A DNA stretch of 60,713 bases from Bacteroidota bacterium (GTDB lineage: Bacteria > Bacteroidota > Bacteroidia > Chitinophagales > Chitinophagaceae), in NCBI GenBank assembly GCA_029558715.1, contig JAKQEA010000129.1, positions 1 through 60,713 of the forward strand, given 5' to 3'. Under the pieces are notes generated by a model. That model ran no database searches. It was not told the origin of the DNA and saw nothing but the letters and a program-made list of their open reading frames with translations. This document shows positions 1 through 60,713 of this stretch, piece after piece. A program made the translations under genes and the position numbers. Positions within the stretch are counted from its first letter, which is position 1; each line of letters opens with the position of its first letter.

Positions 1-46
1 ATCAGTATTGAATAGTAGCGATATATCTTATTTGAAGGCACAATTA

Positions 47-694
47 CTAAAGCTGCTTTAACTGTGCAATAGTTTTTTTGGGATCAGCGGATTTAAAAAC
101 AGTGTTACCGGCCACCAGCACATCAGCCCCGGCTGCAATAATAGATGCAGCATTCTCCACCGTTACCCCGCCGTCAATTTCAATATGTACTTTCAACCCT
201 CTTTCATCGATCATTTTGCGGAGTTGTTTTATTTTATCCAATGTATAAGGAATGAATTTCTGTCCGCCAAAACCAGGGTTCACACTCATCAGGCATACCA
301 GGTCAATATCATGGAGTATATCTCTTAAGCCTGAAACAGGAGTGTGAGGATTTACGGCCACACCGGCTCTCATGCCTAACGATTTTATCTGCTCAATATT
401 GCGGTGCAGGTGGCGGCAGGCTTCTATATGAACAGACAAAATATCAGCGCCGGCATTTTTGAATTGCTCTGCATATTTTTCCGGCTCTTCTATCATCAGG
501 TGCACATCACATACTTTGGTGGTGGCTTTACGGATAAACTCAATGATCATCGGGCCAAAACTTATATTAGGAACAAGGCGGCCATCCATCACATCCAGGT
601 GATACCAGTCTGCTTCACTTTCGTTCAGCATGGTACATTCATTTTTCAGGTTCAGGAAATCGGCAGCAAGTAGTGATGGGGCAACGATGGGCAT
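47..694 (-). CDS. rpe: Ribulose-phosphate 3-epimerase
   Basis: Interconverts D-ribulose 5-phosphate and D-xylulose 5-phosphate in the cytoplasmic pentose phosphate pathway. The 215-residue product has the usual family length and the full run of (beta/alpha)8-barrel motifs: PSLLAADF at residue 6, HLDVMDG at 32 (metal and acid-base residues), DVHLMIEEP near 63, VNPGFGGQKF near 138, then EIDGGVT and VAGNTVF, which bind the phosphate. The start is an ATG. The gene begins 28 bases after the stop of the TPR lipoprotein gene on the same strand, so the two are probably co-transcribed. The identification rests on family motifs and is firm. Confidence 0.96.
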   Translation of the reverse strand: MPIVAPSLLAADFLNLKNECTMLNESEADWYHLDVMDGRLVPNISFGPMIIEFIRKATTKVCDVHLMIEEPEKYAEQFKNAGADILSVHIEACRHLHRNIEQIKSLGMRAGVAVNPHTPVSGLRDILHDIDLVCLMSVNPGFGGQKFIPYTLDKIKQLRKMIDERGLKVHIEIDGGVTVENAASIIAAGADVLVAGNTVFKSADPKKTIAQLKQL

Positions 695-722
695 AATGAC
701 TTATTTGCGCTGCAAGATAAAT

Positions 723-1730
723 CTATTTGAGATTATCTGCAGAGTCTTTAGCAACAGTAAAAGTATTGTCGAGGCCATATGCCCTTTGATAATTCAGTTT
801 GGCTTCTTCTTTTAGCCCCATGGCCTGCTGACATTTGGCTATCCAGTAATAATTGTCTGCAAACTTAGGTGAGATGGTAAGGGCCAGGTTGAATACTTTC
901 AGGGCATCCGGATATCTTTTCATCTCAAACAGGAGGGATCCTTTTTCAATATATCCATCCAGGAAATAATAGTCATGTTTAACAGCCTCATCAAACAATG
1001 AAAGCGCCTTTGCCTTATCATTGTTGTTGGCATAATAAATACCCTTGTAATAATAGGGCTCTGCATGAACACCCTGCGAATCAACCCTGATCAGTGAGTC
1101 GCATAAGGAAAGTACCCGGTTGTTTTTTGTCTCTGCATATTTTAAAGCGAGTATATAATTGAGCTCCACATCAAAAGGGGTAAGATTGTAGGCTTTTTCT
1201 AAAATAGCTATAGCTTCAGTGCTATTGCCTTTTTTGCCCAGCAGATCAGCTTTCATTTTCAATACATCTACCTGCTCAGGATTTTTTTCCAATATGCTGT
1301 TACAAGCATTGAGGGCATCCTCTGTTTTGCCAGCTGCGTCATAGCCACGGGCAAGGCTTAGTTGCAACAAAAAACTGGAGGGAATATCTTTAATGGCAGT
1401 ATTTAAAAAAAGAAGGGCTTCGTCCGGGTTTTTATCAGTCAGTAAAGTAGCAATACCAAAAGCATATTTTTCTTCTTTCTTCAACGACCAGGCTTTTTGA
1501 AAATCAGCCAGGGCTGGTTCGGGCAGATTGTTTGTATTCAATAAGATGGCCCGGCGAAAATATAATTCATCATTACCCGGTTCCTGCCTGATGCTATCCG
1601 TAAGCGGGGCAAAAGGAGTTTTTTTCAATAATTCATCGTACTGTGAAACGGATGTTTCATTATCATTACAGGCATTGATCAAAATCAGGAACAAAGCAAA
1701 GGGGAGGGCTATTTTTGCAAACTTATTCAT
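723..1730 (-). CDS. TPR-repeat lipoprotein
   Basis: A 335-residue lipoprotein made almost wholly of tetratricopeptide repeats. I use the ATG at 1730; a TTG two codons upstream would add only two residues. The N-terminus is a type II signal peptide with lipobox LINAC, giving lipidation at Cys21. After it come about seven to eight degenerate 34-residue TPR helices (for example the segments around PEPALADFQKAW, KTEDALNACNSIL, NSTEAIAILEKAYNL, DKAKALSLFDEAV and RYPDALKVFNLAL). Such proteins act as periplasmic or outer-membrane scaffolds; the partner here is unknown. It sits upstream of rpe in the same transcription direction, but no functional link to rpe is evident. Confidence 0.85.
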   Translation of the reverse strand: MNKFAKIALPFALFLILINACNDNETSVSQYDELLKKTPFAPLTDSIRQEPGNDELYFRRAILLNTNNLPEPALADFQKAWSLKKEEKYAFGIATLLTDKNPDEALLFLNTAIKDIPSSFLLQLSLARGYDAAGKTEDALNACNSILEKNPEQVDVLKMKADLLGKKGNSTEAIAILEKAYNLTPFDVELNYILALKYAETKNNRVLSLCDSLIRVDSQGVHAEPYYYKGIYYANNNDKAKALSLFDEAVKHDYYFLDGYIEKGSLLFEMKRYPDALKVFNLALTISPKFADNYYWIAKCQQAMGLKEEAKLNYQRAYGLDNTFTVAKDSADNLK

Positions 1731-1797
1731 AGGCAAAACTAAATTATTTTAGCGGCGAGTATGACAATAATCTGACAAACCAACGTAACAACGAAAA

Positions 1798-1805
1798 TAC
1801 CTTTG
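1798..1805 (+). promoter_or_regulatory. Candidate Bacteroidota -7 element before the TolB-like gene
   Basis: TACCTTTG matches the Bacteroidota sigma-A -7 consensus TAnnTTTG, 43 bases before the ATG of the propeller lipoprotein. No good TTTG -33 element is found at the usual 19-base spacing. A short inverted repeat, TGTCTG/CAGACA, follows at 1812-1831 and would lie in the 5' UTR. Confidence 0.4.
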
Positions 1806-1848
1806 CAGCCCTGTCTGCCAGATTACAGACACATTGAAACGAAATAAT

Positions 1849-2958
1849 ATGAAAAAACTTGTATTGCCCCTGCTAATTACTTCCAGTGCATTGCTGGTGA
1901 TCGCTTCCTGTAATAATTCTTCGAAACTGACAACTACTACTGACCCGGCGCTTGATACATTGCGTTACACGGAAGAGTTGCATTTGAAAAATGTACAGCA
2001 ACTGACCTTTGGGGGTGATAATGCAGAAGCTTATTGGAGTTTTGACGGGAAATACCTGGTTTTTCAACGTACCAATCCAAAAGAAGGAATCAACTGCGAC
2101 CAGATATTTGTTGGCAGAGTACCCACTAAACCGGGAGAGAAGTTTACCTACAAAATGGTAAGTACGGGTAAGGGCAGAACTACCTGTGCCTATTTTACAA
2201 AGGATGGAAAGCATATTATTTATGCATCCACTCACCTGGGAAGTGAAGATTGCCCGCCTGTTCCGGACAGGTCAAAGTATGGTAATAAATATATCTGGCC
2301 TTTATACAGCAGCTACGATATTTTCATGGCTGACCTTGATGGTAAGATCGTAAAGCAACTGACGAATTCAAAACAATACGATGCAGAAGCTACTTTATCA
2401 CCAGATGGAAAAAAGATGATCTATACCAGTACCAAGGATGGTGATATTGAATTGTATATTATGAATCTGAAAACAGGAGCAGAACAACGGATCACTAACA
2501 CATTGGGTTATGATGGCGGAGCATGGTTCAGTCCTGATGGCACTAAACTGATCTGGAGAGCATCAAGGCCAAAAACAGAATCAGAAATAAAAGAGTATAA
2601 AGAATTGCTGGCAGAGAACATGGTAGCCCCTACCAATATGGAAGTGTGGGTGGCCAATGCAGATGGCAGTAATGCAAGACAGGTAACATCTTATGGCCAG
2701 GCCAACTGGGCTCCCACTTATATGCCCGATAGCAAGCGGATCATCTTTGCCTCCAATCATGAATACAAAAGAGGATTTCCCTTCAATCTCTACACGATCA
2801 ATGAAGATGGAACCAACCTGCAAAAGGTAAGCCGTGATAAAGGCTTTGATGCATTCCCAATGTTTTCGCCTAATGGAAAGAAAATAGTGTTTTCCAGTAA
2901 CCGCAACAATGGTGGTACCAGGGATACGAATGTATTCATCGCTGACTGGGTGGAATAA
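1849..2958 (+). CDS. TolB-like (PD40) beta-propeller lipoprotein
   Basis: A 369-residue exported protein with WD40-like (PD40) propeller blades. An upstream in-frame TTG exists at 1834, but the ATG at 1849 gives a clean lipoprotein signal peptide with lipobox IASC (Cys21), so I take it as the start. Blade signatures recur about every 45-50 residues: SFDGKYLVF, FTKDGKHIIYAS, LSPDGKKMIYTS, FSPDGTKLIW, MPDSKRIIFAS and FSPNGKKIVFSSNR, six in all. The fold is shared with the TolB propeller, but there is no TolB N-terminal domain and no Tol-Pal gene nearby, so a role in Tol-Pal should not be assumed. It is probably a periplasmic or surface binding protein of unknown ligand. Confidence 0.82.
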   Translation: MKKLVLPLLITSSALLVIASCNNSSKLTTTTDPALDTLRYTEELHLKNVQQLTFGGDNAEAYWSFDGKYLVFQRTNPKEGINCDQIFVGRVPTKPGEKFTYKMVSTGKGRTTCAYFTKDGKHIIYASTHLGSEDCPPVPDRSKYGNKYIWPLYSSYDIFMADLDGKIVKQLTNSKQYDAEATLSPDGKKMIYTSTKDGDIELYIMNLKTGAEQRITNTLGYDGGAWFSPDGTKLIWRASRPKTESEIKEYKELLAENMVAPTNMEVWVANADGSNARQVTSYGQANWAPTYMPDSKRIIFASNHEYKRGFPFNLYTINEDGTNLQKVSRDKGFDAFPMFSPNGKKIVFSSNRNNGGTRDTNVFIADWVE

Positions 2959-3008
2959 GATTTCGGCATTTAATATTTAGCGTTTAGATTTGTTCCAAAA
3001 CTCTCATC

Positions 3009-3443
3009 ATGGAAACAGGAATGCTGCATCTTCATAATGTGCTTCGTTGGGTCATCTTGTTATTATTGCTGCTAACCCTTTACCAGGCATTTACTAAGAA
3101 AGAAAGTATCCGCAGCAGCAGTCTATGGCTGATGATAGCGGCGCATACCATGTTATTCATCGGTTTGTACCAGTTTATTGCCGGCAGGTATGGTATTACT
3201 AAGGGGTTGCCAGAGGGTGTGGAGTTGATGAAAGATTCTTTCTATCGTTTTTATTGGGTGGAACATCCCTTGCTGATGATCGTTGCCATTATTCTAATTA
3301 CACTGGCCCGTAGCAAAGCCAAAGTGCTGAATTATAAAAACGCAGGTTGGTTATTATTGATAGCACTGATCTTTATTTTAGTAGCTATTCCATGGCCATT
3401 CCGTGAAGCCGGCGCTGGCAGGGCCTGGTTCCCGGGTATGTAG
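3009..3443 (+). CDS. Four-helix membrane protein, conserved hypothetical
   Basis: A 144-residue inner-membrane protein with four predicted transmembrane helices: around VLRWVILLLLLLTLY, LWLMIAAHTMLFIGLY, HPLLMIVAIILITLA and WLLLIALIFILVAIP. It starts with ATG 50 bases after the propeller gene. Histidines near the membrane faces (HLHNVLRW, AAHTMLF, VEHPLLM) recall small cytochrome-b-like proteins, and I recall similar Bacteroidota proteins being loosely labelled that way, but there is no clear bis-His heme pattern. The function is unknown. The C-terminal tail ending PFREAGAGRAWFPGM is likely cytoplasmic or periplasmic and ordered by conserved aromatic residues. Confidence 0.72.
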   Translation: METGMLHLHNVLRWVILLLLLLTLYQAFTKKESIRSSSLWLMIAAHTMLFIGLYQFIAGRYGITKGLPEGVELMKDSFYRFYWVEHPLLMIVAIILITLARSKAKVLNYKNAGWLLLIALIFILVAIPWPFREAGAGRAWFPGM

Positions 3444-3465
3444 TACTGCAATTTTGAGATAATAT

Positions 3466-3515
3466 AAAGCCTGAAGTATGCTGTTGAATCAACAAATCCT
3501 TCAGGCTTTTAATTT
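3466..3515. terminator. Terminator between convergent genes
   Basis: An 11-bp perfect stem AAAGCCTGAAG/CTTCAGGCTTT (3466-3476 with 3499-3509) has a 22-base loop that contains its own small hairpin (TGTTG/CAACA). It is followed by T-rich sequence on both strands and separates the four-helix membrane protein from the convergent NTF2-like gene. Confidence 0.8.
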
Positions 3516-3534
3516 TAATATGGGGTATGAGGGA

Positions 3535-3960
3535 TCACTTCTTTTCTTCGCGGTAAAATATTTTGCTGACGATCTTCCAGCCGTCTTTGGTTTTCAGCAG
3601 ACCCATAATGTCGTGAAAATAAAAAGTAGGGTATTCAATGGTCAGCTTGGCCGTAGCGGCGTTGCCGAATACCTGTATGCTTTCAATTTTTGTTTTCCTG
3701 TTTTGCCTGTTGCCGGTGTTCTTCATCCTGGCCATAAAATCTTTTAGGGAAACAATTATCAGCGTATCATTCCGCATATACTGCATCTGCCCGGTGGGAC
3801 TGAAGGCTTTGGAGAAAAGCACACTATCACCGTTGGTACCGCCATCCATATAATAATTACAAACTGTTTCTATGTCTTTGATCGTTTGGGGGTCTGTCTG
3901 GGCGGCCATATCCAACCGGGAAAATGCAAACAGCAGGCAGATGAAAAATATCTTTTTCAT
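3535..3960 (-). CDS. Exported NTF2-like (putative lumazine-binding type) protein
   Basis: A 141-residue exported protein of the cone-shaped NTF2/SnoaL-like fold, closest by pattern to the putative lumazine-binding subgroup common in Bacteroidota. The open frame extends 46 codons upstream, but the ATG at 3960 begins a classic signal peptide (MKKIFFICLLFAFSRLDMAAQ), so that is the start. Features seen are an N-terminal helix with YYMDGG, the segment AFSPTGQMQYM, and the terminal strand pair KTKDGWKIVSKIFYREEK, typical of the last two beta strands of this fold. Ligand and role are unknown; periplasmic or secreted location is inferred from the signal peptide. Confidence 0.75.
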   Translation of the reverse strand: MKKIFFICLLFAFSRLDMAAQTDPQTIKDIETVCNYYMDGGTNGDSVLFSKAFSPTGQMQYMRNDTLIIVSLKDFMARMKNTGNRQNRKTKIESIQVFGNAATAKLTIEYPTFYFHDIMGLLKTKDGWKIVSKIFYREEKK

Positions 3961-4024
3961 ATTATAATTTTTATTGAAAATAAAGGATGCTGCCAGAAGA
4001 AAAATCAAAATAGGATGAGCGGTC

Positions 4025-4390
4025 CTATTTTTTAATGTATTCATTAAAGGACAGCTTATTACCAAAGGGATCCTGCACCAGGAGTTCCAGTGTGCCATAA
4101 AAGGTTTTATTTAAGCTGGGACGGTAATATTTATATGGCCTGCTTTGTAGTTCTGCAAAATACTTTTCTATTTCATTGCAAATAATAAATACTCTAACTC
4201 CAGGCACACTGTCGCCATGATGTTCCGAAAGATGAAATTCAATATCATCTCTTTTAATGCCGATATAATAAGGTGTATCCGGCTCAAACTGGTGTTCAAA
4301 AGTAACTTCAAACCCCAGCCAGTTAATATAAAACTCTTTGGCTTTCTGCAAATCAAAAATGCGTATGATAGGAATGGTTTTTTGTAACAT
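4025..4390 (-). CDS. VOC-superfamily (glyoxalase/bleomycin-resistance-like) protein
   Basis: A 121-residue cytoplasmic protein of the vicinal oxygen chelate fold. I choose the ATG at 4390 (MLQKTIPIIRIFD) because the upstream extension of the frame has no domain character and the core begins here. Typical features are the paired beta-alpha-beta-beta-beta modules, the motif FYINWLGFEVTFEH, the metal-side strand DIEFHLSEHHGD and the closing LLVQDPFGNKLSF. The arrangement and length resemble the glyoxalase/bleomycin-resistance branch that sequesters or modifies small molecules. Actual resistance activity cannot be claimed from sequence. It lies between the NTF2-like and phosphoesterase genes on the same strand. 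Confidence 0.8.
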   Translation of the reverse strand: MLQKTIPIIRIFDLQKAKEFYINWLGFEVTFEHQFEPDTPYYIGIKRDDIEFHLSEHHGDSVPGVRVFIICNEIEKYFAELQSRPYKYYRPSLNKTFYGTLELLVQDPFGNKLSFNEYIKK

Positions 4391-4464
4391 AATTCGGGTT
4401 TTATTATCAGATTTTTCAAATTCAGGGTTCTTAATTTTCCCTCTCAAGAAAGATTTAGAAAGGC

Positions 4465-4959
4465 TTACCTTTTCCCCAGCTCAATCACTTCACAATCCTT
4501 CATTTCCTTTCCATCGATCACAAAACGGATAAGGGTCCTCACTTTATGCCAGCCCTGTTTGCCTGCAGCACCGGGGTTCATATGCAGGCAATTAATTTTT
4601 TCATCATACATCACTTTCAGAATATGTGAATGACCGCTGATGAATAATTGCGGCTGGTGAATCAATAATTCCTTTCTTGTTTCCGGGTTGTACTTCGGTG
4701 GAGAACCACCGATATGCCGCATCATTATCTTCACTCCTTCGCAGGTAAAGACAAGTTGCTCTGGAAACCGGTTCCTGATCTCATTATCGTCAATATTACC
4801 ATAGACACCTTTGAGTGGTTTGAATGAAGCGAGTTGATCGGCCAGCTGCATTGTTCCAAAATCTCCAGCATGCCATATTTCGTTGCAGGTTTCAAAATGG
4901 TTGAAAACGGCATCGTCGAGAAAACTGTGTGTGTCTGATATTAATCCGATTCTTATCAA
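4465..4959 (-). CDS. YfcE/MJ0936-type metallophosphoesterase
   Basis: A 164-residue calcineurin-like phosphoesterase that should hydrolyse phosphodiester or phosphomonoester bonds using a dinuclear metal centre. All metal-binding blocks are present in order: ISDTHS (DxH), HAGDFG (GD), GNIDDNEIR (GN-D/H), MRHIGG and GHSHI (GHxH). Length matches the single-domain YfcE group. No upstream ATG is in frame, so the start is the TTG at 4959, placed exactly before the conserved IRIGLISDTH strand. The gene is divergent from hmgA across a 193-base gap. The physiological substrate is not predictable. Confidence 0.88.
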   Translation of the reverse strand: MIRIGLISDTHSFLDDAVFNHFETCNEIWHAGDFGTMQLADQLASFKPLKGVYGNIDDNEIRNRFPEQLVFTCEGVKIMMRHIGGSPPKYNPETRKELLIHQPQLFISGHSHILKVMYDEKINCLHMNPGAAGKQGWHKVRTLIRFVIDGKEMKDCEVIELGKR

Positions 4960-5152
4960 AAGAAATTGCTTTACATTTGAAATAGCAAATTACACTAAAT
5001 GCCTTTTCACCGAAACTTTACTTACTACATTGACAAACGGAAATGGAAATACTATTTCCTGATGGTCTCCCTGGAATTAGAGAAATAGAAAGGCAGATTC
5101 CTTCTTAATACCTAATTAACTAATTCCTCAATAAACTAATTAACTTATTACC
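4960..5152. promoter_or_regulatory. Divergent intergenic region with a repeated CTAATTAAC element
   Basis: This 193-base gap separates the divergent phosphoesterase and hmgA genes and must hold both promoters. Just before hmgA, the 9-mer CTAATTAAC occurs twice (near 5112 and 5135), within AT-rich sequence ending at the ATG. I could not find a convincing TTTG-N19-TAnnTTTG pair. The repeats could be an operator half-site pair or simple AT-rich sequence. Confidence 0.25.
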
Positions 5153-6310
5153 ATGCCTCACTATTATACACTCGGAACCATTCCGCATAAACGTCACACA
5201 CAGTTCCGCAAGACCGATGGCTCATTGTACAGCGAACAGTTATTTTCTACCGAAGGTTTCAGCGATGATTATGCCCTGCTTTACCATTGTCATCCGCCTA
5301 CTCAGATCATCAAAACAGAACCCCAGGTGGATGTAAGCCCGCAGGTGGCAGAAGAGAAAATGCTGAAGCACCGAAGCCTCGAAGGCTTTAAGATAAAGCC
5401 AGTGAAAGACTACCTGCAAAGCCGGATACCGGTACTGGTAAACAGTGATTGCCATATCGTACTTGCTGCGCCGCAGGAGAGCATGAAGGATTATTACTAT
5501 AAAAACACCGATGCTGATGAAATGATTTTTGTACATGAAGGCAGTGGTATTGTTCACACACAGTATGGAGAATTGCCTTTTTCTTATGGCGATTATATTG
5601 TGTTGCCAAGGGGAACGATTTACCAGATCAGCTTTAATACACCGGATAACCGGCTTTTTATTGTGGAATCCTTCTCGCCGCTGCGATATCCCAAACGCTA
5701 TATGAGCAAGTACGGTCAGCTGATGGAACACTCACCTTATTGTGAAAGAGATATCCGTCCGCCACAGGATCTGAAAACATTTGATGAAAAAGGAGATTTC
5801 CTGATCAAGGCAAAAAAGAAAGGGATGTTATATGGGCTGCATTATGGTACCCATCCTTTTGATGTCATTGGCTGGGATGGTTGTTGTTATCCCTATATTT
5901 TTTCTATTCATGATTTTGAACCCATCACCGGCCGGGTGCATATGCCACCACCCATTCACCAGACCTTTGAAACAAACTCTTTTGTAGTCTGCTCATTTGT
6001 GCCGAGGTTATATGATTATCACCCTAATGCTATCCCGGCACCATATAACCATAGTAATATCGACAGTGATGAAGTGTTGTATTATGTAGAAGGGGAGTTT
6101 ATGAGCCGCAAACATGTGACCAAAGGGATGATCACTTTACATCCTGCCGGGATACCGCATGGCCCGCATCCGGGTGCGGTTGAAAAGAGTATTGGCGCAA
6201 AAGAAACAAAGGAACTTGCTGTAATGGTAGATACATTCCGGCCGCTGATGCTAACAAAACAGGCGTTGGAAATCGAGAACAAAGATTATGTGATGAGCTG
6301 GGCTGAGTAA
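5153..6310 (+). CDS. hmgA: Homogentisate 1,2-dioxygenase
   Basis: A non-heme Fe(II) cupin enzyme that opens the ring of homogentisate to maleylacetoacetate in tyrosine and phenylalanine catabolism. The 385-residue protein is shorter than the 430-450 residues of proteobacterial and eukaryotic enzymes, as expected for the more divergent bacterial group. The N-terminus carries HKRHTQFRK and the substrate-side LLYHCHPPTQ. The C-terminal cupin holds the probable iron ligands: His in PYNHSNIDSDE, the Glu of that segment, and His in GIPHGPHPG; the metal assignment is by alignment from memory. No hppD or fahA neighbour is present, so the rest of the pathway must be elsewhere. Confidence 0.88.
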   Translation: MPHYYTLGTIPHKRHTQFRKTDGSLYSEQLFSTEGFSDDYALLYHCHPPTQIIKTEPQVDVSPQVAEEKMLKHRSLEGFKIKPVKDYLQSRIPVLVNSDCHIVLAAPQESMKDYYYKNTDADEMIFVHEGSGIVHTQYGELPFSYGDYIVLPRGTIYQISFNTPDNRLFIVESFSPLRYPKRYMSKYGQLMEHSPYCERDIRPPQDLKTFDEKGDFLIKAKKKGMLYGLHYGTHPFDVIGWDGCCYPYIFSIHDFEPITGRVHMPPPIHQTFETNSFVVCSFVPRLYDYHPNAIPAPYNHSNIDSDEVLYYVEGEFMSRKHVTKGMITLHPAGIPHGPHPGAVEKSIGAKETKELAVMVDTFRPLMLTKQALEIENKDYVMSWAE

Positions 6311-6336
6311 TTTGATTGTAACCAGGCTTTTTTGAA

Positions 6337-6366
6337 AAAGCCCTCCGGTTTCGGAGGGCTTTAAAA
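6337..6366. terminator. Bidirectional terminator between hmgA and small lipoprotein
   Basis: A perfect 11-bp GC-rich stem AAAGCCCTCCG/CGGAGGGCTTT (6337-6347 with 6352-6362) closes a four-base loop, with T-rich flanks on both strands. It serves the convergent hmgA and lipoprotein genes. Confidence 0.9.
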
Positions 6367-6368
6367 TT

Positions 6369-6641
6369 TTATCTTCCTTCAGAAGCATCTTCGCATTTCT
6401 CTACTTCTTTTCCTACTTCTTCCAAAAAGGCTTTATCATCCTTATATTTTTCCTGCATTTCTTTTTCAAATTTTTCCCGGGCTTCTTCAGCCGCTTCTTT
6501 AGCAGCCCCCTCTGCTTTATAGGCTTTTGCATTCAGATCACACCATTTTTGTGCGATAGATGCAGCGGTTGCTTTTCCGCCACAGGAGGTGAGAGTAAAA
6601 GCTGCTGCTAACACAGCAAGCAGTAGAAATTTTTGTTTCAT
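6369..6641 (-). CDS. Small helical lipoprotein, hypothetical
   Basis: A 90-residue lipoprotein. The type II signal peptide ends with lipobox LTSC (Cys20), followed by GGK. The mature part is almost all charged alpha helix: an Ala/Glu/Lys-rich stretch from about residue 40 to 80 (for example KAEGAAKEAAEEAREKFEKE) that likely forms an amphipathic helix or short coiled coil, with one cysteine near the C-terminus (VEKCEDASEGR). No family is recognised. A structural or stress-related envelope role is possible but unproven. It shares a bidirectional terminator with hmgA. Confidence 0.75.
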   Translation of the reverse strand: MKQKFLLLAVLAAAFTLTSCGGKATAASIAQKWCDLNAKAYKAEGAAKEAAEEAREKFEKEMQEKYKDDKAFLEEVGKEVEKCEDASEGR

Positions 6642-6792
6642 GTGTTTAATGGTTTATGTTTTCTGTGAAAACAGGTTTATAATATGCTACTGAAGATAGT
6701 TTTTCTTTTTCAAAAGAGCAGGGGTAATACTGCCTGCTATTCAAATAATAAGAACATTTTGAACAGCCTTGTTTAAGCAACCGGAAAAAATA

Positions 6793-6839
6793 TTTGGAAA
6801 GAAGTCATAGATTTTTATCTTTGTTAACCATTTGGTTAA
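6793..6839 (+). promoter_or_regulatory. tetR promoter with overlapping palindromic operator
   Basis: A full Bacteroidota promoter is visible: TTTG at 6793-6796, 19 bases, then TATCTTTG at 6816-6823. It is immediately followed by the palindrome TTAACC-ATTT-GGTTAA (6824-6839), which ends two bases before the ATG at 6842. A repressor bound there would cover the transcription start. The same palindrome, with one mismatch, occurs before the tolC-like gene, which points to autoregulation by the TetR-family protein. Confidence 0.72.
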
Positions 6840-6841
6840 AA

Positions 6842-7459
6842 ATGTCCAAAATCAGAAAAGATAAGACCACGGAAGAGCGGATACTGTCAGCTGCCAAGAA
6901 GATATTTGTTATGAAAGGCATGGCTGGTGCCCGGATGCAGGATATAGCAGATGAGGCCGGTATTAATAAAGCGCTGCTACATTACTATTTTAAGAACAAG
7001 GAAAAACTGTTTGAAGTGATCTTTCTGGAAGCAGCCGGCAAACTCTTTCCCAAGATCAACGAAATATTCCTGGCAGATAAACCCCTCTTTGAAAAGATCG
7101 AAAGTTTTTGTGATGAGTATATCACTATCGTCATGGAAAATCCTTACCTCCCATTGTTTGTATTGAATGAGATCAACCAGGATCCTGAATATTTTTTGAG
7201 CAAAGTATGGAAAGGAAAGAACCTGCCTCTGCCGGAAAAATTCCTGGCACAAATTGAAGAGGAAGTGGCGAAAGGAAGGATAAAAAGAATCAGCCCACTG
7301 CATTTACTGATGAACCTGATCTCAATGACTGTTTTCCCGTTCGTGGCGAAGCCTATGTTTCAGAAAAATCTTGGATTGGATGAATTACAGTTTCGCTCAG
7401 TAATGGAACAGCGGAAAAAGGAGATACCGCGGTTCATCATTGATGCAATAAAGAAATAA
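6842..7459 (+). CDS. TetR/AcrR-family transcriptional repressor
   Basis: A 205-residue regulator that probably represses itself and the exporter operon downstream. The frame is open 16 codons further upstream, but that would place the promoter and operator inside the gene; the ATG at 6842 gives a normal TetR length. The N-terminal helix-turn-helix is typical: RILSAAKKIFVMKGM, then MQDIADEAGINKALLHYYF and KNKEKLFEVI. The C-terminal ligand-binding domain (about residues 60-205) is helical and unassigned. The layout tetR plus HlyD-like, ABC ATPases and two permeases resembles the E. coli cecR-ybhGFSR cluster, so an inducer that is also an export substrate is a fair inference. Confidence 0.9.
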   Translation: MSKIRKDKTTEERILSAAKKIFVMKGMAGARMQDIADEAGINKALLHYYFKNKEKLFEVIFLEAAGKLFPKINEIFLADKPLFEKIESFCDEYITIVMENPYLPLFVLNEINQDPEYFLSKVWKGKNLPLPEKFLAQIEEEVAKGRIKRISPLHLLMNLISMTVFPFVAKPMFQKNLGLDELQFRSVMEQRKKEIPRFIIDAIKK

Positions 7460-7475
7460 TTTTTTTGCTATTATG

Positions 7476-7491
7476 TTAACTATCTGGTTAA
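7476..7491 (+). promoter_or_regulatory. Second TetR-type operator, before the tolC-like gene
   Basis: TTAACT-ATCT-GGTTAA matches the operator at 6824-6839 in arm sequence (one mismatch) and in the four-base spacing. It lies 17 bases after the tetR stop and 10 bases before the tolC-like ATG. A TTTG lies at 7464-7467 but no good -7 element is seen, so this may control an internal promoter or act as a roadblock. Confidence 0.6.
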
Positions 7492-7501
7492 ACTTATAAT
7501 T

Positions 7502-8764
7502 ATGAAGAGATATTTAATAATTGGCGGATTGTTCCTTTCTGTTCAGCTGGCAGGCCAATCATTACAAAAGCTCAGCCTGGCAGAGGCTTGTGACCTGTCA
7601 CAGAAGAATTATCCGGCAGTGAAGCAAAAGGACCTTGTAAAGCAAACAACTGCCATCAGTGTAGAGAATTTGCAAAAAGGGTTTCTGCCTCAATTTTCTT
7701 TGAGCGGACAGGCTACCTATCAATCCGATGTAACAAGGGTGCCGGTTTCATTGCCCGGTCTTAGTATTGAATCGCCTTCAAAGGACCAGTATAAGTTAGT
7801 AGCAGATGTCAGCCAACTGATCTATGATGGCGGAATGACCAAAGAACAAAAGGCATTGCAGCAACTCAATGCTACTGTGGAAGATCAGAAAGTAGAAGTG
7901 GAATTGTACAAACTCAGGGAAAGGATCAACCAGCTCTATCTGAGTATTCTCTATCTTGATGAACAACTAAAGCAGGTTGATTTAGTAAAAGCTGATATTC
8001 AAACAGGCATTAAAAGGGTAGAGGCGCAAGTACAGAATGGCGTAGCATTTAAGTCGAACCTTAATATGCTGAAAGCTGAACTATTGAAAACTGAGCAAAG
8101 GTCCATCGAAGTGAAAACATCTAAAAAAGGATTAGTCGATGCACTGTCATTATTCATTGGCCAGGAACTGGATGAACATGTACAATTGGAAAAACCTGTT
8201 TCTGCAGCGGTCGCTGCCAACGAAATTGTCCGGCCAGAATTAAAACTATATAGCGGGCAGCAAAAACTCATTGGTCAGCAGGAAAAACTGATCACTGCTA
8301 AAAATTTACCAAAGGCAAGTTTGTTCGTACAGGGTGGTTATGGCCGGCCCGGTTTGAATATGCTTTTAAATGAGTTTGATTTTTTCTATATCGGTGGTAT
8401 TAGGTTCAACTGGTCGCTTGGGGGATTGTACACCAAAAAGAAAGAGAAAGAACAGGTAAACATTAATAAAAAAATGGTGGAAGTGCAGAAGGAAACTTTC
8501 CTGCTCAACACCAATTCATTGTTAAGACAGCAGCAGGCAGAAATTGATAAGCTGCAAAAACTGGTGACAACTGATAACGAAATTATCAGTTTGCGAAGAA
8601 GTGTAACGGATGCTGCTAAAGCACAACTGGAAAACGGCGTGATAACAGCCAATGATTTTCTGAAAGAAGTGAATGCAGAGGACCAGGCCAGGCAAACGCT
8701 GATCACTCACCAGGTGCAATTGTTACAGGTACAAATCAACTATCAAACCATTTTAGGTAAATAG
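7502..8764 (+). CDS. TolC-family outer membrane efflux protein
   Basis: A 420-residue outer-membrane channel of the OEP/TolC family, expected to trimerise and form the exit duct for the exporter encoded downstream. A signal peptide (residues 1-20, MKRYLIIGGLFLSVQLAGQS) is followed by LSLAEACDLSQKNYPAVKQK, the usual first helix. Two long coiled-coil regions (about 90-215 and 290-400) and the two short beta-strand segments around residues 60-85 and 265-300 show the internal duplication of the family. It starts 42 bases after tetR, behind a predicted operator. A 90-base gap with palindromes separates it from the adaptor gene. Confidence 0.9.
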   Translation: MKRYLIIGGLFLSVQLAGQSLQKLSLAEACDLSQKNYPAVKQKDLVKQTTAISVENLQKGFLPQFSLSGQATYQSDVTRVPVSLPGLSIESPSKDQYKLVADVSQLIYDGGMTKEQKALQQLNATVEDQKVEVELYKLRERINQLYLSILYLDEQLKQVDLVKADIQTGIKRVEAQVQNGVAFKSNLNMLKAELLKTEQRSIEVKTSKKGLVDALSLFIGQELDEHVQLEKPVSAAVAANEIVRPELKLYSGQQKLIGQQEKLITAKNLPKASLFVQGGYGRPGLNMLLNEFDFFYIGGIRFNWSLGGLYTKKKEKEQVNINKKMVEVQKETFLLNTNSLLRQQQAEIDKLQKLVTTDNEIISLRRSVTDAAKAQLENGVITANDFLKEVNAEDQARQTLITHQVQLLQVQINYQTILGK

Positions 8765-8854
8765 CTCACTGGCTCTCCTGTGAGAGCAAAAAACATTAAA
8801 TGCGAACCTGCCGGCAGGTAACATATGACAACTGTCTAAATTAAAAATATACAC
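8765..8854. repeat. Spacer with hairpin and 14-bp perfect palindrome
   Basis: The gap between the tolC-like and hlyD-like genes holds a small hairpin GCTCTC-CTGT-GAGAGC followed by A-rich sequence, and a perfect palindrome ACCTGCCGGCAGGT at 8806-8819. The palindrome could be a processing or transcription-tuning element, or a copy of a dispersed repeat. Confidence 0.45.
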
Positions 8855-9805
8855 ATGAAAAGAGTATTTCAGTATTTGGTCATTGGAAGTTTGCTTATCA
8901 CAGCGTCATGTAATATTAGTAATGGCAAATTTGACGCAAGTGGCACTTTTGAAGCCAACGAAGTCATTGTTTCTTCTGAGTTGTCAGGAAAGATACTGAG
9001 CCTTAATGTGGAAGAAGGTCAGACCCTTTCTAAAGATTCAGTAGTCGGAATTGTGGATGCGGCTGCTATTTCATTGCAGAAAGAGCAAGTGGAAGCCAAT
9101 ATACAGGCATTGTCAGAAAAAACTGCCGACGCATCACCACAGGTGAAATTGCTGGAAAATCAATTGGCCGTGCAGCAATCACAATTGAATAACCTCCTGC
9201 ATGAACAAACAAGGATTCAAAATTTACTGAAACAGGATGCAGCTACCGGGAAACAGTTAGACGATATAACGGCGCAGGTTGATGTGGCTAAAAAAAGCCT
9301 GGCGGTTACACAACAGCAGATCAATGTACAGCGAAATAATATCGCCACGCAAAACCGGAGCATCTTAAGTGAAGGCAAGCCTTTGCAAAAAAGAGTGGCC
9401 CAACTGGACGATCAGTTGAAACGGGCCAGTATTATCAACCCTGTTGCCGGTACCGTTATTACAAAGTATGCAGAAGCCGGCGAGGTTACCTCTGCGGGAA
9501 AGGCATTGTACAAGGTGGCCGATTTGTCAACAATGACATTAAGGGCTTACCCGACTGGTTCTCAATTATCAACAATAAAACTGGGGCAAAAGGTGAAAGT
9601 GATGGTAGATGATGGGGAAAAAAAGTATAAAGAGTTCGATGGTACAATCACCTGGATAGCTGATAAAGCTGAATTCACACCCAAAACTATTCAGACAAAA
9701 GATGAAAGGGCTAACCTGGTGTATGCAATAAAAATAAAAGTGAAGAATGACGGGTATCTGAAGATCGGAATGTACGGGGAGGTAAAATTTGGTAATAATC
9801 AGTAA
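8855..9805 (+). CDS. HlyD/YbhG-like membrane fusion lipoprotein
   Basis: A 316-residue periplasmic adaptor that should join the ABC permeases to the TolC-like channel. The lipoprotein signal ends at ITASC (Cys19). A biotinyl-lipoyl half-motif, VSSELSGKILSLNVEEGQ, begins near residue 43. A long coiled-coil hairpin (about 70-185, rich in Gln and Leu) follows, then the second lipoyl half (INPVAGTVITKYAEAGE) near 196 and a beta-barrel domain with the segment KVADLSTMTLRAY. This is the standard adaptor order. The stop TAA overlaps the ATG of the first ATPase gene (TAATG), so translation is probably coupled. Confidence 0.9.
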   Translation: MKRVFQYLVIGSLLITASCNISNGKFDASGTFEANEVIVSSELSGKILSLNVEEGQTLSKDSVVGIVDAAAISLQKEQVEANIQALSEKTADASPQVKLLENQLAVQQSQLNNLLHEQTRIQNLLKQDAATGKQLDDITAQVDVAKKSLAVTQQQINVQRNNIATQNRSILSEGKPLQKRVAQLDDQLKRASIINPVAGTVITKYAEAGEVTSAGKALYKVADLSTMTLRAYPTGSQLSTIKLGQKVKVMVDDGEKKYKEFDGTITWIADKAEFTPKTIQTKDERANLVYAIKIKVKNDGYLKIGMYGEVKFGNNQ

Positions 9806-10716
9806 TGACTGCAGTTAAAATTAATAACGTTGTAAAGACCTATGGTAAGAAGAAAGAAATAACAGCACTGAGTGATATTTCTTTTTCTGTATCGAAAGGC
9901 GAACTCTTTGGAATCATCGGCCCCGATGGTGCTGGCAAAACCTCTTTATTCAGGATACTCACCACATTGTTACTGGCAGATAACGGTAACGTAACAGTAG
10001 ATGGCTTTGACGTAGTGAAGGATTATAAAGCCATTCGCCAAAGAGTGGGATATATGCCCGGCAGGTTTTCACTTTACCAGGATCTTTCCGTCAAAGAGAA
10101 TCTTAACTTTTTTGCCACCATTTTTAATACTTCCGTAGAAGAGAATTATGAACTGATAAAAGATATCTACTCACAGATTGAACCATTTAAAGACAGAAAA
10201 GCGGGTAAGTTATCCGGAGGCATGAAGCAAAAGCTGGCTCTCAGTTGTGCATTGATACATCGTCCATCGGTCTTGTTCCTGGATGAACCGACTACTGGTG
10301 TTGATGCAGTATCCCGGAAAGAATTCTGGGAAATGCTGAAAAGATTAAAAGAACAGGGTATTACCATTCTTGTTTCCACGCCTTATATGGATGAAGCAAG
10401 TATGTGCGACAGGGTAGCTTTGATCCAGGCAGGTAAAATTTTATCTATTAATACACCACAGGGGATCGTGGAGACTTTCGGTAAGAAATTACTCGCAGTT
10501 AAAAGTACTGATATGCTTCGGTTGTTGCATGATTTAAAACAGTGTGAAGAGGTACAGGACGCCTATCCGTTTGGGGAATATCATCATGCTGTGATGAGGA
10601 ATGATAGTAAAGAATTATTGAGAAGTTACCTGGAACAAAGAGGACAATCATTTGAATTGAAAGAAGCGGAGCCCAATATCGAAGATTGTTTTATGGCATT
10701 AATGAAAACAAGCTAA
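9805..10716 (+). CDS. ABC transporter ATPase 1 (YbhF N-half-like)
   Basis: A 303-residue nucleotide-binding subunit that drives the ABC-2 exporter. It has Walker A GPDGAGKTSL near residue 38, where Asp replaces the usual Asn as in the first half of E. coli YbhF, the signature LSGGMKQKL, Walker B VLFLDEPTTGVD and the H-loop region replaced by STPYMDEA. Substitution of the switch His by Pro in this H-loop suggests this site may hydrolyse ATP poorly, so the pair could be asymmetric. After residue 225 is a C-terminal extension of about 75 residues. The gene overlaps both neighbours by one base. Confidence 0.92.
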   Translation: MTAVKINNVVKTYGKKKEITALSDISFSVSKGELFGIIGPDGAGKTSLFRILTTLLLADNGNVTVDGFDVVKDYKAIRQRVGYMPGRFSLYQDLSVKENLNFFATIFNTSVEENYELIKDIYSQIEPFKDRKAGKLSGGMKQKLALSCALIHRPSVLFLDEPTTGVDAVSRKEFWEMLKRLKEQGITILVSTPYMDEASMCDRVALIQAGKILSINTPQGIVETFGKKLLAVKSTDMLRLLHDLKQCEEVQDAYPFGEYHHAVMRNDSKELLRSYLEQRGQSFELKEAEPNIEDCFMALMKTS

Positions 10717-11474
10717 TGGCAATAGTTAGTATGAATGAAAAAGTAATTGTAGCAGAAAATCTCACGAAGAAGTTTGGAGACTTTACTGCAGTCGACCATA
10801 TCAGCTTTGGTGTACATAAAGGAGAGATATTTGGTTTTCTTGGTGCTAACGGTGCTGGTAAAACGACTGCTATGCGGATGTTGTCCGGGTTATCTATGCC
10901 CACATCCGGCAATGCAATGGTAGCCGGCTTTGATGTATACAGGGAGAATGAAAAGATCAAGCGGAATATCGGTTATATGAGTCAGAAATTTTCTTTGTAT
11001 GAAGATCTGACTGTAAGAGAAAATATTCGCTTCTATGCAGGTATTTATGGAATGAGCAGTCATTTTATTAAAGAAAAAATGGGACAGGTGCTGGGTGAGC
11101 TTCATTTAACGGCCGAAGGCGATAAGCTGGTGAAATCATTACCACTGGGCTGGAAACAGAAACTTGCTTTTTCGGTTGCCATTTTTCATGAGCCCCGGAT
11201 TGTTTTCCTTGATGAACCAACCGGGGGGGTGGATCCTGTAACAAGAAGAGAGTTCTGGCATATGATCTATGAAGCCGCCGCTTCAGGAATTACTGTTTTT
11301 GTTACCACCCACTATATGGATGAAGCAGAGTATTGCGACAGAGTAAGTATTATGGTGGATGGAAGGATTGATGCATTGGATACGCCGCAGCAACTGAAGA
11401 AAACATATGCTGCTGAATCGATGGATGAAGTGTTTTTAAAATTAGCAAGAAAAGCCACAAGGGCAGCAGACTAA
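10716..11474 (+). CDS. ABC transporter ATPase 2 (YbhF C-half-like)
   Basis: A 252-residue second ATPase. I take the ATG at 10716, which overlaps the stop of ATPase 1 (TAATG); another ATG lies at 10731. Walker A is GANGAGKTTAM, Walker B is IVFLDEPTGGVDP and the switch is VTTHYMDEAEYCD with the catalytic His present. The signature is degenerate: LPLGWKQKL in place of LSGGQ. In E. coli YbhF the two nucleotide-binding domains are fused in one chain; here they are split, with complementary defects (switch in ATPase 1, signature in ATPase 2). That fits a heterodimer with one canonical and one degenerate site. Confidence 0.92.
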   Translation: MAIVSMNEKVIVAENLTKKFGDFTAVDHISFGVHKGEIFGFLGANGAGKTTAMRMLSGLSMPTSGNAMVAGFDVYRENEKIKRNIGYMSQKFSLYEDLTVRENIRFYAGIYGMSSHFIKEKMGQVLGELHLTAEGDKLVKSLPLGWKQKLAFSVAIFHEPRIVFLDEPTGGVDPVTRREFWHMIYEAAASGITVFVTTHYMDEAEYCDRVSIMVDGRIDALDTPQQLKKTYAAESMDEVFLKLARKATRAAD

Positions 11475-11475
11475 C

Positions 11476-12582
11476 ATGAAACAATTTTTTGCTTTTGTAA
11501 AGAAAGAATTTTATCACATCTTCCGTGACAGGCGGACAATGATTATCCTGCTGGCTATGCCCGTAGTACAGATCATTATTTTCGGATTTGCACTGACGAA
11601 TGAAGTAAAGAATTCGAAAATCGCTATTTGGGATCAGTCTAAAGATGCGGCTACTGCTTCCTTGATCAACCAGTTGGAAGCCAGCCGTTATTTTGAAGTA
11701 GAACAATCCATTCATACAGCCAAAGAAATTGAATCGATCTTTCAAAAAGGGGAAATAAAACTGGCGATGATTTTGCCCCAGCATTTTGATGAAGACCTCC
11801 GGCATTTCAACAAAGCACAGGTACAGCTGATCGCCGATGCCTCAGATCCAAATGTGGCCAATACACTGACGAATTATGCCTCTGCTATTATAATGGATTA
11901 TCAAAACAGGATAACACATGAAAAAAAACTGCCTTACACAATTACTACGGAGATGCGGATGTTATACAACCCTGAGCTGAAAGGGGCATACAATTTTGTA
12001 CCGGGTGTGATGGCGATGGTGTTATTGCTGGTTTGTACTATGATGACTGCTATAACGATTGTCAGGGAAAAAGAGACAGGTACGATGGAGGTGATGCTGG
12101 TGTCACCGGCAAACCCCCTGCGGATTGTTATAGCCAAGGCAGTTCCTTATTTTTTATTATCGATGGTTAATATCACTACCATATTGTTGTTAAGTGTTTT
12201 TGTACTGGATGTACCGGTTAATGGCAGCCTCGTACTGCTTGTCGGGGAAAGCCTCTTGTTTACCCTGGTGTCACTGTCTTTGGGTTTACTTATTTCCACG
12301 AAAGCAGGTTCACAACAGACAGCTTTGTTTATTTCGCTGGTGGGTCTTTTACTTCCTACTGTCATGCTAAGTGGTTTTATGTTCCCGATTGAGAATATGC
12401 CATTGCCTTTACGAACCGTTTCGAATATTGTTCCGGCGAGATGGTATTACAGTATTGTAAAATCAGTGATGATAAAAGGAATTGGCCTGAATGCTGTATG
12501 GAAAGAAACACTGATTCTTTCCGGAATGCTGATATTCTTTTTAGGACTTGCTATTAAGAATTTTAAAATACGTCTGGCATGA
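11476..12582 (+). CDS. ABC-2 type permease 1 (YbhS-like)
   Basis: A 368-residue inner-membrane permease. The N-terminus KKEFYHIFRDRRTMIILLAMPVVQIIIFGFAL is the typical amphipathic segment plus first transmembrane helix. A periplasmic domain of about 130 residues follows (EVKNSKIAIWDQS onward), then five helices after residue 175, including the conserved EKETGTMEVMLVSP loop. This is the YhgE/ABC-2 membrane-type architecture shared with YbhS and YbhR. It pairs with permease 2 as a probable heterodimer. It starts one base after the ATPase 2 stop. Confidence 0.92.
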   Translation: MKQFFAFVKKEFYHIFRDRRTMIILLAMPVVQIIIFGFALTNEVKNSKIAIWDQSKDAATASLINQLEASRYFEVEQSIHTAKEIESIFQKGEIKLAMILPQHFDEDLRHFNKAQVQLIADASDPNVANTLTNYASAIIMDYQNRITHEKKLPYTITTEMRMLYNPELKGAYNFVPGVMAMVLLLVCTMMTAITIVREKETGTMEVMLVSPANPLRIVIAKAVPYFLLSMVNITTILLLSVFVLDVPVNGSLVLLVGESLLFTLVSLSLGLLISTKAGSQQTALFISLVGLLLPTVMLSGFMFPIENMPLPLRTVSNIVPARWYYSIVKSVMIKGIGLNAVWKETLILSGMLIFFLGLAIKNFKIRLA

Positions 12583-13697
12583 GAACATTAAGATATTTAT
12601 TGCAAAAGGAATTCAGGCAGATATTCAGGGATCCCTCCATTCTTCGCCTGATATTTATCATGCCGGTGATACAGTTGATAATTTTACCTTTTGCAGCGGA
12701 TTATGAAATCAAGAATATCAAGTTGGCCGTAATAGACCATGACCATTCTTCTTATTCCAGGAACCTTATAGCCAAAATAGCTTCATCAGGTTATTTTATC
12801 CTGACAAATTACAACGGCTCTTATTCTGAGGCAATGAATAAGATAGAACATGATAAAGCAGATCTTATCCTGGAGATTCCTGCCTCATTTGAAAAAGAGC
12901 TGGTAAAGGAAAATGAGTCAAAATTATTTATGGCTGTAAATGCTATTAATGGGGTAAAAGCAGGGCTTGGTAGTGCGTATCTCCGCAGTATTATTCAGGA
13001 CTACAATAAAGAAGTAAGGACAGAATGGATACAATTTCCCCGGTTTGACCCGGAAACAAACATCGCAGTCACCTATTCTAACTGGTTCAATTCATCCATG
13101 AATTATAAAATCTTCATGGTTCCGGGTATACTTGTTTTGTTGCTGACGATGGTGGGAGCCAATCTTACTGCCATAAATATTGTAAGAGAAAAGGAGATAG
13201 GTACGATTGAGCAGATAAACGTAACTCCTGTCAGTAAAGTTCACTTTATACTGGGCAAGCTGATTCCTTTTTGGATACTTGGATTAGTAGTGTTCACCCT
13301 TGGATTAGGTATTGCCCGGTTATTTTATGGTATCACACCAGCTGGAAATATTTTTACCATTTATGTTTTTGCGGCTATTTACCTTTTGGCTGTACTGGGC
13401 TTAGGGTTATTGATATCCACTTATGCAGATAATCAGCAACAGGCGATGCTTATATCCTTTTTCCTGATGATGATTTTTATTTTATTGGGCGGTTTATACA
13501 CTTCTATCGACAGCATGCCTTCCTGGGCAAAAGCAATAACAAAAGCCAACCCCGTATCTTATTTTATTGAAGTGATCCGGATGGTGGTATTAAAAGGCAG
13601 TGGTTTGGCGGATATCAAATCACAGTTGCTCACTATTTCTGGCTTCGCCATAGTCTTAAATGGATGGGCAGTACTTAATTATCATAAGCGATCCTGA
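12579..13697 (+). CDS. ABC-2 type permease 2 (YbhR-like)
   Basis: A 372-residue paralogue of permease 1 with the same plan: LLQKEFRQIFRDPSILRLIF at the N-terminus, one helix, a periplasmic domain (IKNIKLAVIDHDHSSYS onward), then five helices with EKEIGTIEQINVTP in the cytoplasmic loop and PSWAKAITKANPVSYFIEVIR before the last helices. The start ATG overlaps the preceding stop (ATGA), which supports coupled translation and equal stoichiometry. It is the last gene of the exporter operon; no strong terminator is seen before the next promoter. Confidence 0.92.
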   Translation: MRTLRYLLQKEFRQIFRDPSILRLIFIMPVIQLIILPFAADYEIKNIKLAVIDHDHSSYSRNLIAKIASSGYFILTNYNGSYSEAMNKIEHDKADLILEIPASFEKELVKENESKLFMAVNAINGVKAGLGSAYLRSIIQDYNKEVRTEWIQFPRFDPETNIAVTYSNWFNSSMNYKIFMVPGILVLLLTMVGANLTAINIVREKEIGTIEQINVTPVSKVHFILGKLIPFWILGLVVFTLGLGIARLFYGITPAGNIFTIYVFAAIYLLAVLGLGLLISTYADNQQQAMLISFFLMMIFILLGGLYTSIDSMPSWAKAITKANPVSYFIEVIRMVVLKGSGLADIKSQLLTISGFAIVLNGWAVLNYHKRS

Positions 13698-13707
13698 GTA
13701 AAATCGT

Positions 13708-13738
13708 TTTTTAAAGCAGGTAAAGTTTTTTATATTCG
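13708..13738 (+). promoter_or_regulatory. Candidate promoter before the 131-residue gene
   Basis: TTTT (13708-13711), 19 bases, then TATATTCG (13731-13738) is a near match, with one mismatch in each box, to TTTG-N19-TAnnTTTG. Transcription would begin about 14 bases before the ATG at 13759. Confidence 0.45.
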
Positions 13739-13758
13739 GATAACTAAAACGATTTGCT

Positions 13759-14154
13759 ATGCTAAAAATCACAAATCTCAAAGAAGGCGATATCATCAGG
13801 GTTGACGACGATGGAGTGATGAGAGAAGGTACAGTTATCCGGGTTAGCCGGGAAGAACACCAGGCATTGGTGGATAACGGTGTACAGGAATTCTGGTACA
13901 GCCCCGAGGACATGCATGCCCTACCGCTGGATGAGCCCCAGTTAATCAGGCTGGGATTTACCAAAGAGGATGCGGATGGCGGAGTGAAATACAAAAAAGA
14001 CTCATTCAGGTTGGTAACCCCCAAAAAAGGCGATTTTTCAAATGTTGAGATGTGGTGGCGGGAGGACAGGCGTCATTTTAGCTTTCCGCTGTCAGTTCAT
14101 GAGCTTCAGAACCTGTACCTGGACATGACCAAAGTGCACCTGGATATGGCCTGA
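13759..14154 (+). CDS. Conserved hypothetical protein
   Basis: A 131-residue soluble protein with no signal peptide or membrane segment. The first part (residues 1-35, [23 protein letters not shown]) looks like a small SH3-like or KOW-like beta barrel. The second half has [16 protein letters not shown] and ends [19 protein letters not shown], a pattern I recall from short hypothetical proteins of Bacteroidota and their phages. The function is unknown. It has its own candidate promoter and a terminator after it, so it is likely monocistronic, placed between the exporter operon and infA. Confidence 0.75.
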
Positions 14155-14203
14155 GGCGGTCTGTATTCTTTTCTTGAGCCAAATCAAGCATGTTTTTCCA
14201 CAT

Positions 14204-14240
14204 AACCCCGAAAAAAGATCGGGGTTTCTTCTTTTTTCGG
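14204..14240 (+). terminator. Terminator upstream of infA
   Basis: Stem AACCCCG/CGGGGTT (14204-14210 with 14220-14226), a nine-base A-rich loop, then TTCTTCTTTTTT. It ends transcription from the hypothetical gene before the infA promoter. Confidence 0.8.
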
Positions 14241-14251
14241 GTGCATCCGCC

Positions 14252-14259
14252 TATCTTTG
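14252..14259 (+). promoter_or_regulatory. -7 element of the infA promoter
   Basis: TATCTTTG is identical to the -7 element of the tetR promoter and fits TAnnTTTG. It lies 16 bases before the infA ATG. No TTTG is found 19 bases upstream, so the -33 contact must be weak. Confidence 0.5.
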
Positions 14260-14275
14260 CAGCCCTAAAATTTCT

Positions 14276-14494
14276 ATGTCGAAACAACCGCTCATTAAAC
14301 AAGATGGTATTATCCTTGAGGCCTTATCGAACGCTATGTTCAGGGTTAAACTGGAAAATGGCCACGAAATACTGGCCACCATCTCTGGAAAAATGAGAAT
14401 GCACTACATCCGGATCTTACCGGGTGATAAAGTGGGAGTGGAACTTTCGCCATATGATTTGACAAGGGGTAGAATTAATTTCAGGTACAAATAA
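14276..14494 (+). CDS. infA: Translation initiation factor IF-1
   Basis: A 72-residue OB-fold factor that binds the 30S A site during initiation. The sequence is canonical: [42 protein letters not shown] and [12 protein letters not shown]. The frame is open 34 codons upstream through the terminator and promoter, so the ATG at 14276 is clearly the start. It leads the alpha-operon-like set infA-rpmJ-rpsM-rpsK-rpsD-rpoA. secY and map, often just upstream, are not in the window; an unrelated gene lies there instead. Confidence 0.97.
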
Positions 14495-14495
14495 T

Positions 14496-14527
14496 GCTTG
14501 AAGCCGAAAGCTGAAAGCTAAAAGCAA
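14496..14527 (+). repeat. Heptad-like tandem repeat between infA and rpmJ
   Basis: The short spacer contains GAAGCCG-AAAGCTG-AAAGCTA-AAAGC, a degenerate seven-base tandem repeat. A related degenerate run (CAGAAGC-TAGAAGT-CGGAGGT) occurs between rpsK and rpsD. Confidence 0.5.
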
Positions 14528-14532
14528 AAAAA

Positions 14533-14649
14533 ATGAAAGTAAGAGCATCTATTAAAAAGCGTAGCGTCGACTGCAAAATTGTACGTCGTAAGGGTAAGCT
14601 TTATGTAATTAACAAAAAGAATCCCCGCTTTAAGCAAAGACAGGGATAA
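14533..14649 (+). CDS. rpmJ: 50S ribosomal protein L36
   Basis: A 38-residue ribosomal protein. It begins [19 protein letters not shown] and ends [12 protein letters not shown], the standard L36 pattern. It has one Cys (Cys14, in VDCKIV) and lacks the CxxC...CxxxxH zinc set, so it is the zinc-independent (C-minus) form, which is common in Bacteroidota. It lies 38 bases after infA and 81 bases before rpsM, the usual gene order. Its brevity makes it easy to miss. Confidence 0.95.
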
Positions 14650-14673
14650 TTGAAGAAAACTAAAATCAAAAAG

Positions 14674-14708
14674 CAAGAACCAAATTGAGATTTGTGATTT
14701 GTTTCTTG
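14674..14708 (+). repeat. Hairpin between rpmJ and rpsM
   Basis: Imperfect 12-bp stem CAAGAACCAAAT/ATTTGTTTCTTG (14674-14685 with 14697-14708, one mismatch) with an 11-base loop. There is no T-tract, so it is probably an mRNA processing or stability element rather than a terminator. Confidence 0.5.
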
Positions 14709-14730
14709 GAACTTAAATCAAAATAGTAAT

Positions 14731-15111
14731 ATGGCTCGTATTGCCGGTGTTGACTTACCAAAAAATAAAAGAGGAGAAATAGGGCTTACCTATATATATG
14801 GTATTGGTCCTTCTACTGCCAAGTACATTCTTGACAAGCATAATATTAACCGCAGCAAGAAAGTACATGAGTGGAATGATGAGGAACTGAATGCTATCCG
14901 TAATACTATTACGGAAGAGCTGAAAGTAGAAGGTCAGCTTCGCTCTGAAGTGCAGATGAGTATTAAGCGTTTGCTTGATATTGCCTGCTACCGGGGTCTC
15001 CGCCATCGTAAAGGTCTGCCGGTTCGTGGCCAGCGTACAAAAACCAACAGCCGTACCAGGAAAGGTAAAAGAAAAACGGTTGCCGGTAAAAAGAAAGCGC
15101 CTAAGAAATAA
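14731..15111 (+). CDS. rpsM: 30S ribosomal protein S13
   Basis: A 126-residue head protein of the small subunit that contacts 23S rRNA and t[23 protein letters not shown] at the N-terminus, the helix-two-turn-helix segment [11 protein letters not shown], and the basic tail [20 protein letters not shown] are diagnostic. The tail continues with [14 protein letters not shown]. Length is normal. A 174-base spacer, unusually long for this operon, separates it from rpsK. Confidence 0.97.
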
Positions 15112-15285
15112 TTCTTCGCCCGAGCTCAGGACGACAATCACTGTTAATTTGAGCATGGCGAAATCGACTTACATAAAATTGAATCAGCGCCGGATCGCTT
15201 CGTAAGTCAGCAGGAGGGTTGATTCAGTCTTTCGGGAAACTGAAAGAAATTATTAAAAGTAAAGATTACCTCGGTACAAGAAATT
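15112..15285 (+). other. 174-base structured spacer between rpsM and rpsK
   Basis: No gene is seen. The spacer has a TGAATCA/TGATTCA stem (near 15179 and 15220) enclosing a GC-rich segment, and next to it a small CTTTC/GAAAG hairpin around 15230-15246. Such structure in an r-protein operon could be an autoregulatory leader or a processing site. Confidence 0.35.
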
Positions 15286-15702
15286 ATGGCAAAAGCACAA
15301 CAACAGCAACAGGCTACCAGCGCAAAAGCGGCAGCCAAAAAAAGAGTGGTGAAAGTGGACGCATACGGTGATGCACACATTTCTGCTACATTCAACAACA
15401 TTATCATCAGCCTTACCAACAAAACCGGCCAGATTATCTCCTGGAGCAGTGCAGGTAAAATGGGATTTAGAGGTTCTAAGAAGAACACACCTTATGCCGC
15501 ACAGATGGCTGCCTCAGATGCTGCTAAAACTGCATTTGATGCTGGTTTAAAAAGAGTGGATGTATATGTAAAAGGACCAGGATCAGGTCGTGAAAGTGCA
15601 ATCCGTTCTCTTTCCCAGAGCGGTATTGAAGTAGTGATGATCAAAGACGTAACTCCGTTGCCGCACAACGGATGCCGTCCTCCTAAGAAAAGAAGAGTTT
15701 AA
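15286..15702 (+). CDS. rpsK: 30S ribosomal protein S11
   Basis: A 138-residue platform protein of the 30S subunit. The first 25 residues are a lineage-specific Ala/Gln/Lys-rich extension ([19 protein letters not shown]). The conserved body follows: [57 protein letters not shown] and the C-terminal [12 protein letters not shown]. Length and order are as expected. Confidence 0.97.
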
Positions 15703-15900
15703 TGAAGATGTCAGAAGCTAGAAGTCGGAGGTTCGTTAAAAACTTCAAATGTAAACGACCTTTCAGACCTCATACTTCAGACATCGCAAATACATATTTT
15801 GAGCCAATTTGGTTTCATTTTAAGAAAGGGTGCCTGATTGATTTTTAACGCTTTTACTGATCAGCGCACCGTTACAAAAAAGCGTAAATGAATAAAAACT
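15703..15900 (+). other. 198-base structured spacer between rpsK and rpsD
   Basis: No gene is seen. A long-range 11-bp stem with one mismatch joins GATGTCAGAAG near 15707 to CTTCAGACATC near 15775, with inner pairing between the GGAGGTTCGTT and AACGACC segments. Because S4 is the classic autogenous repressor of the alpha operon, an S4 binding site just before rpsD is possible, but this is inference only. Confidence 0.35.
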
Positions 15901-16506
15901 ATGGCAAGGTACAATGGTCCAAAGACCAAGATTTCCCGCATTTTTGGAGAGCCTATTTTAGGCAATGGTAAATGGTTGGGTAAAAACAGTAACCCTCCCG
16001 GTCAGCATGGTGAAAAGCGTAAGCGTAAAACACTTGGTGAATACGCCTTACAGCTCCGCGAAAAGCAAAAAGCCAAGTACACTTATGGTGTATTGGAAAA
16101 GCAATTCCGTAAAACATTTGAGGAAGCAGCCCGCCGTAAAGGAGTAACGGGTGAAAACCTTATCAAATTACTGGAAGCCCGTTTGGACAACACAGTTTTC
16201 CGTATGGGTATTGCGCCAAGCCGTCCTGCTGCCCGCCAGTTGGTAAGCCACAAACACATTGAAGTAAATGGCGAAGTGGTGAATGTTCCTTCTTTTCAAT
16301 TGACCCCGGGTGATGTTGTTACTATTAAGGATGGTAGCAAGGACAGAACGTCAATCACCAGTGTGGTTCGTGCAAAGAATCCGAAGTTCAGCTGGCTGGA
16401 TTGGAATGAAACTGAATTCAAAGGCACTTTCATTACGTATCCTGAAAGGGAAAGTGTTCCTGAGAATATCAAAGAACAACTGATCGTCGAGTTGTATTCT
16501 AAGTAA
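15901..16506 (+). CDS. rpsD: 30S ribosomal protein S4
   Basis: A 201-residue primary 16S rRNA-binding protein. ARYNGPKTKISRIFGEPILG opens the protein, and the S4 RNA-binding domain (RLDNTVFRMGIAPSRPAARQ to HIEVNGEVVNVPSFQLTPGD) lies at about residues 95-155. The N-terminal zinc cysteines of some S4 proteins are absent. In E. coli S4 represses its own operon; a structured 198-base spacer precedes this gene. Confidence 0.97.
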   Translation: MARYNGPKTKISRIFGEPILGNGKWLGKNSNPPGQHGEKRKRKTLGEYALQLREKQKAKYTYGVLEKQFRKTFEEAARRKGVTGENLIKLLEARLDNTVFRMGIAPSRPAARQLVSHKHIEVNGEVVNVPSFQLTPGDVVTIKDGSKDRTSITSVVRAKNPKFSWLDWNETEFKGTFITYPERESVPENIKEQLIVELYSK

Positions 16507-16574
16507 TGTGAATTTCACAATTAACAGAATACACTGCCGGTATACACAATCATTTAAAACCTAACAATTAAAAT

Positions 16575-17576
16575 ATGGCAATCCTTAATTTCCAAAAACC
16601 TGATAAGATCATTCTCCAAAAGGCTACGGATTTTGAAGCTCAGTTTGAGTTTCGTCCGCTGGAGCCTGGTTATGGTGTAACTATCGGTAATGCACTTCGT
16701 CGTGTATTATTGAACTCACTGGAAGGTTATGCTATCATTGGTGTGAAGATTGAAGGAGTGGAGCATGAATTTGCAACCATGAAAGGCATCAGCGAAGATG
16801 TGGTGGAAATTTTCCTGAACCTGAAACAGGTTCGCTTCAAAAAGATAGCTGATCATGAAGTGTCTAACGAAAAGATCATTTTATCAATAAAGAACAGAAC
16901 AGAATTCACGGCCGGGATGATTGGTGAAGGTACTCAGACTTTCCAGGTCATGAACCCGGATCTGCTTATCTGTACTCTTGACTCATCTGCCAGGATGGAT
17001 ATTGAACTGACCATTGGTAAAGGCCGTGGTTATGTACCTGCAGAAGATAATAAACCTAAAGATGCACCTCTGGGATATATCCCGATTGATGCAATCTTCA
17101 CTCCTATTAAGAATGTGAAGTACACTATCGAGAATACCCGTGTGGAGCAAAGAACAGACTTTGAAAAACTGATCATGGAAGTTTCTACAGATGGCACTAT
17201 CCATCCTGAAGAAGCTGTGAAGCAGGCTTCAAGAATCCTGATTCAGCACCTGATGATCATCACTGATGAGAACATCACTTTCGATAATAAAGAAGAGAAG
17301 AAAGAAGACCTTGTGGATGAGCAAACTTTGCAACTGCGTAAAGTATTGAAAACTCCATTAGAAGATCTCGACCTTTCTGTTCGTGCCTTCAACTGCTTAA
17401 AAGCAGCCAAGATCAATTCTCTGAGTGAATTGGTTCAGTATGAGCAGGAAGACCTGATGAAATTCCGCAATTTCGGTCAGAAATCACTGGCTGAGATTGA
17501 ACAAGTGCTGACTGAAAGAGGCCTGCATTTCGGAATGGATTTAGTGAAGTTAGGCATCGATCTGAGCGAATTCTAA
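16575..17576 (+). CDS. rpoA: DNA-directed RNA polymerase subunit alpha
   Basis: A 333-residue subunit that nucleates RNA polymerase assembly. The N-terminal domain shows FRPLEPGYGVTIGNALRRVLLNSLEG, a dimerisation hallmark, and the linker is acidic (DNKEEKKEDLVDEQTLQ, about 235-255). The C-terminal domain carries the UP-element and activator contact motifs LDLSVRAFNCLKAAKINSL and MKFRNFGQKSLAEIEQVL. All domains are intact. A strong terminator follows seven bases after the stop. Confidence 0.98.
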   Translation: MAILNFQKPDKIILQKATDFEAQFEFRPLEPGYGVTIGNALRRVLLNSLEGYAIIGVKIEGVEHEFATMKGISEDVVEIFLNLKQVRFKKIADHEVSNEKIILSIKNRTEFTAGMIGEGTQTFQVMNPDLLICTLDSSARMDIELTIGKGRGYVPAEDNKPKDAPLGYIPIDAIFTPIKNVKYTIENTRVEQRTDFEKLIMEVSTDGTIHPEEAVKQASRILIQHLMIITDENITFDNKEEKKEDLVDEQTLQLRKVLKTPLEDLDLSVRAFNCLKAAKINSLSELVQYEQEDLMKFRNFGQKSLAEIEQVLTERGLHFGMDLVKLGIDLSEF

Positions 17577-17582
17577 ATACTG

Positions 17583-17617
17583 GCGATTGACTGTAAAAGT
17601 CAATCGCTATTTTTTTA
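17583..17617 (+). terminator. Terminator between rpoA and rplQ
   Basis: Perfect 10-bp stem GCGATTGACT/AGTCAATCGC (17583-17592 with 17598-17607), five-base loop, then TATTTTTTT. It lies directly after rpoA and would limit read-through into rplQ, which is normally co-transcribed. Confidence 0.88.
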
Positions 17618-17625
17618 ATAATGTA

Positions 17626-17652
17626 GGTTGTAATTCCTGACACGGTACAACC
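17626..17652 (+). promoter_or_regulatory. rplQ leader hairpin
   Basis: Perfect 7-bp stem GGTTGTA/TACAACC with a 13-base loop, ending 18 bases before the rplQ ATG. Together with the terminator upstream it suggests separate control of L17, perhaps by attenuation or by L17 binding; this is inference. Confidence 0.4.
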
Positions 17653-17670
17653 GAATAAAACTTAAACGTC

Positions 17671-18162
17671 ATGCGTCACGGAGACAAAGTAAAAAACCTG
17701 GGCAGAAAGAAAGCACACAGAGATGCTTTATTAAGCAACCTGGCCTGCCAGCTGATCCAGTACAAAAGGATCGTTACCACTACTGCTAAAGCAAAAGCTT
17801 TACGGGTGTATGTAGAACCATTGATAACAAAAGGTAAGGAGAACACCACGCATCAGCGTCGTGTGGTATTCAGTTACCTGCAGGATAAAGAAGCAGTGAA
17901 AGAACTGTTCAGCAATGTAGCTGAAAAAGTAGCTGGCCGTCCCGGTGGATATACCCGTATTATCAAATTAGGTTTTCGCCCCGGCGATAATGCTGATACA
18001 GCGATGATTGAGCTGGTGGATTTCAATGAGATCTATGGTAAGGGTAAAGGCGAAGTAAAAGCAACAGCTAAGAAAACCCGCCGTTCTGGTGGTGCGAAGA
18101 AGAAAACAGAAGCAACTGACAAAGCGGAAGCTCCTGCAACAGAAGGGAAAGCTGCTGAATAA
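17671..18162 (+). CDS. rplQ: 50S ribosomal protein L17
   Basis: A 163-residue ribosomal protein. [20 protein letters not shown], the core [20 protein letters not shown] and [24 protein letters not shown] are conserved. The last 40 residues form a disordered Lys/Ala-rich tail ([20 protein letters not shown]), longer than the roughly 120-residue enterobacterial form but usual in Bacteroidota. A terminator precedes the gene and another follows it. Confidence 0.97.
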
Positions 18163-18190
18163 TAGAGAAGCCAACATCTGTTCAATATGA

Positions 18191-18222
18191 ATGCCTCCGG
18201 AATACCGGGGGCATTTTTTATG
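18191..18222 (+). terminator. Terminator after rplQ
   Basis: Stem ATGCCTCCGG/CCGGGGGCAT (18191-18200 with 18205-18214, one G-T pair), four-base loop AATA, then TTTTTTATG. It ends the ribosomal gene cluster. Confidence 0.88.
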
Positions 18223-18318
18223 CAATATGGGCAAAGCAATCAGGGTATTCTTGCAGAAATAAAGTATTTTCATAATTCCTGCTTGCTATATCTTTTTGAA
18301 ATTTTATAAACCAACAAA

Positions 18319-20898
18319 ATGGATCATCAATCCGGCAGGGCTTTACAGCAGTTCAGGAACGAAGTGGGCATCCGCTTTCAGTTGTATAATAGTCTTTTTA
18401 CCTCGCTTCCTTTTCATCGTATTGAAAAAACAGGAATACTGTTATCTCTCTTGTCAAATAATTGTGAAGAAGGGTATAAGAAGAAGCTTAGCCCCGTGGA
18501 CATTATTGAGGATTTCTTTAATAAGCATACAACTTATACAAAAACTGATGAGAGAAATGATCTGTTGTTCCGTTTTGTTCAGTATATCGAGCGGCAAGTA
18601 GTTTTGTTTGATGCACTCGAGGATGCTGCATTTAAGAATGTGAATGACCTGAACGGAGTAGGTACATTAAAGCACCTGGAGTCGGAAGTGCTGCAGGGAA
18701 ATAAAGAAGATGAACTGGCGGAGAAGCTGAAAGATTTTGCGGTCCGGCTGGTGCTGACTGCGCACCCTACCCAGTTTTACCCGGGATATGTCCTGGGTAT
18801 CATTAATGACCTGGCAAAAGCATTGGCAGAAAATAATACTAACCTTATCAACACGTACCTGCAGCAGTTAGGTAAAACACCTTTTTTCAAAAAGAAAAAA
18901 CCTACTCCTTTCGATGAAGCTGTAAGCCTGATATGGTACCTGGAAAATGTTTTCTATCCGGCAGCAGGAAGAATAATTTCATCATTAAAAAACCAGTTTC
19001 CTGATGCAATAAGTAAAAATAATCCTGTTATCCGCATGGGATTCTGGCCCGGTGGCGACAGGGATGGTAACCCTTTTGTAACCAGTGATATCACACTGCA
19101 GGTATCGAATGCATTGCGTGGAAGTATCGTAAAGTGTTATTATATGGATGTGAGAAAGCTCAGGAGAAGGTTGACATTTGAAGGCGTTGAAGTATTGCTG
19201 CAGGAACTTGAAAACAAATTGTACAACAATCTTTTTATTCCCGGGTATAAAACGAATCTTCAAAAGGATGAAATTCTCAACACACTCAATCAAATAAAGG
19301 AAGTAATCATTCATCAGCATAATGGATTATTCCTGCATATGGTGAATAACCTGATCAATAAGATAGAAGTATTTGGGTTGCATTTTGCATCATTGGATAT
19401 CAGACAGGACAGTTCTGTACATGGCATGGTGTTACAGGATATTGCCAGTGATCAGCAGTTACTGCCTGCAGGTTATACAGGTCTTACGGAGCATGAAAAG
19501 ATAGAAATATTATCGTCCGTCACAGGGATAGCAAATCCAGATACCTTATCCGACACGCTGTCGCAGGATACACTGAAAACTATCAGGACAGTAAAAGAAA
19601 TTCAGCAATACAATGGCACGGATGGCTGCTGTCGCTATATAATCAGCCAGTGTAACAGTGCATTGAATGCGATGGAAGTATATGGACTTTTTCTATTAGC
19701 TGGTTGGAAGAAGGAGGAGTTAAACATTGATATTGTCCCGTTGTTTGAGACAATTGACGATCTGCAGGAGGCGGCTAAAGTGATGCGCACTTTGTATGCA
19801 CACCCTGTTTACAGCGAACATTTAAAGCGACGGAGCAATCAGCAGACCATTATGCTTGGTTTTTCTGATGGTACCAAGGATGGCGGATATCTGATGGCTA
19901 ACTGGAGTATTTACAAAGCAAAAGAGGAACTGACAAGAATATCCAGGGAGCATGGTGTGAATGTGATATTTTTTGATGGCAGGGGTGGCCCTCCTTCAAG
20001 GGGTGGGGGTAAAACACATAAGTTTTACGCTTCTATGGGGCATAATATCTCGAATAAAGAAATTCAATTGACAATACAGGGGCAAACTGTCAGCTCGAAT
20101 TTTGGAACAGTGGATGCGGCCCAGTTCAATATTGAGCAGTTATTGAATGCAGGTATTTCTAATGATCTTTTCTCAAACCGGGATATAACGTTGAGTGAAA
20201 ATGAGGAAAATCTTTTACAGGAACTGGCAGAAGAAGGATATAATGCGTACAGGTTATTGAAAGAACATCCATATCTCGCTGATTATTTATTGCAGGTAAG
20301 CCCACTGCGGTTTTATAGCGAAACAAATATTGGCAGTCGTCCTGCAAAGAGGGGGGCCGCATCTGGTTTATCATTGAAAGATCTGAGGGCTATCCCTTTT
20401 GCCGGATCCTGGAGCCAGTTGAAGCAAAATGTTACCGGGTATTATGGAGTGGGCTCAGCTTTACAGCAAATGGAGAAGCAGGGGAAATTATTACAGTTAC
20501 AGAAACTGTATCATCAGTCATTGTTCTTCCGCACATTACTCGATAACTGCGAGATGGCCATGATGAAATCCTTTTTTCCACTCACTGCTTTCCTGGCAAA
20601 ACACAAGCAGTTCGGAGAGTTATGGCAAATGATCTATGATGAATATGAGTTGACCAGGCAATATTTGTTCAAAATTACTGGTCATAACGAACTGATGGCT
20701 GATTATCCTGTGGAGCAATTATCTATCCAGATGAGGGAAAGAATAGTGTTGCCACTGGTAACGATACAGCAGTATGCATTAACTAAAATAAGGGAACTGG
20801 ATGAACAGTTAGCACCGGCACATACAAAAGAGACCTATGAAAAGCTGGCCATGCGCTGTTCGTTTGGGATTATTAATGCCGGAAGAAATTCGGCATAG
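18319..20898 (+). CDS. ppc: Phosphoenolpyruvate carboxylase
   Basis: Carboxylates phosphoenolpyruvate with bicarbonate to oxaloacetate, an anaplerotic step feeding aspartate and glutamate synthesis. The 859-residue protein shows the two signature regions: VLTAHPTQFYPG (catalytic His) near residue 150, and the glycine-rich loop FFDGRGGPPSRGGGKTHKF near 550 with the essential Arg residues. GFWPGGDRDGNPFVT and GFSDGTKDGGYLMANW are further family blocks. The C-terminus ends INAGRNSA instead of the usual NTG, a mild departure at a position that is normally strict. The ATG at 18319 is the first in frame. Confidence 0.95.
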   Translation: MDHQSGRALQQFRNEVGIRFQLYNSLFTSLPFHRIEKTGILLSLLSNNCEEGYKKKLSPVDIIEDFFNKHTTYTKTDERNDLLFRFVQYIERQVVLFDALEDAAFKNVNDLNGVGTLKHLESEVLQGNKEDELAEKLKDFAVRLVLTAHPTQFYPGYVLGIINDLAKALAENNTNLINTYLQQLGKTPFFKKKKPTPFDEAVSLIWYLENVFYPAAGRIISSLKNQFPDAISKNNPVIRMGFWPGGDRDGNPFVTSDITLQVSNALRGSIVKCYYMDVRKLRRRLTFEGVEVLLQELENKLYNNLFIPGYKTNLQKDEILNTLNQIKEVIIHQHNGLFLHMVNNLINKIEVFGLHFASLDIRQDSSVHGMVLQDIASDQQLLPAGYTGLTEHEKIEILSSVTGIANPDTLSDTLSQDTLKTIRTVKEIQQYNGTDGCCRYIISQCNSALNAMEVYGLFLLAGWKKEELNIDIVPLFETIDDLQEAAKVMRTLYAHPVYSEHLKRRSNQQTIMLGFSDGTKDGGYLMANWSIYKAKEELTRISREHGVNVIFFDGRGGPPSRGGGKTHKFYASMGHNISNKEIQLTIQGQTVSSNFGTVDAAQFNIEQLLNAGISNDLFSNRDITLSENEENLLQELAEEGYNAYRLLKEHPYLADYLLQVSPLRFYSETNIGSRPAKRGAASGLSLKDLRAIPFAGSWSQLKQNVTGYYGVGSALQQMEKQGKLLQLQKLYHQSLFFRTLLDNCEMAMMKSFFPLTAFLAKHKQFGELWQMIYDEYELTRQYLFKITGHNELMADYPVEQLSIQMRERIVLPLVTIQQYALTKIRELDEQLAPAHTKETYEKLAMRCSFGIINAGRNSA

Positions 20899-20942
20899 AG
20901 GATAAATTTCAAACAACTATTTTTGCTCCTCAAATAGTAACT

Positions 20943-21818
20943 ATGAGTAACGTGAAAGTTGGCCTGGTGCAAATGAGTTGTACCAGTAAAAAAGAAGAGA
21001 ACCTCGCCAGGGCAATTGAAGGGGTCAGGAAAGCCGCTGCTGGTGGGGCACAGATCGTTTGCCTGCAGGAACTCTTCACCTCATTGTACTTCTGTGATGT
21101 GGAAGATTATGAGAACTTCAAACTGGCAGAGCCTGTTCCCGGTCCTTCAACAGAAGTGCTTCAGAAAGTAGCAGGTGAGTTGGGGGTAGTTATCATTGCT
21201 TCTTTATTTGAGAAAAGAGCACAGGGATTATATCATAATACTACGGCAGTGATAGATGCTGATGGAAGTTATTTAGGTAAGTACCGCAAGATGCATATCC
21301 CGGATGATCCGGCTTACTATGAGAAATTTTATTTTACTCCGGGTGATTTGGGATATAAAATATGGAAAACAAAATTCGCCACAATTGGTGTATTGATCTG
21401 CTGGGACCAATGGTATCCGGAAGCAGCAAGGATCACTGCATTGATGGGGGCTGAAATATTATTCTATCCAACAGCTATAGGTTGGGCCACAGCGCAGGAT
21501 GAAGCAACCAACACGGAACAATATGGAGCATGGCAAACGATTCAAAGAAGTCACGCAGTTGCCAATGGTGTTCATGTGGTGAGTGTGAATCGTGTGGGGC
21601 TTGAACAGAATGGTGCGATGAAATTCTGGGGTGGTTCTTTTGTTTCTAATCCCTTCGGAACTATTTTATACAAAGCATCACATGAAGAGGAAGAAATAAA
21701 AGTGCTTGAGCTGGACCTGTCCAAAACTGATCAATACAGGACTCACTGGCCATTTATGAGAGACAGGAGAATTGATTCTTACCAACCAATTACCAAAAGA
21801 TTTATTGACGAAGATTAA
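20943..21818 (+). CDS. aguB: N-carbamoylputrescine amidase
   Basis: A 291-residue nitrilase-superfamily hydrolase that converts N-carbamoylputrescine to putrescine, ammonia and CO2. The Glu-Lys-Cys triad is visible in CLQELFTSLYF, YRKMHIPDDP and LICWDQWYPEAAR. QWYPEAARITALMGAEI and HAVANGVHVVSVNRVG are typical of the plant and bacterial carbamoylputrescine branch. Its stop overlaps the ATG of aguA (TAATG). With AguA it makes the arginine-decarboxylase route to putrescine; no speA gene is in the window. Confidence 0.93.
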   Translation: MSNVKVGLVQMSCTSKKEENLARAIEGVRKAAAGGAQIVCLQELFTSLYFCDVEDYENFKLAEPVPGPSTEVLQKVAGELGVVIIASLFEKRAQGLYHNTTAVIDADGSYLGKYRKMHIPDDPAYYEKFYFTPGDLGYKIWKTKFATIGVLICWDQWYPEAARITALMGAEILFYPTAIGWATAQDEATNTEQYGAWQTIQRSHAVANGVHVVSVNRVGLEQNGAMKFWGGSFVSNPFGTILYKASHEEEEIKVLELDLSKTDQYRTHWPFMRDRRIDSYQPITKRFIDED

Positions 21819-22867
21819 TGACAGTACAACCAACTCCCAGGGACCTGGGATACCATTTCCCTGCTGAATTCGCTCCACATGTTGCTACCTGGCTCAGCTG
21901 GCCACATAAGGAAGCCTCATGGCCGGGAAAGATCCATACCATATACCCATCTTACACAAAGTTCATTAAAGAATTGACAAAGGGGGAACTTGTCCGGATT
22001 AACGTAGCTGATGAGGCCATGAGGTCATTTGCGATTGGACATTTACAGAAGGAAGAAGTTGATTTAACTAAGATTGAATTTTTCTTTCACCCGACCAATG
22101 ATGCCTGGTGCAGGGATCATGGACCTGCATTTTTAATTAATCCTGCTGCAGAAATTAAAAAAGTAATTGTTGACTGGGGTTATAATGCATGGGGCAATAA
22201 GTATCCGCCTTTTGATTTAGATGATGTGGTACCTACATTGATTGGTAAGCATTTTAAAATCCCGGTTTTCCATCCGGGTATTGTAATGGAAGGTGGATCA
22301 GTAGAGTTTAATGGAAAGGGAACTGTAATGACTTCAACGGCCTGTTTGCTGAATCCCAATCGCAATCCACATTTGATTCAGCAGGAAATTGAAGAATATC
22401 TCTGTAATTATTACGGAATGGAGCAGGTACTTTGGGTAGATGAAGGAATTGTAGGTGATGATACGGATGGCCATATTGATGATACAGTTCGATTTGTCAA
22501 TGATGACACAGTCATAACGGTTATTGAAGAAGATAAAAATGACGAGAACTATGCGTTGCTTCAACATAATCTCAGGCAATTAAAAGAAATGCGTTTGATC
22601 AACGGCAAGCAGCTCAATATTGTGGAATTGCCCATGCCGGAGGAGCTGATATATGAAGATCAGCGGCTACCTTGTTCTTATGCCAATTTTTATATTGCCA
22701 ACAAGTCTGTTATAGTGCCGACATTCCGTTCTGAAAGAGATGAGAAAGCCCTTCGCATAATTCAGGATTGCTTTCCATCAAGAGAAGTGGTGGGAATAGA
22801 TTCTGCTGATATTATCTGGGGACTGGGTAGTTTCCATTGCCTCAGCCAGCAGGAGCCATTGGTATAA
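21818..22867 (+). CDS. aguA: Agmatine deiminase
   Basis: A 349-residue peptidyl-arginine-deiminase-fold enzyme that converts agmatine to N-carbamoylputrescine and ammonia, the substrate of the AguB product. Motifs seen are FAPHVATWLSWPHKEASWPG, NDAWCRDHGPAF, VMEGGSVEFNGKG, DDTDGHIDDTVRFV and the nucleophile Cys in GLGSFHCLSQQEP near the C-terminus. Family length is normal. It overlaps aguB by one base, so the two are translationally coupled. The ammonia made here fits the neighbouring ammonium-assimilation genes, though they are on the other strand. Confidence 0.95.
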   Translation: MTVQPTPRDLGYHFPAEFAPHVATWLSWPHKEASWPGKIHTIYPSYTKFIKELTKGELVRINVADEAMRSFAIGHLQKEEVDLTKIEFFFHPTNDAWCRDHGPAFLINPAAEIKKVIVDWGYNAWGNKYPPFDLDDVVPTLIGKHFKIPVFHPGIVMEGGSVEFNGKGTVMTSTACLLNPNRNPHLIQQEIEEYLCNYYGMEQVLWVDEGIVGDDTDGHIDDTVRFVNDDTVITVIEEDKNDENYALLQHNLRQLKEMRLINGKQLNIVELPMPEELIYEDQRLPCSYANFYIANKSVIVPTFRSERDEKALRIIQDCFPSREVVGIDSADIIWGLGSFHCLSQQEPLV

Positions 22868-22895
22868 AAAAGGCCCTCTGTAGAAACAGAAGGCC
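22866..22895 (-). terminator. Terminator of the beta-barrel gene (minus strand)
   Basis: Read on the minus strand: GGCCTTCTGT-TTCT-ACAGAGGGCC followed by TTTTTTATACC. One mismatch in a 10-bp stem. The T-tract overlaps the last codons of the convergent aguA gene. Confidence 0.82.
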
Positions 22896-22936
22896 GCTAA
22901 CGATTGCTTGCCACTTAGAGTCTTTATAGTATTTTA

Positions 22937-24043
22937 TCAGAACGAATAGATAGCAGCAATTAAGAAGCTTGCTGCTGATTTAGTAAACGCTCCATCTTTA
23001 TTAATAAATAATACATTCTTGTTAGCATTATCCAGTCTGAACTCTGGAATGAAAATAAAACCACCTGTTTTAAAATTGGCAGAAAGAGTGGTTGCAAAAA
23101 TATTTCCTCCTTCCGAGGAAGAACTGAATGCCTTAAACTGGTTCTTATCACTGAATAATTCACCACGGAGAGTTAATCCAAACCATGCCTGCGGATCATA
23201 ATTCAGGTATAACGCAGAACCCCACCAGGCTTTGCTTTCAAGGTTTTTGCTGCCGTCCCATGCTTGGGTGGAGTTCACTGTACCATTAAATCCAATATTG
23301 AACTTGTCGCTGAATTTGGCAGTAACAACTGCATCAAATTGATTGGTTTTGGATGTATCAGGATTTTGACCACCAACATAGTTCAGGTAAAATTTCAACA
23401 TGTCTGTTGGGGCAAAACTATATTGAGCCAGTATGAACTTCTTATTGATCTGGCCATCAGGTGGTATTCTGTAATCTGTTGCATTAGCTACACCCAGCAT
23501 CACGCCATGTTTGCCCTTTGTTACTTCTGCTTTCAAACCAGTGTGTGAGAAAGGGCCGTTGGTGAACATATAACTCATGCTGTAGTTCCTGTTTAGCTGC
23601 GGGTCCAGTAATTCATACCCCACATGTGTTCCCCAGGTACCCAACGTTAATTTTATCCAATCGGCGGGAGAATAAGAAACATATGCTTGTTTAACTGCCT
23701 GTGTAACCCCGTCATCTGTATAGGCAAAATCCCTTGCCCTTGGGCCAAAACCCAGGTCGGCAACAGCACTCACTTTTTTTCCTTTATGTTCAAACTTTAC
23801 ACTGGCCATCCCCAGTGCAAATGAATTGTGCAGGGGAGTGAAGCTGGTATAATTATTTGTTTTTACATCTGCCAGATCATTCCGGTAATAGGCATCCACC
23901 GAACCGGTGATCGTTAAGACGGGTTCTTTTTTATCTTCTGCGGGTGCAGCAGCAGAAGAATCTATTGAAACAGAAGCTGTCTGGGCTATTGAGAGGGTAT
24001 ATGACAGCAAACTGAAGGCTGCCACAAAAAGTTTTTGTAACAT
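22937..24043 (-). CDS. Outer-membrane beta-barrel porin-like protein
   Basis: A 368-residue outer-membrane protein of the putative OmpL-like beta-barrel porin type. Signal peptide about residues 1-20 (LFVAAFSLLSYTLSIAQ). The mature chain has alternating amphipathic strands with aromatic girdle residues, such as TGSVDAYYRNDLAD, FALGMASVKFEHKGKK, SYMFTNGPFSHTGLKAEVT and GLTLRGELFSDKN, and ends with the aromatic SFLIAAIYSF, the usual outer-membrane insertion signal. It lies 99 bases after amt on the same strand. A role in ammonium or amine entry across the outer membrane is an inference from that position. Confidence 0.82.
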   Translation of the reverse strand: MLQKLFVAAFSLLSYTLSIAQTASVSIDSSAAAPAEDKKEPVLTITGSVDAYYRNDLADVKTNNYTSFTPLHNSFALGMASVKFEHKGKKVSAVADLGFGPRARDFAYTDDGVTQAVKQAYVSYSPADWIKLTLGTWGTHVGYELLDPQLNRNYSMSYMFTNGPFSHTGLKAEVTKGKHGVMLGVANATDYRIPPDGQINKKFILAQYSFAPTDMLKFYLNYVGGQNPDTSKTNQFDAVVTAKFSDKFNIGFNGTVNSTQAWDGSKNLESKAWWGSALYLNYDPQAWFGLTLRGELFSDKNQFKAFSSSSEGGNIFATTLSANFKTGGFIFIPEFRLDNANKNVLFINKDGAFTKSAASFLIAAIYSF

Positions 24044-24142
24044 TGTAATACATTTTAGATGTTAAGAAAAGGGCACAGCAGGAATAAGCTTTTGCGAGAA
24101 GTTTATCCCACTTAATGCAGTGCCTTTTTCGATTTTATTTAC

Positions 24143-25543
24143 TTAGTGCTCTACTGGTTTTTCTTCTATAGTACCATTGTTGTGAACCAATAATGTTCCC
24201 TGGAGGTATTTTTCATCATGCTGGGTGGCATCAAGCCCTTCTTCTTCTTCACTTTCACTAACTCTCATCGGAATAACGAAGTTGATGAACTTGAATATAC
24301 CATATGAAACAGTAAAGCTATAGGCAACTACGATGGCCATCGCCTTTAACTGGGTAAAGAAGAAGCCAGGACTCCCATAGAACAAACCATTAGGTCCGTC
24401 TTTAATCCCATGTACAGCAGTACTGGCAAATACCCCTGTGAGTAGCATACCTACCATACCACCTAATCCGTGGCAAGGGAATACATCAAGTGTATCATCC
24501 AGCTTGGATTTCTGCTTAATACTTACTGCAATATTAGAAACCAGTGCACCAACCAGGCCAATGATGATACTTTGAGGTATGCCCACATAACCCGCTGCTG
24601 GTGTGATAGCGACCAGTCCAACTACGGCACCAATACAGAAACCAAGTACAGATGGTTTTTTGCCTTTAATGATATCAAAGAACATCCATGCGAGACCTGC
24701 AGAAGAAGCAGCGGTAGTAGTAGTACCGAATGCATTTACTGCCAGAGGTGTGGCACCAACTGCTGAACCAGCATTGAATCCGAACCAGCCAAACCAAAGC
24801 AAGCCTGTTCCGATTAATACATAAGGAACATTCGCAGGTGGGATCTCTTTATTTTCAATGTGTGACTTTCTTCTCTTCAATACCATGGCTCCGGCAAGAG
24901 CAGCACAACCTGCAGTGATATGTACAACTGTACCGCCTGCAAAGTCCCAGGCGCCCATTTTTGCAAGGAAGCCTTCCGGATGCCAGCTCCAATGTGCAAC
25001 TGGTGCATATACCAGCAAGGCAAATAGTACAATAAAGAGAACATAAGAAGTGAAGCGGATACGTTCTGCAACGGCACCTACTACCAGTCCGGGTGTTATG
25101 ATAGCGAACATCAACTGGAAGAGGGAGAATAGTGATAAAGGAATGGTGTTGGCTAATGGCCATGCAGCCCCCGATTTCACACCATCATAAAAGGCATAAG
25201 TCGAAGGATTGCCAATAAGACCGTTGACGGATTCTCCAAAAGCAAGACTGAACCCGCAAATCACCCATAACACACCAACAATACCGGCAGCAACTACGCT
25301 TTTGATCATTGTTGATATAACATTTTTACGGTTCACCATCCCACCATAAAAAAAGGCGAGGCCGGGTGTCATCAAAAATACCAGTGCTGTAGATACCAGT
25401 ACCCAGGCAATATCCGAAGAACTATACTGGGGGTCAGCCTCTCCCGGAACATAATCGGCTGAAGGTTTAACAAACATGGCAATGATAGCTACCGCAACCA
25501 ACAGTACAAATGGCAAGATCTGTTTTGCTTTTCTTTTACTCAT
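24143..25543 (-). CDS. amt: Ammonium transporter Amt
   Basis: A 466-residue Amt/Mep/Rh channel that brings ammonium into the cell. About 11-12 transmembrane helices are predicted, with the family blocks TPGLAFFYGGMVNRKNVIST, FAGGTVVHITAGCAALAGA (first pore His) and DVFPCHGLGGMVGMLLTG (second pore His). The N-terminus has an additional hydrophobic segment, and the C-terminal tail (VSESEEEEGLDATQHDEKYL) is acidic and cytoplasmic. No glnK/PII gene sits next to it, unlike in many bacteria. It lies 191 bases downstream of gltD, together with the GOGAT genes. Confidence 0.95.
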   Translation of the reverse strand: MSKRKAKQILPFVLLVAVAIIAMFVKPSADYVPGEADPQYSSSDIAWVLVSTALVFLMTPGLAFFYGGMVNRKNVISTMIKSVVAAGIVGVLWVICGFSLAFGESVNGLIGNPSTYAFYDGVKSGAAWPLANTIPLSLFSLFQLMFAIITPGLVVGAVAERIRFTSYVLFIVLFALLVYAPVAHWSWHPEGFLAKMGAWDFAGGTVVHITAGCAALAGAMVLKRRKSHIENKEIPPANVPYVLIGTGLLWFGWFGFNAGSAVGATPLAVNAFGTTTTAASSAGLAWMFFDIIKGKKPSVLGFCIGAVVGLVAITPAAGYVGIPQSIIIGLVGALVSNIAVSIKQKSKLDDTLDVFPCHGLGGMVGMLLTGVFASTAVHGIKDGPNGLFYGSPGFFFTQLKAMAIVVAYSFTVSYGIFKFINFVIPMRVSESEEEEGLDATQHDEKYLQGTLLVHNNGTIEEKPVEH

Positions 25544-25681
25544 GAGCTAGGTTTTTAGTTAAACATTAAATAAATATATAATTCAAAATATTATGCATAA
25601 AAATATTAAAACATGACGTTAACATGTGTTAGTTTATCATATTATTTCAATTTTTTATTGAAATAGTTGATAATTTGTTCA

Positions 25682-25719
25682 AAATATTAAATATTAATAT
25701 TTTTTAATACTTAATATTT
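25682..25719. promoter_or_regulatory. AT-rich palindrome between gltD and amt
   Basis: Two 16-base arms with one mismatch, AAATATTAAATATTAA and TTAATACTTAATATTT, around a six-base centre. It lies after gltD and before the amt promoter region. Related AAAATATTA elements recur near 25583 and 25603. It could be a weak terminator hairpin or a binding site controlling amt. Confidence 0.4.
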
Positions 25720-25734
25720 GAAGATTTCCGGGAC

Positions 25735-27243
25735 TTAACTAGCTTGGAATTGAAGGATAGTGTCTTTGGATTCTAACATGCTGGGAGCATTATTATTTAA
25801 AAACTCATCTACTTTGCGGGCAGATTCCCGCCCTTCGCTGATGGCCCACACTACCAGGCTTTGGCCTCTGCGCATATCGCCGGCTGCGAAAATCTTAGAG
25901 ATATTAGTACGATAGTCCTTTTCAGATGCATTTACATTTCCCCTTTCGTCAAGACCTATACCAAGGTCACTGATAAATCCGATATGTTGCGGATGTACAA
26001 AACCCATGGCCAGTAAAGCCAGTTCACATGGAATCTCTCTTTCGCTACCGGTCACTTCAACAAATTGAGCTGGTCGGCCATCCACAATTTTCCATTCGAG
26101 GTCTACGATTTTCAGTGCTTTCAGATTACCATTTTCATCACCAATAAATTCTTTGGTGGCAACAGCCCATTGCCGGTTGGCTCCTTCTTCATGTGAAGTG
26201 GTAGTCTTCAGCAGCATCGGGTATGAAGGCCATGGCATATAATCATTTCTTTCTTCAGGAGGTTTAGGCAGTAATTCGAATTGTGTTACTGATTTAGCTC
26301 CGTGACGATTGGATGTGCCCACACAGTCACTGCCAGTATCGCCACCACCTATCACCACTACATTTTTTCCTGTAGCTTTAAGTTCTTCACTTAAAATATT
26401 ACTTTCTATTGCTGCGTTGGCAACGGGATCCTTTCCGGCTACTCTTTTATTATTCTGTTTTAAAAAATCCATGGCGAAATGAACGCCTTTGAATTCTCTC
26501 CCGGGAATAAACAGATTTCTTGGCGTAGTGCTGCCACCTGCAAGTACGATGGCATTGAACTCCCTCAGTATATCATTGATACTGACATTCACTCCTACAT
26601 TGGCCAGGCATTTAAAAATAATGCCTTCTTCTTCCATCAGTTTTATTCTTCTGTCGATCACCCATTTCTCTAATTTAAAATCAGGAATGCCATAACGTAA
26701 TAGCCCTCCCGGCGCATCATCTCTTTCAAACACAGTAACTGTATGCCCGGCATAATTTAACTGCGCAGCTGCGGCAAGACCTGCAGGGCCGGAACCAATC
26801 ACTGCTACTTTCTTGCCTGAACGAAGGTTAGGCTTCCGGGGCTTTACAAACCCTTTATCAAAAGCTATCTCAATTATATGTTTCTCTATTTCCTCAATCG
26901 TAATAGCTGGTTGATTAATTCCCAGTACACAAGCTGTCTCACAAGGCGCCGGACAGATACGTCCGGTGAATTCAGGAAAGTTATTGGTTGATGAAAGAAT
27001 ATCATATGCCTCTTTCCAGTCTTTTTTATATACTGCATCATTGAATTCAGGAATCACATTTCCTAAAGGGCAGCCATGATGACAAAAAGGGACGCCGCAG
27101 TTCATACAACGGGCCGCCTGCTGATTTAATTTTTCTTCAGTATAGCGGTATACAAATTCATTGTAGTGCTGTAATCTTTCCTGCACCGGTTGTTTACCGG
27201 GAAGTTCTCTGCCAAATTCCTTAAATCCTGTTGGTTTGCCCAT
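25735..27243 (-). CDS. gltD: Glutamate synthase small subunit (GOGAT beta)
   Basis: A 502-residue FAD/NADPH-dependent subunit that passes electrons from NAD(P)H to the large subunit. The N-terminal cysteine clusters that ligate Fe-S centres are present: CMNCGVPFCHHGCPLGN and CPAPCETACVLGIN. The FAD dinucleotide fold VIGSGPAGLAAAAQL and the second NAD(P)H fold VVIGGGDTGSDCVG follow, then the C-terminal FAAGDMRRGQSLVVWAI. It is 41 bases after gltB, so the pair is an operon. Confidence 0.96.
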   Translation of the reverse strand: MGKPTGFKEFGRELPGKQPVQERLQHYNEFVYRYTEEKLNQQAARCMNCGVPFCHHGCPLGNVIPEFNDAVYKKDWKEAYDILSSTNNFPEFTGRICPAPCETACVLGINQPAITIEEIEKHIIEIAFDKGFVKPRKPNLRSGKKVAVIGSGPAGLAAAAQLNYAGHTVTVFERDDAPGGLLRYGIPDFKLEKWVIDRRIKLMEEEGIIFKCLANVGVNVSINDILREFNAIVLAGGSTTPRNLFIPGREFKGVHFAMDFLKQNNKRVAGKDPVANAAIESNILSEELKATGKNVVVIGGGDTGSDCVGTSNRHGAKSVTQFELLPKPPEERNDYMPWPSYPMLLKTTTSHEEGANRQWAVATKEFIGDENGNLKALKIVDLEWKIVDGRPAQFVEVTGSEREIPCELALLAMGFVHPQHIGFISDLGIGLDERGNVNASEKDYRTNISKIFAAGDMRRGQSLVVWAISEGRESARKVDEFLNNNAPSMLESKDTILQFQAS

Positions 27244-27284
27244 GTATCGTTCGATTAATATGCTGTGAGTTGAAATGATTTGCT

Positions 27285-30200
27285 TTAGGCGTTTTGTCTT
27301 ACGCCTTCCGATTTCTGTTGTAATACTTTCTTATAATCTCTGGGGAACACTTTTACAAAATGCTGCAACTGGTTATCCAGGTCTTCCAGGATGAATTTTG
27401 CAACGGTGCTTCCGGTGTATTCAAAATGTTTCCGGATCATGGAGAACAGCTCATTCTTATCATTCAGATCACAAGTGTCAAGGTCCACCATTTCTTTGTT
27501 ACAATTGTCAGCAAATTTTCCTTTTACATCATATATATAAGCGATACCACCGCTCATACCTGCCGCAAAATTTCTTCCCGTATCACCCAATATTACTACG
27601 CAGCCACCAGTCATATATTCACAACCATGGTCACCGACTGATTCAACCACCACCAGGGCGCCGGAGTTTCTTACGCCAAACCGTTCGCCTGCTTTACCTC
27701 TTATATAAGCTTCTCCGGAAGTGGCCCCGTAAAAAGCTACATTACCTATGATACTGTTGTCTTCCGGTTTGTATGTAGCAGATTTTGGAGGATAGATGAT
27801 CAGCCGGGCTCCGCTTAATCCCTTTCCAAAATAATCATTGGCATCACCTTCCAGTTCCAGTGTGATCCCCTTTGTATTGAAAGCACCAAAACTTTGTCCT
27901 GCAGTTCCGGTGAAGTTGAAGTGAATAGTATTGTCTGGTAAACCTTCCGCCCGGTGTTTTTTTGTTATTTCATTGGAAAGTATAGTACCAACAGTTCGGT
28001 CTGTATTTTTGATCAGGAATGATGCCTGTACTTTTTCTTTTGCAACAATAGCCGGCACTGCAGCCTCCCACAGTTTCCAGTCAAGGCTTTCACTTAAACC
28101 ATGATTCTGCTCCTCACTGCAATGCAGGGTGGTGTACATCGAATTTGGTTCTTTGTACAGGATCGCAGACAAATCAAGGTTTTTATATTTCCAGTGGTCA
28201 ATATTTTCTCTCATTTCAAGATTGTCTACCTGCCCGATCATTTCATTCACTGTTCTGAAACCAAGCTCTGCCATTATTTCCCTGAGTTCCTGGGTAATCA
28301 TTTTAAAAAAATTCACTACATGGTCAGGGTCACCCTTGAACCTGTTTCTAAGTTCAGGATCCTGTGTAGCTACACCTACGGGACAGGTATTCATATGACA
28401 CTTACGCATCATGATACAACCTTCCACAACCAATGCTGCAGTAGCGATGCCCCATTCTTCAGCACCAAGTAATGCTGCAACTGCTATGTCTCTTCCGGTT
28501 TTCAGTTGCCCATCGGCCTGTACCACCACACGGCTTCTTAGTTTATTCTTTACCAATGTCTGGTGTGTTTCTGCCAGACCTAATTCCCAGGGGAGTCCCG
28601 CATGCTTGATGGAACTAACCGGTGATGCACCAGTGCCACCATCGTGGCCAGCGATCAGCACTACATCAGCTTTTGCTTTGGTAACACCGGCAGCAATTGT
28701 TCCTACGCCAGCTTTACTTACCAGTTTCACACTTATTCTTGCTTTACGATTTGCATTTTTCAGATCGTAGATCAATTGTGCAAGATCCTCTATGGAATAA
28801 ATATCATGATGGGGTGGGGGAGAGATGAGGCCGACACCTGGTGTGGCATGACGGACCTTGCCGATCCATTCATCTACTTTATGTCCGGGTAATTGACCAC
28901 CTTCTCCGGGTTTAGCACCCTGTGCCATTTTTATTTGCAATTCATCTGCTTCTGTTAAGTATAAACTGGTTACACCAAATCTTGCACTTGCTACCTGTTT
29001 GATAGCGCTGCGCATTGAATCGCCATTTGGTAATAGCTCATACCTTCTTTCATCTTCTCCACCTTCTCCGGTATTACTTTTTGCACCAAGCCGGTTCATA
29101 GCAATTGACAGTGTAGTATGGGCTTCCCATGAGATTGAACCAAAACTCATGGCACCGGTAGCAAAACGTTTATAAATAGATGAAGCAGGCTCTACTTCAT
29201 CAATACTCACAGAAGGACGGTTCTTTCTGAATTGAAAAAGACTGCGCAGGGTACAGGCTTTTTCTCCCTGTTCATTTACCAGCTTCGAATATTTTTTGAA
29301 TGTATTGGAGTCATTCATTTTTGTTGCATGCTGCAACAGGTGAATGGTTTGAGGATTGAATAAATGAAACTCCCCTTTTCTTTTCCATTGGTAAATACCA
29401 CCAACCGGTAACCTGTCAACAGGAATATCTTTTTTACTGAAGGCAAAGAAATGTTTTGCCAGTACTTCACGGGCAATTTCATCTAACCCCATTCCTTCAA
29501 TTCTTGATGTGGCACCGGTGAAATATTTATTGACCACATCTTTATTCAGTCCAAGTATTTCAAATATCTGTGCACCCTGGTAAGATTGCAGGGTGGAAAT
29601 CCCCATTTTAGAAAATATTTTTAATAAACCGTCATTCACTGCTTTTACATAATTCTTCTTTAATTCATCTTCATGCAGTATTGTTTGCAGTTTACCTGAT
29701 TCTTTCAGATCTCTGATAGAAGAAAGAGCCAGGTAAGGATTGATAGCCGTAGCGCCAAAGCCAACAAGGCACGCAAAATGATGGACTTCCCATACATCAC
29801 CGGCTTCCACAATTACACCGACCTGCCCCCGCATTCCTTTCCGGATAAGATGGTGATGGATAGCAGCAGTAGCCAATAGTGAGGGTATCGGCGCATGGTT
29901 TGAATCTATGGCCCTGTCCTGTAATATCAACACCTTAAAACCATCTTCTACTGCATGAACTGCATATTCACAAATTCTGTCCAGGCCTTTTTGTAAGGAA
30001 CCTGGTTTGCCGTCTGCTTTAAAATAGCATTGAATTGTTTTTGACTGAAATAGTCCTGTATCAATACTCCTGATCTTTTCGAGCTCATAGTTGCTAAGTA
30101 CCGGGTGTTTCAGTGCCACACTATGACAAGTCAATGGATCTTCGAGTAAAAGATTACCATTATTACCTGCAAAAGTTGCTAATGACATTACCAGCCTTTC

Positions 30201-31802
30201 ACGAATAGGATCAATTGGAGGATTGGTTACCTGCGCAAATAATTGTTTGAAATAACTGCTCAGGTGTTGTGGCTGATCACTTAAAATAGCCAGGGGCACA
30301 TCAGTTCCCATTGAACCAATCGGTTCTTTTCCTTCGAGTGCCATGGGGGCAATGATGGTATCCAGGTCTTCAGTAGAATAGCCAAATGCTTTCTGGTATT
30401 TGAAAACCTGGTCATGTTCCAGGTGTGTAAACATAATTCTTGGTTCTGGTAATTCTTCCAGCCTGATCTTATATTTATTCAACCATTCCCCATAAGGTTT
30501 TTGCGAACAGATTTGTTTTTTTAATTCAGTATCACTGATGATTTTTCCCTTCTCCATATCCACCACAAACATCTTACCCGGCTGCAATCTTCCTTTTTCA
30601 ATAATACTGGCGGGGTCCACAGGCAGTACGCCTGTTTCTGATGCCATGATCACACGGTCATCATTGGTAACACAATATCTTGATGGACGCAGTCCGTTTC
30701 TGTCTAATGTGGCACCAATTATCTTTCCATCTGTAAAGGAGATGGAAGCCGGTCCATCCCATGGTTCCATGAAGGAAGAGTGGAATTCATAGAATGCTTT
30801 CTTCACCGGATCCATTTCTTCATGCCCGTCCCATGCTTCGGGAATGAGCATCATCATCACATGCGGCAATGAACGACCGGTTAGTGTAAGCAATTCAATG
30901 ATATTGTCAAGACAGGCAGAATCGCTTTGTCCTTCTGTAACAATCGGCAACAACATTTCCATTTCTTCTTTGGAAAAATAAGGTGTGGTAAAACCTTTTT
31001 CACTTGTCTTCAGCCAGTTCAGGTTTCCCTGCAGCGTATTGATCTCTCCATTGTGTGCAATAAAGCGAAATGGTTGTGCCAGTTTCCAGGAAGGAAATGT
31101 ATTGGTGGCAAACCTTGAATGCACTAATCCAAATGCGCTGACCACCCGTTTATTACTCAGGTCAGGGAAATATTGTCTTACCTGGTGACTGGTGAGCTGA
31201 CCTTTGTATACAATAGTCTTGTAAGAAAGGGAAGCAATATAAAAACCGATCTCATCCTTTCTTACTGTACTGTTGATAAGGTGAGAAGCATAGTTACGCA
31301 GTATAAATAATTTTCTTTCGAAGTCGTCAGGATTAGCAATATGATCCGGGCAGGCAACAAATACCTGTTCAATCTCCGGCTCAACACTCAGTGCTGTTGG
31401 TCCGATGCCATCAGTATTCACAGGGACTTTCCGGTATGCTAAAATTTCTAACCCCAATTTTTCTGCAGTGCGATTCAATATATCACGGCATTCTTCTCTT
31501 AAGCGGATTTCTTTAGGAAAGAAGACCATGCCAGCGGCATATTTGCCAAAAGAGGGGAGATGTACACCCAGCCTCAGGCATTCATCAAAGAAAAATTCAT
31601 GTGGTAGCTGGATCATAATGCCGGCTCCATCGCCGGTATTATTTTCACAACCACAGGCACCCCGGTGCTCCATGTTTTCTAATACTGTTAAAGCATCGGA
31701 AATATGCTGGTGAGATTTATGCCCTTTGATATTGGCCACGAAGCCAATACCGCATGCATCATGTTCGAAAGATGGATCATATAATCCCTTGTTGCCTGCC
31801 AT
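27285..31802 (-). CDS. gltB: Glutamate synthase large subunit (GOGAT alpha)
   Basis: A 1,505-residue enzyme that converts glutamine and 2-oxoglutarate to two glutamates. I use the ATG at 31802; a TTG three codons earlier is possible. The nucleophile Cys in HDACGIGF follows a 16-residue propeptide, so the mature protein should begin at that Cys, as in other GOGATs. Domains in order: Ntn-type glutamine amidotransferase (to about 420), central domain, FMN-binding synthase barrel with GAKSNTGEGGEDERRY and the 3Fe-4S ligands in CIMMRKCHMNTCPVG (near 1,131), and the C-terminal right-handed beta-helix (for example GATSGEAYIRGKAGERFGVR). All parts are intact. Confidence 0.97.
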   Translation of the reverse strand: MAGNKGLYDPSFEHDACGIGFVANIKGHKSHQHISDALTVLENMEHRGACGCENNTGDGAGIMIQLPHEFFFDECLRLGVHLPSFGKYAAGMVFFPKEIRLREECRDILNRTAEKLGLEILAYRKVPVNTDGIGPTALSVEPEIEQVFVACPDHIANPDDFERKLFILRNYASHLINSTVRKDEIGFYIASLSYKTIVYKGQLTSHQVRQYFPDLSNKRVVSAFGLVHSRFATNTFPSWKLAQPFRFIAHNGEINTLQGNLNWLKTSEKGFTTPYFSKEEMEMLLPIVTEGQSDSACLDNIIELLTLTGRSLPHVMMMLIPEAWDGHEEMDPVKKAFYEFHSSFMEPWDGPASISFTDGKIIGATLDRNGLRPSRYCVTNDDRVIMASETGVLPVDPASIIEKGRLQPGKMFVVDMEKGKIISDTELKKQICSQKPYGEWLNKYKIRLEELPEPRIMFTHLEHDQVFKYQKAFGYSTEDLDTIIAPMALEGKEPIGSMGTDVPLAILSDQPQHLSSYFKQLFAQVTNPPIDPIRERLVMSLATFAGNNGNLLLEDPLTCHSVALKHPVLSNYELEKIRSIDTGLFQSKTIQCYFKADGKPGSLQKGLDRICEYAVHAVEDGFKVLILQDRAIDSNHAPIPSLLATAAIHHHLIRKGMRGQVGVIVEAGDVWEVHHFACLVGFGATAINPYLALSSIRDLKESGKLQTILHEDELKKNYVKAVNDGLLKIFSKMGISTLQSYQGAQIFEILGLNKDVVNKYFTGATSRIEGMGLDEIAREVLAKHFFAFSKKDIPVDRLPVGGIYQWKRKGEFHLFNPQTIHLLQHATKMNDSNTFKKYSKLVNEQGEKACTLRSLFQFRKNRPSVSIDEVEPASSIYKRFATGAMSFGSISWEAHTTLSIAMNRLGAKSNTGEGGEDERRYELLPNGDSMRSAIKQVASARFGVTSLYLTEADELQIKMAQGAKPGEGGQLPGHKVDEWIGKVRHATPGVGLISPPPHHDIYSIEDLAQLIYDLKNANRKARISVKLVSKAGVGTIAAGVTKAKADVVLIAGHDGGTGASPVSSIKHAGLPWELGLAETHQTLVKNKLRSRVVVQADGQLKTGRDIAVAALLGAEEWGIATAALVVEGCIMMRKCHMNTCPVGVATQDPELRNRFKGDPDHVVNFFKMITQELREIMAELGFRTVNEMIGQVDNLEMRENIDHWKYKNLDLSAILYKEPNSMYTTLHCSEEQNHGLSESLDWKLWEAAVPAIVAKEKVQASFLIKNTDRTVGTILSNEITKKHRAEGLPDNTIHFNFTGTAGQSFGAFNTKGITLELEGDANDYFGKGLSGARLIIYPPKSATYKPEDNSIIGNVAFYGATSGEAYIRGKAGERFGVRNSGALVVVESVGDHGCEYMTGGCVVILGDTGRNFAAGMSGGIAYIYDVKGKFADNCNKEMVDLDTCDLNDKNELFSMIRKHFEYTGSTVAKFILEDLDNQLQHFVKVFPRDYKKVLQQKSEGVRQNA

Positions 31803-31850
31803 GTGGTGCAATGTTAATTTTAATGAATACAGTTAGTACTATATTTCAAC

Positions 31851-31861
31851 AGCAAGCAATA
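31851..31861 (-). promoter_or_regulatory. Shared 11-mer upstream of gltB
   Basis: TATTGCTTGCT on the minus strand, 49 bases before the gltB ATG. The identical 11-mer is found upstream of the ilv leader and of leuA. A separate palindrome, ATAAGT-GT-ACTTAT (31903-31916), lies further upstream in the same gap and may be an operator or the weak terminator of ilvA. Confidence 0.4.
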
Positions 31862-31941
31862 CGTCTGAAATTACAAAAAAGCTCTCAGCAGGAAACAGGA
31901 TTATAAGTGTACTTATCCACAATTTGATATGGATTAAGTAT

Positions 31942-33219
31942 TTAAATAAGATATCCGAACAACTGGTCGTTTTTATTTATTTCTGAGAAACCAATATTGG
32001 AATCTTTCATTTTCTTTAAAAGTAAATCATAATCGGATCGGCTTTGTAATTCTACGCCCACTAAAGCTGGACCATTTTCTTTGTTTGTCTTTTGCATATA
32101 CTCAAACCGGGTGATATCATCTGTTGGTCCAAGTACATTATTGACAAACTCTCTCAAAGCGCCGGGACGTTGTGCAAAACTGATGAGGAAATAATGTTTT
32201 AATCCTTCGTATTGCAGGCTTCTTTCTTTTATCTCCTGCATTCTGTCTATGTCATTATTGCTGCCGCTCACAATACATACTACATTTTTCCCTTTTATTT
32301 CATCTACATAATCATCCAGGGCAGCAATTGATAGAGCTCCTGCCGGCTCTACCACGATGGCGTCTTCATTATATAATTTCAAAATACTGGAACATACTTT
32401 CCCTTCTGCTACCAGGTGCATGTCATCCAATACCTCTTTGCAAATAGAAAAAGTAAGATCACCCACTCTTTTCACGGCAGCACCATCAACAAATCGTTCG
32501 ATGCTGTCTAATGTAACAGGGTGACCTGCTTTCAGTGCTTCAAACATGGAAGGGGCTCCTTCAGGCTCCAAACCAATGATCTTTGTTTTGGGTGAATAGG
32601 TTTTAAAGTAAGAACCTACACCGGCACTTAAGCCGCCGCCACCAACAGGAATAAACAAATAATCAATGCCCCCGGTTCCTCCAGAAGCAGGAGGAAAATC
32701 TTCCAGTATTTCAATTCCAACCGTTCCTTGTCCTTCGATGATCCGGTAATCATCAAAAGGCGGAATAAATGTCAGCCCGTTTTCTTCTGTATATTGTTTG
32801 GCATTTACAGCGCAATCATCAAACGTATCACCAACGAGTTTTATCTCGATATAATTCTCGCCAAACATTTTTGTTTGATTCACCTTCTGTTTGGGAGTGA
32901 TGATAGGCATGAACACCACACCTTTTACGTTCAATTTTTTGCAACTGTAGGCAAAGCCCTGGGCATGATTCCCGGCGCTGGCACAAACAACTCCCTTATG
33001 CAATTGTTCAGCCGTTAGAGAACTCATCATATTATAAGCTCCTCTCAATTTGTAGGACCGAACTACCTGCAGATCTTCTCTTTTCAGGAAAACATTACAG
33101 CGGTATTTTTTCGACAAACTATGGTTATAAGTTAGCGGAGTTCTGTTTACCACTTTTTTCAGTCGAAAATGTGCTGACACAAAATCGGGCTGCACTTTAT
33201 TATCTATTGTTTGGGCCAT
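31942..33219 (-). CDS. ilvA: Threonine ammonia-lyase (threonine dehydratase), biosynthetic
   Basis: A 425-residue PLP enzyme that deaminates threonine to 2-oxobutanoate, the first committed step to isoleucine. The PLP Lys is in SYKLRGAYNM, the phosphate loop is PVGGGGLSAG, and ASAGNHAQGFAYS holds the Asn that contacts PLP. The C-terminal region (about 335-425, HYFLISFAQRPGALREF) is a single ACT-like domain, so this is the shorter IlvA form, not the 510-residue double-ACT form of E. coli. It lies last in the ilvE-D-B-N-C-A operon, nine bases after ilvC. Confidence 0.95.
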   Translation of the reverse strand: MAQTIDNKVQPDFVSAHFRLKKVVNRTPLTYNHSLSKKYRCNVFLKREDLQVVRSYKLRGAYNMMSSLTAEQLHKGVVCASAGNHAQGFAYSCKKLNVKGVVFMPIITPKQKVNQTKMFGENYIEIKLVGDTFDDCAVNAKQYTEENGLTFIPPFDDYRIIEGQGTVGIEILEDFPPASGGTGGIDYLFIPVGGGGLSAGVGSYFKTYSPKTKIIGLEPEGAPSMFEALKAGHPVTLDSIERFVDGAAVKRVGDLTFSICKEVLDDMHLVAEGKVCSSILKLYNEDAIVVEPAGALSIAALDDYVDEIKGKNVVCIVSGSNNDIDRMQEIKERSLQYEGLKHYFLISFAQRPGALREFVNNVLGPTDDITRFEYMQKTNKENGPALVGVELQSRSDYDLLLKKMKDSNIGFSEINKNDQLFGYLI

Positions 33220-33228
33220 ATGTTGTAA

Positions 33229-34359
33229 TTATCCTACGGACTCAGGTTTTTGTGCCAGTTTACTGAATACCTCTTTAGTTGATGATGCCGTAGCGGCAAT
33301 TTTTTCTGCTTTAGGCTGATTCTCTGGTCGCAAGCTTCTTACAGTTTTGCCTGCCTGCCACAACTCACTTTCACGAAGCTCCTTCAGCTCTTCTTCCAGT
33401 TTTTCCCTGTAATCGGCTTTGCTGTTACTGTCAATAGAACGTTGTGATTCTTTGCCGGAAGCAACACTGTCATACAATTCATTGAATACAGGAGCCGTTG
33501 CATCACGGAATTTTTTCCACCAGTCCAATGCACCACGTTGCGCAGTAGTTGAACAGTTAGCATACATCCAGTCCATACCGTTTTCTGCTACCAATGGCAT
33601 CAGCGATTGTGTGAGTTCTTCAACTGTTTCATTAAATGCTTCACTCGGTGAATGACCTCTTTCACGCAACACTTGATATTGTGCAGCGAAAATTCCCTGT
33701 ATGGCACCCATCAATGTTCCTCTTTCGCCAGTCAGGTCACTGTATACTTCTTTTTTGAAATCAGTTTCAAATAAATAACCACTTCCTACAGCAATACCCA
33801 ATGCAATAACACGGTCAAATGCTTTACCGGTGGCATCCTGGAAGATGGCGTAAGAGCTGTTCAGGCCACGGCCTTGTAAGAACATTCTTCTCAACGAAGT
33901 GCCCGAACCTTTTGGTGCCACTAAGAAAACATCGACGTCTTTCGGGGGAACAATTCCTGTTTGCTGATTAAAAGTGATACCAAAGCCATGTGAGAAGTAC
34001 AGGGCTTTGCCGGGGGTTAAATGCTTCTGGACGGTTGGCCACAGGGCAATCTGTGCCGCATCACTCAGCAGGTAGCAAATGATAGTACCTCTTTGCAATG
34101 CTTCTTCAATTTCAAATAATGTTTCACCGGGAACAAATCCATCACGGATAGCTTTATCCCATGTTTTGGAATCTTTACGCTGACCAACGATCACATTGAT
34201 GCCGTTATCTTTTTGGTTCAATGCCTGACCCGGTCCCTGCACTCCATAGCCGATCACAGCTACTGTTTCATTTTTTAATACCTGTTGAGCTTTGCCCAGA
34301 GGGAATTCTTCCCTGGTTACAACGTTTTCTTCAACGCCGCCGAAATTTAGTTTTGCCAT
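33229..34359 (-). CDS. ilvC: Ketol-acid reductoisomerase
   Basis: A 376-residue NADPH-dependent enzyme that makes 2,3-dihydroxy acids from acetohydroxy acids in valine and isoleucine synthesis. The Rossmann motif is VAVIGYGVQGPGQAL, with the NADPH phosphate contact in GQRKDSK; magnesium ligands lie in YSDLTGERGTLMGAI, and FSHGFGI is conserved. Compared with the class I form of about 330 residues, it has an extra loop and a C-terminal Lys/Ser-rich tail of about 25 residues (AATASSTKEVFSKLAQKPES). It follows ilvN by 42 bases. Confidence 0.95.
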   Translation of the reverse strand: MAKLNFGGVEENVVTREEFPLGKAQQVLKNETVAVIGYGVQGPGQALNQKDNGINVIVGQRKDSKTWDKAIRDGFVPGETLFEIEEALQRGTIICYLLSDAAQIALWPTVQKHLTPGKALYFSHGFGITFNQQTGIVPPKDVDVFLVAPKGSGTSLRRMFLQGRGLNSSYAIFQDATGKAFDRVIALGIAVGSGYLFETDFKKEVYSDLTGERGTLMGAIQGIFAAQYQVLRERGHSPSEAFNETVEELTQSLMPLVAENGMDWMYANCSTTAQRGALDWWKKFRDATAPVFNELYDSVASGKESQRSIDSNSKADYREKLEEELKELRESELWQAGKTVRSLRPENQPKAEKIAATASSTKEVFSKLAQKPESVG

Positions 34360-34401
34360 GATTATCTGTTTTGGATTGTTATTAACTAATTATTGATTTT
34401 T

Positions 34402-34992
34402 TTACATACTGAATACTTCCTGGTTCTTGTCGAGAAACTCATTTTCTATTGCCTCTTCCCCGGGCTCTTTTTGTTCAAACTCTTTCAGCCTTTCATGGAA
34501 GCCGCTACTGCCTTTTATAATAGCCACCCTCGCACTTCTTACAAATTCTATCAGGCCGTATGGCTCCAGTACTTTTATTAATGCTTCTGTTTCTTCCCGG
34601 TGGCCCGCAACAGCAAATACTGTATAATCTTTTCTTATCACAACCGTGTGAGCACCGTTTTCCCTTAATAGTCTTTCAACTTTCACTTCTGTAGCGATTA
34701 CATCTGTAGGTACTTTGTACAAAGCCAGTTCCTGCCAAACAATTTCATTTTCTGTATTATAATATGCCTTAAGTACTTCCACCTGCTTCTCAATCTGGCG
34801 GCATAGTTTTCGTACAACGTCCTCATATTCGCTGATTACAATTGTAAAACGATGTACACTGTCTACTTCAGTTGGGGAGGTATTGAGGCTTTCGATATTG
34901 ATCTTTCGCCTCGAAAAAATAATAGCGATACGATTCAGCAAACCAACCTGGTTCTCTGTGTATACGGTTATGGTATATTCCTGTTTATTCAT
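34402..34992 (-). CDS. ilvN: Acetolactate synthase small (regulatory) subunit
   Basis: A 196-residue ACT-domain subunit that confers valine feedback control on the IlvB catalytic subunit. The frame extends into ilvB, but the ATG at 34992 begins MNKQEYTITVYTENQVGLLN, the normal ACT start. The ACT core RIAIIFSRRKINIESLNTSP and the C-terminal subdomain (RENGAHTVVIRKDYTVFAVAG) are clear. Relative to the usual 160-180 residues there is a modest acidic C-terminal tail. It begins 19 bases after the ilvB stop. Confidence 0.93.
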   Translation of the reverse strand: MNKQEYTITVYTENQVGLLNRIAIIFSRRKINIESLNTSPTEVDSVHRFTIVISEYEDVVRKLCRQIEKQVEVLKAYYNTENEIVWQELALYKVPTDVIATEVKVERLLRENGAHTVVIRKDYTVFAVAGHREETEALIKVLEPYGLIEFVRSARVAIIKGSSGFHERLKEFEQKEPGEEAIENEFLDKNQEVFSM

Positions 34993-35011
34993 GATTGTCT
35001 TATTAGTATAA

Positions 35012-36760
35012 TTATATTTCTTCTTTGCTAAGCACACATTCGGCAACTCCCCGTCCCTGTGGTACCATGGGAAATACATTATTTTCTTTTCCTACCATTA
35101 TTTCTAATAAATAACTACCATCATGTCTAAGCATTTCTTCTACTGAGCTTTTCAGAAATTCTCTTTTTGAAATGCTTTTCCCGGGAATGCCAAACCCTTT
35201 GGCCACCTGCACAAAATCAGGACTGGTAATATCCACGAATGAATATCTTTTTTCATGAAAAAGTTGCTGCCACTGGCGCACCATGCCTAAGAATTGGTTG
35301 TTGAGAATAATGATCTTGACTTTTGGTTTAAACTGCATGATGGTCCCCAGTTCCTGTAAGGTCATTTGAAAACCACCATCACCAATGATTGCTACTGTTG
35401 TTCTGGAAGGATCTCCATAGGCTGCGCCGATAGCAGCGGGCAATGCATACCCCATGGTGCCTAATCCGCCTGATGTAATATTGCTTTTTGATTGGTTGAA
35501 TTTTGCATACCGGCAAGCCACCATCTGGTGTTGTCCCACATCAGTTACAATTACTGCATTTCCATTGGTTAATTCATTGAGTGTTTTGATCACTTCCCCC
35601 ATGGTCAGTACCTCACTGGTTGGGTTCAACTCATCATGAATTACTTTCTCTTCTTCTTTTTGCTGGTAGTCTTTGAATTTTTGCAGCCATTGGGGATAGA
35701 CTTTTTGCGCTACTAATTTTGTCAGCAGAGGTAATGTTTCTTTACAATCGCCCCAAACCGGTACATCTGCTTTTACGTTTTTATCAATTTCGGCCGGGTC
35801 AATATCAAGGTGAATGACTTTTGCCTGCCTGGCATATTTATCCAAACGACCTGTCACCCGGTCATCGAAACGCATGCCCACGGCTATCAGTACATCACAT
35901 TCATTTGTCAAAACATTTGGGCCATAATTGCCATGCATACCAAGCATACCCACACCTAACGGGTGATCCGTAGGAATAGCACTCATACCCATGATGGTCC
36001 ATGCGGCTGGTATACCTGCTTTCTCAATAAACTGTTTGAATTCCTTTTCTGCCTTGCCCAGTATTACTCCCTGTCCAAAGATGACGAAGGGTCTTTCTGC
36101 GTTGTTTATTAATAAAGCAGCTTCTTCGATATATTTTTTCCTTACTATTGGTTTGGGACGATAGCTTCTTATATGCTCACATTTAGTATACCCCTCGTAA
36201 TTGAATAATTGTAATTGTGCATTCTTGGTAATATCGATCAGCACAGGTCCCGGTCTTCCGCTACCGGCGATATAAAATGCTTTAGCCAGTACATGTGGTA
36301 TTTCATTGGCATCTGTCACCTGGTAATTCCATTTGGTAACCGGTGTAGTGATATTGATAACATCTGTTTCCTGGAAGGCATCAGTGCCTAATAAATGGGC
36401 AAATACCTGCCCTGTGATACAAACAACAGGAGTGGAGTCTATCATTGCATCAGCCAAACCGGTAACAAGATTAGTTGCCCCCGGACCACTTGTGGCAAAT
36501 ACCACACCTGATCTGCCACTTACTCTAGCAAAGCCCTGTGCTGCATGAATAGCACCTTGTTCGTGACGAACCAGTATATGCTTGAGTTTTTCTTTATAAT
36601 CGTACAATGCATCATAGATTGGCATGATGGCACCACCGGGATAGCCAAAGACTGTATCCACACCTTCTGCTAAAAAAGCCTCCAGCACTGCCACTGAACC
36701 CGATATGGGGGTTGTCTTTTTAGATTCCTGTTTCACTTTTGCGATTTCCAGTGTTTCCAT
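35012..36760 (-). CDS. ilvB: Acetolactate synthase large (catalytic) subunit
   Basis: A 582-residue ThDP- and FAD-dependent enzyme that condenses pyruvate with pyruvate or 2-oxobutanoate. The catalytic Glu is in LVRHEQGAIHAAQGFAR, the first GYPGGAIMP block is typical of AHAS, and the ThDP-Mg motif is GDGGFQMTLQELGTI with NNQFLGMVRQWQQLF after it. These residues separate it from pyruvate oxidase and related enzymes. It follows ilvD by 11 bases and is paired with ilvN, so this is a complete AHAS holoenzyme. Confidence 0.96.
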   Translation of the reverse strand: METLEIAKVKQESKKTTPISGSVAVLEAFLAEGVDTVFGYPGGAIMPIYDALYDYKEKLKHILVRHEQGAIHAAQGFARVSGRSGVVFATSGPGATNLVTGLADAMIDSTPVVCITGQVFAHLLGTDAFQETDVINITTPVTKWNYQVTDANEIPHVLAKAFYIAGSGRPGPVLIDITKNAQLQLFNYEGYTKCEHIRSYRPKPIVRKKYIEEAALLINNAERPFVIFGQGVILGKAEKEFKQFIEKAGIPAAWTIMGMSAIPTDHPLGVGMLGMHGNYGPNVLTNECDVLIAVGMRFDDRVTGRLDKYARQAKVIHLDIDPAEIDKNVKADVPVWGDCKETLPLLTKLVAQKVYPQWLQKFKDYQQKEEEKVIHDELNPTSEVLTMGEVIKTLNELTNGNAVIVTDVGQHQMVACRYAKFNQSKSNITSGGLGTMGYALPAAIGAAYGDPSRTTVAIIGDGGFQMTLQELGTIMQFKPKVKIIILNNQFLGMVRQWQQLFHEKRYSFVDITSPDFVQVAKGFGIPGKSISKREFLKSSVEEMLRHDGSYLLEIMVGKENNVFPMVPQGRGVAECVLSKEEI

Positions 36761-36771
36761 AAATAATTATT

Positions 36772-38457
36772 TTAAGCTTCATCTGTTACACAGCCTTCAT
36801 CAGCCGGCTTTACAGTTCTTGCATATTTAAATAGTATTCCTTTTGTTGCTTTCAATGCAGGTTGTTTCCAGTTCTTTCTTCTGTCGGCAATAATTTTTTC
36901 GTCCACTTTCAGATTGATCGTATTTTTCACTGCATCAATTTCAATGATATCGTTATCTTCTACCAACGCAATCAACCCGCCATCGAATGCTTCAGGAGTG
37001 ATATGCCCTACGACAAAGCCATGTGTGCCGCCACTAAAGCGACCATCTGTTATCAGCGCAACGGATTTTCCTAGCCCTGCTCCAATTATAGCACCTGTTG
37101 GTTTCAGCATTTCGGGCATACCCGGCGCACCTTTGGGGCCGATATAACGGATCACCACCACATCTCCTGCATGAACCTTACCGGATTGAATGCCTGCTAT
37201 CAGGTCTTTTTCTCCATCAAAGACTCTTGCGGTTCCTTCAAAACGTTCCCCTTCTTTACCGCTGATCTTTGCTACACTTCCTTTCTCTGCCAGGTTGCCG
37301 TACAGGATTTGCAGGTGTCCCGTTTTCTTCAACGGTTGTTCTAACGGGTAAATAATGTGCTGAGCCTTGAAATCCAGATCCGGAACACCTGCTAAATTCT
37401 CTGCAACCGTTTTACCGGTTACTGTCAAACAATCGCCATGGAGCAAACCATTCTTTAATAAATATTTCATCACGGCAGGAACACCGCCATGCTTATGTAA
37501 ATCCTCCATCAGGTATTTACCCGATGGTTTGAAATCAGCTAATACCGGGATGCGGTCACTAATTTTTTGAAAATCATCCTGCGATAATGCCACATCCACA
37601 CTTTTAGCCATTGCGATCAGGTGCAATACAGCATTGGTGCTTCCACCCAAAACCATAACAACCGTAATCGCATTTTCGAATGCTTTACGGGTCATGATAT
37701 CTTTTGGCTTAATATCTTTTTGTAATAAAATCTTAATGGCTTCACCCACAGCCGCACATTCTTTTTGTTTGTCTTCACTCAATGCGGGATTGGAAGAGGA
37801 GTTAGGCAGACTCATGCCCAACGCTTCAATAGCAGATGCCATTGTATTGGCGGTGTACATACCACCGCAGGCACCGGCACCCGGACAGGAATGTTGCACA
37901 ATACCTTTGAAATCACCTTCACTCAGGTTGCCTGCGATTTTTTGTCCCAATGCTTCGAATGCACTGACAATATTTAAATCTTCTCCTTTGTAATGACCAG
38001 GCGCAATGGTGCCACCATATAACATAATCGAAGGACGGTTCAGTCTTCCCATCGCCATAACAGCACCCGGCATATTCTTATCACAACCGGGAATAGCGAT
38101 AAGTCCATCATAATACTGTGCGCCGGCATTGGTTTCTATACTGTCTGCAATTACATCACGGCTAACCAAACTGTACCGCATGCCATCTGTTCCCATACTG
38201 ATACCATCGCTGACACCGATGGTATAAAATCGTAATCCCAATAAACCTTCTGTTGCGTTCACACTGTTTCTTACACTCACTGCGAGATCATTCAGATGCA
38301 TATTACAGGGATTACCGTCCCATCCCATGCTCACAATACCAACCTGTGCTTTATTAAAATCTTCTTCTTTAAAACCAATGGCATAATACATGGCCTGTGC
38401 TGCTGGTTGTGTGGGATCCTGCGTTAATATCTTACTGTATTTGTTTAATTCTTTCAT
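36772..38457 (-). CDS. ilvD: Dihydroxy-acid dehydratase
   Basis: A 561-residue Fe-S dehydratase giving 2-oxo acids in valine and isoleucine synthesis. Cluster Cys residues are in [11 protein letters not shown] and [47 protein letters not shown] and [12 protein letters not shown] are conserved. The early Cys in [10 protein letters not shown] completes the three-Cys set. Three bases separate it from ilvE, consistent with translational coupling. Confidence 0.96.
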
Positions 38458-38460
38458 ATG

Positions 38461-39354
38461 TTAAGCTACTTCCTGTTCTAAGCGAAATGGTTTTTCCAGT
38501 ACTTTACATTTATAAGCCTGCTGGATGATATAACTCAGTGAATCTTCCCAGTTCTTTTTGAAGGGAACATTATCAAGTGAACTCAAGGCGACTACTTCTG
38601 CAGCGGTGCCGCAGAAGAAACCAGCATCCGCCCCTCTCATTGCAGAAGGAGTGAATAATTTTTCTTCCACCGGTATGCTCAGTTCATTGCATATATCTAT
38701 TATAGTAGCTCTTGTAATACCGGGAAGAATATTTCCTTTTGGAGCTGTATACAGCACTCCGTCATTTTCATAAAAGATATTGGCGCCACTGCTTTCAGCA
38801 ACAAAACCGTTACTATCCAGCACCAGTGCTTCATCAAAGCCATTGTCCTTAGCTTCCTGGCAGGCGAGGATGGAGTTTACGTAATGACCGCTCACTTTGG
38901 CGTCCACATGAAATGCATCTGCATTCGGGCGGCGGTAAGTGGATGTCATGATCTTCATCTTATTACTCATATACCCGTTTGTCCATTCCCATGCTTGGAT
39001 TGCGAGATAGGATTCCTTGCCTTTCGATAAGGACATATTGGGAGAACACAATACAATGGGTCTTATATAAGCATCTGTGAAATTGTTTCGATCTAAAGTT
39101 TCATATGTCAGCTCAACCAGTTGATCAGTTGAATAGCTGAATGGTATCTTCATCACTTCTGCTGAATGACGGAGACGGTCGTAATGTTCATTTCCTTTGA
39201 ACATTTTAGTGCCGCCGTTGACAGGGTAGGAGCGGATGCCTTCAAATACGGCATAACCATAATGTAGTGACTGGCTGTACAAGTCAATTTTAGCTTCGGC
39301 AGCTTTTACAAACTGTCCATTAAAATAAATAATTGTGTTTTCGTTGTAATACAT
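38461..39354 (-). CDS. ilvE: Branched-chain amino acid aminotransferase
   Basis: A 297-residue fold-IV PLP enzyme that performs the final transamination to Leu, Ile and Val using glutamate. I choose the ATG at 39354 (MYYNENTIIYFNGQF); six further codons upstream are possible but not conserved. Motifs: LHYGYAVFEGIRSY, the PLP Lys in DAKVSGHYVNSI, EALVLDSNGFVAESSGANIF and GNILPGITRATII. It is the first structural gene after the Ile/Val leader attenuator. Confidence 0.95.
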   Translation of the reverse strand: MYYNENTIIYFNGQFVKAAEAKIDLYSQSLHYGYAVFEGIRSYPVNGGTKMFKGNEHYDRLRHSAEVMKIPFSYSTDQLVELTYETLDRNNFTDAYIRPIVLCSPNMSLSKGKESYLAIQAWEWTNGYMSNKMKIMTSTYRRPNADAFHVDAKVSGHYVNSILACQEAKDNGFDEALVLDSNGFVAESSGANIFYENDGVLYTAPKGNILPGITRATIIDICNELSIPVEEKLFTPSAMRGADAGFFCGTAAEVVALSSLDNVPFKKNWEDSLSYIIQQAYKCKVLEKPFRLEQEVA

Positions 39355-39383
39355 ATTTTTTGTTTTGTTCAATGACGGGTATT

Positions 39384-39417
39384 AAAAAAGCGACCCGCCT
39401 TTTTGGAGGCGGGTCGC
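39384..39417 (-). terminator. Attenuator terminator before ilvE
   Basis: Read on the minus strand: GCGACCCGCC-TCCAAAAA-GGCGGGTCGC, a perfect 10-bp GC-rich stem (39417-39408 with 39399-39390), followed by TTTTTT (39389-39384). It lies between the Ile/Val leader peptide and ilvE. Its 5' arm and loop, CCGCCTCCA, can instead pair with TGGAGGTGG at the end of the leader ORF (39459-39451), nine pairs with one G-U, giving a mutually exclusive antiterminator. Confidence 0.92.
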
Positions 39418-39443
39418 ATATATTTTGTTTAGTTAGTTCAGCA

Positions 39444-39539
39444 TCATGCACCACCTCCATTTGAAGATATAATAATCACCACCACAATAATAATTGCGGC
39501 TATTTTGGTAATGATATTATATATAATCGTCTTCAACAT
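39444..39539 (-). CDS. Ile/Val-rich leader peptide of the ilv operon
   Basis: A 31-codon ORF that begins ATG TTG AAG ACG (MLKTIIYNIITK) and ends SSNGGGA before TGA. It contains 11 Ile, 3 Val and 1 Leu, including an uninterrupted run of nine: IIIVVVIII at residues 16-24. It precedes a strong terminator and ilvE, exactly as in transcription attenuation: ribosome stalling on the run when charged Ile- or Val-tRNA is scarce would leave the following GGAGGTGG free to form the antiterminator. The closing Gly codons, GGA GGT GGT, are that antiterminator strand, which explains the odd GGGA tail. The peptide itself probably has no function after translation. Confidence 0.9.
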   Translation of the reverse strand: MLKTIIYNIITKIAAIIIVVVIIISSNGGGA

Positions 39540-39590
39540 GAAGGATGTATGTGTTGTAAATATACACCCGCCGTTTCAAAAAAAGAACTC

Positions 39591-39601
39591 AGCAAGCAAT
39601 A
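39591..39601 (-). promoter_or_regulatory. Shared 11-mer upstream of the ilv leader
   Basis: TATTGCTTGCT on the minus strand, 52 bases before the leader ATG, identical to the sites at gltB and leuA and followed, as at gltB, by G. A promoter for the leader should lie in this 110-base gap, but I could not match both promoter boxes. No terminator is seen after leuB, so read-through from the leu genes into the ilv leader is possible. Confidence 0.4.
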
Positions 39602-39648
39602 ATTATTTGAATAATGGACGAACCATCGTTAGTTATTGATCAATACCA

Positions 39649-40776
39649 TCAAATAATAGTTGACTTTCTCAACTCAATATTTTCAGTATTTACTGAACCG
39701 GATATCTTGCCACTTACAAAATCACTGATCAGTTCTCCTATCGTGGAAGTGAAATAAAAATTCACCGGGTCAATGTCTTTTGTCACAAACGAATTCAACA
39801 AAGTCCAGTTTACAGCATCACGAACCAGTTTAGCTTCTTCTTCCATACTCAAAAACTCGAGCATCATCGCTGCGGAAAGAATAGAACCAATAGGGTTAGC
39901 AATATCCTTACCGGCAGCCTGCGGATAAGAGCCATGTATGGGTTCAAACAAAGCAATATGTTCGTTTATTCCGACAGAGGCGGAAGGAAGCAATCCCAGT
40001 GAACCACTTATTACACTGGCTTCATCGCTGATGATATCACCAAACATATTTTCTGTAAGGATGATATCAAACTGTTTTGGATTTTGAATTATTTGCATGG
40101 CAGCATTATCCACGAACATATAATCTACAGTTACATCAGGATACTGCGGCGCCATTTCCTGTACTACTTTTCTCCATAGCCTTGATGTTTCCAGTACATT
40201 GGCTTTATCAACCAATGTCAGTTTTTTTCTTCTGCCAGGCTTTTGGGCAAAATGAAATGCCAGCCCGGCGATCCGTTCTATTTCTTCCCGGCTGTAAGTA
40301 CATTCATCGAGGGCCAGTGTATTGTCAGCGTTGGTTTCTTTTTTGCCAAAATAGATACCGCCGGTCAGTTCACGGAAAATTATAAAATCAACACCTTCAA
40401 TGTTCTTGTTTTTTAACGGGGATAAATGATGCAAAGAGGAATAGGTAGTAATAGGGCGGATATTGGCGTAGAGCTGCAATGTTTTACGAAGTCTCAGCAA
40501 GCCTTGTTCAGGTCTTACTTTAGCAGTTGGGTCATTATCATATTTCGGGTGACCTATGGCCCCGAATAAAATAGCATCGCTATTCAGGCAAACTTCAATC
40601 GTTTCATCAGGAAGCGGATTCCCTGTTTTATCAATAGCGTCAGCTCCCATCAGGCAATAGGTGTAAGTAAATTCATGCCCGAATGATTCTGCAATGGCAT
40701 TCAATACACGGATAGATTGTTTGGTAACTTCTGGTCCTATGCCATCGCCTTCTATTACTGCAATATTCTTTTTCAT
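39649..40776 (-). CDS. leuB: 3-Isopropylmalate dehydrogenase
   Basis: A 375-residue NAD-dependent decarboxylating dehydrogenase in leucine synthesis. IAVIEGDGIGPEVTKQSIRV opens the protein; FRELTGGIYFG, VDKANVLETSRLWR and the NAD-site ENMFGDIISDEASVISGSLG are diagnostic; HGSYPQAAGKDIANPIG is also conserved. The last 20 residues (SGSVNTENIELRKSTII) extend a little past the usual end. It follows leuD by five bases. Confidence 0.95.
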   Translation of the reverse strand: MKKNIAVIEGDGIGPEVTKQSIRVLNAIAESFGHEFTYTYCLMGADAIDKTGNPLPDETIEVCLNSDAILFGAIGHPKYDNDPTAKVRPEQGLLRLRKTLQLYANIRPITTYSSLHHLSPLKNKNIEGVDFIIFRELTGGIYFGKKETNADNTLALDECTYSREEIERIAGLAFHFAQKPGRRKKLTLVDKANVLETSRLWRKVVQEMAPQYPDVTVDYMFVDNAAMQIIQNPKQFDIILTENMFGDIISDEASVISGSLGLLPSASVGINEHIALFEPIHGSYPQAAGKDIANPIGSILSAAMMLEFLSMEEEAKLVRDAVNWTLLNSFVTKDIDPVNFYFTSTIGELISDFVSGKISGSVNTENIELRKSTII

Positions 40777-40781
40777 AGTTC

Positions 40782-41366
40782 TTATACTCTTTGGGTTTCG
40801 AATTGTTGTATTTCTTTTTTTATGCTTAGCAGGTAATCAATATCATCGTAGCCATTCAGTAAGCAGGTTTTTTTATACCTGTTGATTTCAAAGTGTTCCT
40901 GCTCGCCGGTTGAATTGATAGTAATGATTTGTTTTTCCAGGTCAACTGTCAGTTCTGTATTATTATCCTGCAGGAAGATCCGTTGCAGGAATGCGTCACT
41001 TACCTGTACCGGTAATACCCCGTTATTTAAGGCATTATTCCTGAAAATATCAGCGAAAAAACTGGAGACCACCACTCTGAACCCATAATCCAAAATAGAC
41101 CAGGCAGCATGTTCCCTTGAGGAGCCGCAGCCAAAATTTTTTCCGGCTACTAATATTTCGCCATCAAACTGTGACATATTCAACGGGAAATGCGCTATTT
41201 TTTTTGATTCATCATCATTTTCATAACGCCAGTCACGGAATAGATTTTTGCCAAAACCATCTTTAGTAGTAGCCTTTAAGAAACGGGCCGGAATGATCTG
41301 GTCAGTATCAATATTTTCGATATTGATAGGAACAAACCTGCTTTGTATGGTTGTTAATGCTCTCAT
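40782..41366 (-). CDS. leuD: 3-Isopropylmalate dehydratase small subunit
   Basis: A 194-residue swivel-domain subunit that pairs with Leu[17 protein letters not shown] and [20 protein letters not shown] are the substrate-specificity blocks of the LeuD family. Length fits the 190-200 residue bacterial type. Three bases separate it from leuC and five from leuB, so leuACDB is a tight operon. Confidence 0.96.
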
Positions 41367-41369
41367 TGG

Positions 41370-42770
41370 TTAATTCAATAGTTCTCTCACATCAGTTACT
41401 TCTCCTGTAATCGCTGCTGCAGCTGCTGTTAACGGGCTTGCCAATAAGGTTCTGGCGCCAGCACCCTGCCTGCCTTCAAAATTCCTGTTAGAAGTGCTGA
41501 TACAATATTTACCAGCCGGAATTTTATCTTCATTCATACCGAGACAGGCGGAGCAGCCCGGCTGCCGAAGCATGAAGCCTGCCTCTTCAAAAATCTTATC
41601 TATGCCTTCCTGTATCGCCTGTGTTTCTACCTGTTTACTTCCCGGCACAACCCATACTTCCACATTATCAGCCTTCTTTTTCCCTTTTACAAACGAGGCT
41701 ACCATTCTTAAATCTTCTATTCTTGAATTGGTGCAACTTCCGATGAATACATAATCAATTTTCTGTCCTTTGATAGGAGAGCCTGGTTGCAATCCCATAT
41801 AGGCTAATGACTTTGACAACCCTGACCTGTCATTTTCATTGATTGTTTCAGTAGTTGGAATATTTTCACTTATACCAATGCCCATTCCGGGGTTAGTGCC
41901 ATAGGTGATCATCGGTTGTATATCCTCTGCATTAATGAAAATCTCTTTATCAAAAGAAGCATCGCCATCAGAATATAATTGTTTCCATTCTGCCATTTTC
42001 TTATCCCAGTCAGCACCCTGCGGAGCAAATTTTCTTCCTTTGATATATTTAAATGTTATTTCATCAGGAGCGATCAATCCGCAACGACCACCCATCTCAA
42101 TACTCATATTGCAGATGGTCATTCTTGCTTCCATGCTTAAAGAACGGATAGCTGATCCGGCGAATTCAACGGCATACCCCGTTGCACCACTGGCAGTGAT
42201 CTTTGAAAGGATGTATAAAACAATGTCTTTTGACACCACTCCTTTATGTAATACTCCATCCACATTGATACGCATTAATTTGGGCCTGCTCTGCAATAAA
42301 CATTGTGAAGCAAATACCATTTCTACTTCGCTGGTGCCGATACCAAAGGCAATTGTACCAAATGCTCCGTGTGTGGACGTATGACTATCGCCGCAAACGA
42401 TCGTCATGCCGGGTTGTGTAATTCCCAGCTCAGGGCCTATTACATGCACAATGCCCTGGAAGGGATGTCCAAGGCCATATAATTCAATACCATGCTCAGC
42501 ACAGTTATTAATCAATGCTTCTACCTGTTTACGGCTCAGTTCTTCTTTGATAGGTAAGTGCTGATTGAGTGTAGGAACATTATGATCAGCAGTAGCCACC
42601 ACCTGTTGCGGACGAAACACTTTTATACCTCTTTTATTTAACCCGGTAAAAGCCTGTGGGCTGGTAACTTCATGAATAAAATGTGTATCAATATATAATA
42701 CAGAAGGACCATCATCAATCGTTTTAACGATATGCTTCTCCCAGATCTTTTCAAATAGTGTCTTGCCCAT
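41370..42770 (-). CDS. leuC: 3-Isopropylmalate dehydratase large subunit
   Basis: A 466-residue aconitase-superfamily subunit with a 4Fe-4S cluster. The Cys ligands are in [13 protein letters not shown] and the later [34 protein letters not shown] is conserved, and NRNFEGRQG near the C-terminus is the substrate-contact segment of isopropylmalate isomerases. Length is typical of bacterial LeuC. It lies five bases after leuA. Confidence 0.96.
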
Positions 42771-42775
42771 CTTAT

Positions 42776-43945
42776 TTATACTACTGCTGCTTTGGATTGA
42801 TATTGTTTTGCCATTGTTGACAGGTCAGCGTCTTCCACTTCTTTTTTACTGTCGGCCACTCTTAAAAATTCATTGTATAATACATCCACATCATTACGGT
42901 CAAACTGGAAGCCAAGTTTCTGAAAACGGAAGGCCAGTGCACTGCGGCCGCTTCTTGCAGTCAGTACAATTTTTGAACTGTCTGCTCCAACTTCTTCCGG
43001 AGCGATGATCTCATAAGTTTGTGCATCTTTCAAAAATCCATCCTGGTGGATGCCGGATGAATGAGAGAAAGCATTACTTCCGACTATCGCTTTATTCGGT
43101 TGTACGGGCATCCGCATTGTTTCAGATACAAGCCGGCTGACCGGGTTCAGTTTTTCTGCTTTGATATTTGTATATAATTCAAGGTCCTTATGCTGCTTCA
43201 TGATCATTACTACTTCTTCGAGGGAAGTATTACCGGCTCTTTCACCTAAGCCATTTATGGTACATTCAATTTGTCTTGCCCCGGCAATAACACCAGCAAT
43301 GGAATTGGCAGTGGCCAGTCCCAGGTCATTATGACAATGGCAGGATATAACAGCTTTATCAATATTGGAAACATTATTAACGAGGTAAGCGATCTTTTCA
43401 CCATACTGGTGAGGTAAACAATAGCCGGTGGTATCGGGTATATTTACAGTAGTAGCACCTGCTTTGATTACTGCTTCGATAACCTGTGCCAGGTAATCAT
43501 TATCTGTTCTTCCGGCATCTTCGGCATAAAACTCTACATCATCCGTGTAGTTACGGGCCCACTTCACACACTGGATAGCTCTTTCTAAAATCTCTTCCCG
43601 GGTAGCATTGAATTTTGCTTTGATATGAAGATCAGATGTACCGATACCTGTATGTATCCTTGGCCGTACGGCGTATTTTAATGCTTCACCGGCTGCTTCA
43701 ATATCTTTTTGCACAGCCCGGCTGAGTCCGCATACAGTTGCATGCTTAATGGCTTTGGCGATCTGGTTTACTGATTCAAAATCACCGGGAGAAGAAATAG
43801 GAAAGCCGGCTTCAATGATATCCACTCCCAGCTCTTCTAATTGCAGCGCCAGTTCCAGTTTTTCTGTAGTATTCAGTTTACAACCCGGCACCTGCTCGCC
43901 ATCGCGGAGGGTGGTATCAAAAATGAAGACTTTTCCTGCTGCCAT
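42776..43945 (-). CDS. leuA: 2-Isopropylmalate synthase, short form
   Basis: Condenses acetyl-CoA with 2-oxoisovalerate, the first step to leucine. I use the ATG at 43945 ([20 protein letters not shown]); the frame is open 30 codons upstream, but that part lies over a terminator hairpin and lacks family similarity. The DRE-TIM barrel is complete: TTLRDGEQ, the metal-ligand [13 protein letters not shown] and [12 protein letters not shown]. The protein is only 389 residues, so it lacks most of the C-terminal LeuA dimer domain that binds leucine in the 500-520 residue forms. Citramalate or homocitrate synthase are alternatives, but the leuC-leuD-leuB context favours LeuA. Confidence 0.9.
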
Positions 43946-43970
43946 ATTTAATTGATAAATTGAGGGGTAT

Positions 43971-44032
43971 AAAAAATGCAGGCTGCTTATTTTTGTATTG
44001 CTTGCTATTAATTCAGTCAATAAACAACCTGC
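43971..44032 (-). terminator. Terminator-like hairpin in the leuA leader
   Basis: Read on the minus strand: GCAGGTTGTTTATT pairs with AATAAGCAGCCTGC (44032-44019 with 43991-43978), 14 bp including two G-U pairs, then ATTTTTT (43977-43971). The 27-base loop holds the shared 11-mer. The hairpin lies 26 bases before the leuA ATG, and no other gene precedes it on this strand, so it can only terminate the leuA transcript itself, which suggests attenuation. Confidence 0.65.
43996..44006 (+). promoter_or_regulatory. Shared 11-mer upstream of leuA
   Basis: TATTGCTTGCT, here on the plus strand, so inverted relative to leuA and to the copies at gltB and ilv. It sits in the loop of the leader hairpin. 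A related 10-mer, TGCTTGCTAT, also occurs upstream of ppc near 18281. Confidence 0.35.
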
Positions 44033-44157
44033 CATACTAAGGTAGTTTTACAGTGTAGGCTGGTAAAAACAAAATATGAGATATTTTACACCTTTTAAAT
44101 GGCCCGGATTCCATTGAAACCCTTGCTGGTATTGAGTTTTAAAATTTTTGAATTACG

Positions 44158-45705
44158 ATGCCCAACCGTTCTCCCGATAGTCTTTTTCAGCTGGTCAAGT
44201 CACTAGAAAAGAGTGAAAAGAGGAATTTTAAGCTCTATGTGAAGCGAAATACCGATACGGAGGACCTGAAGATCATCCAGCTCTTTGATGCACTGGATAA
44301 GATGACGGATTACGACGAAGCCCAATTGCTCAAAAAAACCAGGAGCATCAAAAAGCAACAGCTCTCCAATATCAAGGCACATTTGTATAAACAAATACTC
44401 TCCAGTTTGCGCCTGATAAAGGAAGAAGATAATATTGATATACGGCTGCATGAGCAGATGGATCATGCCCGGATATTATATAATAAAGGCCTCTACCTGC
44501 AAAGCCTTAAAGTGCTGGAACGGTTAAAAGAAACAGCCCGGTCTTACCAGCAGCTTACTTTTTTACAACAGGCATTATTCTTTGAAAAGAAGATAGAGAC
44601 CCTGTATATCACCCGCAGTATGCAGGACAGGGCTGATAAATTGTCCGAAGAATCTGATGCTGTGAACAGCCAGCTGGCCCTGGTGAATAAACTTTCTAAT
44701 CTTTCGCTGCAATTATACAGCTGGTATATCCGGCATGGTCATGCCAGGAATGAGAGGGATGTGAAAAGTGTGGAAACCTTTTTTGAAAAACACCTTCCGG
44801 CAGAAGCGGAGCAGGCAAAAGGATTTTATGAACGTTTATATCTCTACCAGAGTTATGTTTGGTATGCATTTATCCGGCAGGATTTTTTACAGTATTACCG
44901 CTATACACAAAAGTGGGTTGATTTATTCTCCGCTTTTCCAGGTTTATTAAAAGTGGAAACGGCCAGTTACATAAAAGGGATGCATAACCTGATGGGGGCT
45001 CAGTTCAACCTGATGAAACATGATAAACTGGCACAAAGTATCAAACAGTTTGAACAGTTCGTCAGGCAAAAGCATTTGGAAGAAAACGAGAACAACCGCA
45101 TACTGGCATACCAGTATTTATATGCTGCCAGGATCAATCTTTATTTTCTGCAAGGCACTTTTACCAAAGGATTGCGGCTGGTTCCTTTCCTGGAGGAGAT
45201 GCTGAAAGAATATGGCTTGTACCTGGATACACACCGGGTGCTGGTCTTTTATTATAAGATCGCTTCATTATATTTCGGCAGTGGTAACAATGAAAAGGCC
45301 ATTGATTACCTGAACCGTATCATCAACCAGAAAGGTGATCTGCGAACTGACCTGCAATGCTATGCCCGGCTGCTGCACCTGATCGCTCATTATGAACTCG
45401 GCAATTTTGATCTGCTGGAATACCTTATCAAATCGGTGTACCGTTATATGGCAAAAATGGAAAACCTGAGTAAGGTGGAAGAAGAGATGTTTGCTTTCCT
45501 GCGCCGTTCCTTTCATGTGGGAGCTCATGCATTGAAGCCGGAATTTGAAAAGTTATTGGTCAAATTAAAAAAGTATGAGGGTAACCCTGTGGAAGCCCGG
45601 GCATTTACTTACCTCGATGTTATCTCCTGGCTGGAAAGCAAGATAAGCGGAGTGAATGTACAAGATGTGATACGGGAAAAATTTTTGCTGGGAAGAAGGA
45701 AGTAA
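44158..45705 (+). CDS. Conserved hypothetical helical protein
   Basis: A 515-residue soluble protein with no signal peptide or membrane helix. It is predicted all-helical and rich in Lys, Leu and Gln, with many TPR-like helix pairs, for example YNKGLYLQSLKVLERLKETA, FGSGNNEKAIDYLNRIIN and YLYAARINLYFLQGTF, but no repeat is canonical. The N-terminus (SLFQLVKSLEKSEKRNFKLY) is basic and could bind nucleic acid. I recall similar proteins of unknown function in Bacteroidota, though I cannot name a family. It is divergent from leuA with 212 bases between, and convergent with the cyclase gene. Confidence 0.75.
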   Translation: MPNRSPDSLFQLVKSLEKSEKRNFKLYVKRNTDTEDLKIIQLFDALDKMTDYDEAQLLKKTRSIKKQQLSNIKAHLYKQILSSLRLIKEEDNIDIRLHEQMDHARILYNKGLYLQSLKVLERLKETARSYQQLTFLQQALFFEKKIETLYITRSMQDRADKLSEESDAVNSQLALVNKLSNLSLQLYSWYIRHGHARNERDVKSVETFFEKHLPAEAEQAKGFYERLYLYQSYVWYAFIRQDFLQYYRYTQKWVDLFSAFPGLLKVETASYIKGMHNLMGAQFNLMKHDKLAQSIKQFEQFVRQKHLEENENNRILAYQYLYAARINLYFLQGTFTKGLRLVPFLEEMLKEYGLYLDTHRVLVFYYKIASLYFGSGNNEKAIDYLNRIINQKGDLRTDLQCYARLLHLIAHYELGNFDLLEYLIKSVYRYMAKMENLSKVEEEMFAFLRRSFHVGAHALKPEFEKLLVKLKKYEGNPVEARAFTYLDVISWLESKISGVNVQDVIREKFLLGRRK

Positions 45706-45805
45706 TAACCGGTAAAAAATACAGTAAGCTTCAGCGTATAGTTTTTTTGCAGAACACAGATAAATACAACCTGATTATTTCGACTATGAATTGATGATAA
45801 GGAAT

Positions 45806-47740
45806 CTATTGTGCAGCAGCATAACCTTCTACAAAATACATATCAATCAGGCCTTTGTTTTTAGCTTCTACCTTCCCACGATAAATACAGGTAAATTTAT
45901 CTTTTACTAACTCATATGTGGCTCCGCTAATGTTCAGTTTCCCTACTTCTCCGCTACTTTCCATACGGGAGGCGGTGTTCACGGTATCACCCCATATGTC
46001 GTAAGCAAATTTCTTGATACCAACAATTCCGGCCACTACCGGGCCTGTGTGAATGCCAAGCCGCAACTCGAAATAAGGCAACCCTTTTTCGGTTCTGTCT
46101 TTTTTATTTTTTTCAATAAAGAGGGTCATTTCTAATGCTGCAGCGATAATATCGAAAGGGTGAGTATTATTGGGAACAGGTAATCCTCCGGCACACATAT
46201 AGGAATCTCCGATTGTTTTAATTTTCTCAATTCCATATTTACTGACTATACGATCAAATTCGCTATAGCAGTGATTGATTTCTTCCACAAGTTCTTCCGG
46301 AGTTAACTCTTCACTGGCCTGGGTAAAATTTTTAAAGTCTGTAAAAAGAACACTTACCGATTCAAAACGTTTTGTTTTTGCTTTGCCGGTTTCTTTTAAT
46401 TCTGCTGCAGTTTTTTCCGGCAATATATTTAGTAACAGTTCCTCGCTTCTGTGTTTCTCTTTGCTGATCCTGTTTCGCTGCCTGAAAAATACACCTGCAA
46501 ATAATAACACTACTGCAAACCCGGCAATAAAACTATTACGTACAAATTTTTGCCGCCGTATTACCTGTTGCTGTAATTCCTGTTCTTTACTCAGCAGATC
46601 GATTTGTGATTCTTTCTTTTCAAGATCAAAGGTGAATTGAAGGGTTCCCAGTTTTTTGTCCGTATTCGTATTATAAATAGTGTCTTTTATGGCCAGTAAC
46701 AGATTCTGGTATTGAAATGCATTTACAAAATCAGATTTATCTAAATAAGCTTTAGATAAACCTTCGTAAGCGTCTTTAATTTCTGTAAGGGCTTTTAGTG
46801 GTATTCCTATATCAAGGGATTGTTTATAGGCTCTTATTGCGGATTCAATATCTCCTTTGGCGTAATAAGCCTGTGCCAGCCCAACAAGAGATTGTGTCAT
46901 ATCCAGGCTGGTATTCAGTTTTTTTGCAAATTCATACGCTTCAGTATGGTTTCTGATCGCTTCTTCAAAGTTCTTTTTTCTGGTATTTACCCGGCCAATA
47001 TAATTAAGCGAATAGGGCAGGTCTTCTGTTCCTTCATAAGCTTTTACAGATTGATTTAAATAGAACAGGGCAGTGTCGTCATCACCCATTTTATAATATA
47101 TTTCACCCAGGTTAGCTGTTGAAGTACCAATCAGGTATTTGTCATTTATTGCCTGGCTTAATTTATACGATTGACGAAAATAATCGAGTGCTTTATCATA
47201 GGTTGCCGGTTTATTCAGGTAAACCGCTCCAATGTTTACGAGGGAAGTAAGAATCCGTAATGTATCATTGATCTCCTCAGAAATTTTAAGTGACTTTAAA
47301 TGTAACTCGAGGGATTTTGCATCATCGCCCTGGTTAAAATAAATGGCACCCTGGTTGCTGAGCATATTGGCAACACCTGTCTTATCTCCGATCAGGTTGT
47401 ATACATCAAGTGCCTGCTGCCATGTTTTTATTGCATCAATATATTTGCCCGGCAGGTAATACCCGATACCCATATTCTTTAACGCAAGCGCCAAACCAGC
47501 TTTGTAATTGATTTTTTCTGCTAATTGCTTCGAGGACATGGCAATGATGACAGAGGTATCCGGGCTGGTATTAAAGTAACTTTTGCTTAAAGCATTGAGC
47601 ACATCAACCCGGGCAGTATCGGGAAGGTTTGTTGAGAGTAATTTTGTTAAACTATCACTCTCATTTGATTGGGCATTTGTTTTAAAACAAAAAAAGAAAA
47701 AAAGGATGAAAATCGTAAAACAGCTGCTTTTTTTATTCAT
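45806..47740 (-). CDS. Membrane adenylate cyclase (class III) with TPR sensor region
   Basis: A 644-residue protein. Residues 1-24 are a signal peptide (FILFFFFCFKTNAQ); about 40-385 are TPR repeats (for example YIDAIKTWQQALDVYNLIGD and DDTALFYLNQSVKAY) that would face the periplasm; a coiled segment and one transmembrane helix lie near 402-420 (FIAGFAVVLLFAGVFF); about 455-640 is a class III cyclase. Metal Asp residues are in VLFTDFKNFT and KTIGDSYMCAGG, and the transition-state Asn and Arg in DTVNTASRM. Lys in EKIKTIGD and Asp in AYDIWGD are the adenine-specifying pair, so it should make cAMP. Input signal unknown; no cAMP receptor nearby. Confidence 0.9.
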   Translation of the reverse strand: MNKKSSCFTIFILFFFFCFKTNAQSNESDSLTKLLSTNLPDTARVDVLNALSKSYFNTSPDTSVIIAMSSKQLAEKINYKAGLALALKNMGIGYYLPGKYIDAIKTWQQALDVYNLIGDKTGVANMLSNQGAIYFNQGDDAKSLELHLKSLKISEEINDTLRILTSLVNIGAVYLNKPATYDKALDYFRQSYKLSQAINDKYLIGTSTANLGEIYYKMGDDDTALFYLNQSVKAYEGTEDLPYSLNYIGRVNTRKKNFEEAIRNHTEAYEFAKKLNTSLDMTQSLVGLAQAYYAKGDIESAIRAYKQSLDIGIPLKALTEIKDAYEGLSKAYLDKSDFVNAFQYQNLLLAIKDTIYNTNTDKKLGTLQFTFDLEKKESQIDLLSKEQELQQQVIRRQKFVRNSFIAGFAVVLLFAGVFFRQRNRISKEKHRSEELLLNILPEKTAAELKETGKAKTKRFESVSVLFTDFKNFTQASEELTPEELVEEINHCYSEFDRIVSKYGIEKIKTIGDSYMCAGGLPVPNNTHPFDIIAAALEMTLFIEKNKKDRTEKGLPYFELRLGIHTGPVVAGIVGIKKFAYDIWGDTVNTASRMESSGEVGKLNISGATYELVKDKFTCIYRGKVEAKNKGLIDMYFVEGYAAAQ

Positions 47741-47892
47741 TCCTTTGAAAATTTTACATTGATAAAGCTATGAAAATGGTATTGGATGAATATACATTTT
47801 AATCATGAATTTTATCACCTGACTACCATTTTTAATGTTGACCCTTTATTTCTGACAGTTTAAGGGAAACTAATAAAAGTAAACAGTTTATA

Positions 47893-47921
47893 TAAAAGGA
47901 GGCTGTAAAGTACAGCCTCCT
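47893..47921 (-). terminator. Terminator of the giant secreted protein gene
   Basis: Read on the minus strand: AGGAGGCTGT-ACTTT-ACAGCCTCCT, a perfect 10-bp stem, followed by TTTATATAAAC. It begins about 24 bases after the stop codon. The remainder of the 205-base gap to the cyclase gene shows no gene. Confidence 0.85.
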
Positions 47922-47945
47922 GAATAGTTAAATGTCCGGTTTACT

Positions 47946-50900
47946 TTAATTTGTTTTTATAAGCTTCACTACTTTGCGTTGCCCCCCCTGAACTACTTCT
48001 GCAAAGTAAATTCCCGCTGTCCAGTTTTCGGAATTGATCTTCTGTGTACTGTTTGCTTTTATTTTTTGAACAGCCAGAACTTTTCCGTCAATATTAAGTA
48101 TCCTGTATTCTATCAGGGTATTTACATCCCTGCTTGTTACCTTAATATTGAAGAACCCAACACCTGGATTTGGACTGACATGAACTGAAAAGTCAGATAA
48201 TTCAACCACTTCTTCATCTTCGGTATTTTCATTTTCTTCCTGCTGTACAATCACAGGAGCGCTTCCTGGTCTGGCCATTGCCGGGCAACCAACTTCAGAA
48301 ATTTGCCATTGCTCAGAATAGCTACCGTTAGGAATGTTCCTGCCATTTATTACAACAGGTTTGTTATTACCAGTACTGGCATTCTTAACTACTATCCGGT
48401 TACTAGGACTGGTAGTATAATGCTGAGGGGTTATATAGAAGTAATCCCCGGTTGGTGTCAGTTTCCATTTCTGGAAATTGGAGTTTGTATATGGATCCAG
48501 AATGATTTCACCATCTTTAGAAGTAGTTCCATTTTTGGCTTCTAATGATAAATAGGTACTGGCCTGGTTGATGATCCTGTAGAAACCGTTAGCTCCTGAA
48601 GCAACTTCAAACTTCCATATCTTCTCGTTTGGTGGGGAACTACCAATATTAGTAGTTTTTACCTGGCTACCCGCAGTTGCACTACTATTATTTGCAGACA
48701 AGGCCTTTCCTCCATTACGATTTACTATCGTATAACATTTGTCTTCTTCTACAGGCCCGCAGACGGGATTAGCTATAGTAATAGTTTTTGTTGTTGTACA
48801 ACCTTTCGAATCCGTAATGGTAAATGTCCATGTGCCGGGACCCCTTGTGAAAGTACCTGTTCCACTATATGGGGCAGTTCCACCTGATGCATTTACTGTA
48901 ACTGTTGTATTTGTTGCATTGCAAGGTATTACAGGCGCAGATACAGTAGCGGACAAGCTATTTGGTTGAGAAATATAGCCTGCTACAAAACTTATACACC
49001 CATTTGCATCCGTTACAAGGAACAAATAGAAACCTGCATCCCTTACGAAGGTTCCGGTTCCATTGTAAGGGGGAACACCGCCTGTAGCTGTAACTGTTAC
49101 TGTTGTTGTTCCTCCGTTACAGGAGATAGTTCCTGCTGTTGCATTTACCTGAAGTTCGGCAGCAGGTTCAGTAACCGTTACAGTTTTTGTTGCTGTGCAT
49201 CCTTCAGCATCTGTCACCATTACCGTATAGGAGCCTGCACTAAGAAAATACGCATCCTGGAAAGGCCATCCGTTGCTCCATTGATAGCTGTATGGGGCAG
49301 TGCCACCACTCACTGTAAGATCAACTGATCCTAAAAATCCGCCTTTGCATCGTACATGGGTGACATCAGTGGAAAGCTGAATTGATGAACAACCAGTTAG
49401 CACAGTGGCAGTAGCTGTATTAGAACAATTATTTGCGTCTGTTACAGTGACGGTATATGTACCTTCTGCCAATCCTGTTGCTGTTGATGTGGTTTGAACA
49501 GGGATGGTATTCCACGAATAGGTATAGGGCCCTGTGCCACCTGTTGCAAGTGCTGATGCTGTTCCATCATCACCGCTATTGGTATTAGTGACGCTTGTAA
49601 CAATGGATATTGGTTCAGGTACTATTAATATACCAGTATCATATACGATAGTATAATTAGGAACAGGATCATTTTGATTTAACCCGGAAGGAACTATCCG
49701 ATAGTTGCCCGGAGCAAGATTACCGGTACCTGCCGGTACGTTGTTACTATTAAATACTTCAAAAACCGGGCTGTTTGCTAATTCACTGCTATCAGAATCT
49801 TCATATTGGTAAATAGAATTGAAGGTTTTATATAATGGTTGCTCTCCATTACATCCTGCAATAGTGTCTTTAGCTTTTACAATCAGGGTTTCCGGTATTA
49901 TGGTTAAATGACCTACCTGGTAAGTAATATCAAAGTTCTCAGATAACAATACTCCCGGGCCTATCAGCCATGTACCCGGAGTATATCCCGAGATCATATT
50001 CATGGATTCATATCCGCTTAATGAATCAGCCCCTGGGCCATACACATCTAATGAATCGACAATCAGTAATACATTTTCATTGGTTTCATCATTAAAGCTA
50101 TTACTGTTGACCGCTGCTTTTCCATTAACCGCCTGCTTGCCATTAACCAATGGGATATTATTGACCGCTGCTTTTCCATTAACTGCCGCTTTCCCGTTGA
50201 CCGCTGCCTTTCCATTAACAGCCTGTTTACCGTTTACAGCTTGCTTTCCATTATAGATGACTGCGTGAGCGGAATCAACCTGGTAGTCATACAAAGATTG
50301 AGGAGCTACCGGGATAAAATAAGTGGTATCATAAGCAATTCCATTTACTGCTGCTTTTCCATTGACAGCTTGTTTACCATTTACTGCTGCTTTACCACTA
50401 ACCATGAAACTCATATTGAGAAAATCTGCTTCTGACAAACCATTAACCGCTTGTTTGCCATTTATGAGAATCACAGAATTAGACATTGCTGATTGATGGT
50501 TGGTAACCAGCGAATCGAGGAATGCAGCTCTTTCTGATGGTAGAACATTCGTTGTATCATAGTCATAGTTGAATCTGATTCCTCTGCCATTAATCGCTGA
50601 ACCATAAATCAAAGTAGTGTCGCGGGGTGTTATAGTAATCGGCATCCGGTTAATCGTAAGAATACCATCACAGAACTGGTAGTTATATAACTGAGCCAGT
50701 GCCTGCGATGCCGGCAAAGACAAATCTGTAACAGATGAGTGAGCCCGCCTGTAATACAAACCAAAATTGCTTAAGCTATTGGCCGATGAGCTGAAAGTAA
50801 TATCGGTCAACCCCAGGTCTTGTACTGTTAGGTTGGTTGAGTCTAATGGCTGGCCATTTACCTTTACTTCATAAGTGTATTCCGGGATCTTTTCTCCGTA

Positions 50901-53900
50901 ATATTTAACTGCATTATTAACTATCACTTTTACATTCTGGGGAATAGCAGATTTCAAATAAATTGAATCGCTGACACCACCATCCAGGCCACCCGCGGTA
51001 ATTGGTGGATTATACACCGTAATCGGCGGATTGCCCATAAAAGTAGGAATGTCTACTGTGAGTTGAGTATTACTTATTGCAATAGGGGCAATGGTATCAG
51101 TTCGAAGTATAACTGCTGCACCGGAAGCAAAATATTTTCCGTTAATGACTAACGTAACAGGATCTGTGCCCGGTATCAATTCAGCATCTGTTAAATTAAA
51201 ACTATCTATTAGCGGGAATGGATTAGAAAAAGATAGTAAAGCTGAATCAGCCTGGATAAAACCAGAACCTGTATTAATATCATAGCCAGGCGCATCCATA
51301 TCTATAGCAGTGGTTTTCAATATCTGCTTCATTTGAGCAGCTGTAAATGAAGTGTCATTAAAATATCTTTTTCTGGCTTCAATTAATAAACCGGCAACAG
51401 CTGCAGCATGCGGTGCAGCCGCAGATGTTCCAAAGAAATTCGGAAAAAGATCGTTGTCAATATTTACGCCACCAAAATCAACAGTTGTATTGACACCATT
51501 TGGTGCAATGATGTCTGGTTTATTCCTGTCTACATTATCTATTATTGTTCCGCCGCGGGATGAGAATGAAGCTACCGTTGGCGGGTTGACTCCATAAGCA
51601 GGAGTATTAAGATAAAGTGCAGCTCCTACTGCAATGGCACCGGCTGCATTGGCCTGTCCAAGTACGGTTCCCACACCTTGTGTATTAACAGTCAGATTAT
51701 CGCTGCCCATAATAACGCCATCTCCTCTGAAGAAAACATATTTGAAACGAACAGGGGCCGTTCCGCCTTTACGGGTGATGATAATTTTCGCATCCACCGG
51801 TGCTTTTACCACGAATGGTAAAATCTCAAACGGATCACCTGACAAATTATCCCTGTTGAATCCAAATAACCGGGTGCCGAATTGATCGACGAGATATATA
51901 TCAAGGTCATTCAGTGCACCGGCAGAGTTACCCAGTGAGTAAAAATCATCATCCCATTGCAGGGCAATCGTATAAGAACCTTTGGGTAAGAAAATATTTT
52001 GGTAAACACTGCCGTTTTCAAATTGATGGGCAACACCAATGTAATCAGGAGGAGCAGGAACAGCATTGAAAATTCCTTCGTAGGATTTATTTCCAAAATT
52101 TCCGGCAGAAGTGAAATAACTTACTCCTGAAGAAGTAACATCCTGTACAGCATTGGCAATAACTCCATCCTTAAAGAATGGTTCTGTTATGTAAGTAATG
52201 TCATCTACAATAACATCGCAACCCAGGTCACGAAGCTCCCTGATGCCGTCTGCAAAATTACCTGCACTGATAAATCCTGACTTGAAATACAAACTGGCTT
52301 TAGGTGCTACGTCGTGTATTATCTGCAACATGGCCCGGCCTTCATCAGAGCCTTTTCCATATTCTGCGGGATATTCCTGTGCCACAACTACCGGTTGCAT
52401 ATTTGACGGGTTCTCAATACCAGGCAGGTCACCGTTTTCAACATCTCTTGATGCAGGATCTCCGAATTTAGTGTTATAGCTGTCGGACATTACGCCAATC
52501 CTGACACCTTCACCTGAGAGTTTCCAGGCCTCTCTTGCTTTATCTGAAATCATAGCTTTATCTCCCTGGGTAGTCGTTAAACCAGTAAGGCTATTCAGGA
52601 TCGGGGGGTAATATGGCCTCACATAATTAATAGTATCGATAAGCATATTTAGTTTCAGTAAATTGGCAATAGGGATAAAACCAGTTATGACCAAAGTCGT
52701 ATCACCATTATCAATAATATTATTTAAGCCATATTCGGGTGTTTGCAAAAGTGCAAGCAGGTAATCATATTGAGCACTATCTGCAATTACTTCTATTAAT
52801 ACTTGTGTAAAGTCATCTTTTGTTAAGAATACTGTACTGGAAGCGGTTGTATCAACAACAGATTGGGGGAAATTGAATAGCTGGGTCAATTCAGCGCCAA
52901 TTAGTGTCTGGATAGTGTCATTAGCTGGTGGCTCGTAATAAGGCACTATGCAATTGGTCACAATTACGTTCAATGTTGTTGAATCAGTACAACCTTCAGC
53001 ATCAATTACAGCATACCTGTAAATGCCGGCTGCCAAATTTGTTGTATCCGTACCATTATAGGGTGGCGTATTCAAAAATGTATAGGGAGCGGTACCATTT
53101 GTAACGATCAGATTTACATTACCTGTTAACTGACCACTTTCAGTACAAACAATGAGTGAGTCTTGTGAGGTCGTTGTTAGCACCAGGTTACAACATTCTG
53201 TTCCTGTCACTACACCACCTTGTGCTACCCAGTTAGAACCGGTACCGGTAAGGGCAAAATTCCTGAGTGTAGCATTCCTTCCATTACCGCTGGCATCAGT
53301 TAATATTGTATCGGAAGGGTTAGCAGCATTTGCATTACCCTGGTTAAAATTGTAAACAGCTACTAAGTTCTGTCTTGCATAAGTGATCTCGCAATTCAGA
53401 TTTTTTTGTAGTTCTGCTGAATCTAAAGCTCTCCCCCAAACTCTTACTTCATCGATACTTCCATTAAATAGTTCAGAATTGCCGCTCCATTGAGATCCGA
53501 TATAAAAAGTAGCAACCGGGTTGGTGGGAGGTGAATTGCCAGGATTTGGAATAGCAAATCCGGCGGTTGCCCTCAATATACCATCCAGGTAGAAATAGGT
53601 ATTGCTATCCGTACGTACAACGGCATAATTATGCCATACAGTATCTGTTGGCCAGGGAACACCGGTAGCATACCAGCTATCACCGATGCGGATCGTATCA
53701 TTATAATTTTGTCCGATATAAAATTGTCTTCCCTGCGCAACGATGTTTCTTAGTACACCGGGTTGAAAAGCATCTTGTTTTGCCCAAACAGAAACTGTGT
53801 AAGCCCCGGTGGTTGGAATCAATTCTACCTGGCCTTCCACCACATCATCAGTGCCATCAAAATTTAACGCCGCACCAGGACCGGTAAGGACACAATTAGT

Positions 53901-55895
53901 ACTAAATGATGCACCTGCATCTTTACCTGCATTCCAGTTGGCAGTCATATAGGCGACAGTATCAACTTGGATACAGGTTAATGATGGGTTTTGCGTGGCA
54001 TCAAATCCGGTGAGGTTCGTATTATTGCCGTTTTGGATGTTCAGGCTAGTCAGCTGGTTATTGTTACACAGCAGGTTTACCAGTGCCGTATTCGCTGAAA
54101 GATCGAGGCCGGTCAGGTCATTGGATCCGCAGAACAAACCCTGGAGAGCTGTATTGGCGGAAAGATCGATACTGGTAAATGAGCTATTGGTGATGTATAG
54201 ATTCTGTAATGCCGTGTTGACAGAAAGATCCAGGCTGCTGAATTGGCTATTTTCTAAAACCAGCCGGGTCAGTGCAGGGTTATTGGATAGATTGATGCTG
54301 GTGATAGCCGTGTTGGAAATGGACAGGTTGGTCAGCAGGGGGTTGCCTGATACATCCAATGTGCTGATCGGGTTTATATAGCACCAAAGCAGTGTCAACG
54401 CGGTGTTGTCGGACACGTCAAGACTGAGAATATCATTATCAGCACAGTTCAGGCTTTGTAAGAGTGTATTATTGGAAACATCCAGGCTGGTTAAATTATT
54501 GGTATTGCAATCTAGCGCAGTGAGCTGGGTAAATGCTTCAATGCCCGTGAGGTCAGCGATATTTAAATTGATGACATTGATGGCACCCGTATATGCTTCC
54601 GCCTCACTTACCTGTATTTCCGTATCGCTGTTTGTATTGATCGCCGCATTTGCCACCAGGGCCGCTTTGAAATTGGCATCGGGGATATTTACAACAGGCA
54701 AGAGCTCACCTACTACATAATTTCCGGAACTGGTATTTGAAATTCCGGTTAGTTCAATGGATGTCGATGTGGGATTGGTGGTAACAGGATAACTCCAGCC
54801 GCTGCCACCCCATCTTCCCACTCTTAGTTGAGAGGTGTTCACTCCCGGATCAAGAGCAGAAGCAGGCCAGCTAAGTGTGATGGTTGCGTTATTAAAAGTC
54901 ATTGAATCTGCACTTACAGCCCAAAAGCGGTTTACATTAAGAGAAGTGTCAATTCCCGAAGAACTTATATTGGGATGTACGAGATTGGAGATTTGTACCC
55001 GTACACCACTATTCGGAAACCCGAATGTTTTATTTAAAGTAATGGTTATTGGGGTAAAATTATTTAATGGGTCGCCCAGCCTGAATGTTTTTGTACTAAC
55101 ACCAAGAGGATAATTCATTTGCAGGTTTCCTTTTACAAAAAGATCAGTTACTGAGTTATTTTGTACCGATGCTGTCTCCGCTATGATTAATTTGTTATTC
55201 CCCGTCGAAATATTTCCGTAATTAAAGTTTAATAAATCGGTTATTGTTTGATTCCCATCCCAAAGAAGAATATCCCCTGCGGCAAGCCTGAAAGTGATTA
55301 AAGTACCAATGGTTCCGGTTCCAGCCAGCTTCTGGCTTGACATCAGAAGACTATAAATGGTACCGTTATTTCTTAGTGTATCTCCTGAAAATGATATATA
55401 AGATGAAGGGGAAGCTGGCCCGCTGATAACGGCTCCGGAATTGACAGTTAAATTTGGTGCGCTGTTATTAAAACTGAAATCCCCGTTGTTCAAAACATCA
55501 GTTCCGGCACCATTATTAATCGTTACTGTGCCGGAGAAAGCAATTAGTGTTGCATTTGTTTCAATTACTACCTGGTCGATCGTAATATTTGAAGTAATAT
55601 TAACCTGGTCTCCATCTATTATTGTAATAACCCCATCTGAAGAAGAGGGGGCATAAGTTGACGTAACCCACCCCGCAGATGCACCACCATATCTTTCCCA
55701 AATAGATGCGTCTGTCCACGACCCGCCACCACTGCCATCGGTACGAAAGTCACCGGCGGATTGCGCATTTATCTGCTTGCTGTTCAGCAAACAAAAGCAT
55801 GCAAATAAAACAGGAATTAAAAATCGGGAGTTACTGCTTTTAGCCGGGAATATTCCGGTAAGTAATTGCCTGAACGAGGTAAAAATTGTAGACAA
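47946..55895 (-). CDS. Giant T9SS-secreted multidomain protein with subtilisin-like domain
   Basis: A 2,649-residue secreted protein. Start is the TTG at 55895; an ATG at 55906 is out of frame. Signal peptide ends near residue 45 (INAQ). Domains by rough residue: beta-rich DFRTDGSGGGSWTDASIWE region (46-400); about ten 21-residue leucine-rich repeats of type LTSLDVSNNTLLQ (400-655); LamG-like jelly roll (670-840); SprB-like module (900-980); subtilisin-like domain (1,110-1,530) with Asp1138, Asn1266 and Ser1491, but Glu1185 where His is expected; IPT-like (1,560-1,645); MBG-like region with GK[QA]AVN repeats (1,650-2,110); three or four SprB-like modules (2,125-2,380); ricin-type lectin (2,383-2,545); acidic linker; Por/T9SS sorting domain (2,568-2,649). 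Likely surface-bound or released; substrate unknown. Confidence 0.88.
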   Translation of the reverse strand: MSTIFTSFRQLLTGIFPAKSSNSRFLIPVLFACFCLLNSKQINAQSAGDFRTDGSGGGSWTDASIWERYGGASAGWVTSTYAPSSSDGVITIIDGDQVNITSNITIDQVVIETNATLIAFSGTVTINNGAGTDVLNNGDFSFNNSAPNLTVNSGAVISGPASPSSYISFSGDTLRNNGTIYSLLMSSQKLAGTGTIGTLITFRLAAGDILLWDGNQTITDLLNFNYGNISTGNNKLIIAETASVQNNSVTDLFVKGNLQMNYPLGVSTKTFRLGDPLNNFTPITITLNKTFGFPNSGVRVQISNLVHPNISSSGIDTSLNVNRFWAVSADSMTFNNATITLSWPASALDPGVNTSQLRVGRWGGSGWSYPVTTNPTSTSIELTGISNTSSGNYVVGELLPVVNIPDANFKAALVANAAINTNSDTEIQVSEAEAYTGAINVINLNIADLTGIEAFTQLTALDCNTNNLTSLDVSNNTLLQSLNCADNDILSLDVSDNTALTLLWCYINPISTLDVSGNPLLTNLSISNTAITSINLSNNPALTRLVLENSQFSSLDLSVNTALQNLYITNSSFTSIDLSANTALQGLFCGSNDLTGLDLSANTALVNLLCNNNQLTSLNIQNGNNTNLTGFDATQNPSLTCIQVDTVAYMTANWNAGKDAGASFSTNCVLTGPGAALNFDGTDDVVEGQVELIPTTGAYTVSVWAKQDAFQPGVLRNIVAQGRQFYIGQNYNDTIRIGDSWYATGVPWPTDTVWHNYAVVRTDSNTYFYLDGILRATAGFAIPNPGNSPPTNPVATFYIGSQWSGNSELFNGSIDEVRVWGRALDSAELQKNLNCEITYARQNLVAVYNFNQGNANAANPSDTILTDASGNGRNATLRNFALTGTGSNWVAQGGVVTGTECCNLVLTTTSQDSLIVCTESGQLTGNVNLIVTNGTAPYTFLNTPPYNGTDTTNLAAGIYRYAVIDAEGCTDSTTLNVIVTNCIVPYYEPPANDTIQTLIGAELTQLFNFPQSVVDTTASSTVFLTKDDFTQVLIEVIADSAQYDYLLALLQTPEYGLNNIIDNGDTTLVITGFIPIANLLKLNMLIDTINYVRPYYPPILNSLTGLTTTQGDKAMISDKAREAWKLSGEGVRIGVMSDSYNTKFGDPASRDVENGDLPGIENPSNMQPVVVAQEYPAEYGKGSDEGRAMLQIIHDVAPKASLYFKSGFISAGNFADGIRELRDLGCDVIVDDITYITEPFFKDGVIANAVQDVTSSGVSYFTSAGNFGNKSYEGIFNAVPAPPDYIGVAHQFENGSVYQNIFLPKGSYTIALQWDDDFYSLGNSAGALNDLDIYLVDQFGTRLFGFNRDNLSGDPFEILPFVVKAPVDAKIIITRKGGTAPVRFKYVFFRGDGVIMGSDNLTVNTQGVGTVLGQANAAGAIAVGAALYLNTPAYGVNPPTVASFSSRGGTIIDNVDRNKPDIIAPNGVNTTVDFGGVNIDNDLFPNFFGTSAAAPHAAAVAGLLIEARKRYFNDTSFTAAQMKQILKTTAIDMDAPGYDINTGSGFIQADSALLSFSNPFPLIDSFNLTDAELIPGTDPVTLVINGKYFASGAAVILRTDTIAPIAISNTQLTVDIPTFMGNPPITVYNPPITAGGLDGGVSDSIYLKSAIPQNVKVIVNNAVKYYGEKIPEYTYEVKVNGQPLDSTNLTVQDLGLTDITFSSSANSLSNFGLYYRRAHSSVTDLSLPASQALAQLYNYQFCDGILTINRMPITITPRDTTLIYGSAINGRGIRFNYDYDTTNVLPSERAAFLDSLVTNHQSAMSNSVILINGKQAVNGLSEADFLNMSFMVSGKAAVNGKQAVNGKAAVNGIAYDTTYFIPVAPQSLYDYQVDSAHAVIYNGKQAVNGKQAVNGKAAVNGKAAVNGKAAVNNIPLVNGKQAVNGKAAVNSNSFNDETNENVLLIVDSLDVYGPGADSLSGYESMNMISGYTPGTWLIGPGVLLSENFDITYQVGHLTIIPETLIVKAKDTIAGCNGEQPLYKTFNSIYQYEDSDSSELANSPVFEVFNSNNVPAGTGNLAPGNYRIVPSGLNQNDPVPNYTIVYDTGILIVPEPISIVTSVTNTNSGDDGTASALATGGTGPYTYSWNTIPVQTTSTATGLAEGTYTVTVTDANNCSNTATATVLTGCSSIQLSTDVTHVRCKGGFLGSVDLTVSGGTAPYSYQWSNGWPFQDAYFLSAGSYTVMVTDAEGCTATKTVTVTEPAAELQVNATAGTISCNGGTTTVTVTATGGVPPYNGTGTFVRDAGFYLFLVTDANGCISFVAGYISQPNSLSATVSAPVIPCNATNTTVTVNASGGTAPYSGTGTFTRGPGTWTFTITDSKGCTTTKTITIANPVCGPVEEDKCYTIVNRNGGKALSANNSSATAGSQVKTTNIGSSPPNEKIWKFEVASGANGFYRIINQASTYLSLEAKNGTTSKDGEIILDPYTNSNFQKWKLTPTGDYFYITPQHYTTSPSNRIVVKNASTGNNKPVVINGRNIPNGSYSEQWQISEVGCPAMARPGSAPVIVQQEENENTEDEEVVELSDFSVHVSPNPGVGFFNIKVTSRDVNTLIEYRILNIDGKVLAVQKIKANSTQKINSENWTAGIYFAEVVQGGQRKVVKLIKTN
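50104..50472 (-). repeat. In-frame GK[QA]AVN coding repeats
   Basis: Eleven copies of the hexapeptide GK[QA]AVN, each 18 bases, in three clusters (1, 3 and 7 copies) inside the MBG-like region, residues about 1,811-1,931 of the giant protein. Codon choice differs between copies (AAA/GCA/GCG/GTT/GTC/AAT variants), which suggests age or selection on the peptide rather than recent slippage. The repeats interrupt otherwise normal domain sequence with short linkers. Confidence 0.85.
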
Positions 55896-56314
55896 GGTCT
55901 AAGCATTTAGTTGGTTAAAAATTCGAAACAGAATCTGCTTAGATTTTAAAGGGATGGATTGAGAACGTACTATGTTTATTGAAGAAAACTTCAATAAACA
56001 TTTTTCTTTATTTGATTAATAAACTGGTATTACGCTAACGAATCAGTGCAGGATTGTTTGGATATTTTAAAGCTAAGTGTTTTTGCTTAAACCAGGAAAA
56101 ATATGTGCTGATATTTATTCATTAACTTATTGAATATGTTTACTGGCTGTATAGTGGATCTACGTATAATTGAAAAGGTCCATGTAATCTAAGTTGATCG
56201 GATACGATTCTCAGCAAATCTGTGAATAACCGCTGTAAAAATCCTCCCTTAAAATCCACCCGTTGCCCTTACATTTGCACAATTTGTTTTTTAAAACAAC
56301 AAGTGCAGTAAGCA
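55896..56314. other. 419-base divergent intergenic region
   Basis: No gene is seen on either strand. It holds the promoter of the giant protein gene (not matched), a perfect 13-bp hairpin with T-tract at 55972-56010, long AT-rich sequence, and the carA -7 element and 5' UTR hairpin from 56270 on. The middle (56020-56260) shows nothing I can assign. Confidence 0.6.
55972..56010 (+). terminator. Orphan terminator-like hairpin upstream of the giant gene
   Basis: ATGTTTATTGAAG-AAAA-CTTCAATAAACAT, a perfect 13-bp stem with a four-base loop, followed by TTTTTCTTTATTT on the plus strand. No plus-strand gene precedes it, so it would end an antisense or small RNA, or block outside transcription. Confidence 0.55.
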
Positions 56315-56321
56315 ATGCTTA
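56270..56321 (+). promoter_or_regulatory. carA promoter element, leader hairpin and start-codon palindrome
   Basis: TACATTTG (56270-56277) is a perfect -7 match. It is followed by an interrupted hairpin (TGCAC/GTGCA and TTGTTTT/AAAACAA, 56276-56307) that would be at the 5' end of the mRNA. The palindrome TAAGCA-A-TGCTTA (56309-56321) spans the ATG at 56315. No -33 TTTG is seen at normal spacing. Confidence 0.45.
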
Positions 56322-57421
56322 ATTCCCCAATTCCCGCTGTATTATTATTAGCTGACGGTACTGTTCACCAAGGGCAGGCCTTTGGTGCCATTGGCACCAC
56401 TACCGGTGAAATATGTTTCAATACCGGCATGACCGGTTACCAGGAAGTGTTTACGGATCCCAGTTATTTTGGGCAGATACTTATTATGAATAGTGCCCAT
56501 ATCGGCAACTACGGTGTAAAGGATGTGGATGTAGAGAGTGATGGTGTGAAGATCAATGGCCTGATTGGTCGTAACCTGGAAGACCAGTATAGCCGCAAAC
56601 TTGCCAACGGTTCACTGAATGAATACCTGAAGGCGAATAAGGTTGTATCGATCGAAGGAGTGGACACCCGGACACTGGTGGCACATATCCGCACCAGGGG
56701 AGCCATGAACTGCATCATTTCCTCAGAGACCACCGATATTGAAGTACTAAAAAAGAAACTGGCCGAAACACCAAATATGGACGGATTGGAACTGGCCAGC
56801 AAAGTGAGTACCAAAGAAAGCTATGAACTGGGCAATAAGAATGCAGCAGTTCGCATTGCCGTGATGGATTACGGAGTAAAGAAGAACATTCTTACCTGTA
56901 TGGTGGAGAGAGGGGCTTATGTAAAAGTATTTCCGGCGAAAACACCTTTGGAAGAAGTGAAGAAATTTCAGCCCCACGGTTATTTTATCTCCAACGGCCC
57001 TGGCGACCCGGCCCCGATGGATTATGCCGTAGCCACGGTAAAACAAATATTAAAAGAGGAGAAGCCGGTCTTTGGTATCTGTCTCGGTCACCAATTACTG
57101 GCCCTCGCAAATGATATCCCAACGTTTAAAATGCATCACGGTCACCGGGGATTGAACCACCCGGTGAAGAATGTTATTTCCGGCCGGTCAGAGATCACGA
57201 CACAAAATCATGGATTTGGGATAGATCCTGAGGCGGTGAAGAAAGCTTCCCACATTGAGATCACCCATGTAAACCTAAACGATCAGTCCATTGAGGGTAT
57301 TCGGGTAAAAGGAAAGCCTGCTTTCTCTGTACAGTATCACCCGGAAGCAACACCCGGGCCACATGATTCAAGGTATTTGTTTGACGAGTTTATTACGATG
57401 ATTAGGGAAAGGCACAATTAG
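56315..57421 (+). CDS. carA: Carbamoyl-phosphate synthase small subunit
   Basis: A 368-residue glutaminase subunit that supplies ammonia to CarB for carbamoyl phosphate, used in pyrimidine and arginine synthesis. The N-terminal domain has GMTGYQEVFTDPSYFGQIL; the class I amidotransferase domain has the nucleophile Cys in FGICLGHQLLALA and the His-Glu pair in VQYHPEATPGP. TQNHGFGID is also conserved. Length is normal. carB is not adjacent: the next gene is unrelated, so the two subunits are encoded apart here. Confidence 0.96.
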   Translation: MLNSPIPAVLLLADGTVHQGQAFGAIGTTTGEICFNTGMTGYQEVFTDPSYFGQILIMNSAHIGNYGVKDVDVESDGVKINGLIGRNLEDQYSRKLANGSLNEYLKANKVVSIEGVDTRTLVAHIRTRGAMNCIISSETTDIEVLKKKLAETPNMDGLELASKVSTKESYELGNKNAAVRIAVMDYGVKKNILTCMVERGAYVKVFPAKTPLEEVKKFQPHGYFISNGPGDPAPMDYAVATVKQILKEEKPVFGICLGHQLLALANDIPTFKMHHGHRGLNHPVKNVISGRSEITTQNHGFGIDPEAVKKASHIEITHVNLNDQSIEGIRVKGKPAFSVQYHPEATPGPHDSRYLFDEFITMIRERHN

Positions 57422-57445
57422 CATGGATGAGTAACATATTTTAAA

Positions 57446-57475
57446 AGCCTCTTACAATGAGGTTTTTTTTATTTT
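57446..57475 (+). terminator. Weak terminator after carA
   Basis: A short stem CCTC/GAGG with outer A-T pairs and a seven-base loop, followed by eight T residues (57463-57470). It lies about 25 bases after the carA stop. Confidence 0.55.
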
Positions 57476-57482
57476 AGCGAAA

Positions 57483-58502
57483 ATGTTTCGACTAGTTCGC
57501 CATAGCATCTTTTTACTATATGGTATAATCGCTTTTTGCATTTCAGTAGCACAGCCGTCTGCTGATTATAAAAGAATAGATGAGTTTATTAGGAAATATC
57601 CGATCAGGGTATCAGTTCCAGGAGATATTAAGGTACTCGCAAGAGAAATCAGAAGCCAATCTTTTAACGATGAAGAAAAAGCAAGAGCCGCTTTTTACTG
57701 GATCACGCATAACATCAGTTATGATTGTGAAGGCTATCGCCTGAATAACGGATTGTATGAACTGGAGGATGTGTTGAGCCAGAGAAAAGGTATCTGTGCC
57801 GGTTATGCAGCCCTTATGAAATTTTTTTGTGATGAACTGGGCGTAGAGTGTGTTATTGTGAATGGCTTTGCGACAGGTATCGGTGTTACTTCTACAGATG
57901 CAGACAGCCTGAAAACGAATCATGCCTGGAATGCTGTAAAAATTAAAGGGCAGTGGGAACTGGTGGATCCTACCTGGGGCAGCGGTAGCGCTAATTCAGA
58001 TTGCACAAAAACCTTTTCTTCCTTCGATGAGCATTATTTTTTAGCCAGACCCGAAGATCTTATCATTACTCATCTTCCGGATTCTGTCCGGTGGCAATTA
58101 CTGGATACTCCGCTTAACCGACATCAGTTTTCCAGTTCCATTGCCAAATGGAAAAAAGAAACTGACCCTGATGAATTGAAGGATTCTGTGATACAAAGAA
58201 ATATAGGCGAGACTGTGAGATTTACTTTTGAAAAAAAGGATGAGCGAAATATGATCTGTCTGTCTGTGTTTTCAAAGAATAGTAAGGAGCCAACCGATTT
58301 ATTTGATACTCTCAGGGTGGCAGCAAACGGATCTTACTATTATGATTTTAAAGTTAAAAAACCCGGCTACTACAGGGTGGATGTATCTATTTTCTATTAT
58401 ACAGGAACTGAAAGTGAGAGTATCGGGACGTCTGTTGAAACTTATTTCCTTCAGGTACCGGCGACGATATCCAGACCAAGGACATCTGTAAAAAGTAATT
58501 AG
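57483..58502 (+). CDS. Exported transglutaminase-like domain protein
   Basis: A 339-residue exported protein. Signal peptide about residues 1-23 (FLLYGIIAFCISVAQ). The transglutaminase-like (papain-fold) domain covers about 60-200: catalytic Cys in KGICAGYAALMKFFCDELGV, His in TNHAWNAVKIKGQWELVDPTWG and the Asp of that segment. The rest (about 220-339) is a beta-rich domain with FEKKDERNMICLSVF and KKPGYYRVDVSIFYY, possibly Ig-like. Such proteins may be proteases or peptide cross-linkers; activity is not proven. It starts 61 bases after carA and before aroQ, with no clear pathway link to either. Confidence 0.85.
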   Translation: MFRLVRHSIFLLYGIIAFCISVAQPSADYKRIDEFIRKYPIRVSVPGDIKVLAREIRSQSFNDEEKARAAFYWITHNISYDCEGYRLNNGLYELEDVLSQRKGICAGYAALMKFFCDELGVECVIVNGFATGIGVTSTDADSLKTNHAWNAVKIKGQWELVDPTWGSGSANSDCTKTFSSFDEHYFLARPEDLIITHLPDSVRWQLLDTPLNRHQFSSSIAKWKKETDPDELKDSVIQRNIGETVRFTFEKKDERNMICLSVFSKNSKEPTDLFDTLRVAANGSYYYDFKVKKPGYYRVDVSIFYYTGTESESIGTSVETYFLQVPATISRPRTSVKSN

Positions 58503-58531
58503 AATCAGCAGGATAATATTATCTTTCAGCA

Positions 58532-58951
58532 ATGAAAATTGCCATCATCAACGGCCCCAACCTGAACCTGCTCGGTAAGAGAGAAACTGATATCTACGGT
58601 AATATGCCATTCGAAGAGTTTCTTGATTCTTTGAAAAAGAAATATGCCAATATTGAGATCAGTTATTTCCAGAGTAATGTGGAAGGTGAACTGATCAATG
58701 AGTTGCAGCGGGTGGGATTCAGTTATGATGGTATCGTTCTCAACCCGGGCGGTTATACGCATACATCAGTCGCTATCGGTGATGCCATTGCCGCCATCAA
58801 AACACCGGTGGTTGAAGTACATATCTCCAATGTGCATGCAAGGGAGGATTTTCGTAAACTATCACATGTTAGTGCCAAAGCAGCGGGTAGTATTTTCGGT
58901 TTGGGCCTGAAGGGATATGAACTGGCCATTGACTGGTTAATGGCTCATTAA
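58532..58951 (+). CDS. aroQ: 3-Dehydroquinate dehydratase, type II
   Basis: A 139-residue dodecameric enzyme of the shikimate pathway. The motifs are exact: INGPNLNLLGKRETDIYG (Arg and Tyr of the active-site lid), QSNVEGELIN, NPGGYTHTSVAIGDAI and VEVHISNVHAREDFR (active-site His). It is slightly shorter than the 145-155 residue norm. It starts 29 bases after the transglutaminase-like gene. Confidence 0.96.
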   Translation: MKIAIINGPNLNLLGKRETDIYGNMPFEEFLDSLKKKYANIEISYFQSNVEGELINELQRVGFSYDGIVLNPGGYTHTSVAIGDAIAAIKTPVVEVHISNVHAREDFRKLSHVSAKAAGSIFGLGLKGYELAIDWLMAH

Positions 58952-59025
58952 TAGTACTGATTCTTATCAATGCACCAAATAAGCATAATCATCCGGTAAT
59001 TTATTATTACCAATAGCTTTGCAAT

Positions 59026-60309
59026 ATGAGAACTCCTTTTGAATATAAGCCCGCAGAAGAGGCTTTGTCTGTTGTACAATCGGGTCATCGTGTATTTGTA
59101 CAGGGTAGTGCGCAAACACCACTATACTTATTAAGAGAACTGGCTAAAAGGGCTCCTGAACTCCGGGATGTGGAACTCACTTTTATTACGGTACAGGGGG
59201 ATATAGAACTGGATAAACCGCAATATGCTGATTCGTTCAACATCAACTGTATGTTCGTCTCTGAATCCGTACGCAAGGCAGTAAATGAAGGCCGGGCCGA
59301 TTTTGTTCCTGTTTTTTTAAGTGATATTCCCGATCTGTTCCGCAAGCAGATGCATATTGATGTGGCGCTGGTGCAGGTATCACCACCTGATAAACATGGT
59401 TATTGTTCACTTGGTGTGTCGGTGGATGTGGCCCGCAGTGCTGTGAATACAGCTACGCATATCATTGCACAGGTAAATCCGAGAGTGCCACGTACACATG
59501 GTGATAGTCTGGTACATACCAGGCGGTTTTCGGCGATGGTGTATCATGAAGAAGAATTACCGGAAGTTGACTATGGCACAAAAGTGAGAGAAGATGAATT
59601 GAAGATCGGGAAGCTGATCGCCGGCCTGATAGAAGATGGCAGTACGCTGCAAATGGGTATTGGTACTATTCCTGATGCTGTACTCCGGTCACTGCATAGT
59701 CATAAAAATCTGGGAGTACATACCGAAATGTGCAGCGATGGTATCATTGATCTTTTCGATAATGATGTGATTAATAATTCTCAGAAAAGAATACACCCGA
59801 ATAAAACAGTGACTGGTTTTGCGGTGGGCACCCGTCGATTGTATGATTATGTTGATGATAATCCTGCTTTCGTATTCCTTGATATAGATTATGTGAATGA
59901 TCCGCATGTTATACGCCGAAATCCGAAAGTGGTAGCTATCAACAGTGCCATAGAAGTGGATATCACCGGCCAGGTATGTGCCGACTCTATCGGCTCTATA
60001 CAATACAGCGGTATTGGCGGACAAATGGATTTTATGCGGGGTGCCGCTTTGAGTGAAGGAGGTAAACCCATCATTGCATTAACAAGCCGTACAGTGAAAG
60101 GTATCAACCGTATTGTACCTTTCTTAAAACCCGGTGCCGGTGTGGTTACCACCCGTGGACATATTCACTATGTGGTAACAGAGTTTGGGGTGGCCTACCT
60201 GTTTGGAAAGAATCTTCGTCAGCGGGCCAAATCATTGATTGAAATTTCTCACCCGGATGACAGGGAGATGCTGGAGAAAGCCTGTTTTGAACGATTCAAA
60301 GTTTTTTAG
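59026..60309 (+). CDS. Acetyl-CoA hydrolase/4-hydroxybutyrate CoA-transferase family protein
   Basis: A 427-residue member of the acetyl-CoA hydrolase/transferase family, which moves CoA between acetyl-CoA and short acids through a glutamyl-CoA intermediate. HVFVQGSAQTPLYLLREL, VSPPDKHGYCSLGVSVD and QMGIGTIPDAVL are conserved; the probable catalytic Glu is in LGVHTEMCSDGIIDLF, and GIGGQMDFMRGAALSEGGKP is the CoA-side glycine loop. The closing VTEFGVAYLFGKNLRQRA is typical. Acetate, succinate, butyrate or 4-hydroxybutyrate are possible partners, and sequence alone does not decide among them. It is followed by a strong bidirectional terminator. Confidence 0.92.
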   Translation: MRTPFEYKPAEEALSVVQSGHRVFVQGSAQTPLYLLRELAKRAPELRDVELTFITVQGDIELDKPQYADSFNINCMFVSESVRKAVNEGRADFVPVFLSDIPDLFRKQMHIDVALVQVSPPDKHGYCSLGVSVDVARSAVNTATHIIAQVNPRVPRTHGDSLVHTRRFSAMVYHEEELPEVDYGTKVREDELKIGKLIAGLIEDGSTLQMGIGTIPDAVLRSLHSHKNLGVHTEMCSDGIIDLFDNDVINNSQKRIHPNKTVTGFAVGTRRLYDYVDDNPAFVFLDIDYVNDPHVIRRNPKVVAINSAIEVDITGQVCADSIGSIQYSGIGGQMDFMRGAALSEGGKPIIALTSRTVKGINRIVPFLKPGAGVVTTRGHIHYVVTEFGVAYLFGKNLRQRAKSLIEISHPDDREMLEKACFERFKVF

Positions 60310-60333
60310 GATTTACTTGCCCATCTATATAAG

Positions 60334-60362
60334 AAAAGCCGCCTTTTTAAGGCGGCTTTTAA
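60334..60362. terminator. Bidirectional terminator between convergent genes
   Basis: AAAAGCCGCCTT-TTT-AAGGCGGCTTTT, a perfect 12-bp stem (60334-60345 with 60349-60360) whose A/T ends give T-tracts on both strands. It serves the CoA-transferase gene and the truncated minus-strand gene. Confidence 0.9.
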
Positions 60363-60363
60363 A

Positions 60364-60713
60364 TTACATTCCCGGTTTGCTTTCATCATTATCATCACCT
60401 GGCCGTTGATTAGTTTTTGGTTTTTCCTTTGGCTTGTTCTTCAGCCACCCGGGGTCTTTTTTCAATCCCTGCACATCATCCAGTTTTGCCACATATAAAC
60501 TGCGTCCATGTGTGCCTAATATAATTTCATTATCCCTTTGTTGTATGGCTATATCATGAATGGGAACTGATGTGGGTAACCCGCCGTTCCATAACATAAA
60601 GCTGTTGCCGGCATCAAAACTCACAAATAAACCTCCATCAGTTCCTACATAAAGAATGTTTTCATCTTTCGGATCTTCTTTCACTACATTGATGGGTTCA
60701 TTCGGAAGATCGC
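60364..60713 (-). CDS. BNR/sortilin-type repeat protein, C-terminal fragment (cut by window end)
   Basis: The last 116 or so codons of a minus-strand gene that runs off the window; the frame is open to base 60713 with no start required. The visible part ends a beta-propeller of the sortilin/VPS10 or BNR-repeat kind: DENILYVGTDGGLFVSFDAG (an Asp-box-like SxDxGxxF segment), WNGGLPTSVPIHDIAIQ and EIILGTHGRSLYVAKLDDV, a pattern common at the end of large exported glycosyl-hydrolase-like BNR proteins of Bacteroidota. The final 35 residues are a Lys/Pro/Asp-rich disordered tail. Function cannot be set from the fragment. Confidence 0.75.
   Translation of the reverse strand, partial: DLPNEPINVVKEDPKDENILYVGTDGGLFVSFDAGNSFMLWNGGLPTSVPIHDIAIQQRDNEIILGTHGRSLYVAKLDDVQGLKKDPGWLKNKPKEKPKTNQRPGDDNDESKPGM

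Follow-up and report, generated by a model that had tools for sequence, protein, structure and literature searches.

Introduction

In the attenuators of the enterobacterial ilvGMEDA, leu, trp and his operons, an amino-acid-rich leader peptide is encoded ahead of a terminator that precedes the first gene, the terminator is mutually exclusive with an antiterminator, and the position of the ribosome switches between the two; the locus described here resembles them in all four respects. Control of this kind requires a ribosome close behind RNA polymerase. Bacteroidota start translation mostly without Shine–Dalgarno pairing. Amino acid attenuators have reportedly been predicted in Bacteroidetes/Chlorobi, among other groups (Vitreschak et al. 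2004, FEMS Microbiol Lett 234:357).

Upstream ORFs rich in branched-chain amino acids have also been reported elsewhere. The Corynebacterium ilvB-II ORF, which lies before an ilv operon, has been attributed to transcription attenuation, and such ORFs have been proposed for the ilvB-OMG and Leptospira ilvB motifs (PMC10272879). These motifs belong to other organisms and are likened to the present unit by their description in that paper, the main text of which contains no term beginning Bacteroid, Flavobacter or Chitinophag (PMC10272879). The Bacteroid-trp RNA motif (Rfam RF01692) was presented as a likely cis-regulatory RNA of Bacteroidetes, with a name that points to trp genes (PMC2864571). 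Its covariance model matched none of 19 genomes, the present one included, although the present genome has a trp leader with the layout of the ilv unit. Tandem attenuators have been described in Salmonella mgtCBR (PMC3641672), but this is a Mg2+ transporter and virulence operon, whereas the tandem loci reported below carry two complete leader–antiterminator–terminator units before ilv genes. Short ORFs reminiscent of attenuation leaders have been noted in B. thetaiotaomicron (PMC7366714). Among the titles, abstract openings and passages of the open-licence literature that we searched, we found no description of ilv leader peptides in Bacteroidota.

Here we analysed the ilv locus within a 60,713-nucleotide stretch of Bacteroidota DNA (hereafter, the window). 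It is highly probable that ilvEDBNCA in this genome is preceded by a ribosome-mediated transcription attenuator that senses shortage of Ile or Val. Three features set it apart from the enterobacterial attenuators: we found no support for a 1:2 protector helix across the family, the final leader codons contain the antiterminator strand, and the predicted 5' UTR is short. The class of mechanism is classical, and the features most likely to draw specialist attention are its compactness, the embedding of the antiterminator in leader codons and the occurrence of units in tandem. On a broader scale, we think it rather likely that compact two-helix attenuators form a regulon in Bacteroidota, represented in this genome by ilv, his, trp and phe, whose leaders encode the antiterminator strand in their last codons, so that RNA pairing dictates the peptide tail. 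On the same view, some lineages, Flavobacteriales included, have stacked two independent units ahead of the ilv genes, and their response would be steeper or combinatorial. Such a regulon would imply transcription–translation coupling in the phylum, and conserved attenuators make this coupling directly testable in Bacteroidota. Serial control could be tested on the tandem units, which are natural pairs for the purpose. Most of the leader peptides are too short for routine gene calling, and the match between tail and terminator provides a simple rule for finding further units.

Leader peptide and terminator upstream of ilvE

On the minus strand, leuB is followed by a promoter-like block, a leader ORF, a 26-nt linker, a terminator and then ilvEDBNCA. 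The leader ORF (39444–39539, minus strand) comprises 31 codons (MLKTIIYNIITKIAAIIIVVVIIISSNGGGA, followed by a stop codon), 11 of which specify Ile, and is kept in relatives. A preliminary description of this DNA had reported such an ORF before ilvE, with the run IIIVVVIII, and both direct reading and the ORF list agreed with it. The run is encoded by the control codons ATT ATT ATT GTG GTG GTG ATT ATT ATA (39468–39494, minus strand). Downstream lies an intrinsic terminator hairpin (39390–39417, minus strand) with the arms GCGACCCGCCT and AGGCGGGTCGC around the loop CCAAAA, followed by a T6 tract (39384–39389, minus strand). The same description had correctly placed the whole element at 39384–39539 and had called the hairpin perfect, as it is, but with 10 bp, whereas we count 11 perfect pairs from 39417 to 39390.

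The last leader codons can pair with this hairpin. As had been proposed, TGGAGGTGG, within the codons for N-G-G-G, can form nine pairs, one of them G-U, with CCGCCTCCA in the 5' arm and loop of the terminator. The 5' strand of the antiterminator, TGGAGGTGGTGC (39448–39459, minus strand), starts 8 nt past the last Ile codon. The strand shared by both structures, GCGACCCGCCTCCAA (39403–39417, minus strand), consists of the terminator 5' arm and part of the loop, and its partner is either the antiterminator strand or the terminator 3' arm.

The first structural gene behind the attenuator is ilvE (38461–39354, minus strand), and ilvD, ilvB, ilvN, ilvC and ilvA (31942–38457, minus strand) form the remainder of the presumed regulated operon; together these genes serve Ile and Val synthesis. 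The terminator with its T6 tract ends 29 nt ahead of the ATG at 39354, which is most likely the start of ilvE, the listed TTG at 39372 simply giving the longest reading. Further along the operon, the listed ORFs of ilvB and ilvN share 68 nt (window positions 35012–35079), and the true ilvN start probably lies further in than listed. The genes leuA, leuC, leuD and leuB (39649–44035, minus strand; leuB, 40776–39649) lie upstream, outside the control of the ilv attenuator. Of 52 family leaders, only 5 have Leu in the main run, and this scarcity fits the position of the leu genes upstream of the attenuator in the window.

Between leuB and the leader ATG we found a conserved promoter-like block (TTCTTT...TATATTTAC; 39556–39587, minus strand), from which we infer a promoter. 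Of 52 family units, 43 contain the block, whereas among mononucleotide shuffles it appeared in 9 of 2600. It ends 15–21 nt ahead of the leader ATG in all but one of these units (42 of 43), so that the 5' UTR would be short. All counts out of 52 family units (promoter-like block, protector helix, Leu and ACCCG) are taken without L057, L133 and L160 and with L053.

Recurrence across Bacteroidota

Leader and terminator units were present at 30 of 50 ilvE loci, at 28 of 41 ilvD loci of the family and, in the other families of the phylum, at 22 of 52 ilvD loci, these three sets overlapping in part. The family survey covered 60 genomes, of which 42 had ilvD, and one (G489) was left out to give the 41 loci. 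The phylum survey covered 138 genomes and matched 93 of them at 94 places: 5 in family members, 52 that were examined, and 24 distant ilvD-type loci (L190–L213) and 13 others that were left out, the distant loci being unused because the local search did not recognise them. Ninety units were found, and removal of one that looked like chance (L036) left 89, which still include two doubtful units (L129 and L141). At a further locus (L039), a leader with the run III-V-A-V-III and a Gly tail was counted as a miss because the terminator scan was negative there. The collected leader peptides were 16 to 44 residues long, within a search window of 14 to 45. Titled genomes that carry the unit include Terrimonas ferruginea, Sediminibacterium, Flavisolibacter ginsengisoli and a Segetibacter, as well as two Flavobacterium, Chryseobacterium potabilaquae and Cyclobacteriaceae MAGs. 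In other clades, the run varies in order (IIVVVVVIII, IIIAIVIII and VIIQIIG), and the leader tail varies where the terminator varies (GGGA, YRPGK, ASGMV and RKPG).

This joint recurrence of ORF, Ile/Val run, terminator and alternative pairing in relatives supports the attenuation reading given in the preliminary description. That description also held that homologous regions should carry the run and the alternative pairing, which proved true of many of them and failed at 20 of the 50 ilvE loci, where no unit was found in the DNA examined; the attenuator is thus not universal. Units were likewise absent from the DNA examined at 13 of the 41 family ilvD loci and 30 of the 52 ilvD loci from other families. 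Several of the unit-free loci have an upstream ORF that ends at most about 50 nt from ilvD or ilvE, where a unit may either be missing or be placed further upstream. Both loci of Flavisolibacter longurius lack a unit, and the search ahead of leuA was likewise negative.

A strict Ile/Val codon pattern applied to 395 phylum genomes matched 19 of them, mostly noise, and was replaced by the surveys anchored at ilvE and ilvD. Among the 25 strict-pattern loci that were read, the only clear leaders before ilvE were the window unit and one in G308 (L072), with one more (L074) being possible. When both strands of the window were scanned for a short Ile/Val/Leu-dense ORF followed by a terminator, the scan returned the leader ORF and one Leu/Phe-rich match (14548–14417), which we judged to be due to chance.

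Leader tails and terminator arms

If the tail of the leader is kept for pairing, each tail should fit its own terminator better than those of other units. Across 25 units with different terminators, tails paired with their own arm at a mean of −13.70 kcal/mol and with swapped arms at −8.62 kcal/mol (sd 0.51), and none of 20000 shuffles reached the observed mean. The set was drawn from the 89 units and consisted of 24 distinct-arm units without the CGCCT arm, three of which (L053, L117 and L156) belong to the same family as the window, and one unit with the CGCCT arm; terminators had been picked without regard to the leader tail. Matching pairs of tail and arm include GGAGGTGG with CCGCCTCC in the family, GGGAAG with CTTCCC (L146) and CGGGGC with GCCCCG (L055). 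Among the 35 units that lack the CGCCT arm, 20 had their own arm ranked in the top 5%. The own arm fitted poorly in four cases, in which the fraction of other arms that paired as well was 0.90 (L136), 0.65 (first unit of L068), 0.44 (L156) and 0.32 (L134). When the tails were shuffled, no more than 10 of 200 shuffles paired as well in 80 of the 89 units, or in 29 of the 37 units without the family arm.

Changes in the tail bear on whether RNA or peptide is kept. In L126, a TGA stop has removed the Gly codons, and the RNA at this place, UGAGGUGG, stands opposite a terminator loop with A for C; a G-C pair has become U-A, and the antiterminator pairing is kept while the peptide is shorter. Two leaders (L104 and L105) have Arg at the first Gly position, and another (L122) has Pro-Gly-Ala. 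The first Gly codon of the tail is GGA in 47 of 51 rows, which are related and not 51 independent events, compared with 79 of 314 Gly codons in the nine branched-chain amino acid genes of the window. The co-change of arm and tail, together with L126, indicates that the Gly tail reflects a constraint on the RNA. The earlier proposal that the GGGA tail is an RNA constraint and would be conserved in related leaders is in keeping with the GGA bias, L126 and the family alignment.

In this alignment, which contains 38 of 50 references (many of the 12 left out were near-duplicates), the antiterminator was 94.1% paired, compared with 51–63% when slid. Covariation in both helices had been suggested as a check. 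It was clear for the terminator, with 30 compensatory cells and none of 500 shuffles as good. For the antiterminator, it was found across clades and was weak within the family, with one compensatory cell (86 of 500 shuffles as good) and a covariation score equalled in 37 of 500, because the antiterminator is nearly invariant there.

Folding and proposed mechanism

The leader RNA folded with a z-score of −4.98, and none of 200 shuffles was equally stable. For a 168-nt RNA, the best fold was the antiterminator and the centroid was the terminator; a shorter piece gave the terminator. For a nascent transcript that includes the 5' arm and loop of the terminator but not yet the 3' arm, the antiterminator formed (−19.3). 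With a ribosome placed at the stop codon, folding of the exposed RNA left the terminator as the only structure that can form. With a stalled ribosome and the full RNA including the 3' arm, the terminator was still preferred (−28.4), and by itself it is more stable than the antiterminator duplex (−23.0 versus −19.8). As the terminator is favoured once its 3' arm has been made, even when the ribosome is stalled, the switch would have to be kinetic.

A ribosome covers roughly 10–12 nt ahead of its A site. In 49 of 54 rows, the antiterminator strand starts at a distance of 8–13 nt from the last codon of the run, and in 51 of 54 the strand ends inside the leader ORF; these rows were chosen by arm pattern and include two from other clades (L057 and L133) and a family member with another arm (L160). 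A ribosome stalled on the last Ile codon would just free the antiterminator strand, and one at the stop codon would cover it. The features of classical attenuators, that is, an amino-acid-rich leader ORF, an intrinsic terminator, an exclusive antiterminator and a fitting ribosome geometry, are all found at this locus.

We propose the following sequence of events. RNA polymerase would start at the putative promoter between leuB and ilvE, and a ribosome would translate the leader behind it. When charged Ile-tRNA or Val-tRNA is short, this ribosome would stall in IIIVVVIII and leave UGGAGGUGG, which starts 8 nt behind the run, free to pair with CCGCCUCCA once that has been made; the terminator would be blocked, and ilvE and the genes that follow would be transcribed. 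When Ile and Val are ample, the ribosome would reach the stop codon and cover UGGAGGUGG, allowing the terminator to form.

This scheme keeps the enterobacterial logic that the preliminary description had invoked as far as attenuation itself is concerned, and departs from it in the 1:2 protector helix of the enterobacterial type, which was not supported across the 52 family rows (mean z-score −0.32, with 5 rows beyond −1.5). The window RNA does show, in one fold, a protector-type pairing of UAUCUUC with GGAGGUG. We regard a 1:2 protector or pause hairpin as dispensable for membership in the class of ribosome-mediated attenuators and have not counted it as required. Just past the T tract (39372–39383, minus strand), the window also has a stretch that could base-pair with the 3' arm of the terminator. 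This pairing was dropped as a candidate element, as only 11 of 52 family units have ACCCG within the next 25 nt.

Alternative explanations

The hairpin does sit behind leuB and may also stop read-through from the leu genes. It could on this ground be taken for a plain terminator of the leu operon, after which the ilv operon begins, with the short ORF in the gap being there by chance. We consider this very unlikely, because the ORF, its Ile/Val run, the pairing of its tail and the spacing are found together at many places in the phylum, in some cases immediately before ilvD, and because an ORF with a terminator is rare by chance, the same scan giving 3 matches in 414,572 bases (reverse strands of 50 loci, L021–L070). 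A different kind of objection is that the leader might be an RNA that binds a ligand or protein, such as a riboswitch, a T-box or a regulator site, without being translated. The leader is indeed structured, with a terminator and an alternative fold, but its conserved elements are codons and two pairings, and no Rfam family reached its gathering score in window positions 38000–45000 or in ten related loci. In 38000–45000, the T-box covariance model had no match up to an E value of 1, and Thr_leader (RF00506) scored 26.7 bits against a gathering score of 55 (E value 0.087) with a match that spans 39384–39526. Below the gathering score, Phe_leader and Thr_leader touch some units, the best match being Phe_leader on L138 (41.9 of 55 bits, E value 0.0012). 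An untranslated binding RNA is, on these grounds, extremely improbable.

Two further readings accept that the leader is translated and place its function in the peptide. A small membrane peptide, with the hydrophobic run as membrane segment and the Gly tail as peptide motif, would account for the fact that the family keeps both. However, the tail differs where the terminator differs, L126 lacks the Gly codons and yet keeps the RNA, and the his, trp and phe leaders found elsewhere in this genome have His, Trp and Phe/Tyr in place of Ile and Val, which leaves almost no room for this reading. Alternatively, the peptide itself, and not the supply of tRNA, could arrest the ribosome in answer to Ile or Val. 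The strong amino-acid-level conservation of IIIVVVIII in the family would agree with such nascent-peptide arrest, but the order of the run differs elsewhere and the repeated residue in the other leaders tracks the product of the operon, and we think arrest by the peptide highly improbable. Stalling for lack of charged tRNA, with attenuation as its consequence, remains our preferred reading.

Tandem units and other amino acid leaders

Two leader–terminator units stand in series upstream of ilvE or ilvD at six loci (L040, L044, L068, L138, L150 and L152), which were noticed while reading matches and do not amount to a systematic tandem count. Within these loci, the own arm beat that of the neighbouring unit in 11 of 12 units (mean −13.1 versus −7.6), the exception being the first unit of L068. 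By their titles, three of the tandem loci are from Flavobacteriales (Flavobacterium sp. Sd200, Chryseobacterium potabilaquae and an uncultured Flavobacteriales bacterium); one of the other three (L150) lies outside the class of the window.

Leaders for other amino acids occur in the same genome and share the layout of the ilv unit. A His leader, MKKYTHNHHHFLLCQGRP, precedes hisG (L215, 1364–1420, reverse strand), and its tail can pair with the arm of its terminator (20 of 1000 shuffles as good); a homologue in another genome of the genus (L224, G009) has MKKYTHTHHHFFLRKGRP and a terminator-like hairpin. A Trp leader, MRKHNNTWWWHTTLKGL, precedes a trpE-like gene that scores below the NCBIfam cut-off (L216, 1334–1387); it has a terminator, and its tail pairing was not significant (118 of 1000 shuffles as good). 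A Phe/Tyr leader, MKTTKTYFGFYFYYFFFKMKPGMLLLK, precedes a pheA-type gene (L222, 1339–1422, reverse strand) and has a strong hairpin with a poor T tract, its pairing being equalled in 1 of 1000 shuffles. No such unit was found at the two aspartokinase loci scanned out of four matches. When the four tails were combined with the four arms, the ilv and his tails preferred their own arms, the phe tail tied with the trp arm, and the trp tail paired about equally well with the ilv arm.
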